A DNA stretch of 64,000 nucleotides from Actinomycetota bacterium (GTDB taxonomy: Bacteria; Actinomycetota; Actinomycetes; Streptosporangiales; Streptosporangiaceae), in NCBI GenBank assembly GCA_003168255.1, contig PMSU01000055.1, positions 42,551 through 106,550 of the forward strand, read 5' to 3'. Each line of letters opens with the position of its first letter. Positions within the stretch are counted from its first letter, which is position 1. The notes beneath the pieces are model-generated. The model searched no databases, was not told where the DNA came from, and saw only the letters and a program-made list of their open reading frames with translations. Below are positions 1 through 64,000 of the stretch, piece after piece. Made by a program: the position numbers and the translations under genes.

Positions 1-588
1 ATGCACCAGTGGTGGGGCGACAACGTCACCGAGGGCGGCTATGACATGACCTTCTACAAGGAGGGCATGGCAACCGTGGCGCAGTACCTGCTGACCGCCC
101 GCCAGGCGGAGACCGCAGCCGGCGGCCCGCAGTCCGCCAAGGGCCAGGCCGCTTTCCAGGCCAGCCTGGTCCATCAGTTCAACGAGACCTACGCCGCTGG
201 CAAGGACTTCTGGAACGCGGCACCGTCGAACCCGACTCCGTACGGCCTCTTCGCCACCCCCGGCACCTACGCGCGCCCGGCCGCCGCCTATCTCGCGCTG
301 CGCCAGATCCTCGGCAGCACCAACTTCACCCAGGCCCTACAGCAAATCCAGCGTGACTACGGCGGCGCCAGCATCACCGAGCCTCAGCTGGAAGCCGCCT
401 TCCACCAGTGGATGCCCAACCAGAGCGGGTCCTGCCAGGCCAAGCTCAGCGATTTCTTCACCGAGTGGTTCGACACGGCCTACCCAAGCGGCGGCGGCGC
501 GAACCAGCCGCAGATCACCGGGCCCGGCCTGTCCGGGCCAGGGTTCTACAACACCACCGGCGGCTGCACCACGACCAGCACGCCATGA
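1..588 (+). CDS. M1-family metallopeptidase, C-terminal part (5' truncated by window edge)
   Basis: Begins inside a motif resembling M1 HExxH...HQWWGD...EG (MHQWWGDNVTEGGYDMTFYKEGMATV). Confidence 0.65.
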   Translation: MHQWWGDNVTEGGYDMTFYKEGMATVAQYLLTARQAETAAGGPQSAKGQAAFQASLVHQFNETYAAGKDFWNAAPSNPTPYGLFATPGTYARPAAAYLALRQILGSTNFTQALQQIQRDYGGASITEPQLEAAFHQWMPNQSGSCQAKLSDFFTEWFDTAYPSGGGANQPQITGPGLSGPGFYNTTGGCTTTSTP

Positions 589-631
589 TCTGCATCACCG
601 GGCGGCGGAGAAAGTTCTTAGAGAAGGAGAT

Positions 632-943
632 TCAGGGGTGGCAAACTGGGCAGTGCCGGATGTCTTTGCCCTCAAACTCCTCAGCAAGCTCATCACGCGT
701 GCCGCAAACCGAAGTATCGTACGGGCCAGGCGACGTGATCTTTTCGCAGGTGGCATGGTGCAGCACCCTGGTCAGCGACCCAAGTTTATTTTTCCCGTAA
801 TCTACGTGACCGCCGGTTGCCCGAGGGGGCCCGCCGGGCCCGAATTCCAGATCTACGGCGATCAGGAAATCATCGGGATTACTGGCAAGCCATTCAGCGT
901 ATTGATGTCCTGGACCGCGAACGTAAGTTAGCATTTCACTCAT
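632..943 (-). CDS. Small conserved-type protein with C-terminal CPVC motif
   Basis: ORF restarted at ATG 943 (MSEMLTYVRGPGHQYAEWL...RHCPVCHP); Cys/His pattern LHHATC...CPVC. Confidence 0.45.
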   Translation of the reverse strand: MSEMLTYVRGPGHQYAEWLASNPDDFLIAVDLEFGPGGPPRATGGHVDYGKNKLGSLTRVLHHATCEKITSPGPYDTSVCGTRDELAEEFEGKDIRHCPVCHP

Positions 944-989
944 AGTACCGCGTCGGCGATTTCTGTGAGGCGCCGCGGCGAAGGCCCGG

Positions 990-2546
990 TCACCGCCGCG
1001 ACAGCTCGCCCGGCGAGCCCGCCGTTTCGGACCACCGGGACTCCACCGGCTGGCCGAACCAGAGCGCGAGCGCCGCCCGGAACTGGTCCGCGAGAACAGC
1101 GTCATCATCGGTCCCGGCGTCCTTCAAAGCCCCCCACGCCACGATCCCGTCCGGCCGGATGAGCAGGCTCTCGGTTCCCGGCGTACCGGCGACGACCCGC
1201 ACCCGATCACCGCGGTATCCGGCGGTGGCCCGCGACCAGCGGGAATCCGCCGAACCGTCCACGACCAGCCCGCCGGGCGTCCTCAGCAGCTCATACAGCC
1301 GCACGCTGCCGTCGGCGGAGTCGATCAGCCGGTCAGCGACCATCCGCCCGGCTTCCGGATGGTCGCCGACGATCGGATAGGGCTGATCCACGCCGGTCAT
1401 CAGCCTGCTCACGTGCTGGTTCGCGTCGTCGTAGCCCATCAGCTCGCCAAACAGTGCCCGCAGAGCGCTGACCTGCGGATCGGGTCGCATCAGGGCGATC
1501 TGCGCCCGGGTGTTCGCCAGCGCCGTTGCGCCTACCGGATGGCGTTCGGCCGTGTAGGAATCCAGCAGGGCCGGCGGGGCGCTCCCGGCAATCGTGGCGG
1601 CAAGCTTCCAGCCCAGGTTCGCCGCGTCCTGGAAGCCCAGGTTGAGCCCCTGGCCGCCGAACGGCGGATGGACATGGGCGGCATCGCCGGCCAGCAGCAG
1701 CCGGCCGCGGCGGTACGCATCGGCCTGGCGCGTGTTGTCTGTCCACCTGGTCCCGGTATGCAGGGCCGTGACGGTCACGTCCGTGCCGGAGACACGGCGC
1801 AGGCTGGCCTGGACCTCGGCCGCGTCGACCGCCGCGGCCCGGTCCGCGGGCGGCCCGTCGAACTCGACGGTGAGTACCCGGGAGGGACCAGGGCCAAACA
1901 CGAACATGCCGCGCCCGGTGCGGTGCCAGCCCTTCTCCAGCGGGTTCGGCTCCGCGATGTCGACCAGCGCCTGGCGCCCGGTGATGGTCGCGTCGGTGCC
2001 AGCGAAGCCGAATCCGCCGAGCCTGCGCACCAGGCTCCGGCCACCGTCGCAGCCGACGAGATACCGCGCGGTCAGCACGATGCTGTCGCCATCGTGTGCC
2101 ACGGTCACCGCCGCCGCGTCGCCGTCGTCGCTGACCGCCGTGACCTCGTGCTCGCGCAGGATCGCCGCGCCGAGGTCCGCCGCGTAACGCTCCAGGACGG
2201 TCTCGACATCGGCCTGCTGGGCGAAGATCGGCATCGTCCGGATCTCGGGCGCGCCGCGCAGCACCCAGAGGCCGGCGAAGTGGCCGAGCGGCACTGGGGT
2301 ACCAGCGTTGCCAGCCTTGGCGAAGATGCTGAGATCCGGCTGCGGGAACTCGTCGAGCAGACCTCGCTGGTCGAATAGCTCGGCCGACTGAGGTCCCGCC
2401 GAACCGGCCTTGATCTGCCGCGATGGCTCGCCCAGCCGCTCGATCACGGCCACCGACACGCCGAAGCGCCGCAGTTCCCCGGCGAGGAAGAGTCCCACCG
2501 GGCCAGCACCGGGTACGATCACGTCATAAGATTTTTGTAGTGTCAC
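990..2546 (-). CDS. FAD-dependent aromatic/phenolic monooxygenase (PheA/TfdB-like)
   Basis: N-terminal Rossmann GAGPVGL, GDAAHVHPPFGGQGLNLGFQDAANLGWKLA motif; GTG start. Confidence 0.88.
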   Translation of the reverse strand: MTLQKSYDVIVPGAGPVGLFLAGELRRFGVSVAVIERLGEPSRQIKAGSAGPQSAELFDQRGLLDEFPQPDLSIFAKAGNAGTPVPLGHFAGLWVLRGAPEIRTMPIFAQQADVETVLERYAADLGAAILREHEVTAVSDDGDAAAVTVAHDGDSIVLTARYLVGCDGGRSLVRRLGGFGFAGTDATITGRQALVDIAEPNPLEKGWHRTGRGMFVFGPGPSRVLTVEFDGPPADRAAAVDAAEVQASLRRVSGTDVTVTALHTGTRWTDNTRQADAYRRGRLLLAGDAAHVHPPFGGQGLNLGFQDAANLGWKLAATIAGSAPPALLDSYTAERHPVGATALANTRAQIALMRPDPQVSALRALFGELMGYDDANQHVSRLMTGVDQPYPIVGDHPEAGRMVADRLIDSADGSVRLYELLRTPGGLVVDGSADSRWSRATAGYRGDRVRVVAGTPGTESLLIRPDGIVAWGALKDAGTDDDAVLADQFRAALALWFGQPVESRWSETAGSPGELSRR

Positions 2547-2563
2547 GAATATTAGAGTAACAC
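2540..2563. promoter_or_regulatory. Candidate TetR operator overlapping monooxygenase start
   Basis: Inverted repeat GTGTCAC-N10-GTAACAC between divergent genes. Confidence 0.5.
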
Positions 2564-2578
2564 CATGTTTGTGGAAGG

Positions 2579-3265
2579 GTGGTCGTGCCCCCCAAAGCCG
2601 CGTCTGGCCTGCGCGAGCAGAAGAAGGCGAGAACCCGCAGCGCCATCGCCGTCGCGGCCGCGGATCTCTTCGGCCGCCATGGCTACCCGAACGTCACGAT
2701 GACGCAGGTCGCGGCCGCGGCCGGTGTTGCCGACCAGACGCTGTACAACTACTTCCCGACCAAGGAGAGCCTGGTCTTCGACAAGTCCGACGAATTCGAG
2801 CAGCACCTGATCGAGACGCTGACAGCTCGCGCCCGCGGCATCAGCGTGATCGACGCGTACGCCGCGTGGCTCAGCCAGTTCCTGCTGGGCGAACCCGCCC
2901 GGCGCGCGCTCGCCAGCCCGGGCGGCATGCCCCGCCTCGTGGTCGCCAGCGACGCGCTGCATCGCGGGTTTCTCGATGTTGCCCACCGGATGGCGACCAG
3001 GCTGGCCGGGGCGCTCAGCGATACCGGCGGGTTCGCCGGACCGGCCGCCGTCGCCGCCGCCGATGCGCTGCTCGCCGTCCTGGTGCGCGCCGTCGAACAG
3101 CTTGGCGCCGCGACCGATGAAGCCATGCTGGACGACATCGCCGCCCGGGTCAGCGCCGCCATCGACGCCCTCCGGCCGCTGTTCGCCGAGGATCGCCGGC
3201 CCGCGCCCAGGCTTGAAAACCGGTTATTCCGAACGGGGGGTTGCCGGTCCCTCACCCGTACCTGA
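2579..3265 (+). CDS. TetR/AcrR-family regulator
   Basis: HTH region ARTRSAIAVAAADLFGRHGYPNVTMTQVAAAAGVADQTLYNYFPTKESL; divergent from monooxygenase. Confidence 0.9.
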   Translation: MVVPPKAASGLREQKKARTRSAIAVAAADLFGRHGYPNVTMTQVAAAAGVADQTLYNYFPTKESLVFDKSDEFEQHLIETLTARARGISVIDAYAAWLSQFLLGEPARRALASPGGMPRLVVASDALHRGFLDVAHRMATRLAGALSDTGGFAGPAAVAAADALLAVLVRAVEQLGAATDEAMLDDIAARVSAAIDALRPLFAEDRRPAPRLENRLFRTGGCRSLTRT

Positions 3266-3802
3266 ACGCTGCCGCCTGAAGGCGACGTGCGGCCGAATGG
3301 GGTGGCCAGGCTCGATCCTCGGGTGCTCGAAGTGAGCGTACGGAGTCATCCCGATCCGCCGCATGACGGCCTGCGACGGCTCGTTGAGAACCGCCGTCAT
3401 CGACCAGATCTCATGCAGGCCGATGCCGTTGAAGGCTACGTCCACGGCAGCGGCGGCGGCCTCGGTGGCATACCCGTGGTGCCAGGCGTGCTGAGCTAGC
3501 CGCCAGCCCACCTCCATGCCGCCCCAGCCAGGGACGCCCTCGGGCATCGGGTTCAGGCCGGTGAACCCGAGGAACTCCGCCGTGTCTGGCAGCTCGAGCA
3601 CCCACAACCCAAACCCCTGCCGTTCGAACAAGGACTCCATCCGGTCCACGCTGACATCGCTGGCCGCCCGGTCCTGTAGAGCCGGAAAGTAGCGCATCAC
3701 CACGGGGTCGGCGTTCATCGCCGCATACGGGTCCCGGTCCGCCTCCCGCCAGCGCCGCATCAGCAGCCGGTCGGTGCGGATGGTGTCGAAGCGATCCCCC
3801 AT
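3224..3802 (-). CDS. GNAT acetyltransferase (RimJ/RimL-like)
   Basis: IRTDRLLMRRWREADRDPYAAMNADPVVMRYFP; GWRLAQHAWHHGYATEAA. Confidence 0.87.
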   Translation of the reverse strand: MGDRFDTIRTDRLLMRRWREADRDPYAAMNADPVVMRYFPALQDRAASDVSVDRMESLFERQGFGLWVLELPDTAEFLGFTGLNPMPEGVPGWGGMEVGWRLAQHAWHHGYATEAAAAAVDVAFNGIGLHEIWSMTAVLNEPSQAVMRRIGMTPYAHFEHPRIEPGHPIRPHVAFRRQRSGTGEGPATPRSE

Positions 3803-4746
3803 CCCAGCAGCGTAGCCGCCGCCCGAGCGGGACCGGGAAGTAGCGGCCCGCAGGTTTCGAGCCCGGTGGGGACGGCGGTGCGCAGGGCGGCGGTGACGGT
3901 GGCGACGGCGGGGTGCGCGTCGGCTCCGGCGCGGTGGGCGGTCATGGTCCGCCTGCGGATCGGCATCCGGGTCAGCACCACGCCGGGTGCCGGATTCACC
4001 GCGCCGAGCTGCGGGATCAGCGCGACTCCCTGCCCGGCGGCGACCAGGGCCAGCACGGTGGCGAACTCGTCAATATGGTGCCGGACGCGCGGGGTGAAAC
4101 CGGCGGCCTGACAGGCCCGGATGGTCATCGCGTGGCAGGCCGTGCCCGGGATCGCCGTGATCCAGGGCATGTCCTGGCAGCCGGTGATCGCCTGGCCGTC
4201 GGAGTTCCCCATCGGAGCAGCCGACGCCAGATACACCGGTTCGCTGCACAGCGGCTGGGTGGCCAGGCCTGGTTCGGTCGGCTGAGGGACGAAGTCGTAG
4301 TCGTGGATCAGCGCGAGGTCCAGGTCACCTGCGCGCAGCGCGTCGGCGACGTTGGCCGGATCGATCTCCGAGACCATCGGCTCCAGGCCAGGGTGCTCGC
4401 GGGCGAGGGCGGTCAGAGCGGCCGGGAGGATCGCGCGCGCCGCTGTCGGAAAGGTGCCGATGCGCAGCGGGCCGGCCAGGCCGTGGCGGGCGTCGACCAG
4501 CTCGCCTGCGGCCTGTTCCAGTCGTTGCAGGACCGCCTCGGCGTGACGGGCCAGGTTCTGCCCGGCGGGGGTCAATCGCACCCGTCGCCCTGTCCGTTCC
4601 AGCAGCGGCACGCCCGCCTCGCGCTCCAGGACGGCCAGCTGCTGGGAGACCGCCGAGGGGCTGAAGGACAGCGCCTGGGCGACGGCGGCGATGGTGCCAC
4701 GCAGGGCGAGTTCGCGCAGCAGGCGCAGCCGACGAACATCGAGCAT
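3760..4746 (-). CDS. LysR-family transcriptional regulator
   Basis: N-terminal HTH LDVRRLRLLRELALRGTIAAVAQALSFSPSAVSQQLAVLEREAG. Confidence 0.88.
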   Translation of the reverse strand: MLDVRRLRLLRELALRGTIAAVAQALSFSPSAVSQQLAVLEREAGVPLLERTGRRVRLTPAGQNLARHAEAVLQRLEQAAGELVDARHGLAGPLRIGTFPTAARAILPAALTALAREHPGLEPMVSEIDPANVADALRAGDLDLALIHDYDFVPQPTEPGLATQPLCSEPVYLASAAPMGNSDGQAITGCQDMPWITAIPGTACHAMTIRACQAAGFTPRVRHHIDEFATVLALVAAGQGVALIPQLGAVNPAPGVVLTRMPIRRRTMTAHRAGADAHPAVATVTAALRTAVPTGLETCGPLLPGPARAAATLLGWGIASTPSAPTGC

Positions 4747-4818
4747 CAGCTCAGCTTACGCTGGAACCCACAAAGGCGAACTGGACCCGCACAAGGCGGC
4801 TGGGACACGCTGGTGACT

Positions 4819-5718
4819 ATGACCTTGAAAACCGCCCTCCGTGGGATTCATGTACCGCTGATCACGCCGTTGACCGCTGACGGCCAGATCGCGACGGACA
4901 CCCTAGAGCGGCTCGCTCACGATGTTCTGGCTGCGGGCGCCACCGGGATCGTCGCGCTGGGGACGACCGCCGAGGCCGCCACTCTCGCCGAAACGGAGAG
5001 GCGCGCTGTCATCGACGTGTGCGCCCGGGTCTGCCGCGAGCGTGACGCGACCCTGATCATCGGCGCGGGCAGCAACGACACCCGGGGCAGCGCGACCGCC
5101 CTCGCGCAGCTCGCGGCGTGGCCGGACGTGACGGCCGCGCTGGTCCCCGTGCCGTACTTCACCCGGCCGGGGCACCCCGGCGTGCTGGCACACTTCACCC
5201 ACCTGGCGGCCACCAGCCCCGTACCGTTGATCGTCTACCACGTCCCGTACCGCACCGGTCAGCAACTCGACGCGGCCTGCCTGCGCACGTTGGGCCGGTT
5301 GCCCGCAATCGTCGGGGTCAAGTACGCGGCCGGCGGCATCGACCCGCACGCGGTGGAGCTGCTCGGCGACCTTCCACCAGACTTCGCCGTCCTGGCCGGG
5401 GACGACCTGTTCGTCTCACCACTCCTCGCGCTCGGCGCCACCGGCGGCATCCTGGCCTCCGCCCACCTGGCCACCGGACGGTTCACCGAACTGGCCGCCG
5501 CCTGGCTCAGCGGGGACCTCCCGCGGGCCCGGAACCTCGGACACCGCCTGTCCGCCCTGTCGGCCGCCGCGTTCGCCGAACCCAACCCCACCGTGATCAA
5601 GGGCGTCCTGCACGCGCAAGGCCGCATCCCCACGCCGGACGTGCGACTGCCGCTGCTGCCCGCCGGGCAAGACACGATCAACCAGACACTCAAGCAGCTC
5701 GCCGACCTTCGGGCATAG
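4819..5718 (+). CDS. Dihydrodipicolinate synthase/NAL-family aldolase
   Basis: Start ATG 4819; GTTAEAATLAETERRAVID, VPYFTRPGHPGVLAHF, VYHVPYRTG, VGVKYAAG. Confidence 0.9.
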   Translation: MTLKTALRGIHVPLITPLTADGQIATDTLERLAHDVLAAGATGIVALGTTAEAATLAETERRAVIDVCARVCRERDATLIIGAGSNDTRGSATALAQLAAWPDVTAALVPVPYFTRPGHPGVLAHFTHLAATSPVPLIVYHVPYRTGQQLDAACLRTLGRLPAIVGVKYAAGGIDPHAVELLGDLPPDFAVLAGDDLFVSPLLALGATGGILASAHLATGRFTELAAAWLSGDLPRARNLGHRLSALSAAAFAEPNPTVIKGVLHAQGRIPTPDVRLPLLPAGQDTINQTLKQLADLRA

Positions 5719-5890
5719 CCCTGGAGAACGGGGAGCACGGCCTCGGCTTAGGCGGGCAGATCCGGCAAGCCAATGTGGGCACTTTTCTTCGGACCGGGGT
5801 GTTCGCCCAGTTCGGGATGCTGCAAGGCTATGGACAAATGTGCCTGCCACTGCGCAGAGTTGGCGGTGACGCATGATCGGGAAGGATCAC

Positions 5891-6136
5891 ATGCCCAGGT
5901 TCATGGATTTCCACGATGACTTGCAGCTCCCGCAGGAAGCCATCGATCAGATAGCCGCAGGAACTCGGGAGGGCGCAACCGACGAGTTCGGCGTGCGGCA
6001 GATTGAGCTGTACCACAACGCCGACGGCAAGGTCTACTGCCTCCTGGAAGGCCCGGACGAGGAGGCGATCCGCAAGCATCACGAGGCGCTGGACGTCCCC
6101 TGCGGCGACGTGCACCGGGTAGACAGCCTGCTCTGA
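5891..6136 (+). CDS. DUF4242 / SCO4226-like nickel-binding small protein
   Basis: MPRFMDFHDDLQLPQEAIDQI...YCLLEGPDEEAIRKHHEALDVPCGDVHRVDSLL. Confidence 0.7.
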   Translation: MPRFMDFHDDLQLPQEAIDQIAAGTREGATDEFGVRQIELYHNADGKVYCLLEGPDEEAIRKHHEALDVPCGDVHRVDSLL

Positions 6137-6198
6137 ACCGGCACGCTGGACCAGCGAGTGACGTTCGGCACGGTGCACGGATCACGGCAGGCGGGGCG

Positions 6199-6861
6199 AT
6201 GAGCGCGGATGAACGAGTCGACCGGGCCAGGCTGCTCTACCAGCGCGCCATCTTCGATGGCGATGCCAGCGGGCTGACGCTAGCCGACCGGGAACTGGAC
6301 GCAGTCGAAGCCGATCTGTCCCTGGCCCGCGGCCGGATCATTCACGGGCGATTCCTTGACCAGCGAAGCAACGGGCCGGAGCAGCCAACCGAGGACCCGG
6401 GTGAGCTGGCGTTGTTCGAGCGTGCGGTGCAGCTTTATCAGTCGCTCGGCGACGTGCCCGGTGAGGCTGAGTCGCTGTTCTGGGTCGGCTGTCTCCACCA
6501 GGTCGTCCGGCGCGACGATGACGCTGCGGTTCCCGTTCTCGAACGGTCCTGCGAGCTCGCGGCGCAGGTCGGCGACAAGGCGACAATGTCCGACGCGCTT
6601 CGGCACCTGGGCATCGCGGAGCATGCCGCCGGCCGGCTGGACACGGCGCGGGAGCGGCTAGAGGAGTCGGTGCGGATTCGCCGGGAGATCGGGCTTATGC
6701 CCGGCGTTGCCGCGAATATGGTTGGGCTGGTGTACATCGCCGCCGGACAGGGCCGCCGTGACGAGGCATTGGCGCTGGCCGACGAGGCGGCCGTGATCGC
6801 CGAGGCCAGCGGCGCTCACGCCATCCTGCGCCAGGTCGAGGAGGCACGCTCCCAGCTGTAG
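6199..6861 (+). CDS. Tetratricopeptide-repeat protein
   Basis: Repeated helical TPR-like units (LFERAVQLYQSLGDVPGEAESLFWVGCLHQ...; ALRHLGIAEHAAGRLDTARERLEESVRI). Confidence 0.75.
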   Translation: MSADERVDRARLLYQRAIFDGDASGLTLADRELDAVEADLSLARGRIIHGRFLDQRSNGPEQPTEDPGELALFERAVQLYQSLGDVPGEAESLFWVGCLHQVVRRDDDAAVPVLERSCELAAQVGDKATMSDALRHLGIAEHAAGRLDTARERLEESVRIRREIGLMPGVAANMVGLVYIAAGQGRRDEALALADEAAVIAEASGAHAILRQVEEARSQL

Positions 6862-7050
6862 CCAACCGTCGCCGTCGGCCGGCTGCCCGCCTCAGCAGGA
6901 AGCGCCGTTGTCGAGATAGCGGACGCGGCCGTGACTTGGTCGTTGACAAGGTGTTGTTACAGGGGCGAAAGTCAGGTCAGATCGCCCGCGACCGGCGGGC
7001 AATGCGGCGTGCGTCGCTGTTTACGTGAAGGATGCAGAGCGAGTGATCAG

Positions 7051-7623
7051 ATGCGGCTTCTGCTAATCGGTGCTCCCGGCGCCGGCAAGGGAACCCAGGC
7101 CGAGCGTCTCGCCGCTCGGTTCGGCATCGCGCATATCTCCAGCGGCGACCTGCTGCGCCAGCACGTCAGGGACCAGACGTCACTCGGGCAGACGGTGAAG
7201 TCCTACGTCGACAACGGTGACTTGGTCCCGGACGGCGTTGTCATGGACATGCTGCGCAAACCCGTATTGGCTGCGGCGAGTGGCTATGTCCTCGATGGGT
7301 TTCCGCGGACCGTTGAACAAGCGACGGAGTCCTATGCCGTAGTCCGGGCGCTCGGGGTTGAAGTGCAGGCCGCGATTCACCTCGACGTCCCCCGCGAAGA
7401 GCTGGTGCGCCGGCTGCTGGCCCGTGGCCGCGGCTCAGAGGATGCCGAAGCCGTTGTCGAGCACCGTTTGCAGGTGTACCTGGAAAGGACTGTGCCCCTG
7501 CTCGAGTACTACGCGGGTCGCGAATGGATGTTTACCGTCGATGGTGCCCAGTCAGCGGATGCCGTGCACGAGGACATCGTGGGGCGCATCCAGAAGCTGG
7601 CCGCCTTCACCGCATCCACGTGA
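7051..7623 (+). CDS. adk: Adenylate kinase (short, LID-less form)
   Basis: MRLLLIGAPGAGKGTQAERLAARFGIAHISSGDLLR...GYVLDGFPRTVEQA; short linker in place of a long LID domain. Confidence 0.9.
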   Translation: MRLLLIGAPGAGKGTQAERLAARFGIAHISSGDLLRQHVRDQTSLGQTVKSYVDNGDLVPDGVVMDMLRKPVLAAASGYVLDGFPRTVEQATESYAVVRALGVEVQAAIHLDVPREELVRRLLARGRGSEDAEAVVEHRLQVYLERTVPLLEYYAGREWMFTVDGAQSADAVHEDIVGRIQKLAAFTAST

Positions 7624-7674
7624 TGAAGCACCTTTGCCAGCCCGCAGGCCACGAGACTCTGGTACCCAGGAAGG

Positions 7675-8025
7675 GTGACAGGGCAGGGGAGCGTGTATGG
7701 GTGGCTGGCTGCGGAACGGGTGAACAGCCTTGCGCGGCTGGGCGGGCTGGAGCGGGAGTTCTCCGAGATCCTCGAGTCGTCAGGCTCGGCCGGCACCGAC
7801 GACGAGCACGACCCTGAGGGCGCGACGATCGCGTTCGAGCGGCAGCATGCCGCCGCCCTGCTCAGCCGGGCCCGTGAGCACCTCGCCCAGATTGATGCGG
7901 CCATGCTCAGGCTGACAGAGGGTAGCTATGACCAGTGTGAGAACTGCGGCCAGCCGATCGGCGCCGCCCGCCTCGCCGCCAGGCCAGTAACCACTACCTG
8001 CATTAACTGCGCCTCCCAGCGCTGA
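7675..8025 (+). CDS. TraR/DksA-type zinc-finger protein
   Basis: C-terminal CENCGQPIGAARLAARPVTTTCINCASQR. Confidence 0.85.
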   Translation: MTGQGSVYGWLAAERVNSLARLGGLEREFSEILESSGSAGTDDEHDPEGATIAFERQHAAALLSRAREHLAQIDAAMLRLTEGSYDQCENCGQPIGAARLAARPVTTTCINCASQR

Positions 8026-8106
8026 GTCGCCAACTGAAACTGACGGACATCGGCGCCATCACGACTCCTGGCCCAGCAGCAGGGCGGTGGCCTCGCGCGC
8101 ACAGCG

Positions 8107-8958
8107 TCACGTCGTCGGAAGTCGTCGGAAGTCGTCGGCATGGTCAGCCACCCACTGGCCGAAGGGCCGCGCCTGATGGCCAGTGATCTGCCGCACCGTC
8201 GATGTCACGTCTTCCGGCTGGTCTATGAAGTCAGCCCAGGCCGACAGCGCGTGCGCGGCGAAATCAGCGTCGCCGAACATCTCGGTAAGGTCGGCCCGGG
8301 CCTCGTCTGAGGACATTTCTTCCCATCGCAGCGAGCGGTGCAGCACCGCACCGATGATCTGGACCTGCTCAGCCTGCGTCACGACGCCAGGACCGGTGGG
8401 CATGTAGATCTTCTGATCGTGCCCGTCCTGGGTCAGGGCCGCCGTGGCGACCGCGGCGATGTCGGCTTCGTGGATCAGGGAGCGGGCGGCCTGGCCGTAG
8501 GGCCAGCGCACCACGTCACCGGACTTGATCTGCGGCGCCCATATGAGAGTGTTCTTGGCGAACCCGGACGGTCGCAGGAAGGTCCAGTCGGCCCCTGACC
8601 GGCGGATGCTCTGCTCGACGATGGCCCAGAAGGACCCGGGATCATCCGCGGCCGGCTGCGCGGAGAGGTAAACGATGCGACGCGGCGCAGCGGCGAGCAC
8701 TTCGACGACCTGCGGTGCCAGCTTCGCCGTCAGTTCGGCTGAAGTGAACGGCCACACCAGGAACACGGCGTCGGCGTCCCGCACGTGCGGAGCGATGCTC
8801 GCCGGGTCGGCGAGGTCGCCAGGCACCGTCTCGACACCATCGGGGAGCATGGCCGCCCCGGGATGACGGGTGACCGCCCGCACGGGACTACCTAGCTTGC
8901 CGAGCTGCGACACCACCTCGCGGCCGACGCTTCCCGTTGCTCCGGTAACAAGGATCAT
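8107..8958 (-). CDS. NmrA-like NAD(P)-binding protein
   Basis: Start ATG 8958; MILVTGATGSVGREVVSQLGKLGSPVRAVTRHP. Confidence 0.88.
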   Translation of the reverse strand: MILVTGATGSVGREVVSQLGKLGSPVRAVTRHPGAAMLPDGVETVPGDLADPASIAPHVRDADAVFLVWPFTSAELTAKLAPQVVEVLAAAPRRIVYLSAQPAADDPGSFWAIVEQSIRRSGADWTFLRPSGFAKNTLIWAPQIKSGDVVRWPYGQAARSLIHEADIAAVATAALTQDGHDQKIYMPTGPGVVTQAEQVQIIGAVLHRSLRWEEMSSDEARADLTEMFGDADFAAHALSAWADFIDQPEDVTSTVRQITGHQARPFGQWVADHADDFRRLPTT

Positions 8959-8998
8959 CTGGTCCCTCCTCTGCTCGAAAGCAACGCTACGAGCTAAA

Positions 8999-9017
8999 CC
9001 TTTGTTGAAGTCAAGGG
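8999..9017. promoter_or_regulatory. Candidate MerR-type operator/promoter dyad
   Basis: cCCTTTGTTGAAGTCAAGGG in the divergent NmrA/MerR intergenic region; CCTT-N10-AAGG arms. Confidence 0.35.
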
Positions 9018-9069
9018 CGTTCGGTGCGAGCATCGGGCTATACCCATGTGACGAGGGAGGCCGGTCCCG

Positions 9070-9456
9070 ATGAAGGAGTACGACTGGCACGAGGCAGGCC
9101 TGACAGTCGGGCAGGTGGCGCATCGGTCCGGCCTGGCGGCCTCTGCCCTGCGGTTCTACGAGAGCCAGGGGCTGATCACAAGCGACCGCACGAGCGGCAA
9201 CCAGCGCCGCTACCACGGCGACGTCATGTGCAGGGTCACGATGATCCGCGCCTGCCAGCGGGTAGGGCTGTCTATCGCCGAGATTCGCGCCGCGCTCAGT
9301 GAGCTGCCCGAGGGCCAGGTCCCTACCCGCGAGGACTGGGACCGGCTCGCCCGCCATCTCAGGTCCGAGTTGCGTGACCGCGTCGATCAGCTCAACGACC
9401 TGCTCGCCGAGCTGTCGCCAAGCGACCAGGACGCCAGCGCCCTTCGGTCAGGCTGA
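9070..9456 (+). CDS. MerR-family regulator, SoxR-like but without the Cys cluster
   Basis: LTVGQVAHRSGLAASALRFYESQGLI...RVGLSIAEIRAALSELPEGQVPTREDW; ends LLAELSPSDQDASALRSG with no CxxCxC. Confidence 0.88.
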   Translation: MKEYDWHEAGLTVGQVAHRSGLAASALRFYESQGLITSDRTSGNQRRYHGDVMCRVTMIRACQRVGLSIAEIRAALSELPEGQVPTREDWDRLARHLRSELRDRVDQLNDLLAELSPSDQDASALRSG

Positions 9457-9547
9457 CCCCTGGCCGCCAGCCACCAGGCCCAGGCCGCAGGCCTGGTCAG
9501 GTCCTCGCCATCGCCAGCAGCGCTGGCCTTGCCACCGTCGCGCCGAC

Positions 9548-10357
9548 ATGAGAGCTGACCGCCCGCGCCTGGTCGCCATGGATCTTGACGGCACGCTGCT
9601 GCGCAGCGACCAGACGATCTCCCCGCGGACCATCGCTGCCCTGGCTCGCATTGGCAGTGCCGATGCCCGGTTCGTCTTCGTGACTGGCAGGTCGCCGCGG
9701 CACACCGCAGCCGTCCTCGGGCCGCTGCGCTACCAAGACACCGTGATCTGCTCCAACGGTGCGCTGATCTACGACATGCGCCGCGCAAGCGTCATCGATC
9801 AGCACCTCATTCCAGCGCGGCTGCTTGCCGAGGCGGCGGGTCGGCTGCGCCAGGCGATACCCGGTCTCGGGATCGCCGTCGAATTCGCCGACAAGCTGAT
9901 CCGTGATGACCTTTTCAAGGCAGCTGCCTGGGAGGCCGATGAGTCCATGCCGCGCCTGCCGGACGCGCAGTTGTTTGCCCGGGACGCGGCGAAGCTGCTA
10001 GGCCGTCACCCCGGCCTGCCCGCCGACGAGCTACTGGCGCTGGCCGCTCCCGCCATCGGGGAGATCGTCAACGTTTACCACTCGGGCGGTGCACGGCTGG
10101 TAGAGGCCACCGCGGCCGGCGTCAGCAAGGGATCCGCGCTCGCTGATCTAGCCAGGCGGCTCGGTATCGCGGCCGCAGACGTGGTGGCGTTCGGCGACAT
10201 GGTCAACGACCTGCCCATGCTCGCCTGGGCAGGCACATCGTTCGGCATGGCGAACGCGCACCCCGACGTGCTCGCCATGGTCGACCAGGTGATCCTCGGC
10301 AATGACGAGGACGGCGTGGCAGCGGTCCTCGAGCACCTCTTCCCGGATCCCTGCTGA
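9548..10357 (+). CDS. Cof-type HAD-superfamily hydrolase
   Basis: VAMDLDGTLLRSDQTIS...VFVTGRSPRH...VVAFGDMVNDLPML. Confidence 0.9.
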   Translation: MRADRPRLVAMDLDGTLLRSDQTISPRTIAALARIGSADARFVFVTGRSPRHTAAVLGPLRYQDTVICSNGALIYDMRRASVIDQHLIPARLLAEAAGRLRQAIPGLGIAVEFADKLIRDDLFKAAAWEADESMPRLPDAQLFARDAAKLLGRHPGLPADELLALAAPAIGEIVNVYHSGGARLVEATAAGVSKGSALADLARRLGIAAADVVAFGDMVNDLPMLAWAGTSFGMANAHPDVLAMVDQVILGNDEDGVAAVLEHLFPDPC

Positions 10358-10463
10358 CCGCGCGGTCGGACGGGATAAAAACAGCCTTTACCGAACGGCG
10401 CTGGGTACAACGCACAGTAACCATGAAGCGTCCGCCGGCCCGTCCCCTCCGGCCGGCGCCTCG

Positions 10464-11138
10464 TCAGCCGGACCCGGCCGACGGCCGACTGTCTCCCAAG
10501 AGCCGGCGCAGAGCCGACTGGTCGCCGGTGACGACGACGTCGCCGGCGGCCATGGCAGCGTCGAGCGCCGCCGGGTCGTCGAGCAGGGCGGCGAGTGTCT
10601 TGGGGTCAGTGCGCAGGCAGACATCCGCCTGGGCGGGTTCGCCGGGCTGAAGGTGCAGCCGCCCTGCCGCGATCCGGACGGTCCATATGCGGTCGTCGAG
10701 CTCGAGACGGCACACGGTTGCGGGCGCCTGGGGGTCGGGGCGAGCGCAGGTTCGCAGAAACAGGAGGGCGGAGGTGGCGCTGAGCGTGGTCGGCGCGGGC
10801 GGGAGCGGGGCGCGAATACCCCAGGTGCCCAGGGCGAGCACGATCGGTTCCAGGTCCCGTCCCCATTCGGTTAGTTCGTACACCCATGAACTGGCCGGGG
10901 GTGCAAGTTTGCGGCGGCGGACCACTCCGCGGCCTTCGAGCTCGCGAAGCCGGTCGGCAACCAAGTTCGAGCTTGCGCTGGCCAGCGCGTGCCGCAGGTC
11001 GGAGAAACGTTGCGGTCCAAGTAGCAGTTCGCGCACGACGAGCAAGGCCCACCGTTCCCCGACGACGTCGAGGGCGCGGGCTATCCCGCAGGCGTCCCCG
11101 TAACTACGGCGCGTTGGCACAATCACCACCGTACCCAC
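10464..11138 (-). CDS. HxlR-family regulator with C-terminal SCP2-like extension
   Basis: CGIARALDVVGERWALLVVRELLLGPQRFSDLRHAL. Confidence 0.88.
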   Translation of the reverse strand: MGTVVIVPTRRSYGDACGIARALDVVGERWALLVVRELLLGPQRFSDLRHALASASSNLVADRLRELEGRGVVRRRKLAPPASSWVYELTEWGRDLEPIVLALGTWGIRAPLPPAPTTLSATSALLFLRTCARPDPQAPATVCRLELDDRIWTVRIAAGRLHLQPGEPAQADVCLRTDPKTLAALLDDPAALDAAMAAGDVVVTGDQSALRRLLGDSRPSAGSG

Positions 11139-11153
11139 CTAGGTGCTAATTCG

Positions 11154-11167
11154 CAACTTATAAGTTG
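11154..11167. promoter_or_regulatory. Candidate HxlR operator
   Basis: Perfect 14-bp palindrome CAACTTATAAGTTG between divergent HxlR and VOC genes. Confidence 0.5.
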
Positions 11168-11238
11168 TTTTTAACAATCAACCTGTTATGGTGGTCGACG
11201 TGTCAGCGACCGGGCTACCGGCGCGGAAAGGACCAATA

Positions 11239-11625
11239 ATGGGACAGCCAGTTGTCCACTTCGAGATCATCGGGACCGATCCGGCGAAGCTCCGGAGCTA
11301 CTACGGCGACCTGTTCGGGTGGGAGTTCGACACGAGCGGACCGGTCTCGGAGGCCGTCTCCCAGCCGGGTAATTACGGGTTCGTAGACGGCAGCACGACC
11401 AGTGACGGGACCGGGATCCCTGGCGGCGTCGGCGGCGGCGCGAGCTACGACGGCCATGTGATCTTCTACGTCGGCGTTCCCGATGTCGAGGCCGCGCTCC
11501 AGCAGGCCGAGAGCCTCGGCGGGACGCGCCGGATGGGACCCGACCAGGCCCCGGGGGGAAACCTCGTGGTCGGCCACTTCACCGACCCCGAAGGCCACTT
11601 GATCGGCCTGGCCGGCCCGGCTTAG
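11239..11625 (+). CDS. VOC/glyoxalase-family protein
   Basis: VVHFEIIGTDPAKLRSYYGDLFGWEFD...FTDPEGHLIGL. Confidence 0.88.
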   Translation: MGQPVVHFEIIGTDPAKLRSYYGDLFGWEFDTSGPVSEAVSQPGNYGFVDGSTTSDGTGIPGGVGGGASYDGHVIFYVGVPDVEAALQQAESLGGTRRMGPDQAPGGNLVVGHFTDPEGHLIGLAGPA

Positions 11626-11676
11626 CCGTCGGCGCCAGGCGCTCGTCGAGCCAGCCGTCGACCTCGATGTTGACGG

Positions 11677-12072
11677 TCAGGCCTGACCGGCGGCTAGCTG
11701 GTGTGACATCAGTTCGATCAGCTTCTGCAACCCGCGCATCGGTCGCACCATCACCGTGAAGCTGACCAGCTTGCCGTCGCCGTTCCAGCGCAGCATGTCC
11801 ACGCCGTGGACATAAACGCCGTCAAGCTCGGCCTCGAACTCCAGCACCGCGCTGCTGTCGTCATGCCACTGGCCGACGTAGTGCAGCGAGGGACCCAGGA
11901 CAACCAGCGCGGCGTTCAGGTAGCGGACCGTCAGCGCCTTGCCCTGCTGCGGCGCGAACACTGCCGGTGACCTGAACACCACATCGTCAGCTAGCAGGCC
12001 GTCCAAGAGCGCCGCTTCCTGGGACTCGACGACGGCATGCCAGGAACGGACGGCAGGTGGTTGATCAGACAT
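11677..12072 (-). CDS. SnoaL-like/NTF2-family protein
   Basis: Start ATG 12072; short alpha+beta NTF2-like sequence (LLADDVVFRSPAVFAPQQGKALTVRYL). Confidence 0.65.
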   Translation of the reverse strand: MSDQPPAVRSWHAVVESQEAALLDGLLADDVVFRSPAVFAPQQGKALTVRYLNAALVVLGPSLHYVGQWHDDSSAVLEFEAELDGVYVHGVDMLRWNGDGKLVSFTVMVRPMRGLQKLIELMSHQLAAGQA

Positions 12073-12160
12073 GGATGTACTCAAACCCAAACCGACGAAA
12101 ACATCAAGCCGTCGCTCAGTCATGCCTCCCGGTCACTTCAACGGCTGAGCACAATGGGGC

Positions 12161-13219
12161 ATGTCCATAAACAGTCCTCGCGGCTACGCGGGTAGCCGGC
12201 CGGTCCGGCATTCGAGGAGGCTCGGCATCGGGCTCCTCGCACTGCTGCTGGTGCTCGTCGGAGGAACGATGGGCTATGTGGCGTTCGGTTATGGGGTGCT
12301 CGACGCCGTCTTTCAGACAGTTATCACCGTCACCACCGTCGGCTTCGGTGAGGTCCACCGCTTTGGCACCGGACAGAAAGTCTTCACGATCGTGCTGATC
12401 CTGACCGGCGTCGGTTCGGCCGCGTATAGCTTCACCGTATCGGTCGAGACCTTGCTCGAAGGCTACCTTGCCGACGAATTCGGGAGGCGGAGGATGGAGC
12501 GCCAGCTGAGGCAACTCAGGGGTCATGTAGTGCTGTGCGGCTGGGGCCGGGTGGGGCGGGCGATCGCCAGCAGCCTGCGCAGCTCGAAGGTAGAGGTGGT
12601 CGTGATCGATTCCTCCGCGGAGCGGGCCGGCACCGTTGACGGGCCTTCCCTGTGTGGCGATGCCACCGACGAGGACGTCTTGCGCGCTGCCGGGATCGAT
12701 CGGGCTGCGGCGCTCATTACCGCCCTCAATGGCGACGCCGACAACCTCTATGTGACCTTGACCGCCCGTTCCATGTGCCCCGACCTGTTCATCGTTTCCC
12801 GGACCGCTTCGCAATCAGCCATTGTCAAGCTCCTCCAGGCGGGAGCCAACCGGGTGGTGAACCCACAGGATCTCGGTGGTGCACGGATGGCAGCGCTCGC
12901 AACTCAGCCCGACGTAGCCGAGTTCCTGGACGTGGTCATGCACGACGGCAGTCTGGAATTCCGCCTTGAACAAGTTGATGTTCCCCCCGGCTCGCCGCTG
13001 GCTGGCCAGACCCTCAGCAGCGCCCGGGTCCATGCTCACAGCGGCGCGCTTGTCCTGGCCCTGCGGCACCCCGGACAGGAGTTCCGCACCAACCCGGAGC
13101 CCGAGGCGCAAATCAGCGGGGGAGACGTCCTCGTGGTTATCGGCAACGCTAAGCAAATCGATGCTCTCCGGGCCCTGGCTATCGGCGAGGAGCAGCGCGG
13201 GGCCGGGGTCCCTGACTGA
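12161..13219 (+). CDS. Potassium channel with RCK (TrkA-N/TrkA-C) domains
   Basis: Selectivity filter TVTTVGFGE; VVLCGWGRVGRAIASSL Rossmann; TrkA-C tail. Confidence 0.9.
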   Translation: MSINSPRGYAGSRPVRHSRRLGIGLLALLLVLVGGTMGYVAFGYGVLDAVFQTVITVTTVGFGEVHRFGTGQKVFTIVLILTGVGSAAYSFTVSVETLLEGYLADEFGRRRMERQLRQLRGHVVLCGWGRVGRAIASSLRSSKVEVVVIDSSAERAGTVDGPSLCGDATDEDVLRAAGIDRAAALITALNGDADNLYVTLTARSMCPDLFIVSRTASQSAIVKLLQAGANRVVNPQDLGGARMAALATQPDVAEFLDVVMHDGSLEFRLEQVDVPPGSPLAGQTLSSARVHAHSGALVLALRHPGQEFRTNPEPEAQISGGDVLVVIGNAKQIDALRALAIGEEQRGAGVPD

Positions 13220-13280
13220 CCGCTCACCGGACGGCACCCATTTCGCCGGTTCGCCATCGAGAGCAGAACGGCCCCTGCGC

Positions 13281-13640
13281 TTAGCGCTGTTCCGATGGTG
13301 CTGATGTGAGCGCAGCCTCGGCGGGAGCGACGTCGCCGATCGCGAAGTCGTAGATGCTGCTGAAGCAGGCGCCCATGCCGACGCCGAGAACGAGGATCGA
13401 GGGGGCCACGGCCCCACGGCCCCACGGCCCCACGGCCCCACGGCCCCACGGCCCCACAGCGCCAGCGAGGGTGATGTCCAGGCCGATAATCACGAGCACC
13501 CGCCCGCGCTTCCCGATCAGCGGGCGGCACACCAGGGACGCGACGATTATGCCGATCATGAGCGGGCCCAGGGCGATCGCGGCCGCGGCAGGCTTCAGCC
13601 CGAGCGCGGTCTGGAAGAACAGCGAGATGACATGGGACAC
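13281..13640 (-). pseudogene. MFS (DHA2-like) transporter remnant, 3' half
   Basis: SHVISLFFQTALGLKPAAAAIALGPLMIGIIVASLVCRPLIGKRG; no N-terminal half; contains an 8-bp tandem array; a matching TM-helix remnant lies at ~14120-14185. Confidence 0.65.
13410..13457. repeat. 8-bp tandem repeat, 6 perfect copies of GGCCCCAC
   Basis: Direct reading; a shortened copy GGCCAC precedes it at 13404-13409. Confidence 0.97.
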
Positions 13641-14020
13641 GTCGTGGAATAATCCGTCGTTTCCTGATCCCGGACGATCGTGCGGTGCCCGCGGACCCGG
13701 CCGACCGGGTCACTCCCGCCACACCGGAACCATCGACCCCGTGAGCCACGTCTTCCGGAGCGCCGCCGAAGATCGATGTGGCATTGCCTACCACCGGTGG
13801 GGGGCTCTGCCACATCGATCATGGAAACGATACGGAAAGGGGCGTCTGCGGGCCGCCTTCCCCGGTGCCGTGCGGGCGCCGGCTGTTCGAGGACTCCAGA
13901 CGATAGCGTGCCAGAACCGCCGCGCACGGTCACGCGCCGGCTTACGTCCCGCGCGCTAGCTAGCGCGCGGCCCGGCGGCTTACGGTCCGCGCGCTAGCCA
14001 GCGCGCGGCCCGCCGGCCTT
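13638..14020 (+). repeat. Dispersed structured repeat, copy A
   Basis: Colinear, highly similar to the reverse complement of ~28100-28446; contains a 50-bp hairpin (13771-13820). Confidence 0.9.
13939..14014. repeat. 38-bp tandem duplication of a palindromic unit inside copy A
   Basis: 13939-13976 and 13977-14014; the first contains the perfect 22-bp palindrome CCGCGCGCTAGCTAGCGCGCGG (13949-13970). Confidence 0.9.
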
Positions 14021-14314
14021 GGGCGGGCACCCCTGAGTTCTTGCCGGGCGCCCCGGCCCGACCTGACCTGACAATCACGAAACCTGCGGCCTACCTCTCT
14101 GCGGGCCCATAGGCCAGGCCATTGACTGCGGCGAAGAACGCCAGGCCGAGCAGCAGGCCGGAGGTGAATCCCGTTCGGGCTGGCGCCGGTGCCGATCATC
14201 GGGATCTCCACGGCCATGTCGACCAGATCGAATTGTGCTGAGTGGCGGCGGCGGCCATCGCCGCGCCGGATCGCCGTGTCAGCATGGGCACCGTGCCAGA
14301 GGTGACAGCGGAGT

Positions 14315-14812
14315 TTGGGGGTTGGTTCGATGATGGCGGGTTACCGGTCCTGGCCGGGCCCGGTGAGGGTGATGGCCCTGGCCGTCGATGCCGCGGTGTC
14401 GGCGGCGCAATCGGCCGAAGCCGCGGCATTCACTGACGCGGTAGCCGGCCTGAGCCGCGTCGACCGCGAGCAGCTCGCGGTGCTCCTGGGGACCGTGGCG
14501 CGGGATCTGCTCGAGCGCTCGCACCCCGATGGCCTGGACTCCGATGATGCCGGGCAGGTGCTGGCGAGCTGCATCCGGTCCGCTGCGGGCTGGTACGAGC
14601 GGCTCGACAGCGATTCGCTGGTCCGGGCGCTTACCGGCGCGCTTGGCATCACCGATCCGGATGAATCGCCGCAGCCCGACGGGGCAGCCGTCATGACACA
14701 CGGCCTGCTGCTGATCGCGGATCAGCTCACGATCCTGGCCCTGGAGCTGCCCCCTGTTCTCGACCTGGCGCTTCACGAGCTGATGCGCGCGCAGACTATC
14801 GAACTGCCGTGA
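14315..14812 (+). CDS. Hypothetical protein
   Basis: 165-aa ORF with helical, non-shadow composition (VAGLSRVDREQLAVLLGTVARDLLERS). Confidence 0.5.
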   Translation: MGVGSMMAGYRSWPGPVRVMALAVDAAVSAAQSAEAAAFTDAVAGLSRVDREQLAVLLGTVARDLLERSHPDGLDSDDAGQVLASCIRSAAGWYERLDSDSLVRALTGALGITDPDESPQPDGAAVMTHGLLLIADQLTILALELPPVLDLALHELMRAQTIELP

Positions 14813-14899
14813 TCGGCTATCGGCATCAAGGCGCACGCCAGAGCTGCTACGGCGTGCATCCTCGGCCTGGCCGCGCTGGCTATCATCGCGGCCCTGCCG

Positions 14900-14958
14900 C
14901 TGCCGCAGGGCCGGCGCCCTGCCTCCCTGCTGCTGCCGCAGGGCCGGCGCCCTGCCTC
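14900..14958. repeat. Two direct copies of a 26-bp hairpin unit (33-bp period)
   Basis: CTGCCGCAGGGCCGGCGCCCTGCCTC at 14900-14925 and 14933-14958; stem GCAGGGC/GCCCTGC. Confidence 0.85.
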
Positions 14959-15016
14959 GCAGCATCTCCCGCGCTATCGTCGCTAGTGAATCGATCACCC
15001 CTGACATGGAGCTGCC

Positions 15017-16168
15017 GTGGACTTCGCCGAGACCGACGAGCACCGCGACCTGCGCGCCGCAGTCGCCGACATTGCCAGCAGCTACGGCCCGCACTACTAC
15101 GCCGAGCATGCCGCCGCCCGCAAGCCCTGCACCGAGCTCTGGTCGCAGCTGGCCGACGCGGGGATCATCGGCGTGAACGTCCCTGAGGAGTACGGCGGAG
15201 GCGGCGGCGGCATCTCCGAGCTCTCGATCGTGGGGGAGGAGCTTGCCGCCCAGGGCACCCCGCTGCTCCTGCTGCTGGTATCGGCTGCCATCTGCGCGGA
15301 GGTGATCGCCGAGTTCGGCACCGAGGAGCAGCGCAAGACGTGGCTTCCCGGCCTTGCGGCCGGCACCTCCAAGATGGTCTTCGCGATCACCGAGCCTGAC
15401 GCCGGATCCAATACCCACCGGCTGTCCACGACCGCCACGGCGGACGGGGATGACTGGCTGCTCAGCGGGACCAAGTACTACATCTCCGGGGTGGACGAGG
15501 CCAAGGCCCTGATGGTCGTCGCCCGGACCGGCCAGGACGAAAAGGGCCGTGCCGCGCTTTCGCTGTTCGCCGTTCCCACCGACGCACCCGGGCTGGAGGC
15601 CCGCGTGCTGCCGGTCGACATCATGCTGCCTGAACGCCAGTTCACGCTGCACTTCGATGACGTGCGGGTCGGCCCCGACGCGCTGATCGGCAACGAAGGC
15701 GAGGGCTTCAAGCTGGTCTTCCACGGCCTGAACCCCGAGCGGATCATGAGTGCCGCCCTCGGCGTGGGCGTCGCCCGCCACGTCCTTGCCGCCGCGGCCA
15801 AGTACGCGAACGAGCGCCAGGTCTGGCAGACGCCGATCGGTGCTCATCAGGGCGTGGCGCACCCGCTTGCCAAGGCCAAGATCGAGACCGAGCTGGCCGC
15901 GCTGATGACCCGCAAGGCCGCCTGGCAGCACGACCAGCACCTGCCGGCCGGCGAGTCGTCCAACGTGGCCAAGTACGCGGCCGCCGAGGCCGCCGTCGCC
16001 GCCGTCGACGCGGCCATCCAGGCGCATGGCGGCAACGGCCTTGCCACCGAATACGGCCTGGTGCCCTACCTCGGCATGGCCCGCCTGCTGCGCATCGCGC
16101 CGATCAACAGGGAGATGATTCTCAACTTCGTTGCCCAGCACAGCCTGGGCCTGCCCAGGTCGTACTAG
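15017..16168 (+). CDS. Acyl-CoA dehydrogenase
   Basis: AITEPDAGSNTHRLSTTA; GGNGLATEYGLVPYLGMARLLRIAPINREMILNFVAQHSLGLPRSY. Confidence 0.92.
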   Translation: MDFAETDEHRDLRAAVADIASSYGPHYYAEHAAARKPCTELWSQLADAGIIGVNVPEEYGGGGGGISELSIVGEELAAQGTPLLLLLVSAAICAEVIAEFGTEEQRKTWLPGLAAGTSKMVFAITEPDAGSNTHRLSTTATADGDDWLLSGTKYYISGVDEAKALMVVARTGQDEKGRAALSLFAVPTDAPGLEARVLPVDIMLPERQFTLHFDDVRVGPDALIGNEGEGFKLVFHGLNPERIMSAALGVGVARHVLAAAAKYANERQVWQTPIGAHQGVAHPLAKAKIETELAALMTRKAAWQHDQHLPAGESSNVAKYAAAEAAVAAVDAAIQAHGGNGLATEYGLVPYLGMARLLRIAPINREMILNFVAQHSLGLPRSY

Positions 16169-16180
16169 GAGGACGTTCAT

Positions 16181-17581
16181 TTGATGGGAACGGGGGATAG
16201 CACGAGGCTGGGAGCGAAGGGAACGAAGGGACCGAAGGGAACGAAGGGAGCGCTGGTCTTCGCGCTCGCAGCGGCAACGCTGGCATCGAGCCTGGCCGCG
16301 TGCTCGTCGCAGTCACAGCAGTCATCTGCGGCAAATGCCGTCGCGGCGTGCCAGCGCAAGCCCGCCGGTGTGCAGCTCCAGCCGCGGTCGGCCAACGCCG
16401 GACCTGGCGGTATCCGGTGGTCGGCGCTGCTGGACCGCTGTCAGGGAACACCCATCGGGCAATGGGGCGCAGCAGCGGACTTCACCGGGGAGGCTGGCAT
16501 CGCCGCTCCCGGCGACCGGCTCGTCCTGGTGCTGGATGGCGTCGTGAGAATGTACGACGAGCACACCGGTGCGCTGGCGTGGCAGCGGACCGTAGTGTCG
16601 CCGCGGCTGGAGCCGGAAGTGCAGGACATCGAGGCATCGGGCGCGGTGGTGCTGGTCAGCCTTCAGCCGTCCGGCGGACCTGCCAGGGACACGTTCCTGG
16701 ACGCCGCGAACGGTCAGCCGCTGGGCCGGATGAACGTCGCCCCGCCGGGCACGCCCTTCCTCGTCGGCTCGCATGTTGTCCTCAGCGACGCCAGCACCAT
16801 GCTGGCGGGATATGACCCGGGCACGGGGCGCACGCTGTGGCGTGACTCGGTGCCCGACGCCCCGCAGGCGCAGGCAGCGGTTCACGACGAGAGCACTGTC
16901 TACGTCGACTCGGTCAAGCCTTCGGGTTCAGGCGACGAGACGGACGAGGGCGCTATCCTGCGCATCGACGCTGCCACCGGCGGCAAGCTGCCGTCGCTGC
17001 GGCTGTCCCGGCGGCTGAACGTCGACCTGGAAACGATCGACGCCAACGGATTCGGCCAGGGCCTGCTCGTGCTGGACGTCAACAGCGCCGCGCCGGTCAA
17101 GGGCACCGGCGGCGAGATCGGGTACCCCGTCACGCAGACCGTCGCGGTCAATCCGCGCACTGGCCAGACGGCATGGACCCACGGCGGCAACGTGAACGCC
17201 GAGCCGGCCGGAGCCTTTGACAACGAAGACGGGACCGCGCACACCTATACCGCGGTGAATCCCCAGACCGGCAAGACGCTGTGGGCCATCCGCTATCAGG
17301 GACTGGGAACCGTCGCCGGGCCAAACCCGCTGATGGCGCAGCCCGGTTACATGGTGGCGTCGAGCAACAGCGCCACCGCGCCGGCCAGCGGATCGGTGAT
17401 CGGCGTGCGCCCGGACTCAGACGGCGGCGGCGAACAGGCGTGGAACTCGCCAGCACTGGCTTATCCGGTGTTCGTCGCGGCCAGCCAGGACACGGTCTTC
17501 GTCACCACCTGCACCCAGCCGGCCGGCACCTCTGCCGCGAACCTGTGCGCCGCCCGCCAACTCGTCGCCGTAGCGGTCTGA
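16181..17581 (+). CDS. PQQ/WD-like beta-propeller lipoprotein
   Basis: Lipobox-like LAAC; repeated blades (GAAADFTGEAGIAAPGDRLVLVLDGVVRMYDEHTGALAWQ). Confidence 0.75.
   Translation: MMGTGDSTRLGAKGTKGPKGTKGALVFALAAATLASSLAACSSQSQQSSAANAVAACQRKPAGVQLQPRSANAGPGGIRWSALLDRCQGTPIGQWGAAADFTGEAGIAAPGDRLVLVLDGVVRMYDEHTGALAWQRTVVSPRLEPEVQDIEASGAVVLVSLQPSGGPARDTFLDAANGQPLGRMNVAPPGTPFLVGSHVVLSDASTMLAGYDPGTGRTLWRDSVPDAPQAQAAVHDESTVYVDSVKPSGSGDETDEGAILRIDAATGGKLPSLRLSRRLNVDLETIDANGFGQGLLVLDVNSAAPVKGTGGEIGYPVTQTVAVNPRTGQTAWTHGGNVNAEPAGAFDNEDGTAHTYTAVNPQTGKTLWAIRYQGLGTVAGPNPLMAQPGYMVASSNSATAPASGSVIGVRPDSDGGGEQAWNSPALAYPVFVAASQDTVFVTTCTQPAGTSAANLCAARQLVAVAV
16214..16249. repeat. 9-bp tandem repeat (x4) in the signal-peptide n-region
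   Basis: (G/A/C)CGAAGGGA x4, encoding AKGTKGPKGTKG. Confidence 0.92.
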
Positions 17582-17644
17582 GACCGGCGGCCGGCTGGCG
17601 TGGCGCTATGGTCGGTAGTGTCTGATCATCGCAGCGCAGCCCGC

Positions 17645-19240
17645 ATGGGAGGCAGCGTGGACATCGCGCGCAATCTGATTCAGCGCATCAACATCGGCGA
17701 TTCGCTCACCCGGTCCGCCGCGTCCAGGCCCGGCCAGCTCGCGGTCGTCGACGGCGACCGCCGCTGGACCTACGCCGAGTTCAACGCCTTCGCCAACCGC
17801 GTCGCGCACGGCCTGGCGGGTCGCGGCTACAGCCGGGGCGACACCCTCGGCCTCGCGTCGGGCAACAGCGCCGAGTTCCTTGCCGTCTACTACGCCTGCG
17901 CGAAGCTCGGCGTCGCCTGCGTGCCGGTCAACCTGGGCTGGCGCCCGGACGAGGTGGCCTACGTGCTCGATCACTCTCGAGCCCGCGGCATCGTCGTCGA
18001 GTCGCAGCTGGTGCCGACGATGTGCGATGCGATCGCCAAGGTGCCGGATGTAGCCGACGTCATCGTCGCGCCCGGCCTGGCCGCCGCCTACGAAGCCGAG
18101 CCCGCCGACCGGAACTGGACAACGCTCGGCGGCCTGCTCGCCGCCGACACATCGGAACCCGAGTGCTTCGTCGATGACCGCGACGCCATCAGCTACCTGT
18201 ACACCTCGGGGACCACGTCCTTCCCCAAGGGCGTCGTCGGCACCCACGTGGCCATCTACCTGGAGTCGATGTCCAGCGCGCTCGACTCGGGATGGCAGGC
18301 CAGCGACAGGTTCGCCGCGATGATGCCGATGTTCCACACCGCGCAGCTGAACGCGTTCTGCACGCCGGCGGTCATGGTCGGCGCGACCCTTCACATCCTG
18401 CGCAAGTTCGACCCGGAAACGCTGCCGGACCTGATCGAACGCGAGCAGATCACCCAGGTCTTCGGGCTGCCGATGATGTTCCGCGCGATGCTCGACCATC
18501 CTGCGTTCGGAAATCATGATTTTTCCAGCCTGCGGCGCGCGGTCTACGCGATGGCGCCGATGCCCGATGAACTGATCCGCAGGTGCCTGGACGGATTCGG
18601 CTGCGGGTTCGCGCTGCTCTTCGGCCAGACCGAGATGAGCCCGGTGACCACGCTGTTCCGGCCCGAGCACCAGCTGTCGCACATCGGAGCGGTGGGCACG
18701 CCGATCACCGGCGTGCAGGTGGCGATCATGGGCGCGGACGGCGAACTGCTGCCGGCCGGGCAGCAGGGTGAGATCGTGTACCGCGGCCCCTCCACGATGA
18801 GCGAGTACCTGCACAACCCCGAGGCCACCGACGCCGCGTTCGCGCATGGCTGGTTCCATTCCGGCGACGTCGGCCGGTTCGGCGATGACGGCGTGCTGTG
18901 GTTCGCCGACCGGCACAAGGACGTGATCAAGACCGGTGGCGAGAATGTCGCGTCCATCGAGGTGGAAAAGGCGGTCTACGCAGCGGATCCCAGGATTGCC
19001 GAGGCCGTGATCGTAGGTCTTCCGCATGAGCGGTGGACCGAGGCAATCACCGCCGTGGTGGTACTGAGACCGGGCGAGACCATCGACGAGGCCGCGCTGA
19101 TCGCCACGCTCAGGCAGCGACTCGATGGCTACAAAGTGCCCAAGGCCGTGATCGTGGTCGAGGCGCTGCCCAAGACGTCGACCGGGAAAATCCAGAAGAA
19201 TGTCGTTCGGTCCGAGCACGCGAGCCACTACGCCGGATGA
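17645..19240 (+). CDS. AMP-binding acyl-CoA synthetase
   Basis: YLYTSGTTSFPKGVVGTH; WFHSGDVGRFGDDGVLWFADRHKDVIKTGGENVASIEVE; PKTSTGKIQKN. Confidence 0.93.
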   Translation: MGGSVDIARNLIQRINIGDSLTRSAASRPGQLAVVDGDRRWTYAEFNAFANRVAHGLAGRGYSRGDTLGLASGNSAEFLAVYYACAKLGVACVPVNLGWRPDEVAYVLDHSRARGIVVESQLVPTMCDAIAKVPDVADVIVAPGLAAAYEAEPADRNWTTLGGLLAADTSEPECFVDDRDAISYLYTSGTTSFPKGVVGTHVAIYLESMSSALDSGWQASDRFAAMMPMFHTAQLNAFCTPAVMVGATLHILRKFDPETLPDLIEREQITQVFGLPMMFRAMLDHPAFGNHDFSSLRRAVYAMAPMPDELIRRCLDGFGCGFALLFGQTEMSPVTTLFRPEHQLSHIGAVGTPITGVQVAIMGADGELLPAGQQGEIVYRGPSTMSEYLHNPEATDAAFAHGWFHSGDVGRFGDDGVLWFADRHKDVIKTGGENVASIEVEKAVYAADPRIAEAVIVGLPHERWTEAITAVVVLRPGETIDEAALIATLRQRLDGYKVPKAVIVVEALPKTSTGKIQKNVVRSEHASHYAG

Positions 19241-19295
19241 CACCTCGCCTGTCCCCCGGCTAGCCGGACCGCTGCCGCACCGATCGCCGGCGGAC

Positions 19296-20801
19296 TCAGT
19301 TCACGCAGGGGATGCCATCCTTTGCCTGGATGGCGCCGCCCTGCGGGCCTGTGGTGGGGGCAGCCGACGACGTCTTCTGCGGCGTGGCGGGCGAGGCGGC
19401 GATGTCCGGCAGGGTAGCGCTGGTGCCGAGCAGTATCTCGACATGACCAGCCGCGACCGATGAGCTTGCAGCCGCGGCGACGCCGAACATCGAAGCGATC
19501 TTGCCGGCATTCGCCGACGCGCCATTGCCGTACAGGACCGCCGTGGTCACGCGGGAGGTCGTGTTCCCGACCTGGCCGGCCCGGTACCCGGCCCCGGCGA
19601 GGGCGGTCGAGACTTGGGTGGCGAGGCCGGCCGTGTCACCCCCGTTGAGAACATCCACCGTCGTGGTCCCGGCCGCGGGGCTCGTCGCCTGGGGCTGACG
19701 GGTCTGACGGTGCGGGCTAGGTTTGGGAAAGAAGGTGGCCTGAACGATGCTCTTGATGTAGGCGGGGTCGACCGCGTTGGCGTCTTGGCCGTCGATCGTC
19801 TCGTAGCCCTCGATCGGCAGCGTGTGGAAGACAAGATCCCCGCTGGTCAGGCTCCGCATTTCCGTCGCGAAGTCCAGCAGGTTCCAGCCGGAGTCGGTGA
19901 TCATGTACTGCTTGGCGACCGACAGCAGCGCCTGGATCTTGCCCAGGTCGCCGAGAACGCCCTCGTCCTTCAGCTGGTGCATCACCGAATCAAGAAAGGC
20001 CTGCTGGCGGTGCGTCCGGTCCAGGTCGCCATTGGGCAGGCCATCGCGCTGGCGGACGAACGCCAGCGCCTGCTCGGCGTCCAGGTGCTGATAGCCGGCC
20101 CGGAAGTCCGCACCAGAGTTGGCGTCATGAACCGGATGGTTGAGGCAGACCTGCACGCCCCCAAAGACCTTGGCCAGCTCATAGAAGCCGTCCAGGTTTA
20201 CCTCGGCGAAGTGGTCGATGTGCACGCCGGTGAGCTTTTCCACCGTCGCGACAGCGGCGCTGCGGCCGGCCTCGTTGCCGAGGAAGGCCAGCTGATCCTG
20301 GCTCATGCTGGGGTCCTGAGCCTTCAGCTTCTGCTGCTGGTAGAACATGCTCACCCCGTACGCCTGGTCGATCTTGCCCTGCTGCTCCGTCCCCACCGTG
20401 CCGGCGAAGTTCACCCAGTCGTCGCGGGGAATGGAGAATCCGACCGCCTTCGTGCCGCCGGCGAATATGTGGATCAGGATCAGCGTGTTGGTGTCGTTGC
20501 CGCCGACACCGTCTTCGACGCCCTGCCTGCTTCCGGCGTGCAGCACGTTAAGGATGCTGTTGGGCAGGATGTTCCCGTTCCAGTCCCGGCGGCTCTCCAG
20601 CCCCATCACCAGGATGTTCTGCGCGCCGATGGAAGGGCCGCTGATGATCGCGTGCGAGGTGCCGATGCTGTTCACGCTGCGGACGACGAAATAGGAAAAG
20701 CCGCTGATCACCAGGGTCACTGCCGCGGCGATGCAGCTCAGGCCGTACCCGGCCTTTCCGACCCCGCCCCACAGTGATGTGCCCGTGCGCACGCTTCGCA
20801 T
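19296..20801 (-). CDS. LytR-CpsA-Psr (LCP) family protein with LytR C-terminal domain
   Basis: NDTNTLILIHIFAGGTKAVGFSIPRDDWV; RQRDGLPNGDLDRTHRQQAFL; TM helix at N-terminus. Confidence 0.9.
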   Translation of the reverse strand: MRSVRTGTSLWGGVGKAGYGLSCIAAAVTLVISGFSYFVVRSVNSIGTSHAIISGPSIGAQNILVMGLESRRDWNGNILPNSILNVLHAGSRQGVEDGVGGNDTNTLILIHIFAGGTKAVGFSIPRDDWVNFAGTVGTEQQGKIDQAYGVSMFYQQQKLKAQDPSMSQDQLAFLGNEAGRSAAVATVEKLTGVHIDHFAEVNLDGFYELAKVFGGVQVCLNHPVHDANSGADFRAGYQHLDAEQALAFVRQRDGLPNGDLDRTHRQQAFLDSVMHQLKDEGVLGDLGKIQALLSVAKQYMITDSGWNLLDFATEMRSLTSGDLVFHTLPIEGYETIDGQDANAVDPAYIKSIVQATFFPKPSPHRQTRQPQATSPAAGTTTVDVLNGGDTAGLATQVSTALAGAGYRAGQVGNTTSRVTTAVLYGNGASANAGKIASMFGVAAAASSSVAAGHVEILLGTSATLPDIAASPATPQKTSSAAPTTGPQGGAIQAKDGIPCVN

Positions 20802-20896
20802 GCCGTCCCATCCCCTCTACGGCAAGCTTGTCTGTTGTGGCGAAGAGTACCCGCGCGCTCTCTCCACTGCGGCGCAGCGGCTAGCATCGGTGAGCA

Positions 20897-21538
20897 ATGA
20901 GCGACCCACGGTGGCGCGATGCTGATCCGCGGCCGCGTTATCGCGGCGGGCCTGAGTGGCCAGCGCGGCCAGCGGCGGCTGCCGCCAGACGGCCGCGGTG
21001 GGGCGCGCTGCCCGGCGTAGTCGGAGTCTGCATCGTGATCGGCGGTACCGCATTCGGCGCGCTTGTCACCGCGGTGGCAGGCAGCGAGCCCGGCCTGGCG
21101 CTCGGCTTCTTCCTCGTCGCCAGCACGGCGTGCGCTGTCCTTGCCGTCAGGCCCCGTGCGGTCTACCTGATCATCCCGGTACCGGCGCTCGCCTATGTAG
21201 TGGCCGCCATCCTGGTCGGCCAGATCGTCCATCAGGACGGCACATCCCTGACGGCGCTGGCCGTCGGCGCGGCCCAGTGGATCGCCAGCGGCTTCGTTGC
21301 GATGATCATTGCGACGGTGATCGCGATCGTGACGACCGCCGTCCGGCAGCTGCGGAGCAGGCGCGATCCGCGATATTCGGCGGCTCAGGTGCGAGCCGGC
21401 CGCTCCCGTCATGGGCCGGCCGGCGCCACCCGCCGTGCCGCGCCGGCCCGTCCGCAGCAGCGCGGCGCAGAACTCGACGTCGGTGCCGCGGCCACTACGG
21501 CTTTCCTGGAGCGGCATGGCGAAGGACGAAATGACTGA
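20897..21538 (+). CDS. Multi-TM membrane protein (DUF6542-like)
   Basis: Four predicted TM segments with Arg/Pro-rich termini. Confidence 0.6.
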   Translation: MSDPRWRDADPRPRYRGGPEWPARPAAAAARRPRWGALPGVVGVCIVIGGTAFGALVTAVAGSEPGLALGFFLVASTACAVLAVRPRAVYLIIPVPALAYVVAAILVGQIVHQDGTSLTALAVGAAQWIASGFVAMIIATVIAIVTTAVRQLRSRRDPRYSAAQVRAGRSRHGPAGATRRAAPARPQQRGAELDVGAAATTAFLERHGEGRND

Positions 21539-21568
21539 GGCCGTCGTCACCGTGGGAGGGCTCACGGC

Positions 21569-23167
21569 GTGCCGACCCTGACCTCCTCGCTGGATACGAC
21601 GGGCGAGACGTACCGCGCCAACCGCGCCGCGCAGCTTGCCCTGCTGGATCAGCTCCGCGAGCAGCTGGAGCTGGCGATCGCCGGCGGCGGGCCTCGCTAC
21701 CAGCAGCGGCATGCGGAGCGCGGCAAGCTGCTCGCCCGGGAGCGGATCGAGCTGCTGGTCGATCCGGACAGCCCGTTCCTCGAGCTGTCCACCCTCGCCG
21801 CCTACGGCACGCAGTTCACCGTCGGCGCGAGCCTGGTCACCGGGATCGGCGTGGTGTCCGGCGTGGAGTCCGTGATCATCGCGCACGACCCGACGGTACG
21901 CGGCGGGGCGATCAACCCCTACTCGCTGCGCAAGTCGCTGCGCGCCACCGAGATTGCCCGGTCCAACCGGCTGCCGGTGATCAACCTGGTGGAGTCGGGC
22001 GGGGCGGACCTGCCGACCCAGGCCGACTTGTTCGTCCCGGCCGGGCGGAGCTTCCACGACCTCACCGAGCTGTCCGCGATGGGCATCCCGACGATCGCGC
22101 TTGTCTTCGGCAACTCGACCGCCGGCGGCGCGTACGTGCCTGGCATGTGCGACTACTCGGTCATGGTCGACCGCCGGGCGAAGGTTTTCCTCGGCGGCCC
22201 GCCACTGGTCAAGATGGCCACCGGGGAGGAGTCCGACGACGAGACGCTCGGCGGAGCGGAGATGCATTCGCGGGTGTCGGGGCTGTCGGACTACTTCGCG
22301 GTCGACGAGCTCGACGCCATCAGGATCGGCCGGGACATCATGTCCCGGATCAACTGGCGAAAGCACGGACCGCGGCCGTCGGCCAGTCCGGCAGAGCCCA
22401 GGTATGACCCGGACGAGATCCTCGGCATCGTCTCGGCCGACGTGAAGGTGCCGTTCGACCCTCGCGATGTGCTCGCCCGCACCGTGGACTCGTCGGAGTT
22501 TGACGAGTACAAGCCGCTCTACGGCACCTCGCTGGTGACCGGATGGGCGCGTCTGCACGGCTATCCGGTCGGCATCCTGGCCAACCACCGCGGCGTCCTG
22601 TTCAGCGACGAGGCGAAGAAGGCGGCCGAGTTCATCCTGCTCGCCAACCAGACCGACACCCCGCTGATATTCCTGCAGAACACCACCGGCTACATGGTCG
22701 GGGCGAGTTATGAGCAGGGCGGCATCATCAAGGACGGGGCGAAGATGATCAACGCGGTGACCAACAGCACCGTGCCGCATCTGACGATCAACATGGCGTC
22801 GTCGTTCGGGGCGGGAAACTACGGCATGTCAGGCCGGAGCTATGACCCGCGCTTCATCTTCGCCTGGCCAGGCGCGAAGCTGGCGGTAATGGGCGCGGCG
22901 CAGCTGGCCGGGGTGCTATCGATCGTCGACAGGGCGAGCGCGGCGGCCAGGGGCCGGCCGTTCGACGAGGAGGTGGACCGGATGCGGACGACAGCGGTCG
23001 AGGCGCAGATCGACGCCGAGTCGCACGCGTTCGCGGTGACCGGCCGGGTCTACGACGACGGCGTCATCGACCCGCGTGACACCCGCACCGTGCTGGGAAT
23101 CGCGCTGTCGGCCGCGCACTCCAATACGGTGGCCGGCCGCCGCGGCTACGGCGTCTTCCGGATGTGA
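21569..23167 (+). CDS. Acyl-CoA carboxylase beta (carboxyltransferase) subunit
   Basis: NLVESGGADLPTQ; FGNSTAGGAYVPGMCDYSVMV; FLQNTTGYMVGASYEQGGIIKDGAKMINAV; resembles methylcrotonyl/geranyl-CoA carboxylase beta. Confidence 0.93.
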   Translation: MPTLTSSLDTTGETYRANRAAQLALLDQLREQLELAIAGGGPRYQQRHAERGKLLARERIELLVDPDSPFLELSTLAAYGTQFTVGASLVTGIGVVSGVESVIIAHDPTVRGGAINPYSLRKSLRATEIARSNRLPVINLVESGGADLPTQADLFVPAGRSFHDLTELSAMGIPTIALVFGNSTAGGAYVPGMCDYSVMVDRRAKVFLGGPPLVKMATGEESDDETLGGAEMHSRVSGLSDYFAVDELDAIRIGRDIMSRINWRKHGPRPSASPAEPRYDPDEILGIVSADVKVPFDPRDVLARTVDSSEFDEYKPLYGTSLVTGWARLHGYPVGILANHRGVLFSDEAKKAAEFILLANQTDTPLIFLQNTTGYMVGASYEQGGIIKDGAKMINAVTNSTVPHLTINMASSFGAGNYGMSGRSYDPRFIFAWPGAKLAVMGAAQLAGVLSIVDRASAAARGRPFDEEVDRMRTTAVEAQIDAESHAFAVTGRVYDDGVIDPRDTRTVLGIALSAAHSNTVAGRRGYGVFRM

Positions 23168-25359
23168 TGACCGTGCCAGCCAACACCGGGCCAGCAAGCG
23201 CCGGGCCAGCAAGCACCGCGCCAGCAGGCAGGGCGCCAGCAGGCAGGGCGCCGATCCGCAAACTGCTGATCGCCAACCGGGGCGAGATCGCCGCCCGGGT
23301 GATGCGAACCGCGCACCGGCTGGGAATCTCGACAGTCGCGGTCTTCTCCGATCCGGACTCCGCCGCGCCGTTCGTCGCTCTCGCCGACGAATCGGTGCGG
23401 CTGCCCGGCAGCTCGCCGGCCCAGACGTACCTGCGGGCGGACCGCATCCTGGCGGCGGCCGCAGCCACCGGTGCGGACGCCATCCACCCCGGGTACGGGT
23501 TCCTGTCGGAGAACGCCGGGTTCGCCCGCGACTGCGCCGAGGCCGGGATCGTCTTCGTCGGCCCGGGCCCCGAGGCGATCGCCGCCATGGGCTCCAAGCT
23601 CGAGGCGAAGGCGCTGATGGAGGCGGCCGGCGTGCCGGTGCTGCCGGGCGCGATCATCGACGACGACTCCGACCTCGGCGCGGACGGAGCCCGCGTCGGC
23701 TTCCCCCTGCTGGTGAAGGCCTCGTACGGCGGTGGCGGCCGCGGCATGCGGCTGGTCCGCGATCCCGGCGACCTGGCGGCCGCGGCGGCGGCCGCGAGCC
23801 GGGAGGCGGCGTCGGCGTTCGGCGACGGGACCGTGTTCCTCGAGCGGTTCGTGACCGACCCGCGGCACGTCGAGGTGCAGATCTTCGGCGACTCGCGCGG
23901 CACCGTGCTGCACCTGTTCGAGCGGGAGTGCTCTATCCAGCGCCGCTACCAAAAGATCATCGAGGAATCGCCGTCGCCAGCGGTCGACGACGCGCTGCGG
24001 GCCGCGCTGGGGGAGGCCGCGGTCGCCGCCGGAAAGGTCATCGGGTACGTCGGCGCCGGCACCGTGGAGTTTGTCCTCGATGCGTCTGGCAGTTTCTACT
24101 TCCTCGAGGTCAACACCCGGCTACAGGTCGAGCATCCGGTGACCGAGATGGTGACCGGGCTCGACCTGGTCGAGCTCCAGCTGCGAATAGCCGAGGGCGA
24201 GCCGCTGCCGCCCGAGGTCATCGATGCCCGCATCAGCGGGCACGCGATCGAGGCGCGGCTCTATGCCGAGGACGTGCCCGCCGGGTTCCTGCCCGCCACT
24301 GGCACGTTGCACCGGTTCGATTTCCCGTCGGGCCCAGGCGTGCGGGTAGACGCCGGGTACTGCGGCGGCTCGGTGGTGGGACCGCACTACGACGCGATGC
24401 TGGCCAAGGTGATCGCGCACGGCCGGACCCGGACCGAGGCTGCCCGGCGGCTGGCCCGCGCGCTGGCCCGCGCACGGGTGCATGGCGTCACCACGAACCG
24501 GAGCCTGCTGCTCGGGATCCTCCGGGAGCCGGAGTTCCTGGCCGGCCGCACCGACACCGGCTATCTCACCCGGCACGATCCGGCGGCTCTGTCCGGCGCA
24601 GCCGGCACCGCGGCCGGCACCGCAGTCGGTGCCGCGGCCGCGACGGCTGCGATGCCTGCGACGGTGAGGCATGCGGCGGCGGCCGCGCTGGCCGGGCAGG
24701 CAGGTAACCGCCGCAGCGCCGGCGTCCTGCGGTCGCTGCCGTCGGGCTGGCGCAATGTGCCATCGGCGCCCAGCCGGGTGAGCTACGCGCTGGGCGATGA
24801 GAAGTACGAGGTGACGTACCGGCTGCGCGGCGCCGAGGTCGACCTCTCGGTCAACGGCGAGCCGATCGGCGCCCAGGTAGTCGTCCGCGCTGCGTCGCCG
24901 GACACGGTCGATCTCGAGGTTGACGGCCTGCGGCGGGTGTATTCCGTTGCCCGGGTTGCTGCGGCCGGCAGCACCGGCGGCGCCGATGTCTACGTGGACG
25001 GCCCGGACGGCTCGACATCGCTCACCGAATTGCCGCGGTTCGCCGACCCCAGCACGGCGGCGCACAGCGGCTCACTGCTCGCACCGATGCCTGGCGTGGT
25101 CATCCGCGTGCTCGCCGAGGCCGGCCTGGCCGTCAAGGCCGGCCAGCCGCTGATCGTGCTCGAGGCGATGAAGATGGAGCACGCGGTGGCCGCGCCATCC
25201 GACGGCATCGTGACCGAACTTCGGGCCACCGAAGGGGAGCAGGTCGACGCGGGCCAGCTGCTGGCCGTCGTAGCTGCCGCCGACGAGGCCGCCGACGAGG
25301 CCGCCGACGAGGCCGCCGCCGAGGCCGCCGCCGAGGCCACGGCCACGGCCCAGAACTGA
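23164..25359 (+). CDS. Acyl-CoA carboxylase alpha subunit (biotin carboxylase + BCCP)
   Basis: RKLLIANRGEIAARV; HPGYGFLSENA; ECSIQRRYQKIIEESPSP; biotin motif VLEAMKMEH; ATGA overlap with beta subunit. Confidence 0.95.
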   Translation: MMTVPANTGPASAGPASTAPAGRAPAGRAPIRKLLIANRGEIAARVMRTAHRLGISTVAVFSDPDSAAPFVALADESVRLPGSSPAQTYLRADRILAAAAATGADAIHPGYGFLSENAGFARDCAEAGIVFVGPGPEAIAAMGSKLEAKALMEAAGVPVLPGAIIDDDSDLGADGARVGFPLLVKASYGGGGRGMRLVRDPGDLAAAAAAASREAASAFGDGTVFLERFVTDPRHVEVQIFGDSRGTVLHLFERECSIQRRYQKIIEESPSPAVDDALRAALGEAAVAAGKVIGYVGAGTVEFVLDASGSFYFLEVNTRLQVEHPVTEMVTGLDLVELQLRIAEGEPLPPEVIDARISGHAIEARLYAEDVPAGFLPATGTLHRFDFPSGPGVRVDAGYCGGSVVGPHYDAMLAKVIAHGRTRTEAARRLARALARARVHGVTTNRSLLLGILREPEFLAGRTDTGYLTRHDPAALSGAAGTAAGTAVGAAAATAAMPATVRHAAAAALAGQAGNRRSAGVLRSLPSGWRNVPSAPSRVSYALGDEKYEVTYRLRGAEVDLSVNGEPIGAQVVVRAASPDTVDLEVDGLRRVYSVARVAAAGSTGGADVYVDGPDGSTSLTELPRFADPSTAAHSGSLLAPMPGVVIRVLAEAGLAVKAGQPLIVLEAMKMEHAVAAPSDGIVTELRATEGEQVDAGQLLAVVAAADEAADEAADEAAAEAAAEATATAQN
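23188..23247. repeat. 15-bp tandem repeat (x4) encoding the N-terminal extension
   Basis: GGGCCAGCAAGCRCC x2 + GCGCCAGCAGGCAGG x2. Confidence 0.93.
25279..25338. repeat. 12-bp tandem repeat (x5) encoding the C-terminal tail (ADEA/AAEA)n
   Basis: GCCGACGAGGCC x3, GCCGCCGAGGCC x2. Confidence 0.95.
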
Positions 25360-25369
25360 CCGGAGGCCT

Positions 25370-26191
25370 TTGATGCCAGCGGACATGAACGCGCTCGCCG
25401 ACGACCTGGCAGCGGAGACGGCAATCGTGCGGGAGCTTGTCGCCGGCCTGGACGAGCAGGCCTGGCGCCAGGCCACCCCGGCCCCGGGCTGGAGCATCGC
25501 CGACCAGATCAGCCACCTGGCGCACTTCGACGACGTGGCGGTGCAGTCGGCCGTCCGACCCAGGGAATTCAGCGCCGAGCTGGCCAGCGCTGCGCAGAGC
25601 GGCGGCATCGATCCTGACGCCATAGCCGCGCGGTACCGGGCAATGCAGCCGGCGACCCTGCTCGACTGGTTCGACAACGCCAGGGCACGGCTGCTGGACA
25701 CATTCCGGTCACTCCACCCGTCGGTGCGGGTGCCATGGTTTGGCATGCATATGAGCGCCGCCTCGTCGCTGACCGCCCGTCTGATGGAGACCTGGGCGCA
25801 CGGGCAGGACATCGCCGACGCACTCGGCATCCGCCGGGAACCGACGGACAGGCTGCGGCACGTGGCGCACATCGGCGTCGCGGCGCGGCCGTTCAGCTTC
25901 GCCGCGCACGGCCAGCCGCTGCCGCAGGAGCCGGTAAGGGTCGAGCTCATCTCGCCAGGCAGGGACGTGTGGATGTGGGGGCCGCCCGGCGCCGCCGACC
26001 GGGTGACCGGCAGCGCGCTCGACTTCTGCCTGGCCGTCACCCAGCGGCGCCATCTCGATGACACCTCGCTGCTGATCTCCGGCCCGATCGCGACCGGATG
26101 GATGTCGATCGCGCAGGCGTTCGCGGGCCCGCCGGGACCTGGCAGGCAGCCCGGCCAGTTCCGGCCCGGCCAGGACCTGGCCGGGAGGTGA
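25370..26191 (+). CDS. TIGR03084-family protein (mycothiol maleylpyruvate isomerase-like N-domain)
   Basis: LAAETAIVRELVAGLDEQAWRQATPAPGWSIADQISHLAHFDDVA; METWAHGQDIADALG. Confidence 0.8.
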   Translation: MMPADMNALADDLAAETAIVRELVAGLDEQAWRQATPAPGWSIADQISHLAHFDDVAVQSAVRPREFSAELASAAQSGGIDPDAIAARYRAMQPATLLDWFDNARARLLDTFRSLHPSVRVPWFGMHMSAASSLTARLMETWAHGQDIADALGIRREPTDRLRHVAHIGVAARPFSFAAHGQPLPQEPVRVELISPGRDVWMWGPPGAADRVTGSALDFCLAVTQRRHLDDTSLLISGPIATGWMSIAQAFAGPPGPGRQPGQFRPGQDLAGR

Positions 26192-27978
26192 CGCAGGTGA
26201 CCGGACGCCCCGCCGTGCGCATCGCCAACTGCTCCGGCTTCTACGGTGACCGGATGGCGGCGGCCAGGGAGATGCTCGCCGGGCCGATCGACGTGCTCAC
26301 CGGCGACTACCTGGCCGAGCTCACCATGCTGATCCTCTGGAAGGCGCGGCTCAAAGACCCGCAGCTGGGCTACGCGAGGACGTTCCTGCGCCAGATGGAA
26401 GACGTCCTCGGCACCTGCCTGGAGCGCGGCGTGAAGATCGTGGCCAACGCCGGCGGCCTCAACCCGGCCGGGCTGGCGGCGAAGCTGGACGAGCTGGCCG
26501 GACGCCTCGGCCTGGAAGCGCGCATTGCCTACATCACCGGCGACGACCTCGTCGATCGGCTTCCCGATATGCAGGAACGAGGCATCGAGCTGGCGAATCT
26601 CGACACCGGCGTTCCGCTGGCCAAGGCCGGGCTCCCGGTAGTGACCGCCAACGCCTACCTGGGCGGCTGGGGCATCGCCGCGGCGCTGGACGTCGGCGCG
26701 GACATCGTGGTCTGCCCCCGGGTAACCGACGCGAGCCTCGCGGTCGGGCCGGCCGCCTGGTGGCACGGCTGGCGCCGCGACGACTGGGACGAGCTGGCCG
26801 GAGCCGTGCTGGCCGGCCACGTGATCGAGTGCGGGCCGCAGGCGACCGGCGGCAACTACAGCTTCCTGGACGAGATCACCGATCGCAGGTATCCCGGCTT
26901 CCCGATCGCGGAGATAGCCGCGGACGGCAGCTCGGTCATCACCAAGCACGACGGCACCGGGGGACTGGTCTCGGTCGGCACGGTCACCGCCCAGCTGCTC
27001 TACGAGATCGCCGAGCCGGCCTACCTCAACCCCGACGTCATCACGCACTTCGACACCGTCCGCGTGCGGCAGGCCGGCCCAGACCGGGTGACACTGACCG
27101 GGACGAAGGGCTCGCCGCCGCCCGGCACCGTCAAGGTCGCGCTGAACATGCTCGGCGGCTACCGGAACACGATGACCATGGTGATCACCGGCCTGGACAT
27201 TGAGGAGAAAGCGGATCACGCCCGTCAGCTACTCTTCGACCGGCTCGACGGCCCGGACGCCTTCGAGGAGGCGGACGTCAGGCTGCTGCGGTTCGACCGG
27301 CCGGACGCGCCGACGAACACCGAAGCCACCGCGCACCTGCGCATCACGGTCAAGAGCCAGGACGAACGCGCGGTCGGCCGGGCATTCTCCGACGCGACCC
27401 TGGAGCTCGCGCTCGGCGGGTACGCCGGATTTCACCTGACCACGCCGCCGACCGGGGCGAGCGCGTTCGGCATCTACTGGCCGGCTCTCGTGCCGTCGGC
27501 CGAGGTGACGCACACCGTGCACCTGCCGGACGGGACGGCGCAGGACATCCCGCACACCGCGGGTCAGGACCACAAGACCGCACCACCGGCGGCTGACCAA
27601 GCGGCGGGGGAGGCGTTCGGCCCCGATCGCGTCGCCGTGCCGCTGGGCCGCCTGTGCGGCGCCCGCTCCGGTGACAAGGGCGGAAACGCCAACGTCGGGT
27701 TCTGGACCCGCGACGAGCGCGCCTACGCATGGCTGCGCGACGAGCTGACCGTGCAGCGGTTCAAGGAACTGCTCACCGAGGCGGCCGACCTCGAGGTACG
27801 CAGATATGAGTTGCCGAACGTCCAGGCGCTGAACTTCGTGGTCATCGGCTTGATAGCGCCCGGGGTCGCCGCGACCACCCGGCCGGACGCGCAGGCCAAG
27901 GGACTCGGCGAATACCTGCGCTCCCGCGTCGTCGCAGTCCCGGCCGAGCTGCTCAACCCCCGGGCATCAGACTCCTAG
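26188..27978 (+). CDS. AtuA-like (DUF1446) acyclic terpene utilisation family protein
   Basis: GTG start overlapping the previous stop (GTGA); IANCSGFYGDRMAAAREMLAGPIDVLTGDYLAELTMLIL...NAGGLNP; C-terminal LCGARSGDKGGNANVGFW. Confidence 0.88.
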   Translation: MTQVTGRPAVRIANCSGFYGDRMAAAREMLAGPIDVLTGDYLAELTMLILWKARLKDPQLGYARTFLRQMEDVLGTCLERGVKIVANAGGLNPAGLAAKLDELAGRLGLEARIAYITGDDLVDRLPDMQERGIELANLDTGVPLAKAGLPVVTANAYLGGWGIAAALDVGADIVVCPRVTDASLAVGPAAWWHGWRRDDWDELAGAVLAGHVIECGPQATGGNYSFLDEITDRRYPGFPIAEIAADGSSVITKHDGTGGLVSVGTVTAQLLYEIAEPAYLNPDVITHFDTVRVRQAGPDRVTLTGTKGSPPPGTVKVALNMLGGYRNTMTMVITGLDIEEKADHARQLLFDRLDGPDAFEEADVRLLRFDRPDAPTNTEATAHLRITVKSQDERAVGRAFSDATLELALGGYAGFHLTTPPTGASAFGIYWPALVPSAEVTHTVHLPDGTAQDIPHTAGQDHKTAPPAADQAAGEAFGPDRVAVPLGRLCGARSGDKGGNANVGFWTRDERAYAWLRDELTVQRFKELLTEAADLEVRRYELPNVQALNFVVIGLIAPGVAATTRPDAQAKGLGEYLRSRVVAVPAELLNPRASDS

Positions 27979-28110
27979 ATCGTCCGGTATCCAGGCAGGG
28001 TTCGCCTGCATACCGGGTCAGGTCGCTGGCGGTCAGCACGCCCTGGTGGTCCAGCCGCCGGTCGTGCATGGCCCAGAAGCTGCCCTGCCGCTCCGCCCGC
28101 CGGGGCCGGG
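27978..28110 (-). pseudogene. Thioredoxin/DsbA-like remnant
   Basis: ERQGSFWAMHDRRLDHQGVLTASDLTRYAGEPCLDTGR resembles the DsbA/NhaA-thioredoxin helix region; truncated at copy B. Confidence 0.45.
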
Positions 28111-28446
28111 GGGCCGCGCGCTGGTGAGCGCGAGGACGTAAGCCGGCGCGTGACCGTGTGCGGCGGTTCTCGCGCGCCGCCGTCTGGAGTCCTCGAACAG
28201 CCGGCGCCCGCACCGGCACCGGGCAACGCGGCCCGGAGGCGCCTCCTTCCGCATCGTTTCCAAGATCGATGTGGTGTAGCCCACCACCGGTGGTGGGCTC
28301 CGCCACATCGATCTTCGGCGGCGCTATGGAAGACGCGGCTCACGGGGTCGGTGGTGCTGGTGTGACGGGAGTAATCCGGCCGACAGGGTCCGCGGGCACT
28401 GCAAGATCGTCCGCGATCAGGAAACGACAGTTTATTTCACGACGTG
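28095..28446 (-). repeat. Dispersed structured repeat, copy B (inverted relative to copy A)
   Basis: Reverse complement colinear with 13638-14020; hairpin 28264-28313 with perfect core GCCCACCACCGGTGGTGGGC. Confidence 0.9.
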
Positions 28447-28568
28447 CTTACTGCCGACCCATCAACGACTCAGGACGCTGGCTCAGCGCATGCTTTGGTC
28501 AACAGCGCGTCACTGTACAAACGAATTCCTGACAGTCCCAGCCTGCACCTCGCCAGAAAGTCTGCGGC

Positions 28569-28604
28569 TCCGCCGGTAAGTCCGCCGGTAAGTCTGCCGG
28601 CAAG
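28569..28604. repeat. 12-bp tandem repeat (x3)
   Basis: TCCGCCGGTAAG, TCCGCCGGTAAG, TCTGCCGGCAAG. Confidence 0.85.
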
Positions 28605-28699
28605 TCCGCCTGGCTTCCGGCCCACAGGAATAGTTATGGTCTTTCAAGAGTCAAAAAATTCGATGACGCTGTGCTAACGACCTGCGGAGCATTGGCCTA

Positions 28700-29407
28700 G
28701 TGACAGGAGGAACAAAGATGAGAAGAAATATGAGACGAGCGAGCCGGGGCAGCTCGGTCATCGCCACGGTGGCCTCAGCTACTCCTTCCAGCCATTTCCG
28801 CCCGGTGCCTTTGCGCATCCGGTACGTGGCACTAATTGCCGCTGCGGCAACCGTAGTCGGCTGCGTGGGCATGGCGCCGGCGTCCGCGTCCGCGCAGACA
28901 GCTGCGACACCGGCAATGGCCTCCGCGCTGGTGAAGACGGGCGCGGTGGTTAGACCATTGGACTCGGGCGAGACGGCGGTCTGCCTTAGCAACGACAATG
29001 CATACTGCGCGACCATCAACCCTCAGGATGCCGAGGTAATCCTGACGGGGGTCGGCGTGATCCTTAACGCGATATCTATCTGGCTACAAATTAGGGCAGG
29101 TATATATAAAGGCAAGCATGGAAAGTATCAGGAGCTAGAGCTTTCGGACAATCAGAACGGCCTGTGCCTCGCGGACACCTTCGGGTACGCTTATCTGGCT
29201 TCCTGCGGTGCTAACGGGACGATATGGCTCGTGGTCCCGCACAACGACGGGGCTTACCTTGAGAGCAGGTACGCGCTTGACAATGGTCAAACCGAAGTCC
29301 TCACGGCAGATCCTGTCGCAGACGGTGCGCGCCTGTATATCTACGATCCTGAGCAGTCTGGATCGCCCTACTGGCAGACCTGGACCGGCTATCCGAGCTT
29401 TCCCTGA
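28700..29407 (+). CDS. Secreted hypothetical protein
   Basis: Signal-like hydrophobic segment ending ASASAQTAA; SD-like AGGAGG upstream; C-terminal possible beta-trefoil-like repeats. Confidence 0.6.
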   Translation: MTGGTKMRRNMRRASRGSSVIATVASATPSSHFRPVPLRIRYVALIAAAATVVGCVGMAPASASAQTAATPAMASALVKTGAVVRPLDSGETAVCLSNDNAYCATINPQDAEVILTGVGVILNAISIWLQIRAGIYKGKHGKYQELELSDNQNGLCLADTFGYAYLASCGANGTIWLVVPHNDGAYLESRYALDNGQTEVLTADPVADGARLYIYDPEQSGSPYWQTWTGYPSFP

Positions 29408-29551
29408 TGGCCTGATGGCTGTCGCGATAGGACGGTAACGTCCTGACGTCGCGAACAGGGTTCCCGGAGCCCATCTTGCGTACCTGGTCAGCACACACCC
29501 GCAGCCCAGGCCCAGGCGGCCGGTCGCGCCCGGCAGTCTTTCTGGGATTGA

Positions 29552-30160
29552 TCAGGCTTGGAGTCCTCGGATGAGGGTGTCGAGCGTGGCGACGTAGCGC
29601 CGTTTGTAGTCCACGGCTGGTCCGTGCCGGCTCAGCTCGAAGCTGACCAGCCCGTGCGCGGAGGCCCACAACATGTAGGCCGCGGCCCGCGGCGTGCTGG
29701 TCAGCTCGCACACTGTGCTCCAGGCGGTGACGGCTGCGACGAACTGGTCGTATGCGTCGCGGGCGAACTGCCGCGCGTGCGTGTCGGGCACGAACTGCGA
29801 GCTGCCGTTGCCGAACATGACCTGGTAATAGGCGGGAAACGCCAGGGCGACGTCGCGATAGTTCAGGTACCTCGTGCGCACCTGGTGCTCCGGGTCGGCA
29901 GCGTCAGGAACCTCCGCCTGGGCGCGCGCCAGCCGCTCGAACCCGGTGATGTACATGGCATTGAGCAGGCCCTGCTTACCGCCGAAGTAGTGGTAGACGA
30001 CCATCGTGGAGCAGCCCGCGGCGGCCGCGACCTTGCGCACGGTAAGGCCTTCGGCGCCGTCCCTGGCGAGCAGCTGCGCTGCCGCCTCGATCACGGCCAC
30101 CCGCATCGACGGCGCGGACGAGCTTGACTCGGCCGTGCCAGTCACGCGTGCATCTCCCAC
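29552..30160 (-). CDS. TetR/AcrR-family regulator
   Basis: RVAVIEAAAQLLARDGAEGLTVRKVAAAAGCSTMVVYHYFGGKQGLL. Confidence 0.9.
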   Translation of the reverse strand: MGDARVTGTAESSSSAPSMRVAVIEAAAQLLARDGAEGLTVRKVAAAAGCSTMVVYHYFGGKQGLLNAMYITGFERLARAQAEVPDAADPEHQVRTRYLNYRDVALAFPAYYQVMFGNGSSQFVPDTHARQFARDAYDQFVAAVTAWSTVCELTSTPRAAAYMLWASAHGLVSFELSRHGPAVDYKRRYVATLDTLIRGLQA

Positions 30161-30311
30161 GCCGACACCCTATGAGTGGCCGTCATCCTCCGCCGCCGGA
30201 CGGGGCCGGGCGAGGCCGGACGGGGCCGGGCCGGGAGGGATGCGTGAGGCAGACGGGGCAGGTAGTGACTGCCGGGCGCACATGGCGGACGCGTAGTGGC
30301 CAGGGCCAGGC

Positions 30312-30359
30312 ATGAATGTGGCGCTGCCTACCACCCATGGGGGGCTCTGCCGCATTCAT
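30312..30359. repeat. Third, hairpin-only copy of the dispersed repeat core
   Basis: ATGAATGTGGC...CTACCACCCATGGGGGGCTCTGCCGCATTCAT, similar to 13771-13820. Confidence 0.8.
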
Positions 30360-30510
30360 CCCCCGGGCCGGGGCTCATGCTCCGGGCCGGGGCGCGGCTC
30401 GGCTGGAGTGAGCCCGTCTGCCGCCGCAAGCGACTGGGGAGGTGAGCTTGGCGCGCAGTTCGGGGATCGTCGGGATCTGCTTGGCTTGACAGCCGCTTTC
30501 CGCGAGAGCT

Positions 30511-30524
30511 ATAACGCTCGTTAT
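30511..30524. promoter_or_regulatory. Candidate operator overlapping hydrolase start codon
   Basis: ATAACG-CT-CGTTAT with perfect arms; ATG at 30523. Confidence 0.4.
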
Positions 30525-31593
30525 GCAGCTTCGAAGGTTGGGACGGCGCGGGGCCACGCACGAAAGGCCGGGCGCTGCCCGGCGGCGGTTGCTCAGGGTC
30601 GGCGCCGTCGGTGTTCTGGTCGCGGGCGTCATCGGGGGCGGCGGGCCGGCTTTCGCGGACGGGTCGCAGGGCACGTGCAGCAACGTGTTCATTCCGGTCA
30701 ACATCGGCCTGATCGGCAGCGCGTCCATCTACGGCGAGTACTGCACCGCCGCCGGCGGCGCGGAGCGCCCGCTCCAGATTCTCGTTCCCGGAATCACGTA
30801 CACACACGTCTACTTCGACATGCCTGGCTTCGGCGGCCGCTACTCCTACGTCAAGTTCATGAACGCGCGCGGCTATGACACCCTCGCGATCGACCGGCTT
30901 GGCATGGGGCAGAGCACCCGGCCGCTGATCGCCGCGACGGTCAATGCCTATTCCAACGCCGAGGCTCTGCATCAGGTCGTCCAGTACGTGCGCGCGGGCA
31001 ACCTGGCGCGCAGCTACGACTCGGTGGTGCTGACGGGCCACTCGTACGGGACGTTCGTGTCGGATCTCGAGTCCGCGACATACCACGATGTCGACGGCAT
31101 CATCGGCACCGGCTGGCTACAGGAGCCCACCGCGGTAGGCCTCGCCGGGGTACTGAGCATTCTGACGCCCGCCGACCTTTATCCCAAGTTCGCCGGGGTA
31201 ATCGACCCGACCTACGTTACGACGACACCCGGCGATCGCGGCTTCTTCTACGCGCCCGGCGACACCGACCCCGCGGTCGTCGCGGCCGACGAGCAGACGA
31301 AGGACACGGCATCCCTCGCGGAGGTCACGTACCTCATTCCGGAGAACCTCGGCGGGCTGACCGAGCGCATCGGCGTGCCCACGCTTCGGGTCGTCGGCTC
31401 GCGGGACCGGATCATGTGCCTGGCCGACTCATGCAGCCCCGCGAACCTCGCCAAGACCCTTCCGCCGCTGTTCCCGTCCGGCGTCGACATCTACGTGCAG
31501 GAGGGCGCTGGCCACGACGTAGCGCTCGAGGAGAACAACACCGGCGGGTTCGACGCGATGCTGTCCTGGCTGAAGTCTGGCTTCCCGCAGTGA
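30523..31593 (+). CDS. Secreted alpha/beta hydrolase
   Basis: Signal peptide; GHSYGT nucleophile elbow; DRLGMGQS; late GAGHDVALEEN. Confidence 0.85.
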   Translation: MQLRRLGRRGATHERPGAARRRLLRVGAVGVLVAGVIGGGGPAFADGSQGTCSNVFIPVNIGLIGSASIYGEYCTAAGGAERPLQILVPGITYTHVYFDMPGFGGRYSYVKFMNARGYDTLAIDRLGMGQSTRPLIAATVNAYSNAEALHQVVQYVRAGNLARSYDSVVLTGHSYGTFVSDLESATYHDVDGIIGTGWLQEPTAVGLAGVLSILTPADLYPKFAGVIDPTYVTTTPGDRGFFYAPGDTDPAVVAADEQTKDTASLAEVTYLIPENLGGLTERIGVPTLRVVGSRDRIMCLADSCSPANLAKTLPPLFPSGVDIYVQEGAGHDVALEENNTGGFDAMLSWLKSGFPQ

Positions 31594-31601
31594 GCGAACG
31601 C

Positions 31602-32420
31602 ATGGACATCATGTTCGACTTCACTGACCGCACCGTGGTCGTGTTCGGCGGCACATCCGGGATCAACTACGCGATAGCCGAGGCGTTCGGTCGCCGGGGC
31701 GCGCGCGTCGCCGTCGCCAGCCGCAAGCAGGACAACGTCGACGCGGCGCTGGAGCGACTGCGGCGCCTCGGCATCACCGCCGCCGGCTTCATGGCCGACG
31801 TGCGCGACGTCGCGGCCGTTGAGGCGGCCTTCGAGTCAGTCGCCACCAGCTGGGGACCGATCGACGTGCTGGTGTCAGGCGCGGCCGGCAACTTCCTTGC
31901 CGAGGCGAATCAGCTTTCCGCCAACGGCTTCAAGGCTGTCGTCGACATCGACCTGCTCGGCACCTTCCACGTGATGCGCCAGGGATTCTCCCGTCTCGCA
32001 TCCGGCGCGTCGGTCATCAACATCACCGCGCCGCAGGCCGACATCCCGATGCGCTACCAGGCGCACGTGTGCGCGGCAAAGGCCGGTGTCGATCAGCTCA
32101 CCCGGGTACTCGCCCTCGAGTGGGGCGCCCACGGTATCCGCGTCAACGCGATCTCACCCGGCCCCATCGAGGGCACCGAAGGGCTGGCCCGTCTCTCTCC
32201 CGCAGGCGACCCGGCCGGCTCGACGGTCCTGAAGTTCGCGCCGCTCGGCCGCCTCGGAACCAAGCAGGACGTCGCGCAGCTGGCCATGTTCCTCGCCTCG
32301 TCGGCTGCTGGTTACATCTCCGGAGCCGTGATCCCGTGCGACGGCGGCGGCGCGATCGACAGCGTCAAGCCCGGGATCGAGGAGGCGGGCCGAGCCATGG
32401 CCCGATTATCCTTCCGATGA
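31602..32420 (+). CDS. SDR oxidoreductase, 2,4-dienoyl-CoA reductase-like
   Basis: VVVFGGTSGINYAIAEAFGRRGARVAVASR; RYQAHVCAAKAGVDQLTRVLALEWG (DECR-like, no YxxxK). Confidence 0.87.
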   Translation: MDIMFDFTDRTVVVFGGTSGINYAIAEAFGRRGARVAVASRKQDNVDAALERLRRLGITAAGFMADVRDVAAVEAAFESVATSWGPIDVLVSGAAGNFLAEANQLSANGFKAVVDIDLLGTFHVMRQGFSRLASGASVINITAPQADIPMRYQAHVCAAKAGVDQLTRVLALEWGAHGIRVNAISPGPIEGTEGLARLSPAGDPAGSTVLKFAPLGRLGTKQDVAQLAMFLASSAAGYISGAVIPCDGGGAIDSVKPGIEEAGRAMARLSFR

Positions 32421-32507
32421 CGGCGTATCCCGCCATCCCCGCTGTCCCGCGGCCACGGCGTCCCCGCCATTCCCGCTGTCCCGCCGAACGAGCAGACTCG
32501 AAAGGCC

Positions 32508-34118
32508 GTGATGCTGCCGACCACTTCGGCCGAGTTCCGGCGGATCAGCCGGGTAGCCCTCGGCGACATCATCCACCGCTCGGCATCCCTGCGCGGCGCC
32601 CGGCTAGCGGTCGTCGACGGCGACCACCGGCTCACCCATCAGCAGCTGGACGCGCGCAGTTCCCAGTTTGCCCACCACCTGCTGACCGAGCACGACGGCG
32701 CTCACGTCGCCACCCTGTGCGCGAACTCCATCGACATGCTCGTGGCCATATACGGCATCAACAAGGCCGGCTCGGTGTGGGTGCCCGTCAACATCCAGCT
32801 AGCCCCCGCGCAGATCGACTACATCCTGCGGCATGCCGAGGTGTCCTATCTCGTCATCGACGAGGACATGCTCGCGCGGCCCGAGATCTCAGACGTGGTG
32901 ACGAAGCTCGACCTCGCCCTCGTGATCTCCCGCCCGACGGCAGCCACATCCGGCCGGCTCACGATGGCGGCAGCGACCAGCGGCCGTCCGAGCGAGCTGC
33001 CTGACATCGAGATTGCGGGCGATCAGCTCGCCCTGATCATGTACACCAGCGGCACGACCGGCGACCCCAAGGGCGTCATGCACTCGCATGCGTCCGCCTA
33101 CAGCGCCATCATCGCCAACATCGCCACGCTCGGGATCACCGAGTCTGACGTCATCTCCGCCATGCTCCCGCTGTTCCACTGCGCGCAGCATGTCCTGGCG
33201 ACATCCGCGCTGGCGGCCGGCGCCGCGATCGTCTTGACGCGGGGCTTCGCCCCGTCGGCGGCCCTGCACATGATCGGCGGCGACCACGTGACGATCTTCG
33301 CCGGACTGCCGATGATGTACGTGGCGATGCTCGACCACCCGCAGGCACCAGGCACCGATTTCTCCTCGGTCCGGCTGTGCCTCTATGCCATGGCACCCAT
33401 GCCCCGGCCGCTGATCGACCGGATCGCGACCACGATCGACGCGGACGTCTGGCTCGTCACCGGTCAGACCGAGGCGTACCCGATCACCATGCGCTTCCTG
33501 CCGATGCAGCATCCCTCGCTTGAAGCCAACTACTGGGGCGAGTCCACGGTCGTCTGCGAGACCGGGATCATGGATGACCAGGGCAGGCTGCTGCCGCCCG
33601 GCGAAATCGGCGAGATCGTCCATCGGGGCCCTAACATCATGCTGGGCTACTTCAAGGACCCGCAGGCCACGGCGGCGGCTCAGGCCTACGGGTGGCACCA
33701 CACCGGCGACCTCGGCACGATCAACGCCGACGGTCAGCTGCTGTTCCTGGACCGCAAGAAGGACATGATCAAGACAGGTGGCGAAAACGTCCCGAGCGTG
33801 AAGGTCGAATCCGTGCTCCTGGCGCATCCGGCGATCACGGACGCCGCCGTGATCGGGGTGCCGCATCCGCACTGGAGCGAGGCCATCGTCGCTGTCGTCG
33901 TTCGCAGCCCCGGGCAGGAATGCTCGGTCGAGGACATCCTGCGCCACTGCCGACGGTATCTCGGCGTTTTCGAGGTGCCGAAGGACGTCGTCTTCGTGCA
34001 GAGCCTGCCGCACACCGCGACGGGCAAGGTTCTCAAGACGGTCCTGCGCGGCACCTACGATTCGCACTTCGCCCGACACCCGAGCCCAGGCCAGGCAACC
34101 CCAGTCAGCGGCCAGTAA
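32508..34118 (+). CDS. AMP-binding acyl-CoA synthetase
   Basis: LIMYTSGTTGDPKGVMHSH; WHHTGDLGTINADGQLLFLDRKKDMIKTGGENVPSVKVE; PHTATGKVLK. Confidence 0.93.
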   Translation: MMLPTTSAEFRRISRVALGDIIHRSASLRGARLAVVDGDHRLTHQQLDARSSQFAHHLLTEHDGAHVATLCANSIDMLVAIYGINKAGSVWVPVNIQLAPAQIDYILRHAEVSYLVIDEDMLARPEISDVVTKLDLALVISRPTAATSGRLTMAAATSGRPSELPDIEIAGDQLALIMYTSGTTGDPKGVMHSHASAYSAIIANIATLGITESDVISAMLPLFHCAQHVLATSALAAGAAIVLTRGFAPSAALHMIGGDHVTIFAGLPMMYVAMLDHPQAPGTDFSSVRLCLYAMAPMPRPLIDRIATTIDADVWLVTGQTEAYPITMRFLPMQHPSLEANYWGESTVVCETGIMDDQGRLLPPGEIGEIVHRGPNIMLGYFKDPQATAAAQAYGWHHTGDLGTINADGQLLFLDRKKDMIKTGGENVPSVKVESVLLAHPAITDAAVIGVPHPHWSEAIVAVVVRSPGQECSVEDILRHCRRYLGVFEVPKDVVFVQSLPHTATGKVLKTVLRGTYDSHFARHPSPGQATPVSGQ

Positions 34119-34201
34119 GAACCGCGGCGGCCTCGCGCTCAAGCCCCTGAGACGGCCCTACGTCAGCAGCGTCCTGGCGGACCCCGGCTAGATTGGACCT
34201 T

Positions 34202-35071
34202 ATGGGCGCATCTGGAACTCGGGTAGTCGACCGGATTGTCAACGAAGCGAGCTATCGGCTGTCCGAGCCGGAGAGCGCGGCGTGGCAGCATGTCGTCGCC
34301 CGCACCCAGAGCGAGCTCTTAACGCTCGGCTGTAGCGTGCTTCCCGGCTTCGTCTACCCGGAGGCCTGTCACGCGCTGCGCTCGCAATGCGCTGCGATCG
34401 CCCCGCTGGCGTATTTCGACGTCGAAACCGTGAACGCCTACAACACCGCCCCCGACTCGTCCCTGCCAGAAGATCATCCTGGTCGCATCACCATGGAGCG
34501 CGGCAACGCCTTCGTGCCCCGCGATCGCATTCCGGCGGACTTCGTCATCCACCAGCTGTACTCCAGCGAGCTGTTCCAGCAGTTCGTCGCGAGCTGCTTC
34601 GAGCTGCCCCGGCTCTGCGAACTGGCCGACCCGCTGGCCGGCCTGTGCCTCAACGTCGTCCGCCCTGGCATGGAGCACCCGTGGCATTTCGACACCAACG
34701 AGTTCACTGTGAGCATGGTCACCCAGCAGCCGCAGGCCGGCGGGGTCTTCGAGTACTGCCCGAACATCAGGTCCGCTCGTGATGAAAACTTCGACGACGT
34801 CCGGGACGTGCTGGCTGGCCACGGCGAACACCTGATCCGTCGTCTCCCGCTTCGCCCTGGCGACCTTCAGCTGTTCAGGGGGCGGTATTCGGTGCATCGG
34901 GTGAGCTGCGTGCGAGGCGATACGGACCGGCACTCGGCGATCTTCGCCTACAGCGAGCGCCCCGGAGTGGTCGGTACCGTGGCGCGGACGAGGCAGCTCT
35001 TCGGCCGGGTGCTGCCGGAGCATCTCGCTGCGCAGGGACGCTCCGTGCGATCCGACCAGCTACTGGACTGA
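34202..35071 (+). CDS. Fe(II)/2-oxoglutarate oxygenase of the HalD/BesD (ArpA-like) family
   Basis: HPWHFDTNEFTVSMVTQQPQAGGVFEYCPNIRSARDENFDDVRDVL...PGDLQLFRGRYSVHRVSCVRGDTDRHSAIFAYSERPG; intact HxD. Confidence 0.82.
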   Translation: MGASGTRVVDRIVNEASYRLSEPESAAWQHVVARTQSELLTLGCSVLPGFVYPEACHALRSQCAAIAPLAYFDVETVNAYNTAPDSSLPEDHPGRITMERGNAFVPRDRIPADFVIHQLYSSELFQQFVASCFELPRLCELADPLAGLCLNVVRPGMEHPWHFDTNEFTVSMVTQQPQAGGVFEYCPNIRSARDENFDDVRDVLAGHGEHLIRRLPLRPGDLQLFRGRYSVHRVSCVRGDTDRHSAIFAYSERPGVVGTVARTRQLFGRVLPEHLAAQGRSVRSDQLLD

Positions 35072-35072
35072 T

Positions 35073-35948
35073 GTGCACCCCGACGAGGAACACGAATCCG
35101 TGCAGTACGACGACACCGGCAAGATCTCGTTCGACGACATCTACACGCAACCCGACCCGCGCGCCTACTTCGGCACGCTGCGCCGGCTCGGCTACTGCAT
35201 CCCTCAGCTCGCCAAGCCCTACTTCTTGCGACTCCTCCAGCACATACGGCCGCAGCAGCAGAGCGATACGAAGATCCTTGACATCGGCTGCTCTTACGGG
35301 GTCAACGCGGCGCTGTTGAAGTGCGACCTCACCATGGACGAGCTATACCTTCGCTACTGCGGAGCCCCGGCCCGCGCGGAGTCCCGCAGTGCGCTGCTGG
35401 CCGGCGACCGGGAGGTCGTCCGTACTCGGAATCGCCTGCCGTTTACGAAGTTTGTCGGCCTCGACAACTCGCTGCCCGCCCTGTCGTACGCGATGCTGGC
35501 CGGCTTCCTAGACGATGCGGTGCACGGTGACCTGGAGGAGCGCGCCTCGACGGGGCGACAGCGCGAACAGCTTGCCGGGACGGATCTCATTATCTCGACC
35601 GGGTGCGTGGGCTACGTCACCGACCGGACGATCGCACGGGTCCTGGACGCGAATGACGGGCGGCATCCGTGGATGGCGCACTTCGTGCTGCGGATGTTCC
35701 CGTTCGACCCGATGATGGAGAGCCTGGCGGGGTTTGGATACCAGACCGTAGGCTTCGAGCGCGTCTTCAAGCAGCGGCGGTTCGCCTCCCCGCAAGAGCA
35801 GGCGCTCGTCCTGGACACGCTGGCGGAGGTGGGAGTGGATCCCCAAGGCCTGGAGGCCGACGGCTGGCTGTACGCGCAGCTCTACGTGTCCTGGCCGCGC
35901 AGCGCCAGCGGCCCCGTCATCGCGGATCTCGCCGCGGGCAGCCAGTGA
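35073..35948 (+). CDS. Class I SAM-dependent methyltransferase
   Basis: KILDIGCSYGVNAALLKCDLTM; adjacent to oxygenase with 1-bp gap. Confidence 0.8.
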   Translation: MHPDEEHESVQYDDTGKISFDDIYTQPDPRAYFGTLRRLGYCIPQLAKPYFLRLLQHIRPQQQSDTKILDIGCSYGVNAALLKCDLTMDELYLRYCGAPARAESRSALLAGDREVVRTRNRLPFTKFVGLDNSLPALSYAMLAGFLDDAVHGDLEERASTGRQREQLAGTDLIISTGCVGYVTDRTIARVLDANDGRHPWMAHFVLRMFPFDPMMESLAGFGYQTVGFERVFKQRRFASPQEQALVLDTLAEVGVDPQGLEADGWLYAQLYVSWPRSASGPVIADLAAGSQ

Positions 35949-37759
35949 TGACCAGTAAGCAAGGGTGGTCCGCCCGCACCTTCGGCAATGAGGACCGGCT
36001 GCCGCGGGTACCGTTGCCCGCACTGGAGGAGAGCTGCAAGCGGTTCATTTCCTGGTGCGCACCGCTGCTAACCTCACGCGAGCTGGCTGCGACCGAGACC
36101 GCGGTGAATGCGTTCCTGCGGCCGCATGGCCCTGGCCGCAAGCTGCACTCCGCGCTCCAGGAGTACGACGCCAGCGATGGCGTGCACAGCTGGCTCGACA
36201 CGTTCTGGCCTTACCGGTACCTGGGCCGCCGCGACCGCATCGCGCTCAATGCCAACTTCTTCTTCTTGTTCGCCGATTCGGGCGAACAGCAGCTGGACCG
36301 GGCGGCCGGGCTCATCGCCGCAGCCGTCGACTACAAGCTGCGGCTCGACGAGGAGCTTGTCGAGCCGGTCGTCCAGCGCGGGCAGCCCCTCTCGATGGAG
36401 CAGAACAAGTTCCTGTTCTCATCGACCCGGATACCTGGGCGCGAGCAGGACACGGTCCGCACGCCCTACAGCGCGCAATGGCCCGGCCCGTCCCGAGCCC
36501 GCCACATCGTGGTGTTCTTCCGGGGGAACATGTTCCGCTTGGACGTGCTGGGCGGCGATGGACAGTGCCACAACCTGGACGAGCTCAAGGACGGCCTGCG
36601 CGCGATCATGGACGCGGGCGAGGTCGCGGCCGGGCCAGGCGCGTCCGTCGGGCACCTCACCACCAAGGCGAGGGCGGAGTGGGCGGCTAGCCGGGAGGCG
36701 CTGCTGGCCTGCCATCGCGGGAACGCCGCCGCACTCGATGACGTGGAGACGGCGCTCTTTTGCGTGTGCCTGGAGGACTTCGCGCCGAAGGACGCGCTGG
36801 CGGCGTGCGACCAGCTGCTGCATGGTGACAGCGGCAACCGGTGGTTCGACAAGTCCGTCTCACTGATCGTCTTCCGGGATGGCACCGCAGGGATCAACGT
36901 GGAGCACTGCGGTCTGGACGGGACGACAATCCTCAGCTTCGTCGACGCGCTGCTCGGCGCACCCGCGCCCGAGCAGTCACCGAATCCGGGGTCCCGGTCT
37001 CAGGATCCGGCGGCCGTCAGGCCCGTGACGTTCGTGCTCGACGATCACCTGCGGGCCGACGTGCAGGCTGCGGCCGCCGCGTTCGCCGCCTACGCGGCCG
37101 GCACCGCCACCACGATCGTGTCGTTCGACGACTTCGGCGCCAACCAGGCCAAGCAGCTGCGGATCTCGCCGGATGCCTTCGTGCAGATGGCCTATCAACT
37201 TGCCCACAACCGCGCCAAGGGATTCATCGGCGCCACCTACGAGTCGATCGCCACCCGGCAGTACGGGTGGGGGCGCACCGAGGCGATGCGCGTCGTCACG
37301 CCCGAGGTGCTGGCGTTCGTGGCAACCATGGACGACCCCCTGGTGGATGCGGTCACCCGCAGGACGAGGTTCCGGGTCGCCGCCGCCAAGCACGTCCAGC
37401 GGGCGAAGGAGTGCCAGGCGGGTCATGCACCCGAGCAGCACCTGTGGGAGCTACAGCTGATCCAGCGGCGGCGCGGCGCGGCGCTTGGGGTGTCCGAGCC
37501 GGATCTGTACAAGACGCCGGGCTGGCTCAAGATGCGCGACGACTACCTGAGCACCAGTTCCGCGCCCTCAGCCAACATCGCGTACTTCGGCTTCGGATCG
37601 ACCAGCAGTCAGTGCATCGGCGTCGCGTACGTGCTGCTCCCGGACCGCTTCAACCTGTACTTGAGCACGCCACTCGCGGTGGCCGACGAGATGTTCGTGT
37701 TCGCCGACAAGCTCCGCGACGCGGTGCGCGAACTCCAGGATCTGCTGTCGGCGCAGTAG
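35948..37759 (+). CDS. Choline/carnitine O-acyltransferase family protein
   Basis: NVEHCGLDGTT catalytic His region; TYESIATRQYGWGRTEAMRVVT; DDYLSTSSAPSANIAYFGFGS; overlaps previous stop (ATGA). Confidence 0.88.
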   Translation: MTSKQGWSARTFGNEDRLPRVPLPALEESCKRFISWCAPLLTSRELAATETAVNAFLRPHGPGRKLHSALQEYDASDGVHSWLDTFWPYRYLGRRDRIALNANFFFLFADSGEQQLDRAAGLIAAAVDYKLRLDEELVEPVVQRGQPLSMEQNKFLFSSTRIPGREQDTVRTPYSAQWPGPSRARHIVVFFRGNMFRLDVLGGDGQCHNLDELKDGLRAIMDAGEVAAGPGASVGHLTTKARAEWAASREALLACHRGNAAALDDVETALFCVCLEDFAPKDALAACDQLLHGDSGNRWFDKSVSLIVFRDGTAGINVEHCGLDGTTILSFVDALLGAPAPEQSPNPGSRSQDPAAVRPVTFVLDDHLRADVQAAAAAFAAYAAGTATTIVSFDDFGANQAKQLRISPDAFVQMAYQLAHNRAKGFIGATYESIATRQYGWGRTEAMRVVTPEVLAFVATMDDPLVDAVTRRTRFRVAAAKHVQRAKECQAGHAPEQHLWELQLIQRRRGAALGVSEPDLYKTPGWLKMRDDYLSTSSAPSANIAYFGFGSTSSQCIGVAYVLLPDRFNLYLSTPLAVADEMFVFADKLRDAVRELQDLLSAQ

Positions 37760-37769
37760 CCGCGGCCGG

Positions 37770-38534
37770 TCACTGGCGCCAGGCAGGGAGCCGCCGCTCC
37801 AGGAATGCGTGAATGCCTTCCTGCGCCTCGTCGCTGGCGAACAGCCGGGCGGACAGCGCCGCCATGCCCGCCGAGTCGGTGGCCAGCCGCTGCCGGCGGG
37901 CGCTGGTGACCAGCCTCTTGGTCTCCGCCGAGCCCTGCGGTGAGGTCTGGCGGATCTGGTCCAGCAGCGCGCCGATCACGGCGTCGATGTCGTCGGCGCT
38001 GGCCGCCATGGTGATCAGGCCGAGCTCGGCCGCCGTCGCGGCGTCGAACGTCTCGCCGGTGAGGTAATAGCGGGCCGCGGCGCGGGGCTGCATCAGGTCC
38101 AGCGTGGTCAGCGAGATGATCGCGGGTGCCAGGCCGATGCGGACTTCGGTGAACGCGAACGATGCGGCATCGGTCGCGACGGCAATATCGCAGGCGCCGA
38201 TGATGCCCATGCCGCCGGCCCGCACATGTCCGCCGATCTTGGCGAGCACCGGCTTGTCCAGCTCGACGATCGTGGTCAGGACCGTCATTATCGCCCTGGC
38301 GGCGTCGGCGCTCGGCTGGCTGCCGGCCTCGGACAGGTCCGCGCCGGAGCAAAAGACACGGCCGGTGTGCGTGAGCACGACGGCCCGGACAGTCGGGTCG
38401 CCACCTGATGCTGTCAGGCTGCTGGCGAGTTCGCTCACCAGCGTTCGGGAGAGGGCATTTCGGTTTTTGGGGGAGTCGAGCGTGATCGTCGCGACGTTGT
38501 CGCTGACGTCGTAGTGCACGAGTGAGGTCGTCAC
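37770..38534 (-). CDS. Enoyl-CoA hydratase/isomerase
   Basis: VATITLDSPKNRNALSRTLVSEL; VFCSGADLSE; GGGMG-like RAGGMGIIGACDIAVATD. Confidence 0.92.
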   Translation of the reverse strand: MTTSLVHYDVSDNVATITLDSPKNRNALSRTLVSELASSLTASGGDPTVRAVVLTHTGRVFCSGADLSEAGSQPSADAARAIMTVLTTIVELDKPVLAKIGGHVRAGGMGIIGACDIAVATDAASFAFTEVRIGLAPAIISLTTLDLMQPRAAARYYLTGETFDAATAAELGLITMAASADDIDAVIGALLDQIRQTSPQGSAETKRLVTSARRQRLATDSAGMAALSARLFASDEAQEGIHAFLERRLPAWRQ

Positions 38535-38556
38535 CGCCTGAGCGTAGCCTGCCGGT

Positions 38557-39150
38557 GTGGGCTCTCAGCCGGACCTGGCCGGCAATCCGGATCGGCTCCG
38601 GTGGAATGCCAGGTACGAAGACGGCTTCGGGGGGTCGTTCGGTCCCCATCCGCTGGCGGAGCGGGCGTTGTCCTTGCGGCTGCCCGGCGGGCCCGTTCTT
38701 GACCTGGCAAGCGGGCCGTCGGGCAGCGCGCTGCTGGCCGCCGCGGCCGGGCGCCAGGTCACGGCCGTCGACGTCTCCGAGGTGGCACTCGACCTGCTGC
38801 GCCGCGAATCGCTGCGCCGTGGGCTCGATGGTCTGATCACGCTCGTGCATGCCGATCTGGCGGCCTGGCAGCCGCGGCCTGGCGGCTATTCGCTGGTGCT
38901 GTGCACTGGTTTCTGGGACCGGGCCGTGTTCGGCGCCGCGGTGGCGGCGGTGACGGCTGGCGGCCTGATCGGCTGGGAGGCGTTCACCGTTGACGCGCGG
39001 CGCGCGCGACCTGGGCTGTGCGCCGGATGGTGCCTGGATCCCGGCGAGCCGGCCGTGCTGCTCCCCGCCGGGTTTACCGTCCTCGCCCAGGACGACCTGC
39101 CAGATGAGCGCTCGGGCACGAAGCGAAGGCTGCTGGCCCGGTTCGGATAG
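38557..39150 (+). CDS. SAM-dependent methyltransferase (TehB/methyltransf_25-like)
   Basis: RWNARYEDGFGGS; VLDLASGPSGSALLAAAAGRQVTAVDVSEVAL. Confidence 0.83.
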   Translation: MGSQPDLAGNPDRLRWNARYEDGFGGSFGPHPLAERALSLRLPGGPVLDLASGPSGSALLAAAAGRQVTAVDVSEVALDLLRRESLRRGLDGLITLVHADLAAWQPRPGGYSLVLCTGFWDRAVFGAAVAAVTAGGLIGWEAFTVDARRARPGLCAGWCLDPGEPAVLLPAGFTVLAQDDLPDERSGTKRRLLARFG

Positions 39151-39153
39151 CGG

Positions 39154-39675
39154 TCAGGCCGACGGAGTGTCACGGGCGAGCCGCGCGGGCGTGGTTCCCT
39201 CGCTGATGGTGAGCTGATCGAACCAGCCGCATCGCGGATCGCCGGGCGGCCGGTCGAACCGGGTCACGTACGGCTTGAGATCGATCACGGGCGTCCCGTC
39301 GATGACGTCGACGCCTGCGAACACGACGCTCTGGCCGGTCACCCGGAGCAAGCGGATCAGGCTGAGCCCGATCGGGTTGACCCGGCGCGGCCCGCGGGTG
39401 GCGAATATGCCCATCAGGCGCTGCTGGCTTCGCAGCAGGAAGGGCACCTGCTGGAGAGGCGGGGCGCCGGCCTGATCAGCTGGCCGGTGTAGCCAGGTGA
39501 GCAGCCAGGCGTAGTCGAAGTCCTCGAGTCCCGCCAGGCCGGCCAGGTAGGGCGCGGCGATGTCGATCGTGCCGTGCTCGGCGCGGTTGAGGCCGGCCTG
39601 GATCGGCGTGGTCTCAAGCTCCGAATGGCTGGTGCGGACAACGCCTATCACTGGCAGCGGAACGGTAGCGGTCAC
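39154..39675 (-). CDS. TrmO/TsaA-family tRNA methyltransferase
   Basis: IGVVRTSHSE...FDYAWLLTWLHRP...IFATRGPRRVNPIGLSLIRLL...VIDLKPYV. Confidence 0.85.
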   Translation of the reverse strand: MTATVPLPVIGVVRTSHSELETTPIQAGLNRAEHGTIDIAAPYLAGLAGLEDFDYAWLLTWLHRPADQAGAPPLQQVPFLLRSQQRLMGIFATRGPRRVNPIGLSLIRLLRVTGQSVVFAGVDVIDGTPVIDLKPYVTRFDRPPGDPRCGWFDQLTISEGTTPARLARDTPSA

Positions 39676-39698
39676 CGGAGCGAGCGTAGCCTGCCGGT

Positions 39699-40514
39699 GT
39701 GGGCAAGATCGAGGACGAGATCCGCATCGACGCCGAGGATGCGCTTGGCGGTCTTGACGGGCTGGACGTGCGGCGGATGTTCAGCGGCTGGGGTTTCTAC
39801 CGGCATGGCCTGCTGTTTGCTGCCGCCTGGGAGGGCGAGTTCCGGTTCCGCACCCGCCAGGGCCGCCGCTGGGTCTATGAGGTCGTGGACCCGGGGATGC
39901 TGGACCGTCCGGAAGAACTGGTCACCGCCGCCCGTGGAGTTCTGGCCGCCCTGGAGCGCGAGCCCGCGGCCGCAGCCAGGCCCGAGCGGCGGGGCACCGG
40001 CGAGGCCGTCTCGATCAAGCCCTACCACCCGGCCTGGGCGGCCGCGTTCCAGGACGAGCGCCGCCTGCTGGAGCAGACGATCGGCGAATACGTCGAGGAC
40101 GGCATCCATCATGTGGGCAGCACCGCGGTTCCCGGGCTGGCTGCCAAGCCGATTATCGACATCCTGGCCGGGATCCGCGATCTGGATGGCGCCCGCCCGT
40201 GCATCGACCTGGTTGCCCCGCTCGGCTACCTGTACGCTCCCTACCGCGCCGATGAGATGCTCTGGTTCTGTAAGCCGCATCCCAGTCGGCGCACCCATCA
40301 CCTGCACCTGGTCCCGGTCGGCTCCGAGCGCTACCGCGACGAGTTGCGGTTCCGCGACTACCTGAGGGCCCACCGGGAAAGCCGGGATGAATACGCCCGC
40401 CTTAAGCGCGGTCTGGCCATGAAGTTCCGCCTGGACCGGGAAGCCTACACCGGCGCCAAGACGGCATTCGTGAATGACATACTCAGCCGCGCAGACGACG
40501 ATGCCGCGAGGTGA
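39699..40514 (+). CDS. TfoX-N domain fused to GrpB/UPF0157 nucleotidyltransferase-like domain
   Basis: N-term VRRMFSGWGFYRHGLLFAAAWEGEFRFRT; C-term VSIKPYHPAWAAAFQDERRLLEQTI...HHVGSTAVPGLAAKPIIDILAGI. Confidence 0.85.
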   Translation: MGKIEDEIRIDAEDALGGLDGLDVRRMFSGWGFYRHGLLFAAAWEGEFRFRTRQGRRWVYEVVDPGMLDRPEELVTAARGVLAALEREPAAAARPERRGTGEAVSIKPYHPAWAAAFQDERRLLEQTIGEYVEDGIHHVGSTAVPGLAAKPIIDILAGIRDLDGARPCIDLVAPLGYLYAPYRADEMLWFCKPHPSRRTHHLHLVPVGSERYRDELRFRDYLRAHRESRDEYARLKRGLAMKFRLDREAYTGAKTAFVNDILSRADDDAAR

Positions 40515-40566
40515 GGCGGCCCTGAGCACGCCGCCTTATGCTGGGTGTGAGGCCGAAGGAGGTCCC

Positions 40567-41586
40567 GTGGCCATCAAGTCAGCTAGGACGGCAACCTGGC
40601 GCGCTGGGTGGGCGCGGACCGGGGGAGTGCTGCTGATGGCAGCAGGCGTCCTTGCCGCAGCGCCAGGACCGATCGCCGCCGCCGCTCCGGCTGCACCGGC
40701 TGCACCGGCTGCACCGCAGACGTGGACGGCCCCGGCGGGCATACCGGCGGCGATGACGAACGCGGGATCACCCGCACTGGCAAACTACAACGGCGTCCTC
40801 TACGCGGCATGGCAGGGCCAGTCGAGTCCTTATCACATTTACTACTCGGCCTACAACGGTCATACCTGGTCGGCGGAGGCGACTGTGCCGTCGGCCCTGA
40901 CCAACTACCGGACCGGCCCGGCACTCGGCGTCTACAACGGTGACCTGTATGTCGCGTGGCAGGGTCAGTCGACTCCCTTTCACATTTGGTATGCGGCCTT
41001 TGACGGCAAGGCCTGGACGGCCGAGGCGAAAGTCCCGTCGGCCCTGGACCACATAAGCTCGACCCCGGGTCTCGCCGCGTACGACGGGAACCTCTATCTC
41101 GCCTGGACAGGTGAGTCGTCACCGTATGCCGTCTACTACTCCGCGTTCAACGGCACGAGCTGGACGGCGCAAGCGAAAATCCCCTCCTCGAGCAGCGACA
41201 ACTTCCAGGCTACTGACACCCCGCTGGCCGTGTACAACAGCCAGCTGTACGCGTCGTGGGAGACGACGGCGAGTAATGAGCTGGTGTACGCAGCATTTGA
41301 CGGCGCCTCGTGGTCGAGCCCGGCGGACGTCGGGGCGACGTCCGATGCTGGTCCTGCGCTCGCGGTGAAGGGCAAGAAACTCTACGAGTCCTGGATTGAT
41401 TACTCCAGCCTTGACGTCATGTGGGCCTCGTTCAAGGGCAAGAGCTGGACGGTCGGGAAAGCGATTCCGGGCGCGTCGGTCTTTATAGAGACCGGCCCGG
41501 CTCTGGCGGCCTATAGCGGCTCGCTGTTTGACGCGTGGGATCCGGATTCGTCCCCTTCGGCGATCGGGTACTCGCTAGGCCCCTGA
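40567..41586 (+). CDS. Secreted sialidase-like beta-propeller repeat protein
   Basis: Signal peptide; repeated blades (YNGDLYVAWQGQSTPFHIWYAAFDGKAWTAEAKVPSAL). Confidence 0.75.
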   Translation: MAIKSARTATWRAGWARTGGVLLMAAGVLAAAPGPIAAAAPAAPAAPAAPQTWTAPAGIPAAMTNAGSPALANYNGVLYAAWQGQSSPYHIYYSAYNGHTWSAEATVPSALTNYRTGPALGVYNGDLYVAWQGQSTPFHIWYAAFDGKAWTAEAKVPSALDHISSTPGLAAYDGNLYLAWTGESSPYAVYYSAFNGTSWTAQAKIPSSSSDNFQATDTPLAVYNSQLYASWETTASNELVYAAFDGASWSSPADVGATSDAGPALAVKGKKLYESWIDYSSLDVMWASFKGKSWTVGKAIPGASVFIETGPALAAYSGSLFDAWDPDSSPSAIGYSLGP

Positions 41587-41605
41587 CGGGTGTAACTTCC
41601 TCAGC

Positions 41606-42715
41606 ATGAGCAACAAGGACAACGGTGATAGCCAGCGCGGATCAGGCCGGTGGATCATCTTCATCCCCGCCTTAGGCTGCCTCGGTGTTGCCGCCATCGC
41701 CGTCTACGTCCTGCAGGTTTCGAGCGGAGTCCGGTGGAGCGTCTTCGGGACGGCGGTGGCAATAGCGGGTGCGGCCGGCCTGGCCGGCGGGATCGTTGGC
41801 TTCTTGTTCGGAATCCCGCACACCGTCCAGGCCACCGCTGCGCCGACTAGCGGCACGCAGTACCAGGGCAACACCAACCTGGAGCAGGTGTCCGATTGGC
41901 TGACGAAGATCATCGTTGGCGTCGGCCTGGTCCAGATCGGCCGCGCTTTGCCCGCTCTGAGCAAACTTGCCAAGAACATGAAGGCGCCGCTCGGCGGACT
42001 GGCGTCGAGCTCGGCGTTCGGCTTGGCGCTGACCATTTCCTACGCTGTGCTCGGCTTTCTCTTCCTCTATCTGTGGGCGCGCGAGAAATTCCCGCGGGAA
42101 CTACAGGCGGCCGCGACTATCCAGGAGCAGATTGATAAGCGCGAATCCGCCCAGTCGAATGCACTGAGCCTGGTTAATCGTCAGCTCAGCTCCTTGAAGG
42201 GCGGCGTGCCGCCAACGCAAGACGAGCTGAACCAGGCCATTACTACCGCGCCGGACTCCACTCGTCTCCAGATCTTCAATCAAGCCGAGCATGCCCGTAA
42301 CGTAAACTGGGATAAAGATAAGCCGCTGATGGCGCTGACGATTCCAGTGTTCCGCGGGCTTATCGCTGCCGACACGGAGAATCAATACCACCGGAATCAC
42401 GGCTCGCTGGGCTGGGCGCTGAAGGATCAGCCGGACCCCCAGTGGCAGGCGGCGAGTGACGAGCTCACCACCGCGATCGAGATTCGGGACAAGCTCAAGG
42501 TGGCCGGCTGGAAACTGTACGAAGCGAACCGCGCGCTCTGCGGCATCCACCTGGTCGTTGAACTAACAACTGGAGATCCAAGGGTTGCATCGCTTAGCGC
42601 GGCGATTAATCAGGATATAGCCGCTGCCCGGACAGATGACTACGCCAAGAAGATGATCGAGGGCGACGAGGCCAACGTGGATATCCGGTGGTGGATAAGC
42701 CAGCAGCACGGGTAA
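41606..42715 (+). CDS. Membrane protein with N-terminal TM domain and C-terminal helical domain
   Basis: GGIVGFLFGIPHTVQ...NTNLEQVSDWLTKIIVGVGLVQIG; at least three TM segments. Confidence 0.7.
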   Translation: MSNKDNGDSQRGSGRWIIFIPALGCLGVAAIAVYVLQVSSGVRWSVFGTAVAIAGAAGLAGGIVGFLFGIPHTVQATAAPTSGTQYQGNTNLEQVSDWLTKIIVGVGLVQIGRALPALSKLAKNMKAPLGGLASSSAFGLALTISYAVLGFLFLYLWAREKFPRELQAAATIQEQIDKRESAQSNALSLVNRQLSSLKGGVPPTQDELNQAITTAPDSTRLQIFNQAEHARNVNWDKDKPLMALTIPVFRGLIAADTENQYHRNHGSLGWALKDQPDPQWQAASDELTTAIEIRDKLKVAGWKLYEANRALCGIHLVVELTTGDPRVASLSAAINQDIAAARTDDYAKKMIEGDEANVDIRWWISQQHG

Positions 42716-42915
42716 GCCGTTACGCTGCCCGGTTGCCACGTCGTGATCATGGCACGAGCTGGACGGCGCAGGCGACAATCCCGTCGCTCAGGCATTGCTT
42801 TCCGCCCGGTCCGGGGAGACAGTGGGGTAGACCGTTTGGTTGAACCCCCGATAATCGTGTCGCCCTGGACCCCGGCGGCGTGTGGTGAACCACACCCTGA
42901 GCCGGGAAGGCGGCC

Positions 42916-43575
42916 ATGTCACCATTAGTCAATTTCAAGATCGGCCCGCGCTGCCTCGCGGTCCTGGCCGCGGTCGGTGCCCTGACGCTGACCGCAACCG
43001 CCAGCGCTGGCGCCACCGCGACCTGCAAGCCCTGGACAATCAGCCCCGGCGGGAACATCACCGCGACGTCCAGCAAGATCACGCTGACAGACACCGCGTC
43101 GGGTATCCCCCTCACCTGCACGTCCTCGCACGCGTCCGGCACCCTCATGTCGGGCAGCTGGCTGCCGGGCACCGGTCTCGGGTCCATCACGACGCTGTCC
43201 TTCAACAAGTGCACCGACCCGATCAGCCTGACCTTCTCCGTGGCGTCAAATGCCCTCCCGTGGTCGCTGAATGCCAGGTACTACGGCTCCGGCAGCGGCG
43301 TCACCCACGGCACCCTTACCGGCATCGGCATCACCATTACCGGCATCAACTCCAGCTGCGACGCGACCGCGGACGGGACAGCAGCCGGCGCGGACAACGG
43401 CCGGGTCAACATCACGTACACCAACAGCACCGGCAAGCTGAAGATTCTCCCCACCGGCGGCAACCTGCACATCTACAACGTCAGCGACTGCCCCAGCGGC
43501 ATCAACAGCGGCGACGCCACGTCCCTCGCCGGGACCTACAAGGTGACGCCCGCGCAGACCATCACCAGCCCCTGA
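42916..43575 (+). CDS. Secreted hypothetical protein
   Basis: Signal peptide LAVLAAVGALTLTATASAGATA; Ser/Thr/Gly-rich beta-type sequence with paired Cys. Confidence 0.7.
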   Translation: MSPLVNFKIGPRCLAVLAAVGALTLTATASAGATATCKPWTISPGGNITATSSKITLTDTASGIPLTCTSSHASGTLMSGSWLPGTGLGSITTLSFNKCTDPISLTFSVASNALPWSLNARYYGSGSGVTHGTLTGIGITITGINSSCDATADGTAAGADNGRVNITYTNSTGKLKILPTGGNLHIYNVSDCPSGINSGDATSLAGTYKVTPAQTITSP

Positions 43576-43646
43576 CCGGCGGTCGGCCCGCTGCGCTCGG
43601 ATGCCGATCGCGAGTGGCTGGCCCTGGTCCGTTCGGAAAAAAGATT

Positions 43647-44297
43647 CTAGACGCCGACCAGGGGGAGGAATACGTCGTCCACGATTTCGACGATGGCACG
43701 ATCGGATGTCGGGGTGCGGGTCAGGAATAGTTCGTGGCGGAGCATGTCGATCGGGAGCGAGGCGACCCTCGGGGTGATGTCAGCGCGGACCTCGCCCCGA
43801 TCCGCGGCGCGCTTGAGGATGGTCGCCATGACGTCGCCGCCGACGTGGATGAGCTGAGCCTGGAGCTGAGAGAACAGCTCGGCGTCGGCGAAGTAGTCGC
43901 CGAGCAGGCCGTAGATGGTCTCGGGGCCGACCTGGGTCAGCCGGCCGGAGTACCGGCGCAACACGGCGAGCACATCGCCTCGCAGGCTGCCGGTGTCAGG
44001 CACCTCGCCGGAGAGCAGCGGGCGGTGGCGTCGCAGCGCGGCGATCACCAGCTCGGCCCGGTTGCGCCACCGGCGGTAGAGGACGGCTCTGCTGGTGCCG
44101 GCCCGGTCGGCGACAGCCTCCATCGTCAGATCCGCGTACCCGGTGGCCTGAAGCTCTTCCCAGGCGGCATCGAGCAGGGCGGTCTCCAGCGCCGTTCCCC
44201 GTCGCCGGGTGCTCCCGCCGCTATGCCTGTGCGGCGGCGCTGCTGGACAGGTCGCGCCTCGGGAACTCGTCATTCGCGCTCGCTCCTTACCGGACAC
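43647..44297 (-). CDS. TetR/AcrR-family regulator
   Basis: ALETALLDAAWEELQATGYADLTMEAVADRAGTSRAVLYRRWRNRAEL. Confidence 0.9.
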   Translation of the reverse strand: MSGKERARMTSSRGATCPAAPPHRHSGGSTRRRGTALETALLDAAWEELQATGYADLTMEAVADRAGTSRAVLYRRWRNRAELVIAALRRHRPLLSGEVPDTGSLRGDVLAVLRRYSGRLTQVGPETIYGLLGDYFADAELFSQLQAQLIHVGGDVMATILKRAADRGEVRADITPRVASLPIDMLRHELFLTRTPTSDRAIVEIVDDVFLPLVGV

Positions 44298-44330
44298 CCG
44301 TATCTTAGCGGGCGCGATAACTGGGCGCGA

Positions 44331-45920
44331 TCATGGTGCGGCGGGCGCGGCGGGCGCGGCGGGCGCGGCGGAGCCAGCGGAGCCAGCGGAGCCAGGGAGC
44401 AACTGGGCCTTGATCTCACCCTTGAGGACCTTGCCCAGCTTGGACCGGGGCAGATCCGGCCAGATCTCGATCTGCTTCGGGGTCTTGACGCTGCCGAGCC
44501 GCCCCTTCACGAACGCTTTCAGCGCATCGGGCGCCGCGTCCTGCCCGGGCTGAATCTCCAGCACGGCAGTGACGCGCTCGCCCCACTTGTCGTCCGGCAG
44601 GCCGATGACCGCGCAATCCCGGACGGCGGGATGCTGCATCAGCACCTGCTCGATCTCCGCGGAGTAGACGTTGAACCCGCCGGTGATGATCATGTCCTTG
44701 GCGCGGTCCACGATGAAGAGGAAGTTGTCGGCGTCGAGGTAGCCGATGTCGCCGGTGTGATGCCAGCCATGCTGAGACGCCTCCGCCGTGGCCGCCGGGT
44801 TCTTGTAGTAGCCGGCCATCACCAGGGAGCTGCGGACCACGATCTCGCCGCGATCCCCAGGCGGCAGCAGCCGCCCCTCGTCGTCCATGATCGCGACGGT
44901 CACCAGCGGGGCCGGACGTCCGGCGGAGGCGAGCCGCTCCCGCGCGATCGAGCCGTCGGGGCGGAAGTGATCGGCGGGCGCCATCATGGAGATCATCATC
45001 GGCGCCTCGCTCTGCCCGAACAGCTGGGCCATCACCGGGCCGATCTTCTCTATCGCCTCCTCCAGCCGGGCGGCTGACATCGGCGCCGCGCCGTACCACA
45101 GGCACTGCAAAGAGGACAGGTCGGCGCCGCCCAGGTTCTCGTGGCCCAGCAGCATGTAGATCAGCGTCGGCGGCAGGAAGGTGTGCGTGATCCGGTGCCG
45201 CTCGATCAGCACCAGGTACCCGGTCAGGTCCGGCTTCGGCATGACGACGATCTCGCCGCCCAGGGCCAGGATCGGGAAGCACAGGACGCCGGCCGCGTGG
45301 GTGAGCGGCGCGAGCGCCAGGTACCTGGGCCGGCCGGCGAACGGGTATCCCATCAGCGTCAGCGCCGACATGGTCTCGAGATTGCGGCCGGTCAGCATCA
45401 CGCCCTTGGGCCTGCCCGTCGTCCCGCCGGTGCCGACGATCATCGCGGTGTCGTCGGGCGGGTCGGCCGAGAACGGCCCGGCGGGGACGTCGGCCAGCCA
45501 CGTCGCGAAAGAAACCGCAGGACCACTGGCCCGGTCGAGACAGACCAGCGTGGTCAGCTTGGGCAGGTCGGGCAGGATCTGCGTGACGAGCGGCTCGAAT
45601 GCGCTCTGGAAGATCAGGCAGGCGCAGTCAAAGAGATCGAGCAGGTCGCGGTTCTCGGCCGCCTCGCTGCGCGGATTGACCGGGCACCAGACCGCGCCGG
45701 CCCGAGCGATCCCGAACACGCAGGAGAAGGCAACGGGATCGTTCGCCGACAGGATCGCCACCTTGTCGCCAGGGCGCACGCCCGAGCCGTCCAGCGCCCG
45801 GGCGACCTGCCAGGACAGCTCCTGCACCTGACCATAGGAGAGCGTGCTGTCGCCCATGGTCAGGCACGGAGCGCTGGGGCCGAGCGAGGCCCCCTTGTCG
45901 AGATAGTCGGTCAGGCGCAT
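44331..45920 (-). CDS. AMP-binding acyl-CoA synthetase
   Basis: Start ATG 45920; MIVGTGGTTGRPKGVMLTG; WHHTGDIGYLDADNFLFIVDRAKDMIITGGFNVYSAEIE. Confidence 0.93.
   Translation of the reverse strand: MRLTDYLDKGASLGPSAPCLTMGDSTLSYGQVQELSWQVARALDGSGVRPGDKVAILSANDPVAFSCVFGIARAGAVWCPVNPRSEAAENRDLLDLFDCACLIFQSAFEPLVTQILPDLPKLTTLVCLDRASGPAVSFATWLADVPAGPFSADPPDDTAMIVGTGGTTGRPKGVMLTGRNLETMSALTLMGYPFAGRPRYLALAPLTHAAGVLCFPILALGGEIVVMPKPDLTGYLVLIERHRITHTFLPPTLIYMLLGHENLGGADLSSLQCLWYGAAPMSAARLEEAIEKIGPVMAQLFGQSEAPMMISMMAPADHFRPDGSIARERLASAGRPAPLVTVAIMDDEGRLLPPGDRGEIVVRSSLVMAGYYKNPAATAEASQHGWHHTGDIGYLDADNFLFIVDRAKDMIITGGFNVYSAEIEQVLMQHPAVRDCAVIGLPDDKWGERVTAVLEIQPGQDAAPDALKAFVKGRLGSVKTPKQIEIWPDLPRSKLGKVLKGEIKAQLLPGSAGSAGSAAPAAPAAPAAP
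44341..44397. repeat. Two adjacent 9-bp tandem arrays at the ligase 3' end
   Basis: GCGGGCGCG x3 (44341-44367) then GAGCCAGCG x3, last copy imperfect (44371-44397); encodes ...GSAGSAGSAAPAAPAAPAAP. Confidence 0.92.
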
Positions 45921-45922
45921 GG

Positions 45923-45967
45923 CCGGGTCAGCCGGGTCAGCCGGGTCAGCCGGGTCAGCCGGGTCAG
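45923..45967. repeat. 9-bp tandem repeat CCGGGTCAG x5
   Basis: Fills the spacer between ligase start (45920) and the upstream gene's stop (45964). Confidence 0.96.
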
Positions 45968-47085
45968 CCGCCCGCGGTGACGACGGGTTCCATGACCAGC
46001 CCAAAGCTGCGCAGCACGCCGAGCAGCTCGCGATGCCCGAACGCCTGGCAGGCCGAGGCGAACCCGGCCCGGCGCGGCGACTGCTGGAGCAGCGAGTAGG
46101 CCGCGTACGCCTGGAGCAGCCCCGTCTGCTTGTAGTTGGAGTTGCCGTGGATCACGCAGTGCACGCGCCCCAGCGGGCCCGACGCGTAGACCGAGTCCAG
46201 CGACGTGTTGACCCGCGGGTTCTCCCGCGGCGGCATGCCAGCCTGAACCGAGCTGGCGATCTTGCCAAGCGCATCTTCCTGCTGGTCGGCCGGCAGCGTC
46301 TTGATCTGCTCCTCGACCATCTTGACCGTGGCCACGACGCCCTCCATGACGGTCCGGTCGAAGACGCCGCCGATCGCCTTGCAGGTGGCCACCCGCGGGT
46401 CGTTCTTGAACCACACCGGGTGGCAGGTGCCGCCCCAGGGCAGGGCCAGCCCGGTCTCGTGCTGGCCGGGGATGACGACCTCGAACTTCGATTCGGGGTT
46501 CCACTTCTGGTACTGGTTCTGCTCCAGGTAGTACCAGTCCGCCTTGAGGATGGTGAAGATCGTCTGGGTCGAGGCCTGGGTCGGGAACCCCTTCCACAGG
46601 ACGAGGATGTCGAGGGTGTCGACGCCCGGCGTCTCCAGGCAGACGTTCGCCGCGATCTCGCCGGTGGTGTACATCTGCGCGACGCCGGGTGACAGCAGCA
46701 GGCCCTTCTCGGCGAACTGGCTGCCCCACTGCGACTGCGCGGCCAGCGCCCAGTCCTGCTCGCCGGTCGTGTCCAGGTAGTGGCAGCCGGCCGCGAGGCT
46801 GGCCTCCACTACGGCCGGCCCGAGCTTGATGAACGGGCCGACGATGTTGCACACCACGCTGGCCCCGGAGAACAGATCGGTCAGCGGCCCCACCTCGTGG
46901 CTGACCTCGACGACGTCGTGCTCTACCGTCTCGATGCCGGGGATCTTGTCGATCACTTCCTGCACCCGTGCCTTGTCCCGGCCGGCCGCGATGAAGGGGA
47001 CATGGAACTCGCGGAGGTACTCGCAGACCAGACGGCCGGTGTAACCGGACGCGCCGTAGACGACGACAGGCTTGTTCTCGCTCAT
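45964..47085 (-). CDS. Saccharopine dehydrogenase/trans-acting enoyl reductase-like protein
   Basis: PVVVYGASGYTGRLVCEYLREFHVPFIAAGRDKARVQ; CHYLDTTGE. Confidence 0.82.
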   Translation of the reverse strand: MSENKPVVVYGASGYTGRLVCEYLREFHVPFIAAGRDKARVQEVIDKIPGIETVEHDVVEVSHEVGPLTDLFSGASVVCNIVGPFIKLGPAVVEASLAAGCHYLDTTGEQDWALAAQSQWGSQFAEKGLLLSPGVAQMYTTGEIAANVCLETPGVDTLDILVLWKGFPTQASTQTIFTILKADWYYLEQNQYQKWNPESKFEVVIPGQHETGLALPWGGTCHPVWFKNDPRVATCKAIGGVFDRTVMEGVVATVKMVEEQIKTLPADQQEDALGKIASSVQAGMPPRENPRVNTSLDSVYASGPLGRVHCVIHGNSNYKQTGLLQAYAAYSLLQQSPRRAGFASACQAFGHRELLGVLRSFGLVMEPVVTAGG

Positions 47086-47121
47086 GGTTGACTGCCTTTC
47101 GATAATCAGGAATTCAGCGGG

Positions 47122-47925
47122 TCACATGCCCATGCCGCCGTCGACCGGCAGGCCGGCTCCGTGCACGAAGCGGGCACCGTCGGAGGCGAGGAACACCACC
47201 GCATCGGCCATGTCAGCGACATCGCCGAGCCTGCCGAGCGGGGTCAGCCCGATCACGTCGCCGACCGCGGCCTCGGCGCTCGGCCACAGGCCCAGGGTCA
47301 CCATGTCGCTGGCCAGCTTCAGGCCCATCTGGGTCGCGACGAGCCCCGGGTAGACGCAGTTCACCCGCACGCCGTAGCCCAGCTTTCCCGACTCTTGCGC
47401 GGCCACCCGGGTGAGCCGGTCGACGGCCGACTTGGTCGCCGAGTAGCCGGCGATGCCGGGGAAGGGGATGGTCGCGGCCACCGAGGAGATGTTGACGACG
47501 GCGCCGCCCTGCCCGGCGGGACCGTCCGGCCGCATGGCGCGGAAGGCATGCTTCAGGCCGAGGGCCGTGCCGACGATGTTGACGTCCAGCATGCTGCGCA
47601 GCTCGGCCGGGTCGATGTCGATGACCAGGGCGGAGATCTCGACGCCGGCGTTGTTCACCAGGATGTCGAAGCCGCCCAGTTCGGCGATCGTCGCGGCGAC
47701 GGCCCTCTCCCAGCTCGCTTCGTCGGTCACGTCGAGCCTGACGAAACCAGTGGTCGCGCCGGAATCACGGATGGCCGCGGCCGTCTTCTCGCCATCGCCC
47801 TCGAGAATGTCGCCGATCATCACCGAAGCCCCGGCGCGGGCGAGCGCCTCGGCCATGCCCGCCCCCAGCCCGCGCGCTCCGCCAGTTACCAGTGCCTTGC
47901 GTCCAGCCAGGTCGTACACGCTCAT
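47122..47925 (-). CDS. SDR-family oxidoreductase
   Basis: Start ATG 47925; KALVTGGARGLGAGMAEALARAG; NNAG; YSATKSAVDRLTRV. Confidence 0.92.
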   Translation of the reverse strand: MSVYDLAGRKALVTGGARGLGAGMAEALARAGASVMIGDILEGDGEKTAAAIRDSGATTGFVRLDVTDEASWERAVAATIAELGGFDILVNNAGVEISALVIDIDPAELRSMLDVNIVGTALGLKHAFRAMRPDGPAGQGGAVVNISSVAATIPFPGIAGYSATKSAVDRLTRVAAQESGKLGYGVRVNCVYPGLVATQMGLKLASDMVTLGLWPSAEAAVGDVIGLTPLGRLGDVADMADAVVFLASDGARFVHGAGLPVDGGMGM

Positions 47926-48010
47926 GTCAAAGCTCCTCGATTCGCGTTGGCCTCGTTGCCGGGTGCGCGCCGCTTCGGTCCTGCGGTGAGGTGGCGCCGC
48001 CACGCCTTGG

Positions 48011-48067
48011 CAATCGTCAAACCTTTGTTAGACGCTTGTCAAGAGTTTCTTGGACGATTGTCAAGAT
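48011..48067. promoter_or_regulatory. Candidate TetR operator cluster
   Basis: CAATCGTC (48011-48018), GACGCTTGTCAAGAG (48031-48045), GACGATTGTCAAGAT (48053-48067); direct repeats 22 bp apart. Confidence 0.55.
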
Positions 48068-48106
48068 TTTTCTTCCTAACGGCCGCGGCCAGGCATTAGA
48101 CTCGGC

Positions 48107-48784
48107 TTGAACTCGCGTGGGGCGCAACGGAGGGCGGACGGAAGAATCGCTGTGACGCAGGTTGCGGAGAAGAATCGCGACAGGATCTCGCGCCGCCAGG
48201 TCGACAAGTTCGCCGAGCGCCGCGCGCAGCTCGCCGACGCCGCGCTGGTGACCCTGGCCGAGCTTGGCTATGCCCGCACCAGCCTGCGCGAGATCGCCCA
48301 GAACTCCGAGTTCTCCCATGGCGTGCTGCACTACTACTTCCGCGACAAGGCCGACCTCATCATGGCGTGCGTCCGGCAGTACAACGCGTACTGCGTCACC
48401 CGCTACGACCAGATAGTCGCCACCTCGCAGTCGGCTGACGAGCTGAAGCGGGACTTCGCCGCGGGCCTGGCCAAGACGCTGCGCGAGGACACGGCGATGC
48501 ACCGCCTCTGGTATGACCTGCGGACGCAGAGCCTGTTCGAGCAGTCGTTCCAGGCGGACGTCGCGGAGATCGACAAGAGCCTGGAGCGGATGATCTGGCG
48601 GATCGTGAGCCAGTTCGCCGAGCTCGCCGGATCGCCGCCCGCCGTCTCCGCCGAGGTGGCGTACGCGATCTTCGACGGGCTGTTCCAGCAGGGCCTGCTC
48701 AAGCACCTGTCCGGGGACACCGGCGCGGCCAGCGAGTTGCAGGCGCACGCGGAGCTCCTGATGGGCAAGCTCGTCGTCGGCTGA
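48107..48784 (+). CDS. TetR-family regulator
   Basis: RRAQLADAALVTLAELGYARTSLREIAQNSEFSHGVLHYYFRDKADL. Confidence 0.9.
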   Translation: MNSRGAQRRADGRIAVTQVAEKNRDRISRRQVDKFAERRAQLADAALVTLAELGYARTSLREIAQNSEFSHGVLHYYFRDKADLIMACVRQYNAYCVTRYDQIVATSQSADELKRDFAAGLAKTLREDTAMHRLWYDLRTQSLFEQSFQADVAEIDKSLERMIWRIVSQFAELAGSPPAVSAEVAYAIFDGLFQQGLLKHLSGDTGAASELQAHAELLMGKLVVG

Positions 48785-48838
48785 GGACGTTCGGGTACCG
48801 CTGCCACCAAGCCGCCCTCCCACCGATTGCGTCCGCGA

Positions 48839-49531
48839 TCAGTCCATTCCTTTCTTTCCGGGTGCCCAGAAAGGCTTGGTGATGATCGCCCGGCGCTGCC
48901 AGCCGCGGTCCTGCACGAGGTGCTGGCGCACAGCCTGCACCGTGCGTGCTTCACCTGCGACATAGGCGATTCCGGGTTCATCGGGAAGATCCAGTTCAGC
49001 TACGGAAGCCGGCAGCACAGGCGATGATGCCGCGGCGGCGCCGCGGCGGTAGCACCAGGTGACCGCGGCTGGCATCGGCAGCCGATCCTCAGCCGTGTCG
49101 ACCTCGATGACCGCGTACGCCGCCGTGCCGGGCGGCAGGGCTGCCAGCATGGGGCCGATGGCGATTGCCGCGGTCTCTTCGCCGGCGAAGACGTGATAAG
49201 GAGCGGGCCGGGTGATGAAGCTGCCCTCGGGCTTGGTGAACATCACCTCTTGGCCTGGACTGGCGTTCCTGGCCCACAGCGAGCCTGGGTCGTCACCGTC
49301 GTGATCGGCCACGCAAAGGTGCACGGCGCCCCCGTCGTAGTCCCATACCGAGTAGGTCCGCAACGGCCCGGGAAGCCTGTTGCCCCGTCCGGGCCCTGAT
49401 CCGACCAGAACACGCACCTGCTGGCCGGGCACCCAGTCCAGCCCGCGAAGCCCGGGACCGGAGATCCGGATCCGGCGCGTTCGCCTGCTGACGAAGTCGA
49501 TCGAATCGATCCGGCCTCGGACGAACTTCAT
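48839..49531 (-). CDS. Siderophore-interacting protein / FAD-binding ferric reductase-like
   Basis: RIDSIDFVSRRTRRIRISGPGLRGLDWVPGQQVRVLV; RTYSVWDYD; C-terminal AYVAGEARTVQAVRQHLVQDRGW. Confidence 0.87.
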   Translation of the reverse strand: MKFVRGRIDSIDFVSRRTRRIRISGPGLRGLDWVPGQQVRVLVGSGPGRGNRLPGPLRTYSVWDYDGGAVHLCVADHDGDDPGSLWARNASPGQEVMFTKPEGSFITRPAPYHVFAGEETAAIAIGPMLAALPPGTAAYAVIEVDTAEDRLPMPAAVTWCYRRGAAAASSPVLPASVAELDLPDEPGIAYVAGEARTVQAVRQHLVQDRGWQRRAIITKPFWAPGKKGMD

Positions 49532-51006
49532 CACATGTCTCCGCTTCGAGGCACCATCCAAAGGTCACCGTCGCAGTCGCGCCGGGCCTTGTCGCCAGTG
49601 GAAAACACCCCTTCGAAGCGCGACCAGCATGGCGCTCCCTCCTCGGGCTCGATGGCGCCGACCATGCCCGGCAGGGGCGTGAGCATGATCCCTCCGGTCA
49701 GCGAGTTCGACCAGTTGGTGACAAACGGGATGTGGTCCTGGCCGATCGCGGTGCGCCACGACCGGCAGGCGCTCGGGTCCAGCATCCGGCCTCCGGCGAG
49801 CTCCAGCGCCTCGATATCCGAAGTGAGCAGCCGGAGGCTGCTCAGGCGGCGCTTCGCGGGAGGGTGACCTGGGGAGCGCGCGATGGCCTGGATCAGCGAC
49901 GGGGGGAGATCCAGGATGGTCACCCCGTACCGTTCGATGATGTCCCAGCACCTGGCGTACTTCAGGTCCGCGACCACTGGCCGCAAGTTAATGCGCCCGG
50001 AGGTCTGTGCCGTCATTACCGGCGGCCCCTCGAGCAGGACGCAGGTCGCGCCGCCCGCCAGGGCACCGTACACGGCGTAGGCATGGCTGCCCATCGTCGC
50101 GGGGTGCGCGGCGTACCAGCAGACATCGCTGTCAGGCTGCACGTCGAACGCCAGACGATGCGTAGCCGCGACATGGGTGAGAAATCCCGCTGAGCTGTAC
50201 AGGAGCATCCGCGCTGAATCGCCGGGTTGACGGATCACGACGCTGTCTGGCTGGCGGTCCACGAGGTCGTTCCACCACACGTCGCGTCCCTTGACCCAGT
50301 CGATCGGCCACCCGGTGCGGCGCACGATCAGTACCCGGGCTACTTGCGGGCAGGCGCCGAGCGCCTCATCCAGGGCCGGCTTGAGTGGACCCATGGTTCC
50401 CGGCGAGCGGTCCCCGTCGGCCGAGATGACCAGCCGGGCACCGGTCTGGCGGATCAGCCTGGTGAGTACCTCAGCGTGCGGCCGGGGGAAGATGAAGTGG
50501 TGCCGGGCACCAAGCCGGGCACAAGCCAGCATGGCCACGACCGCCTCGGGGAGCGGCGGCATGCAGATGGCCACGGCGGCGTCAGGCTCGACACCGAGTT
50601 CCGCCAGGGCGTTGGCGGCCCGGCACACGTCCGCCTGGAGCTGCCGGTAGGTGATCGTGCGGGTGTCGCCGGGTCCGCCTTCCCAGTGCAGCGCCACCCT
50701 GTCGCCGTTCCCAGCATCCACGTGGCGGTCGACACAGTTGACCGCCACGTTCAGGGTGCCCCCGGCGAACCACGAAGGATGCGGGAAGCCGCCGTCGAGC
50801 GGCGACGACCAGGGAGTCGCCCAGGTCAGCCGCCTGGCCTCGTCCGCCCAGAAGCCCACGGGGTCCTGGGCAGCCTTCGCATAGATCTCCGGCTGGGCGC
50901 TGACATTTCCGGTCAACGCGGTGGCGGGTTCGGGCCCGTGTGCTTCGCCGGCGTTCCGCTCCCCGCCGCGCGCTCCCCGCCGCGCGCTCCTCGGCCAGAC
51001 CGCCAC
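49531..51006 (-). CDS. Acetyl-CoA synthetase-like protein, apparently degenerate (no P-loop, no C-terminal domain)
   Basis: VNCVDRHVDAGNGDRVALHWEGGPGDTRTITYRQLQADVCRAANAL (ACS signature) but LLYSSAGFLTHVAAT replaces YTSGTTGKPKG; ends at STGDKARRDCDGDLWMVPRSGDM; start uncertain (GTG ~51006). Confidence 0.75.
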   Translation of the reverse strand: MAVWPRSARRGARGGERNAGEAHGPEPATALTGNVSAQPEIYAKAAQDPVGFWADEARRLTWATPWSSPLDGGFPHPSWFAGGTLNVAVNCVDRHVDAGNGDRVALHWEGGPGDTRTITYRQLQADVCRAANALAELGVEPDAAVAICMPPLPEAVVAMLACARLGARHHFIFPRPHAEVLTRLIRQTGARLVISADGDRSPGTMGPLKPALDEALGACPQVARVLIVRRTGWPIDWVKGRDVWWNDLVDRQPDSVVIRQPGDSARMLLYSSAGFLTHVAATHRLAFDVQPDSDVCWYAAHPATMGSHAYAVYGALAGGATCVLLEGPPVMTAQTSGRINLRPVVADLKYARCWDIIERYGVTILDLPPSLIQAIARSPGHPPAKRRLSSLRLLTSDIEALELAGGRMLDPSACRSWRTAIGQDHIPFVTNWSNSLTGGIMLTPLPGMVGAIEPEEGAPCWSRFEGVFSTGDKARRDCDGDLWMVPRSGDM

Positions 51007-51013
51007 GACTGCC

Positions 51014-51439
51014 TCACGGTGCTCCCTTCGCTGCCTGCTCGCTGCGGTTGGCCAGCCGCCAGACCACTCGGTGGCCGGACCAGTCGTCGTCGATGGCGGC
51101 GACCTTGACGTCGACCACACCGAGCGGGAGAGCGTGCTCGCGGACGACGTCGCCGGTGATGTTGCTGTCGTGGCCTGCGGCCCGGCGAGGCCATGCGATC
51201 CACAGGGCACCGCTCGGATAGATGCGTCGCACGAGGTCAGGCAGGCGGCGGGGTAGCTCCTCGGCGGCGGCGAAGAAGCTGATGATGAGGTCCGCGGGCT
51301 CGGGCGCGTGGATGTGTGCCAGGCCGGATGGCGGGTCGGTGAGGTGCCATCCCGGCGGTGGTTCGTCGAGACAGATCCGCTGACCCGGCTTGATCCCGAG
51401 CTTGCGGGCCTGCGGAGTGCCCGAGTAGCCGACCGCCAT
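51014..51439 (-). CDS. DUF3052-family protein
   Basis: GYSGTPQARKLGIKPGQRICLDEPPPGW...SGALWIAWPR. Confidence 0.78.
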   Translation of the reverse strand: MAVGYSGTPQARKLGIKPGQRICLDEPPPGWHLTDPPSGLAHIHAPEPADLIISFFAAAEELPRRLPDLVRRIYPSGALWIAWPRRAAGHDSNITGDVVREHALPLGVVDVKVAAIDDDWSGHRVVWRLANRSEQAAKGAP

Positions 51440-51513
51440 CTGCTCAGTGGCCGGCTGACCGGCGGCCTTCGCTGCGGGGCGCGGTATCCACGAGGACTGA
51501 GCGTAGATGATTC

Positions 51514-52035
51514 TTATACGTGTCGAGCCACCCGGGCCCTGGCCATCCGGTTCAGGGTCTCGGCCATGTTATGGCGGAGCTGATCCAGGCGGCCGCCGAG
51601 AACCGTCGCGGCGTTGGCCGGGTCCGCCAGGACGCCAGCACGCAGCCCGGTGTCGCCAGGGCCGTGCACGAAACTGTGCCGCACCAGCGTGCGGGAGGGC
51701 GACCCGCCGGGCAGCAGCTCATAGCGCCAGCACGATCCTGGGCGGTCCAGAGCGCCAGTGGGGTCGAGGACTACCCAGGCGAACGTCCGCGGCTCGTCGC
51801 ACTCGGTGACTACGCATTCCACCGTCGAGGTGAACTGGGCGAACTGGTTGCGACCCTCGAACCTGGCACCGACTCGCGGCCTGCCCTCGCCATCCAGCCA
51901 CGCAGCGCCCGCACACTCAGGGCTCCACTCGCCGACCCGGGACACGTCGGTGATCAGCTTCCAGACCTCCGCCGCCGGCATCGCGATGGGCACTTCCACG
52001 TCCACCCGGGCTCCGGTGACTGCGTCGTCGTACAT
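51514..52035 (-). CDS. SRPBCC/polyketide cyclase-like protein
   Basis: VDVEVPIAMPAAEVWKLITDVSRVGEWSPECAGAAWLDG. Confidence 0.82.
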   Translation of the reverse strand: MYDDAVTGARVDVEVPIAMPAAEVWKLITDVSRVGEWSPECAGAAWLDGEGRPRVGARFEGRNQFAQFTSTVECVVTECDEPRTFAWVVLDPTGALDRPGSCWRYELLPGGSPSRTLVRHSFVHGPGDTGLRAGVLADPANAATVLGGRLDQLRHNMAETLNRMARARVARHV

Positions 52036-52149
52036 GCTCCGCTCCTGCCTGTAGGGCCGATAGGCCGGGGCGCCGGTTGCTGCCTCCGGTACACCCGCGC
52101 CACGACGACGAACGGGTACCCCCGAAATAGACAGGATCGTTCGCGTTAT

Positions 52150-52521
52150 CTACCGGGCGGGCAGCCGCACCATCTCGGCGAGACGCTGGTCAAACCAGCG
52201 CTCCGTAGTCGCTTCGGCACGCAGGTCCGACTTGGCCGCGGCGAGATCGTCGCGCTCGTGGTCGGTGAAACCGTCCACTTCGGAGTCCAGGCGATGGTTG
52301 GCGGGAACCGCAATCGCCAGATACCTGCCGGCCAGCGGCCCAAGGTGCCCGCCAGGCCCTATCGGCGCGGCAGGCTCGGTCGCGGCCCGCGATGCCTGCC
52401 CACCGTTCCCGCTGGCCGGCCCGCCACCAGCGCACCCGCTAGCCAGGATCATCAAGGACATCACGGCCGCCACGCCGCAGGCCCTGGTTATCCGCGGCAG
52501 GCACACCCCGGCGAACGTCAT
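52150..52521 (-). CDS. Putative lipoprotein
   Basis: Lipobox LASGC after a hydrophobic segment. Confidence 0.55.
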   Translation of the reverse strand: MTFAGVCLPRITRACGVAAVMSLMILASGCAGGGPASGNGGQASRAATEPAAPIGPGGHLGPLAGRYLAIAVPANHRLDSEVDGFTDHERDDLAAAKSDLRAEATTERWFDQRLAEMVRLPAR

Positions 52522-52660
52522 ACTGGTCAGGATCCGCCTCCTGCCGGTCCAGGCCCGCTGGCTCAGGCAGATGCCCAGTCGCGGTCTAGCTGTCCCCTAA
52601 GAGCACGGTTAGCCGGGCCAGCCGGTTCAACAGCGCAGCCCGGCGGCAAACCTGGCCCTG

Positions 52661-52717
52661 CCGCAATCACCCCTCCCCGGCGGCGCCGCAATCACCCCTC
52701 CCCGGCGGCTCCGCAAT
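52661..52717. repeat. 25-bp tandem repeat (x2.3)
   Basis: CCGCAATCACCCCTCCCCGGCGGC(G/T) at 52661-52685 and 52686-52710 plus CCGCAAT. Confidence 0.9.
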
Positions 52718-52762
52718 GCAGCAGAATTCGATAGTCCGGCCTGGCAGGTAGCCTCGAAGCCA

Positions 52763-53503
52763 ATGGAAGAGGTCCACGCGGCCACCGCGACTTCACGCCG
52801 TCCCCTGCGCCGGCGGTATCCGTGGCTGGTACCCGGCGGTCTCCTGCTGATCCTGACCCTCTTGACGATCAATGTGCTGACCGACGGCCCGCTGATCGCC
52901 GCGGATCGGTGGATCCGCAAGGTGGTGCAGGCTCAGGCGACCTCGGCGACCTGGAAGTGGCTCGGCGACGCAGACTACTCGCCTGCCATGCTGCTGGTCC
53001 GCATCGGTGGCTTCCATATTGCTATTTCCGTACTCGTGCTCGCCGCAGTCGTGGTGGCTGCCCGGCGCCGCACCCTGCGTCCGCTGTTCACCGCAGGAGT
53101 CGGCGTCACGCTGCTGCTGGGGATCGTCATCCCGGCGAAGATCTTGATCGGGCGGGTGCATCCCGGCCACGGCAGTCTCGCTCCCGGTAGCCTGGGTGCC
53201 TTCCCCTCCGGCCACACCACGACAGCGTGCGTGTGCTACGTCCTGGCCGTGCTGCTGCTTGTGCCGGATCCACCGGCCCGGATCCGGCGGGTCGCGCTGG
53301 CGGCTGTTTCGCTGCTGGGCTTCCTGGTCGGCGCCGCCTTGGTATGGTGCGATTTCCACTGGTTCACCGATGTCGTCGCCGGATGGGCCCTCGCGGCGCT
53401 CATCGTTCAGCTCACGGTGCGGCTGACCCGAAAGAAGGCCAGTCCGGACGGATCCCGCCTGGAGCAGCCAGCCGAGAGTCGTGCCTCCCCGGTTGCTCGA
53501 TAA
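52763..53503 (+). CDS. PAP2-family membrane phosphatase
   Basis: Multi-TM; KILIGRVHPGHG; FPSGHTTTACVCYV; WCDFHWFTDVVAGWALA. Confidence 0.88.
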   Translation: MEEVHAATATSRRPLRRRYPWLVPGGLLLILTLLTINVLTDGPLIAADRWIRKVVQAQATSATWKWLGDADYSPAMLLVRIGGFHIAISVLVLAAVVVAARRRTLRPLFTAGVGVTLLLGIVIPAKILIGRVHPGHGSLAPGSLGAFPSGHTTTACVCYVLAVLLLVPDPPARIRRVALAAVSLLGFLVGAALVWCDFHWFTDVVAGWALAALIVQLTVRLTRKKASPDGSRLEQPAESRASPVAR

Positions 53504-53667
53504 GACCGGTACGCCCATCGGTATATGTGACACTCCCAGAGCCATCTGTCAACTCGCTCAGGTGACAACAATCGCTGGGCGTCGGCGTTGAGCGCCAGAA
53601 AGATGGCATACATAGCACCAAATCCACGTCACCTTGATCAACACCCCTACCGGATTTCGCCGAGCGA

Positions 53668-54297
53668 TTACCCCTTAGGGGCTTGATCTTGTACCGCGCG
53701 TAGCCTGCGCAGAATCTGCTCTAGCTCACCGGCGTTAGTATCGGATCGCCGACTGAGCTGCCAGACCAGATCGTCGAGCACGTTCCAGCACATCACCTTG
53801 TTTTCCCACCGGTTCTCGATTAATGCCTGTTGCACCTTGTAGGCCTTCACGAGCAGCCGGATCCGGCCGACTGGCAGCTCATACGCATATGCGGATGTGG
53901 TGCGGGGCGTACTGATGAAGTTCGCCAGCTCAGAGTTCAGGCCGACGAGTACCTTCCGCGTGGCTGTAGCAGGATTGTGCTCGCTTCGCCTGGTGCGGAT
54001 AGCAGTCGCGGCGTTTTGCAGCGCTATAGTCACCAGCGCGATGGCCCCTGCATTCACCACCTCCGCAGGAAACAGTATCCCGCCGGTCGCCAGTGTGCCG
54101 GCAGCGGTTGCAACGACGGCTATCGCCACTGCTTGCGCGATCTTGATAATGATCGCCACCAGCCTGTCCAGCAGCGAATGGTCCTGCGTCCTTTCCGTCA
54201 ATCGCAGTTTCGCACGCAGCAACCGGATTTGAACCAGCGCTGCGTCGCGGGTGCGCCGGTGCCGTTGCCCGCAGCCGGGACAGGTGTCGGCGAGCAA
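53668..54297 (-). CDS. Membrane-associated hypothetical protein with N-terminal zinc ribbon
   Basis: CPGCGQ; two hydrophobic helices; start uncertain (TTG in ORF track, in-frame CTGC lies upstream). Confidence 0.6.
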   Translation of the reverse strand: MLADTCPGCGQRHRRTRDAALVQIRLLRAKLRLTERTQDHSLLDRLVAIIIKIAQAVAIAVVATAAGTLATGGILFPAEVVNAGAIALVTIALQNAATAIRTRRSEHNPATATRKVLVGLNSELANFISTPRTTSAYAYELPVGRIRLLVKAYKVQQALIENRWENKVMCWNVLDDLVWQLSRRSDTNAGELEQILRRLRAVQDQAPKG

Positions 54298-54347
54298 TAC
54301 CTGGCAGCCGGTGCAGGCAAAGACCCACGGGATCCGCCAGCTGAGCG

Positions 54348-54447
54348 CGCTTCCTTGCGTCCCGCCGCTACACGCTTCCTTGCGTCCCGCCGCTACACGC
54401 TTCCTTGCGTCCCGCCGCTACACGCTTCCTTGCTTCCCGCCGCTACA
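54348..54447. repeat. 25-bp tandem repeat x4
   Basis: CGCTTCCTTGCGTCCCGCCGCTACA at 54348, 54373, 54398, 54423 (last copy one substitution). Confidence 0.97.
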
Positions 54448-55396
54448 CGGACGGGGTGAGGACGATCTTGCCGACCTTGCCACCGGTACTGAACCGGTTA
54501 TAGGCGGCGGCCACGTCGTCAAGCCCGAATGTCGCATCGACCGGGACTCGGATCCGTCCAGCTGCCAGCAGCGGAAGTACGCGCTTCTCGACTTGGCGGG
54601 CGAGTATCGCCTTCTCCTCCAGCGGGCGGCCGCGCAGGGTCGAAGCGCTGATCCGGCCGCGCTTGTGCATCAGCTCGCCAAGATTGAGCTCGGCGCTGGC
54701 GCCGGCGCTCATGCCGATGACCACGATGCGGCCGCTGGTGGCGATGGAGCTGACGTTCTCAGCGAGGTTGGTCGCGCCGACCAGCTCGAGGATCACGTCG
54801 AAGGGCCCGTGCTCTGCGAAGTTCTCGGGGGCGATGACCTGCTCGGCGCCAAGCGCCGCGACCGCGTCCCGGCTGTCGGGGTTGCGGACGGTTGCGATGA
54901 CACGGGCCCCTGTGGTGACGCCGAGCTGGACCGCGGCGGTGCCGACGCCTCCCGCGGCGCCGTGCACCAGGAGCCTGTCGCCGGCCTGCAGGCAGCCCTG
55001 GCCGAAGATCGCGTCGTAGGCGGTCAGGAACACTTCGGGGAATCCGCCGGCGTCGGCCCATCCGAGCCCGTCGGGGACGGGCATGAGCTGACGCTCGTGC
55101 ACGACGGCCAGCTCCGCCTGCCCCGCGCCGGCGACGATCGCCATGACCCGGTCGCCGGGACGGAAGCGCGTGACATTGCGGCCAACCTCGGCGACCTCGC
55201 CGGCCAGCTCCAGGCCGGGGATGTCCTCGGGGACACCCGAGCCAGGGGGCGGCGGGTAGAAGCCGCGCACCTGCATCTGGTCGGCGCCGTTGAGCCCTGC
55301 AGCGCGGACACGGACCAGGACTTCACCGGGGCCGGGCTGCGGATCAGGATGCTCCGCTACGACGACCCCGCCGTCGCGGATGGTGGCGGCACGCAC
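54443..55396 (-). CDS. NADPH:quinone oxidoreductase/MDR-family dehydrogenase
   Basis: GPGEVLVRVRAAGLNGADQMQVRGFYPPPPG; HGAAGGVGTAAVQL; start GTG 55396. Confidence 0.92.
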   Translation of the reverse strand: MRAATIRDGGVVVAEHPDPQPGPGEVLVRVRAAGLNGADQMQVRGFYPPPPGSGVPEDIPGLELAGEVAEVGRNVTRFRPGDRVMAIVAGAGQAELAVVHERQLMPVPDGLGWADAGGFPEVFLTAYDAIFGQGCLQAGDRLLVHGAAGGVGTAAVQLGVTTGARVIATVRNPDSRDAVAALGAEQVIAPENFAEHGPFDVILELVGATNLAENVSSIATSGRIVVIGMSAGASAELNLGELMHKRGRISASTLRGRPLEEKAILARQVEKRVLPLLAAGRIRVPVDATFGLDDVAAAYNRFSTGGKVGKIVLTPSV

Positions 55397-55440
55397 AGTC
55401 TCACTCCGATCTCGTGCCACGGCCGGTCCGGGCACGCATG

Positions 55441-55460
55441 TGTACAATGACCACATTACA
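55441..55460. promoter_or_regulatory. Candidate TetR operator
   Basis: TGTACAATG-ACCA-CATTACA imperfect dyad between divergent oxidoreductase and TetR genes. Confidence 0.5.
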
Positions 55461-55471
55461 AGGAGTGTGCA

Positions 55472-56053
55472 GTGTCAACATCGACCAGGGACAGCTATCA
55501 CCACGGCGATCTGCGCGCCGCCTGTCTGGACGCGGCGATGGAGCTCCTCGGGGAAGAAGACGAGACTGCGCTGTCGCTACGCGGGGTAGCCCGCCGCGCA
55601 GGCGTGTCGGCCAACGCTCCCTACCGGCACTATCGCGACAAGGAAGCGCTGCTGGCCGCGCTGGCAACGCGAGGCTTCCAGGACCTAACCGCACGCCTGG
55701 TCACCGCCGACTCCTCGGCCGTGCCGGGTGCGGAGTTCATCGCCCTGGCCCAGGCCTACGTGAACTACGCAGTCGAGCACCCGGCTCTGTTCCGGCTGAT
55801 GTTCGGACACCCCTGCAGCCGATCGCATCCCGACGCCGCCGCCGCCGCCGGCCAGGCATCCGCCGTTCTTGCCGCCCGCGTCGCCACGGCGATATTGCCC
55901 GCACACCGGGACGCCTTCATGATCGGCTGCTGGGCCCTCGTCCACGGCCTGGCCGCCCTGATCCTCGACGGCAAGCTCACCGCATCTGATCCGGGCAAAG
56001 TCAGCGAGCTTGTCCGCGTCACAGTCGCGACTATGCTGGCCGGCGACCGATGA
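55472..56053 (+). CDS. TetR/AcrR-family regulator (WHG-like C-terminal domain)
   Basis: YHHGDLRAACLDAAMELLGEEDETALSLRGVARRAGVSANAPYRHYRDKEALL. Confidence 0.92.
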   Translation: MSTSTRDSYHHGDLRAACLDAAMELLGEEDETALSLRGVARRAGVSANAPYRHYRDKEALLAALATRGFQDLTARLVTADSSAVPGAEFIALAQAYVNYAVEHPALFRLMFGHPCSRSHPDAAAAAGQASAVLAARVATAILPAHRDAFMIGCWALVHGLAALILDGKLTASDPGKVSELVRVTVATMLAGDR

Positions 56054-56780
56054 ACAGTTCGCGGGGTTGCCGGTCCTCGGAGGTTTCCTCCGCGATGGCC
56101 TGTGGTTCGAATCCAGCGTCAGCGAGCAACCCGAGCCACGTATCGCGGCCAAACAATCCGAGCCGGTGCGTCTCGTGAACGACCTGTACCGGACCGCCTA
56201 GGTCGCGGAGCATGTACACGTAATCCGTCAGCGTCCAGGTGTCGCCCGGATCCGGATCCCAGGACCATTCCAGGAAGCGCGCCCCGCGGCCATCGGCATC
56301 GTCGTCGCCGCCGCAGCCGGTGCCCGCTTCAAAGGTCTCGGTGATGTGGTCGGGGATGAAAACCGCGACGCCGCCGGGCCGGCAGTGCGCGAAGGCGGTA
56401 ACCATGACCTGCCTGAGGTCGCCTTCGCTGGTCATGTAGTCCACGGCATCGTGGACGAACACCGCGTCGAAGGTCCTGCCCAGCCGGATAGTGCGCATGT
56501 CACCCAGGACGTGCGGGCAGTCCGGGTTGAGCCGTTGTGACACATCGAGCATGGCTTGGGACAGATCAACAAGCGTCAAGGCGAACCGTGTCTTCAGGTG
56601 ACTGGCATTGCAGCCGCCGCCGCTGCCCAGGTCCAGGACATCCCGAACGGGCCCGGAGGCCAGACCGAATACCCCAGCCGCGAAGGCGGCCTCCTCTGCG
56701 TACTCCTCCGGCGGAGAGATGAGCGGCCACCATCCCGCCAAGTCCTGATAGAGGCGATACTCAACTGTCTCCTCAGCCAT
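56031..56780 (-). CDS. SAM-dependent methyltransferase
   Basis: Start ATG 56780; VRDVLDLGSGGGCNASHLKTRFALTLVDLSQAML. Confidence 0.87.
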   Translation of the reverse strand: MAEETVEYRLYQDLAGWWPLISPPEEYAEEAAFAAGVFGLASGPVRDVLDLGSGGGCNASHLKTRFALTLVDLSQAMLDVSQRLNPDCPHVLGDMRTIRLGRTFDAVFVHDAVDYMTSEGDLRQVMVTAFAHCRPGGVAVFIPDHITETFEAGTGCGGDDDADGRGARFLEWSWDPDPGDTWTLTDYVYMLRDLGGPVQVVHETHRLGLFGRDTWLGLLADAGFEPQAIAEETSEDRQPRELFIGRRPA

Positions 56781-56989
56781 GATGACCTCATCCCGGTGAT
56801 CTACGTGGCGCCGCACGTTATCAGTGCGACGGGCCGTAGAAGGGCCCGTCCGCGTGTAACCGGGATTCCCTTGCTCATCTGCACCGGGTGGGCAGCCTGT
56901 GACGGCCGCCGGTGACCTGCCTTCCAGTTATCAGATCCCGCTCCAGCCACTACGGACAACCGGAGCCAAGCAGGAAGTCGACCAGGCCG

Positions 56990-57267
56990 CAGCGCGTCGG
57001 CGGCGTCGAGGTGGTTATTGGTGTCCTGCAGGAACCGGTGTTCGGTCCGCTTGTGGTCTTTGGCCTCGGCGGTGTCGCCACCGCTGTCCTCGGCGATCGC
57101 GCGGCCCGGCTCACCCCGCGTCCCGCCTTGCTGATGACCTTCCTGAGGTCGCGGAGCTTGACCTTAGCCTGGTCATCGCCCGTGATGACGGGGTGCACGC
57201 CGTGGCCGCCCGGGACCGGATCAGCCTGGGCCAGCCGCCGGACCCGTTCCTGCGGCGGCTGCGCTGA
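56990..57267 (+). pseudogene. Remnant of ADP-forming acyl-CoA ligase/ATP-grasp (Pat/ACD-like) C-terminus
   Basis: Frame 1 GGVEVVIGVLQEPVFGPLVVFGLGGVATAVLGDRAARLTP, then frame change near 57124 to RLADDLPEVAELDLSLVIARDDGVHAVAARDRI...PPDPFLRRLR*. Confidence 0.7.
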
Positions 57268-58168
57268 CCAGCAACAGCGTCGGCTTCACGAAGTCCGCAC
57301 CCTGCTCGCTCGCGGGAACGATGAAGACCGGGCAACGGGCATGATTCAGTACCGCATGGGTGACCGAGCCGCTACCAGGATCCACGCGTCCCTGGCCGCC
57401 GTGGCTGCCAAGCACCACCAGGTCGGCGCTGGCAGAGGCGGCCGCAAGCGCACGGCCCGGATGCGCATGGACGATCTGCTCCCCGACCTCCACATCCGGG
57501 TACTTCTCCTGCCACGGCGCGAGTAGCTGGTGCAACCGGATGAGCGCCGCTGACGACACCTGGTGCGGGTCGATGACGGGTCGGCCCGCCTCGGCCGGAT
57601 TTATGGCCGGCCGGAACCAGAACCAGGCGTGCACGGCGAGCAGGTGCGCTCGGCGGAGCGCCGCCTCCTGGAAGGCGAAAGCGAGCGTCGCCGCGGAGTC
57701 CTCAAGTTCGCGCACTCCCACCACGACCTGGCCGTGGGCCTGCGGCGTCTCCGCGCGCTCAATCACTACCGGGCAGGGGGGATGCGTGGCGAGATGCCTG
57801 CTCACCGAGCCAACGGCCGTGAGACTGCCGGCACCCTGGGAGCCGACCACGAGCATCGCGGCGCCCGCCGCGGCGTCAGCTAGGACCCGCGCAGGTTTCC
57901 CCACAAGTAGCGCGGTGTCCACCGCCAGGCCGGGGACCACCAGATCCGCCAGGTCGGCCGCGTCATCCAGGGCTTTCTCGGCTGTCGTCGTTAGTGCCGT
58001 GGTGACCACGTGGGAAGTGCTGGCCGTGCCCAAGTGCGAAGGAAGGGCAATGGCCGAAACGATCCGGAGCGGGGCGTCGTGCAGCGCGGCTTCGTTGGCC
58101 GCCCACTCCACTGCGTGCAGCGATCGATCTGAGCCGTCCGTGCCGACGACGATGGGCTTGATTGCCAT
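57221..58168 (-). CDS. Universal stress protein, two tandem Usp domains
   Basis: IVVGTDGSDRSLHAVEWAANEA; VVGSQGAGSLTAVGSVSRHLATHPPCPVVI; VVLGSHGGQGRVDPGSGSVTHAVLNHARCPVFIV. Confidence 0.92.
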   Translation of the reverse strand: MAIKPIVVGTDGSDRSLHAVEWAANEAALHDAPLRIVSAIALPSHLGTASTSHVVTTALTTTAEKALDDAADLADLVVPGLAVDTALLVGKPARVLADAAAGAAMLVVGSQGAGSLTAVGSVSRHLATHPPCPVVIERAETPQAHGQVVVGVRELEDSAATLAFAFQEAALRRAHLLAVHAWFWFRPAINPAEAGRPVIDPHQVSSAALIRLHQLLAPWQEKYPDVEVGEQIVHAHPGRALAAASASADLVVLGSHGGQGRVDPGSGSVTHAVLNHARCPVFIVPASEQGADFVKPTLLLVSAAAAGTGPAAGPG

Positions 58169-58354
58169 GACTGCCTCCTTGGCTGGAGCCTCAGCACCAG
58201 CTTCGGCTGTTGACAGGTCGTGCGGTCAGAGGCATTGGGCTCGAACCTGCGGGACCGATGGCCCTGCCCGGCCGCTGGCCCGTCCCCCAGCCAGCGCTGG
58301 CCGGCCTGAGCGGCTAGCGGGCGCGGGTGCCCCCGCGGTGCCGCGGGCTGGTGA

Positions 58355-60148
<1,794 letters not shown>

Positions 60149-60841
60149 TCAGCGGGCCGTCCGGTCCCGTTTCTGGTCGCCGTCTTGGGGGAACAAGCGG
60201 GCGGCGTAGGCAGCGGCCTGGGTTCTGCGCTCCATGCCCAGCTTGGCGAACAGTGCGGAGACATAGTTCTTGACGGTCTTCTCGGCCAGGTACATGCGCT
60301 CGCCGATCTGCCGGTTGGTCAGCCCCTCCCCGATCAGTTCCAGGATCCGCCGTTCTTGGTCGGTGAGCTCGGAAAGCGGATCGGAACGCTCGGCCTGGTC
60401 TCGCATCCGCGCCATCACCCGGCTCGCCGCCGCCGGATCCAGCATCGATTCGCCGGAGGAGACCGTCCGGACAGCGCCGACCAGGTCGGTGCCCCGGATC
60501 TGCTTCAGCACGTAACCGGCCGCCCCGGCCATGATCGCGTCGAACAGCGCCTCGTCATCGCCGAACGAGGTAAGCATCAGGCAGGCGACCTCCGGCATTG
60601 AGGATCGGATGTCACGGCAGACGCTGACACCGTCGCCATCCGGAAGACGTACGTCGAGCACGGCAACGTCTGGCCGCAAGGCCGGAATACGGGCAAGCGC
60701 GGAGGCGGCGGTCCCCGCCTCACCCACGACCGTGATGTCGGGCTCGGCTTCGAGTACTTCCCTGACGCCGCGCCGGACGATCTCGTGATCATCGAGCAGG
60801 AACACGGTGATCACGCGGCGATCCCGTGCTGACTCATCCAT
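60149..60841 (-). CDS. devR: NarL/LuxR-family response regulator, DevR/DosR-like
   Basis: Start ATG 60841; [19 protein letters not shown]...; [52 protein letters not shown]. Confidence 0.93.
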
Positions 60842-60935
60842 TCCATCTGGCGGCGCCTTTCCGTCTGAGGCGCTGACGGGCCATCCGAGCTCCCGGCGGC
60901 ATCGTTCCAACCATAGCGGCGGTCGGCCCGCCTGG

Positions 60936-60955
60936 TTAGGGACCATGGTCCCGAA
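60936..60955. promoter_or_regulatory. DevR/DosR-type box
   Basis: TTAGGGACCATGGTCCCGAA matches 17/20 of TTSGGGACTWWAGTCCCSAA; ~95 bp upstream of devR start. Confidence 0.7.
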
Positions 60956-60994
60956 ACCCTGACCGAACGTCCCCTGAACCCTGCCCGCGGGGTA

Positions 60995-61690
60995 TCAAGC
61001 CTGGACAGGCTGAACGCTACTCACAGCGAAGAACTCCGCATTATCGCAGTGGTCTTCATGGGGGTAGCTGAGCCTGTCCCGCACATCCACTACAGCTTCG
61101 ACATGCCGGATGTCGTCCAGCAGATACGGGGTACTAGCCTGTATTTCGACCTTCCCGGTAACTGTTACTATGCCGGATCTGACCGATATCTCGACCGTGT
61201 GCGGATCCAGCGCGAATTTGCGGGTCACAATGTCGGTCACTTCGTCGCGAATCTCGGAGTCCTCGCGGCTGAAGACACTGAGCACGTCAACCCGGCTGAC
61301 GATGCCAATCAGATGACCCCAGTCGTCCACGACCGGCAGTCGCCTGACCCGTCGGGCACTCATCAGACTCGCGGCGTCCGGCACAGTCGCGTCCCGGCCG
61401 ATTGTCACCGCTGGCCGCGTCATAAGGCCCGCTGCCAGGACCTCGTCTGCCTTTTCCTCGTCGGCCGCGCGCCGTCGAGGCCCGGCCGCGCGGCGTCCGG
61501 CGGCCTTCGCCTCCTTGGCCAGCAAGTCGCCCTCGGACACCACCCCGATCACGTGATGCTCGGAGTCCAGGACGGGCAGCGCGCTGATGTGGGCGTTGCG
61601 CATGACCTCGACGATCTCCTTGAATTCTGCGCCTTCCAGCACCGCCACCACCGTGCGGGTCATGACATCTGCGACCGTGGTCCTCTTCAT
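60995..61690 (-). CDS. CBS-pair plus BON-domain protein
   Basis: Start ATG 61690; VADVMTRTVVAVLEGAEFKEIVEVMRNAHISALPVLDSE; second CBS; BON-like IVTVTGKVE. Confidence 0.9.
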   Translation of the reverse strand: MKRTTVADVMTRTVVAVLEGAEFKEIVEVMRNAHISALPVLDSEHHVIGVVSEGDLLAKEAKAAGRRAAGPRRRAADEEKADEVLAAGLMTRPAVTIGRDATVPDAASLMSARRVRRLPVVDDWGHLIGIVSRVDVLSVFSREDSEIRDEVTDIVTRKFALDPHTVEISVRSGIVTVTGKVEIQASTPYLLDDIRHVEAVVDVRDRLSYPHEDHCDNAEFFAVSSVQPVQA

Positions 61691-61881
61691 AACGTCACTC
61701 CTTCCGAGTGTCAGCGCCAGTTCAGCACGGCTGCACAACACAGCGCACGGGCCGAAGGGCCCGACGACGGCTGACCTTCGGCCTCTTCCTGGGTCACCCG
61801 CTGATCGCTTTGCGAACGCCGATTGCCCGCCGGCTGGGCGGGCCGACAGGCAGGCGGACTTGCGGATTTATCGAATGCTGA

Positions 61882-62322
61882 TCAGGTGGGGTTGATGTGC
61901 TTGTTGAGCATCACAGGAATGCGCCGTTCCGCCTTCTCGTCATCCTGATCCTTCAGCGGAACCACCACCTCCAGGACGCCCTTGTCGTAGCTGGCCTGGA
62001 TGTGCTTCTCATCCGCGCCCGCGGGCAGCGTGATGCTGCGGGCGAAGGTGCCGTAGCGGAACTCCGAGTGATGCTTTCCCTCCGCCTCCTCGTGCCTGTC
62101 CGCCCTGATCGCCAGAACGCCGCCGTGGGACATCGTTACGTCGATGTCCTTCTCCGGGTCTACGCCGGGAAGCTCTGCTCGCAGTATGTAGCAGCCGTCC
62201 TTGACGTAGTCCTCCACCCGCAGCGGGTTCCCGTCAAGGGGGCGGAGCGCGGTTAACGGAGACTCCAGCCAGTCGAAAAGGTTGGACGGCCCCCGGTAGT
62301 CCCTGTGTGTCAGCGTGTTCAT
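61882..62322 (-). CDS. Hsp20/alpha-crystallin small heat-shock protein
   Basis: Start ATG 62322; VEDYVKDGCYILRAELPGVDPEKDIDVTMSHGGVLAIRADR...GVLEVVVPL. Confidence 0.93.
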   Translation of the reverse strand: MNTLTHRDYRGPSNLFDWLESPLTALRPLDGNPLRVEDYVKDGCYILRAELPGVDPEKDIDVTMSHGGVLAIRADRHEEAEGKHHSEFRYGTFARSITLPAGADEKHIQASYDKGVLEVVVPLKDQDDEKAERRIPVMLNKHINPT

Positions 62323-62525
62323 CGATCGCACCTTCTCTTCCTTAGTTCTTCTCTGCACTCTCATTCCACCGTGGTGGCGTGCTGCCGCGCAGGGGGCAAA
62401 GGTGGTCAAAGGCCGGGACCTTCGTACTGACCTCAGGTCAGCGACAACGGCGTACTGTTACGCGGGTACAGACGCCGGGAATTTCCTCGACGCATTTTCC
62501 CGCCCAGACCTGAACAGGACCACTT

Positions 62526-63020
62526 ATGTCCGATCCCACCACCAGTAGTCTCCCTGGCAGCCCGGCCGGCCCTGAGCCGGGACATGACGCAGCGACAGCG
62601 AACCCCGAGCCAGAGCTGCTGGACGAGGCGGAGTGCCTGCGGCTGATCTCGCCGGGCGGGGTGGGCAGGCTCGCGTACTCCGGCCGGTTCGGGCCGACTG
62701 TCCTTCCGGTCAACTACATGATGTACGAGGGAAGCGTCGTATTCCGTACCGCACACGACAGCCACACGGATGAGGACCTCCGCACCGGGATACGGGGCGC
62801 CGAGTTCAAGGTGGCCTTCGAGATCGACGACATCAAGCCGGCCACACGCGAAGGGTGGAGCGTTCTGATCCAGGGCCCGGCGCATTATGTGGAATCCGAT
62901 ACCGAGCGCGCATCGGTCCTGGAAGCGGGCGTCCAACCCTGGGCCGGCGGAGCCAGGGAACTCTTCCTCCGCATTACCCCCACGCGTATCACCGGCAGGC
63001 GCGTCCGGCGGAGCGGATGA
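62526..63020 (+). CDS. Pyridoxamine 5'-phosphate oxidase-family (flavin-binding) protein
   Basis: LDEAECLRLISPGGVGRLAYSGRFGPTVLPVNYMMYEGSVVFRTA. Confidence 0.9.
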   Translation: MSDPTTSSLPGSPAGPEPGHDAATANPEPELLDEAECLRLISPGGVGRLAYSGRFGPTVLPVNYMMYEGSVVFRTAHDSHTDEDLRTGIRGAEFKVAFEIDDIKPATREGWSVLIQGPAHYVESDTERASVLEAGVQPWAGGARELFLRITPTRITGRRVRRSG

Positions 63021-63862
63021 AGGCCGGCGAGAAGCCCGCTGCGACGGTGCCTACGCGGCTACCCCGCAAGATCTATGAAACGGAACTGTTCCGGCTTCAG
63101 GCGGAACTGGTGAAACTTCAGGAATGGGTTCGCGGCGAGGGCGCTCGCCTGGTCGTGGTATTCGAGGGCAGGGACGCGGCCGGCAAGGGCAGCACCATCA
63201 GCCGGGTCACCCAGTACCTCAATCCGCGCGTGGCCCGGATCGCGGCGCTGCCGATGCCGACCGAGCGCGAGCAGTCGCACTGGTATTTCCAGCGCTACAT
63301 CGCGCACCTGCCCGCGGCGGGCGAGATCGTGCTGTTCGACCGCAGCTGGTACAACCGGGCCGGCGTCGAGCACGTGATGGGATTCTGCACGAAGGAAGAG
63401 TACGGCCGCTTCCTGCACCAGTGCCCGATTTTCGAGCGGCTGCTGGTGGAGGACGGCATCCTGCTCCGCAAGTACTGGTTCTCGGTGAGCGATGACGAGC
63501 AGGAGCGCAGGTTCCGTGGCAGGCTCAACGATCCGATGCGACGCTGGAAACTGTCCCCGATGGATCTGGAGTCGATTTCCCGGTGGGAGGACTACTCCCG
63601 CGCCAAGGACGAGATGCTCGTCCACACCGACATTCCCGAGGCACCCTGGTACGTGGTGGAGAGCGCGGATAAGCGGCGCGCGCGGATCAATATGATCGCT
63701 CACTTGCTGACCACGATCGCCTACCACGATGTGCAGCAGCGGCCGTTGCGGTTGCCGCCCCGGCCGAAATCCAAGGGCTACGTGCGGGCCCCCCGGGAGT
63801 CGCAGACTTACGTTCCCGATCATGCCGCATCGGTGGTCGCGGCGGCGATCGGCTCGCAGTAG
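63017..63862 (+). CDS. ppk2: Polyphosphate kinase 2 (PPK2 family)
   Basis: VVFEGRDAAGKGSTISRVTQYLNPRVARIAALPMPTEREQSHWYFQRYIAHLP...FDRSWYNRAGVE; ATGA overlap with preceding gene. Confidence 0.94.
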   Translation: MKAGEKPAATVPTRLPRKIYETELFRLQAELVKLQEWVRGEGARLVVVFEGRDAAGKGSTISRVTQYLNPRVARIAALPMPTEREQSHWYFQRYIAHLPAAGEIVLFDRSWYNRAGVEHVMGFCTKEEYGRFLHQCPIFERLLVEDGILLRKYWFSVSDDEQERRFRGRLNDPMRRWKLSPMDLESISRWEDYSRAKDEMLVHTDIPEAPWYVVESADKRRARINMIAHLLTTIAYHDVQQRPLRLPPRPKSKGYVRAPRESQTYVPDHAASVVAAAIGSQ

Positions 63863-64000
63863 CTCCCGCACCCGGTCAGCTGCCTGGGTGCCCCTGCTGC
63901 CAGAGCCGCTGGAAGCCGCCGACCCCTGATGATCATTGTCCGCTGCGCTCTTGATGCGGCGCGCTAGCCGTTGCTCCGGGAGGCGTTCCCGCGGGAACGT

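Follow-up and report, generated by a model that had tools for sequence, protein, structure and literature searches.

The window analysed here, a stretch of 64,000 nucleotides (C154:42551–106550) in the draft genome of an uncultured actinobacterium, carries two related sequences in opposite orientations, which raises the question of whether they are a local duplication, a structured RNA or copies of a mobile element. A preliminary description of the window had claimed two inverted, colinear copies 14 kb apart. Alignment confirmed this arrangement over ~350 bp with few indels, and by BLAST copy B gives an 86% match to copy A (E 2.7e-109); the extents originally claimed did not stand and are corrected in Table 1, copy B running from 28449 down to ~28094. 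Copy B lacks the final ~80 bp of the element and reads AA in place of the terminal GG. Both repeats are very probably copies of a MITE, a non-autonomous, gene-less DNA transposon, which spread in a burst and has since decayed.

Table 1. Positions of the repeat copies, their parts and the split gene in the window, and of the stand-alone palindromes elsewhere in the genome
Feature	Position	Strand	Remark
Copy A, complete element, 474 bp	13635..14108	+	Exceeds the ~429-bp reference partly through an extra 38-bp tandem unit
Copy B, inverted, right-truncated element	28094..28449	-	Reference positions ~5–352
Left terminal inverted repeat, copy A	13635..13669	+	
Right terminal inverted repeat, copy A	14074..14108	-	Reverse complement starts GGGCCCGCAGAGAGGTAGGCCGCAG
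Left 3-bp flank ATG, copy A, putative target-site duplication	13632..13634	+	One mismatch versus right flank
Right 3-bp flank ATA, copy A, putative target-site duplication	14109..14111	+	
Central 44-bp palindrome CGATGTGGC..CCACCGGTGG..GCCACATCG, copy A	13774..13817	none	
Central 44-bp palindrome, copy B	28267..28310	none	
38-bp unit, 2.2 repeats within copy A	13935..14017	+	
Decayed MFS-transporter gene, downstream part	13281..13631	-	Split by copy A
Decayed MFS-transporter gene, upstream part	14112..14175	-	
Stand-alone 44-bp palindromes (L147–L155)	C33:1190, C37:45603, C55:9286, C63:6435, C106:38562, C116:18193, C133:6637, C141:49, C168:13886		

The repeat is a dispersed family. The genome searched comprises 7,153,144 bases (a 7.15-Mb draft) in 214 contigs, and a BLAST search with copy A gave matches at 40 of 40 scored places among 288 first-look candidates. 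A pattern for the left part of the element occurs at 56 places and one for the right part at 28, and the reversed-pattern control gave none for either. Clustering of all ends yields about 83 copies; since some contigs end within copies, the count of ~80 is best given as a range of 70–85. For the anatomy of the element, 71 copies were fetched with their flanks, together with further ends. The preliminary description had proposed a comparison with the own genome and with relatives; BLAST, patterns and clustering together gave ~80 copies at home, and BLAST gave none in 60 relatives, all from other genera. The end motif gave only single matches at chance level in 150 genomes of the order, the palindrome pattern only single unrelated matches in 200 genomes, and the element was found neither as a pattern in a wider collection of genome contigs nor in plasmids, phages and viral contigs. 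The closest relative of the TrkA-type channel gene beside copy A is in the metagenome-assembled genome palsa_506 (L172) of an uncultured actinobacterium, at 86% identity; palsa_506 shares just this gene and therefore provides no empty site. From this match the host would be an uncultured actinobacterium too, perhaps one living in soil or peat.

Full-length copies measure ~429–430 bp and have fixed ends, GGRCACGTCGTG...CTGCGGGCCC, the left end reading GGRCACGTCGTGGAATAAACCGTCGTTTCC and the right end ...CTTACTTCTCTGCGGGCCC. The left end is constant in nearly all copies and the right end in ~30. These ends form imperfect terminal inverted repeats (TIRs) of ~35 bp: once reverse-complemented, the right end can be aligned to the left end starting at base 1, with 15 of the 25 end-anchored terminal bases identical and mostly transitions among the differences. 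The significance of the TIRs by local alignment is modest, as ~1% of the 50-mers in the window score equally, a few of them element-derived. A single degenerate motif, GGRCMCGYMGWGRARTAARCCGYMG, catches both ends, with 97 matches against none in the reversed control. Internal deletions that retain both ends are common, for example in L059 (reference positions 2–88 joined to 186–429) and in L081 and L091 (2–220 joined to 344–429). Other copies have lost the right part from about reference position 190–245, and some short copies (L050 and L118) stop at an internal CTGCGGGCC followed by TTA, resembling the true right end. The mobile unit ranges from 200 to 430 bp and has two defined ends. A retroelement-like (SINE) origin was considered for the copies with a fixed left and a variable right end, and was dropped because many internally deleted copies keep the right end and because the target-site duplication (TSD) has a fixed length of 3 bp.

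This duplication is seen in the 20 copies with both ends, where seven exact 3-bp flank duplications were found against 2.9 expected (P 0.006) and 39 of 60 flank bases match against 28 expected (P 0.001), the expectation being obtained by re-pairing right flanks at random. No signal was obtained in these copies for lengths of 4 and 5 bp at the same offset. The duplications are TWA-like, typically TTA, TAA, TAC and AAG, and many are imperfect or decayed. Copy A itself splits a gene. With the element and one copy of the 3-bp repeat taken out, the joined flanks read GFTSGLLLGLAFFAAVNGLAYVISLFFQTALGLKPAAAAIALGPLMIG... on the minus strand and restore a continuous MFS-like frame, in agreement with the earlier statement that copy A adjoins a gene fragment. 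The Pfam model MFS_1 spans the junction with E 7e-5, which is under its curated cut-off, and an OtrB-type model, also crossing the junction, aligns 63 residues on 64 positions with E 0.002; that the gene is short and decayed explains the weak match. A tblastn search of plasmids with the joined peptide gave no match. The decayed gene also contains a perfect 8-bp tandem array (CCACGGCC x 6.5) at 13406–13457 of the window.

The preliminary description had found neither a transposase nor a shared reading frame in the repeat, and both observations are borne out. The element matches no Pfam or NCBIfam family, substitutions among the family copies fall about equally on first, second and third codon positions, and of 60 net indels 50 break the frame, their lengths not being divisible by three. 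Its suggestion of a MITE-like element likewise agrees with the fixed ends, imperfect TIRs, 3-bp TSD, ~80 dispersed copies, non-coding sequence and intergenic bias. We infer that the transposase acted in trans. In this model, the imperfect TIRs of ~35 bp would be recognised by a DDE-type transposase, which would place the element at TWA-like trinucleotides and thereby duplicate 3 bp of the target. A burst of transposition in the lineage would have produced ~80 copies, most of them intergenic and some in the loop of another hairpin repeat; base substitutions, deletions inside the element and truncation on the right would account for the later decay. IS5-group and PIF/Harbinger-type transposons produce 3-bp TWA or TNA duplications. 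Our best guess is that the mobilising enzyme was IS5-group or PIF/Harbinger-like, because the family shares this 3-bp T/A-rich (TWA-like) duplication. The sole PF13359 locus of the genome differs in its ends from the family: it encodes a lone 323-aa DDE_Tnp_4/HTH_Tnp_4 (PF13359/PF13613) transposase at L122:1254–2225 (C154, outside the window), in surroundings without family-like ends. No autonomous element with the ends of the family was found among the PF13359 (one) and PF01609 (five) loci or the end-motif matches of the draft genome.

The placement and divergence of the copies bear on how the family spread. With a simple GC3-based gene estimate, 41 of the 47 insertions tested (87%) are intergenic against 21% of control positions, taken at random in the window, and no gene orientation is favoured. 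The mean distance of the copies to their consensus is 6.8%, and the closest pair is 4.3% apart, which indicates that the family probably spread in one old burst without recent movement. Mean pairwise divergence is 10.8%, the pattern is star-like and most branches of the copy tree lack resolution.

An alternative raised in the preliminary description is that of a structured RNA. The repeat would then be a dispersed non-coding RNA or cis-regulatory element kept for its action in RNA, as an attenuator, terminator or mRNA stabiliser, which the strong intergenic bias would suit. So would the central 44-bp palindrome, since the aligned copies hardly vary in its outer stem and its CCACCGGTGG apex; the invariance of the outer stem is partly by selection, as this stem was part of the rule by which copies were chosen. 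The middle of the stem, however, is variable and often mispaired, and its covariation barely exceeds that of shuffled alignments, being reached by 1, 25 and 212 of 500 shuffles on different scores. Folding of a full copy is likewise near that of shuffles (z -1.5 on one strand), the antisense strand folding slightly better than its shuffles (z -2.3), and no Rfam family matched the element. Copies are moreover found in all gene orientations, and deletion makes their sizes vary widely. We therefore consider a conserved RNA function very unlikely, and the MITE reading is retained.

The palindrome is not confined to the element. The inner 44-bp sequence (CGATGTGGC..CCACCGGTGG..GCCACATCG) also stands alone at about nine places in the genome, some of them perfect over 44 bp. 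These stand-alone palindromes have variable outer bases (GTCGT or CAAGAT) and form a short palindromic repeat family of their own in this genome. In many copies of the element, 'NN' occurs exactly within the central palindrome (L117, L119 and L120; C41:13201, C58:5454, C85:151578, C164:27631, C195:57807, C69:6882 and C15:44573), suggesting stalling of sequencing or assembly at the hairpin. An element that holds a palindrome also found by itself, with copies in intergenic DNA, might belong to a family of REP/REPIN-type palindromes that is mobilised by a REP-associated tyrosine (HUH) transposase. Against this, the family has a 3-bp TSD, which transposition by HUH enzymes is not known to produce. 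Its mobile unit of 200–430 bp with two ends is also unlike REPs, which are hairpins of 20–40 bp with a GTAG or CGTC tag (PMC3733652), and this origin appears even less probable than an RNA function. Weakest is the reading as a two-copy sequence that arose by local segmental duplication, for which the sole point is the inverted pair 14 kb apart and whose likelihood is negligible because BLAST and pattern searches of the own genome show the family dispersed in about 80 copies, on many contigs and with unrelated flanks; the restriction to just two loci that the preliminary description had envisaged does not hold.

The MITE copies are themselves connected with a second palindrome. About 15 element ends adjoin GTCGATGTGGCARCGCTG, followed by half a loop, ACRCTCTT or CTGWAA. 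One copy, L090, has such arms on both sides, and without the element its flanks read GTGGCAACGCTG-CTGAAAGAGTGT-CATTGTTGCCAC, one contiguous palindrome. The flank motif has 11 occurrences in the genome, each at an element end, including the place on C193. The palindrome has the arms GTGGCAGCGCTG and CAGCGCTGCCAC and the loop CTGWAAGAGTGT, with ~15 insertions at the same loop TWA in both orientations. The shared outer flank CGATGTGGCARCGCTGACRCTCTT was also considered as the mark of a subfamily with extended TIRs. Insertion into the hairpin loop was preferred to this, since the flank is found with the loop in either orientation, L090 is flanked on both sides and flanked copies do not group together on the poorly resolved copy tree, where 13 rows require 12 changes compared with 11.8 after shuffling. 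From these sequences we read the flanks as probable independent insertions, in both orientations, into the TWA of another hairpin repeat's loop. No more than about one-fifth of all copies occupy this position. No empty hairpin of this second type is present among the degenerate-search matches listed, and about nine palindromes of equal size with a different apex are unoccupied. It is possible, though we consider it unlikely, that the transposition machinery recognises the hairpin loop as such, the target being a folded or cruciform loop and not plain sequence. The left flanks of L040 and L076 show ~65 bp of inverted similarity (82%), possibly a third repeat serving as a target. The loop hotspot and the stand-alone inner palindromes make the family a usable case for how MITEs and REP-like palindromes arise from, or target, each other.

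Repeated insertion at one spot in a palindromic repeat has parallels in IS1397, ISKpn1, IS621, ISPpu9/10, ISRm22 and other insertion sequences, which insert into REP palindromes (PMC1525189); here, in contrast, it is a MITE that inserts, and the loop accounts for only about one copy in five. The bacterial MITEs QMITE1 and QMITE2 of Coxiella burnetii, Chunjie of Geobacter and Correia of Neisseria are similar in their size of ~200–400 bp, TIRs, short direct repeats, lack of genes, tens to more than 100 copies, mostly intergenic position and many truncated or internally deleted copies, and QMITE2 also encloses a REP-like palindrome (PMC10969869). Variable size, truncated forms and a REP-like palindrome inside the element all have precedents among prokaryotic MITEs (PMC10969869), as does insertion into palindromes among IS elements; we therefore call this a new MITE family within a well-known class. 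Searching the 2024 review on prokaryotic MITEs by keyword gave no actinobacterial example (PMC10969869). The present family differs from QMITE1/QMITE2, Chunjie and Correia in its ends (GGRCMCG...), its 3-bp TWA-like TSD and its uncultured actinobacterial host, and adds to them an actinobacterial MITE family that is rich in copies and restricted to its lineage.
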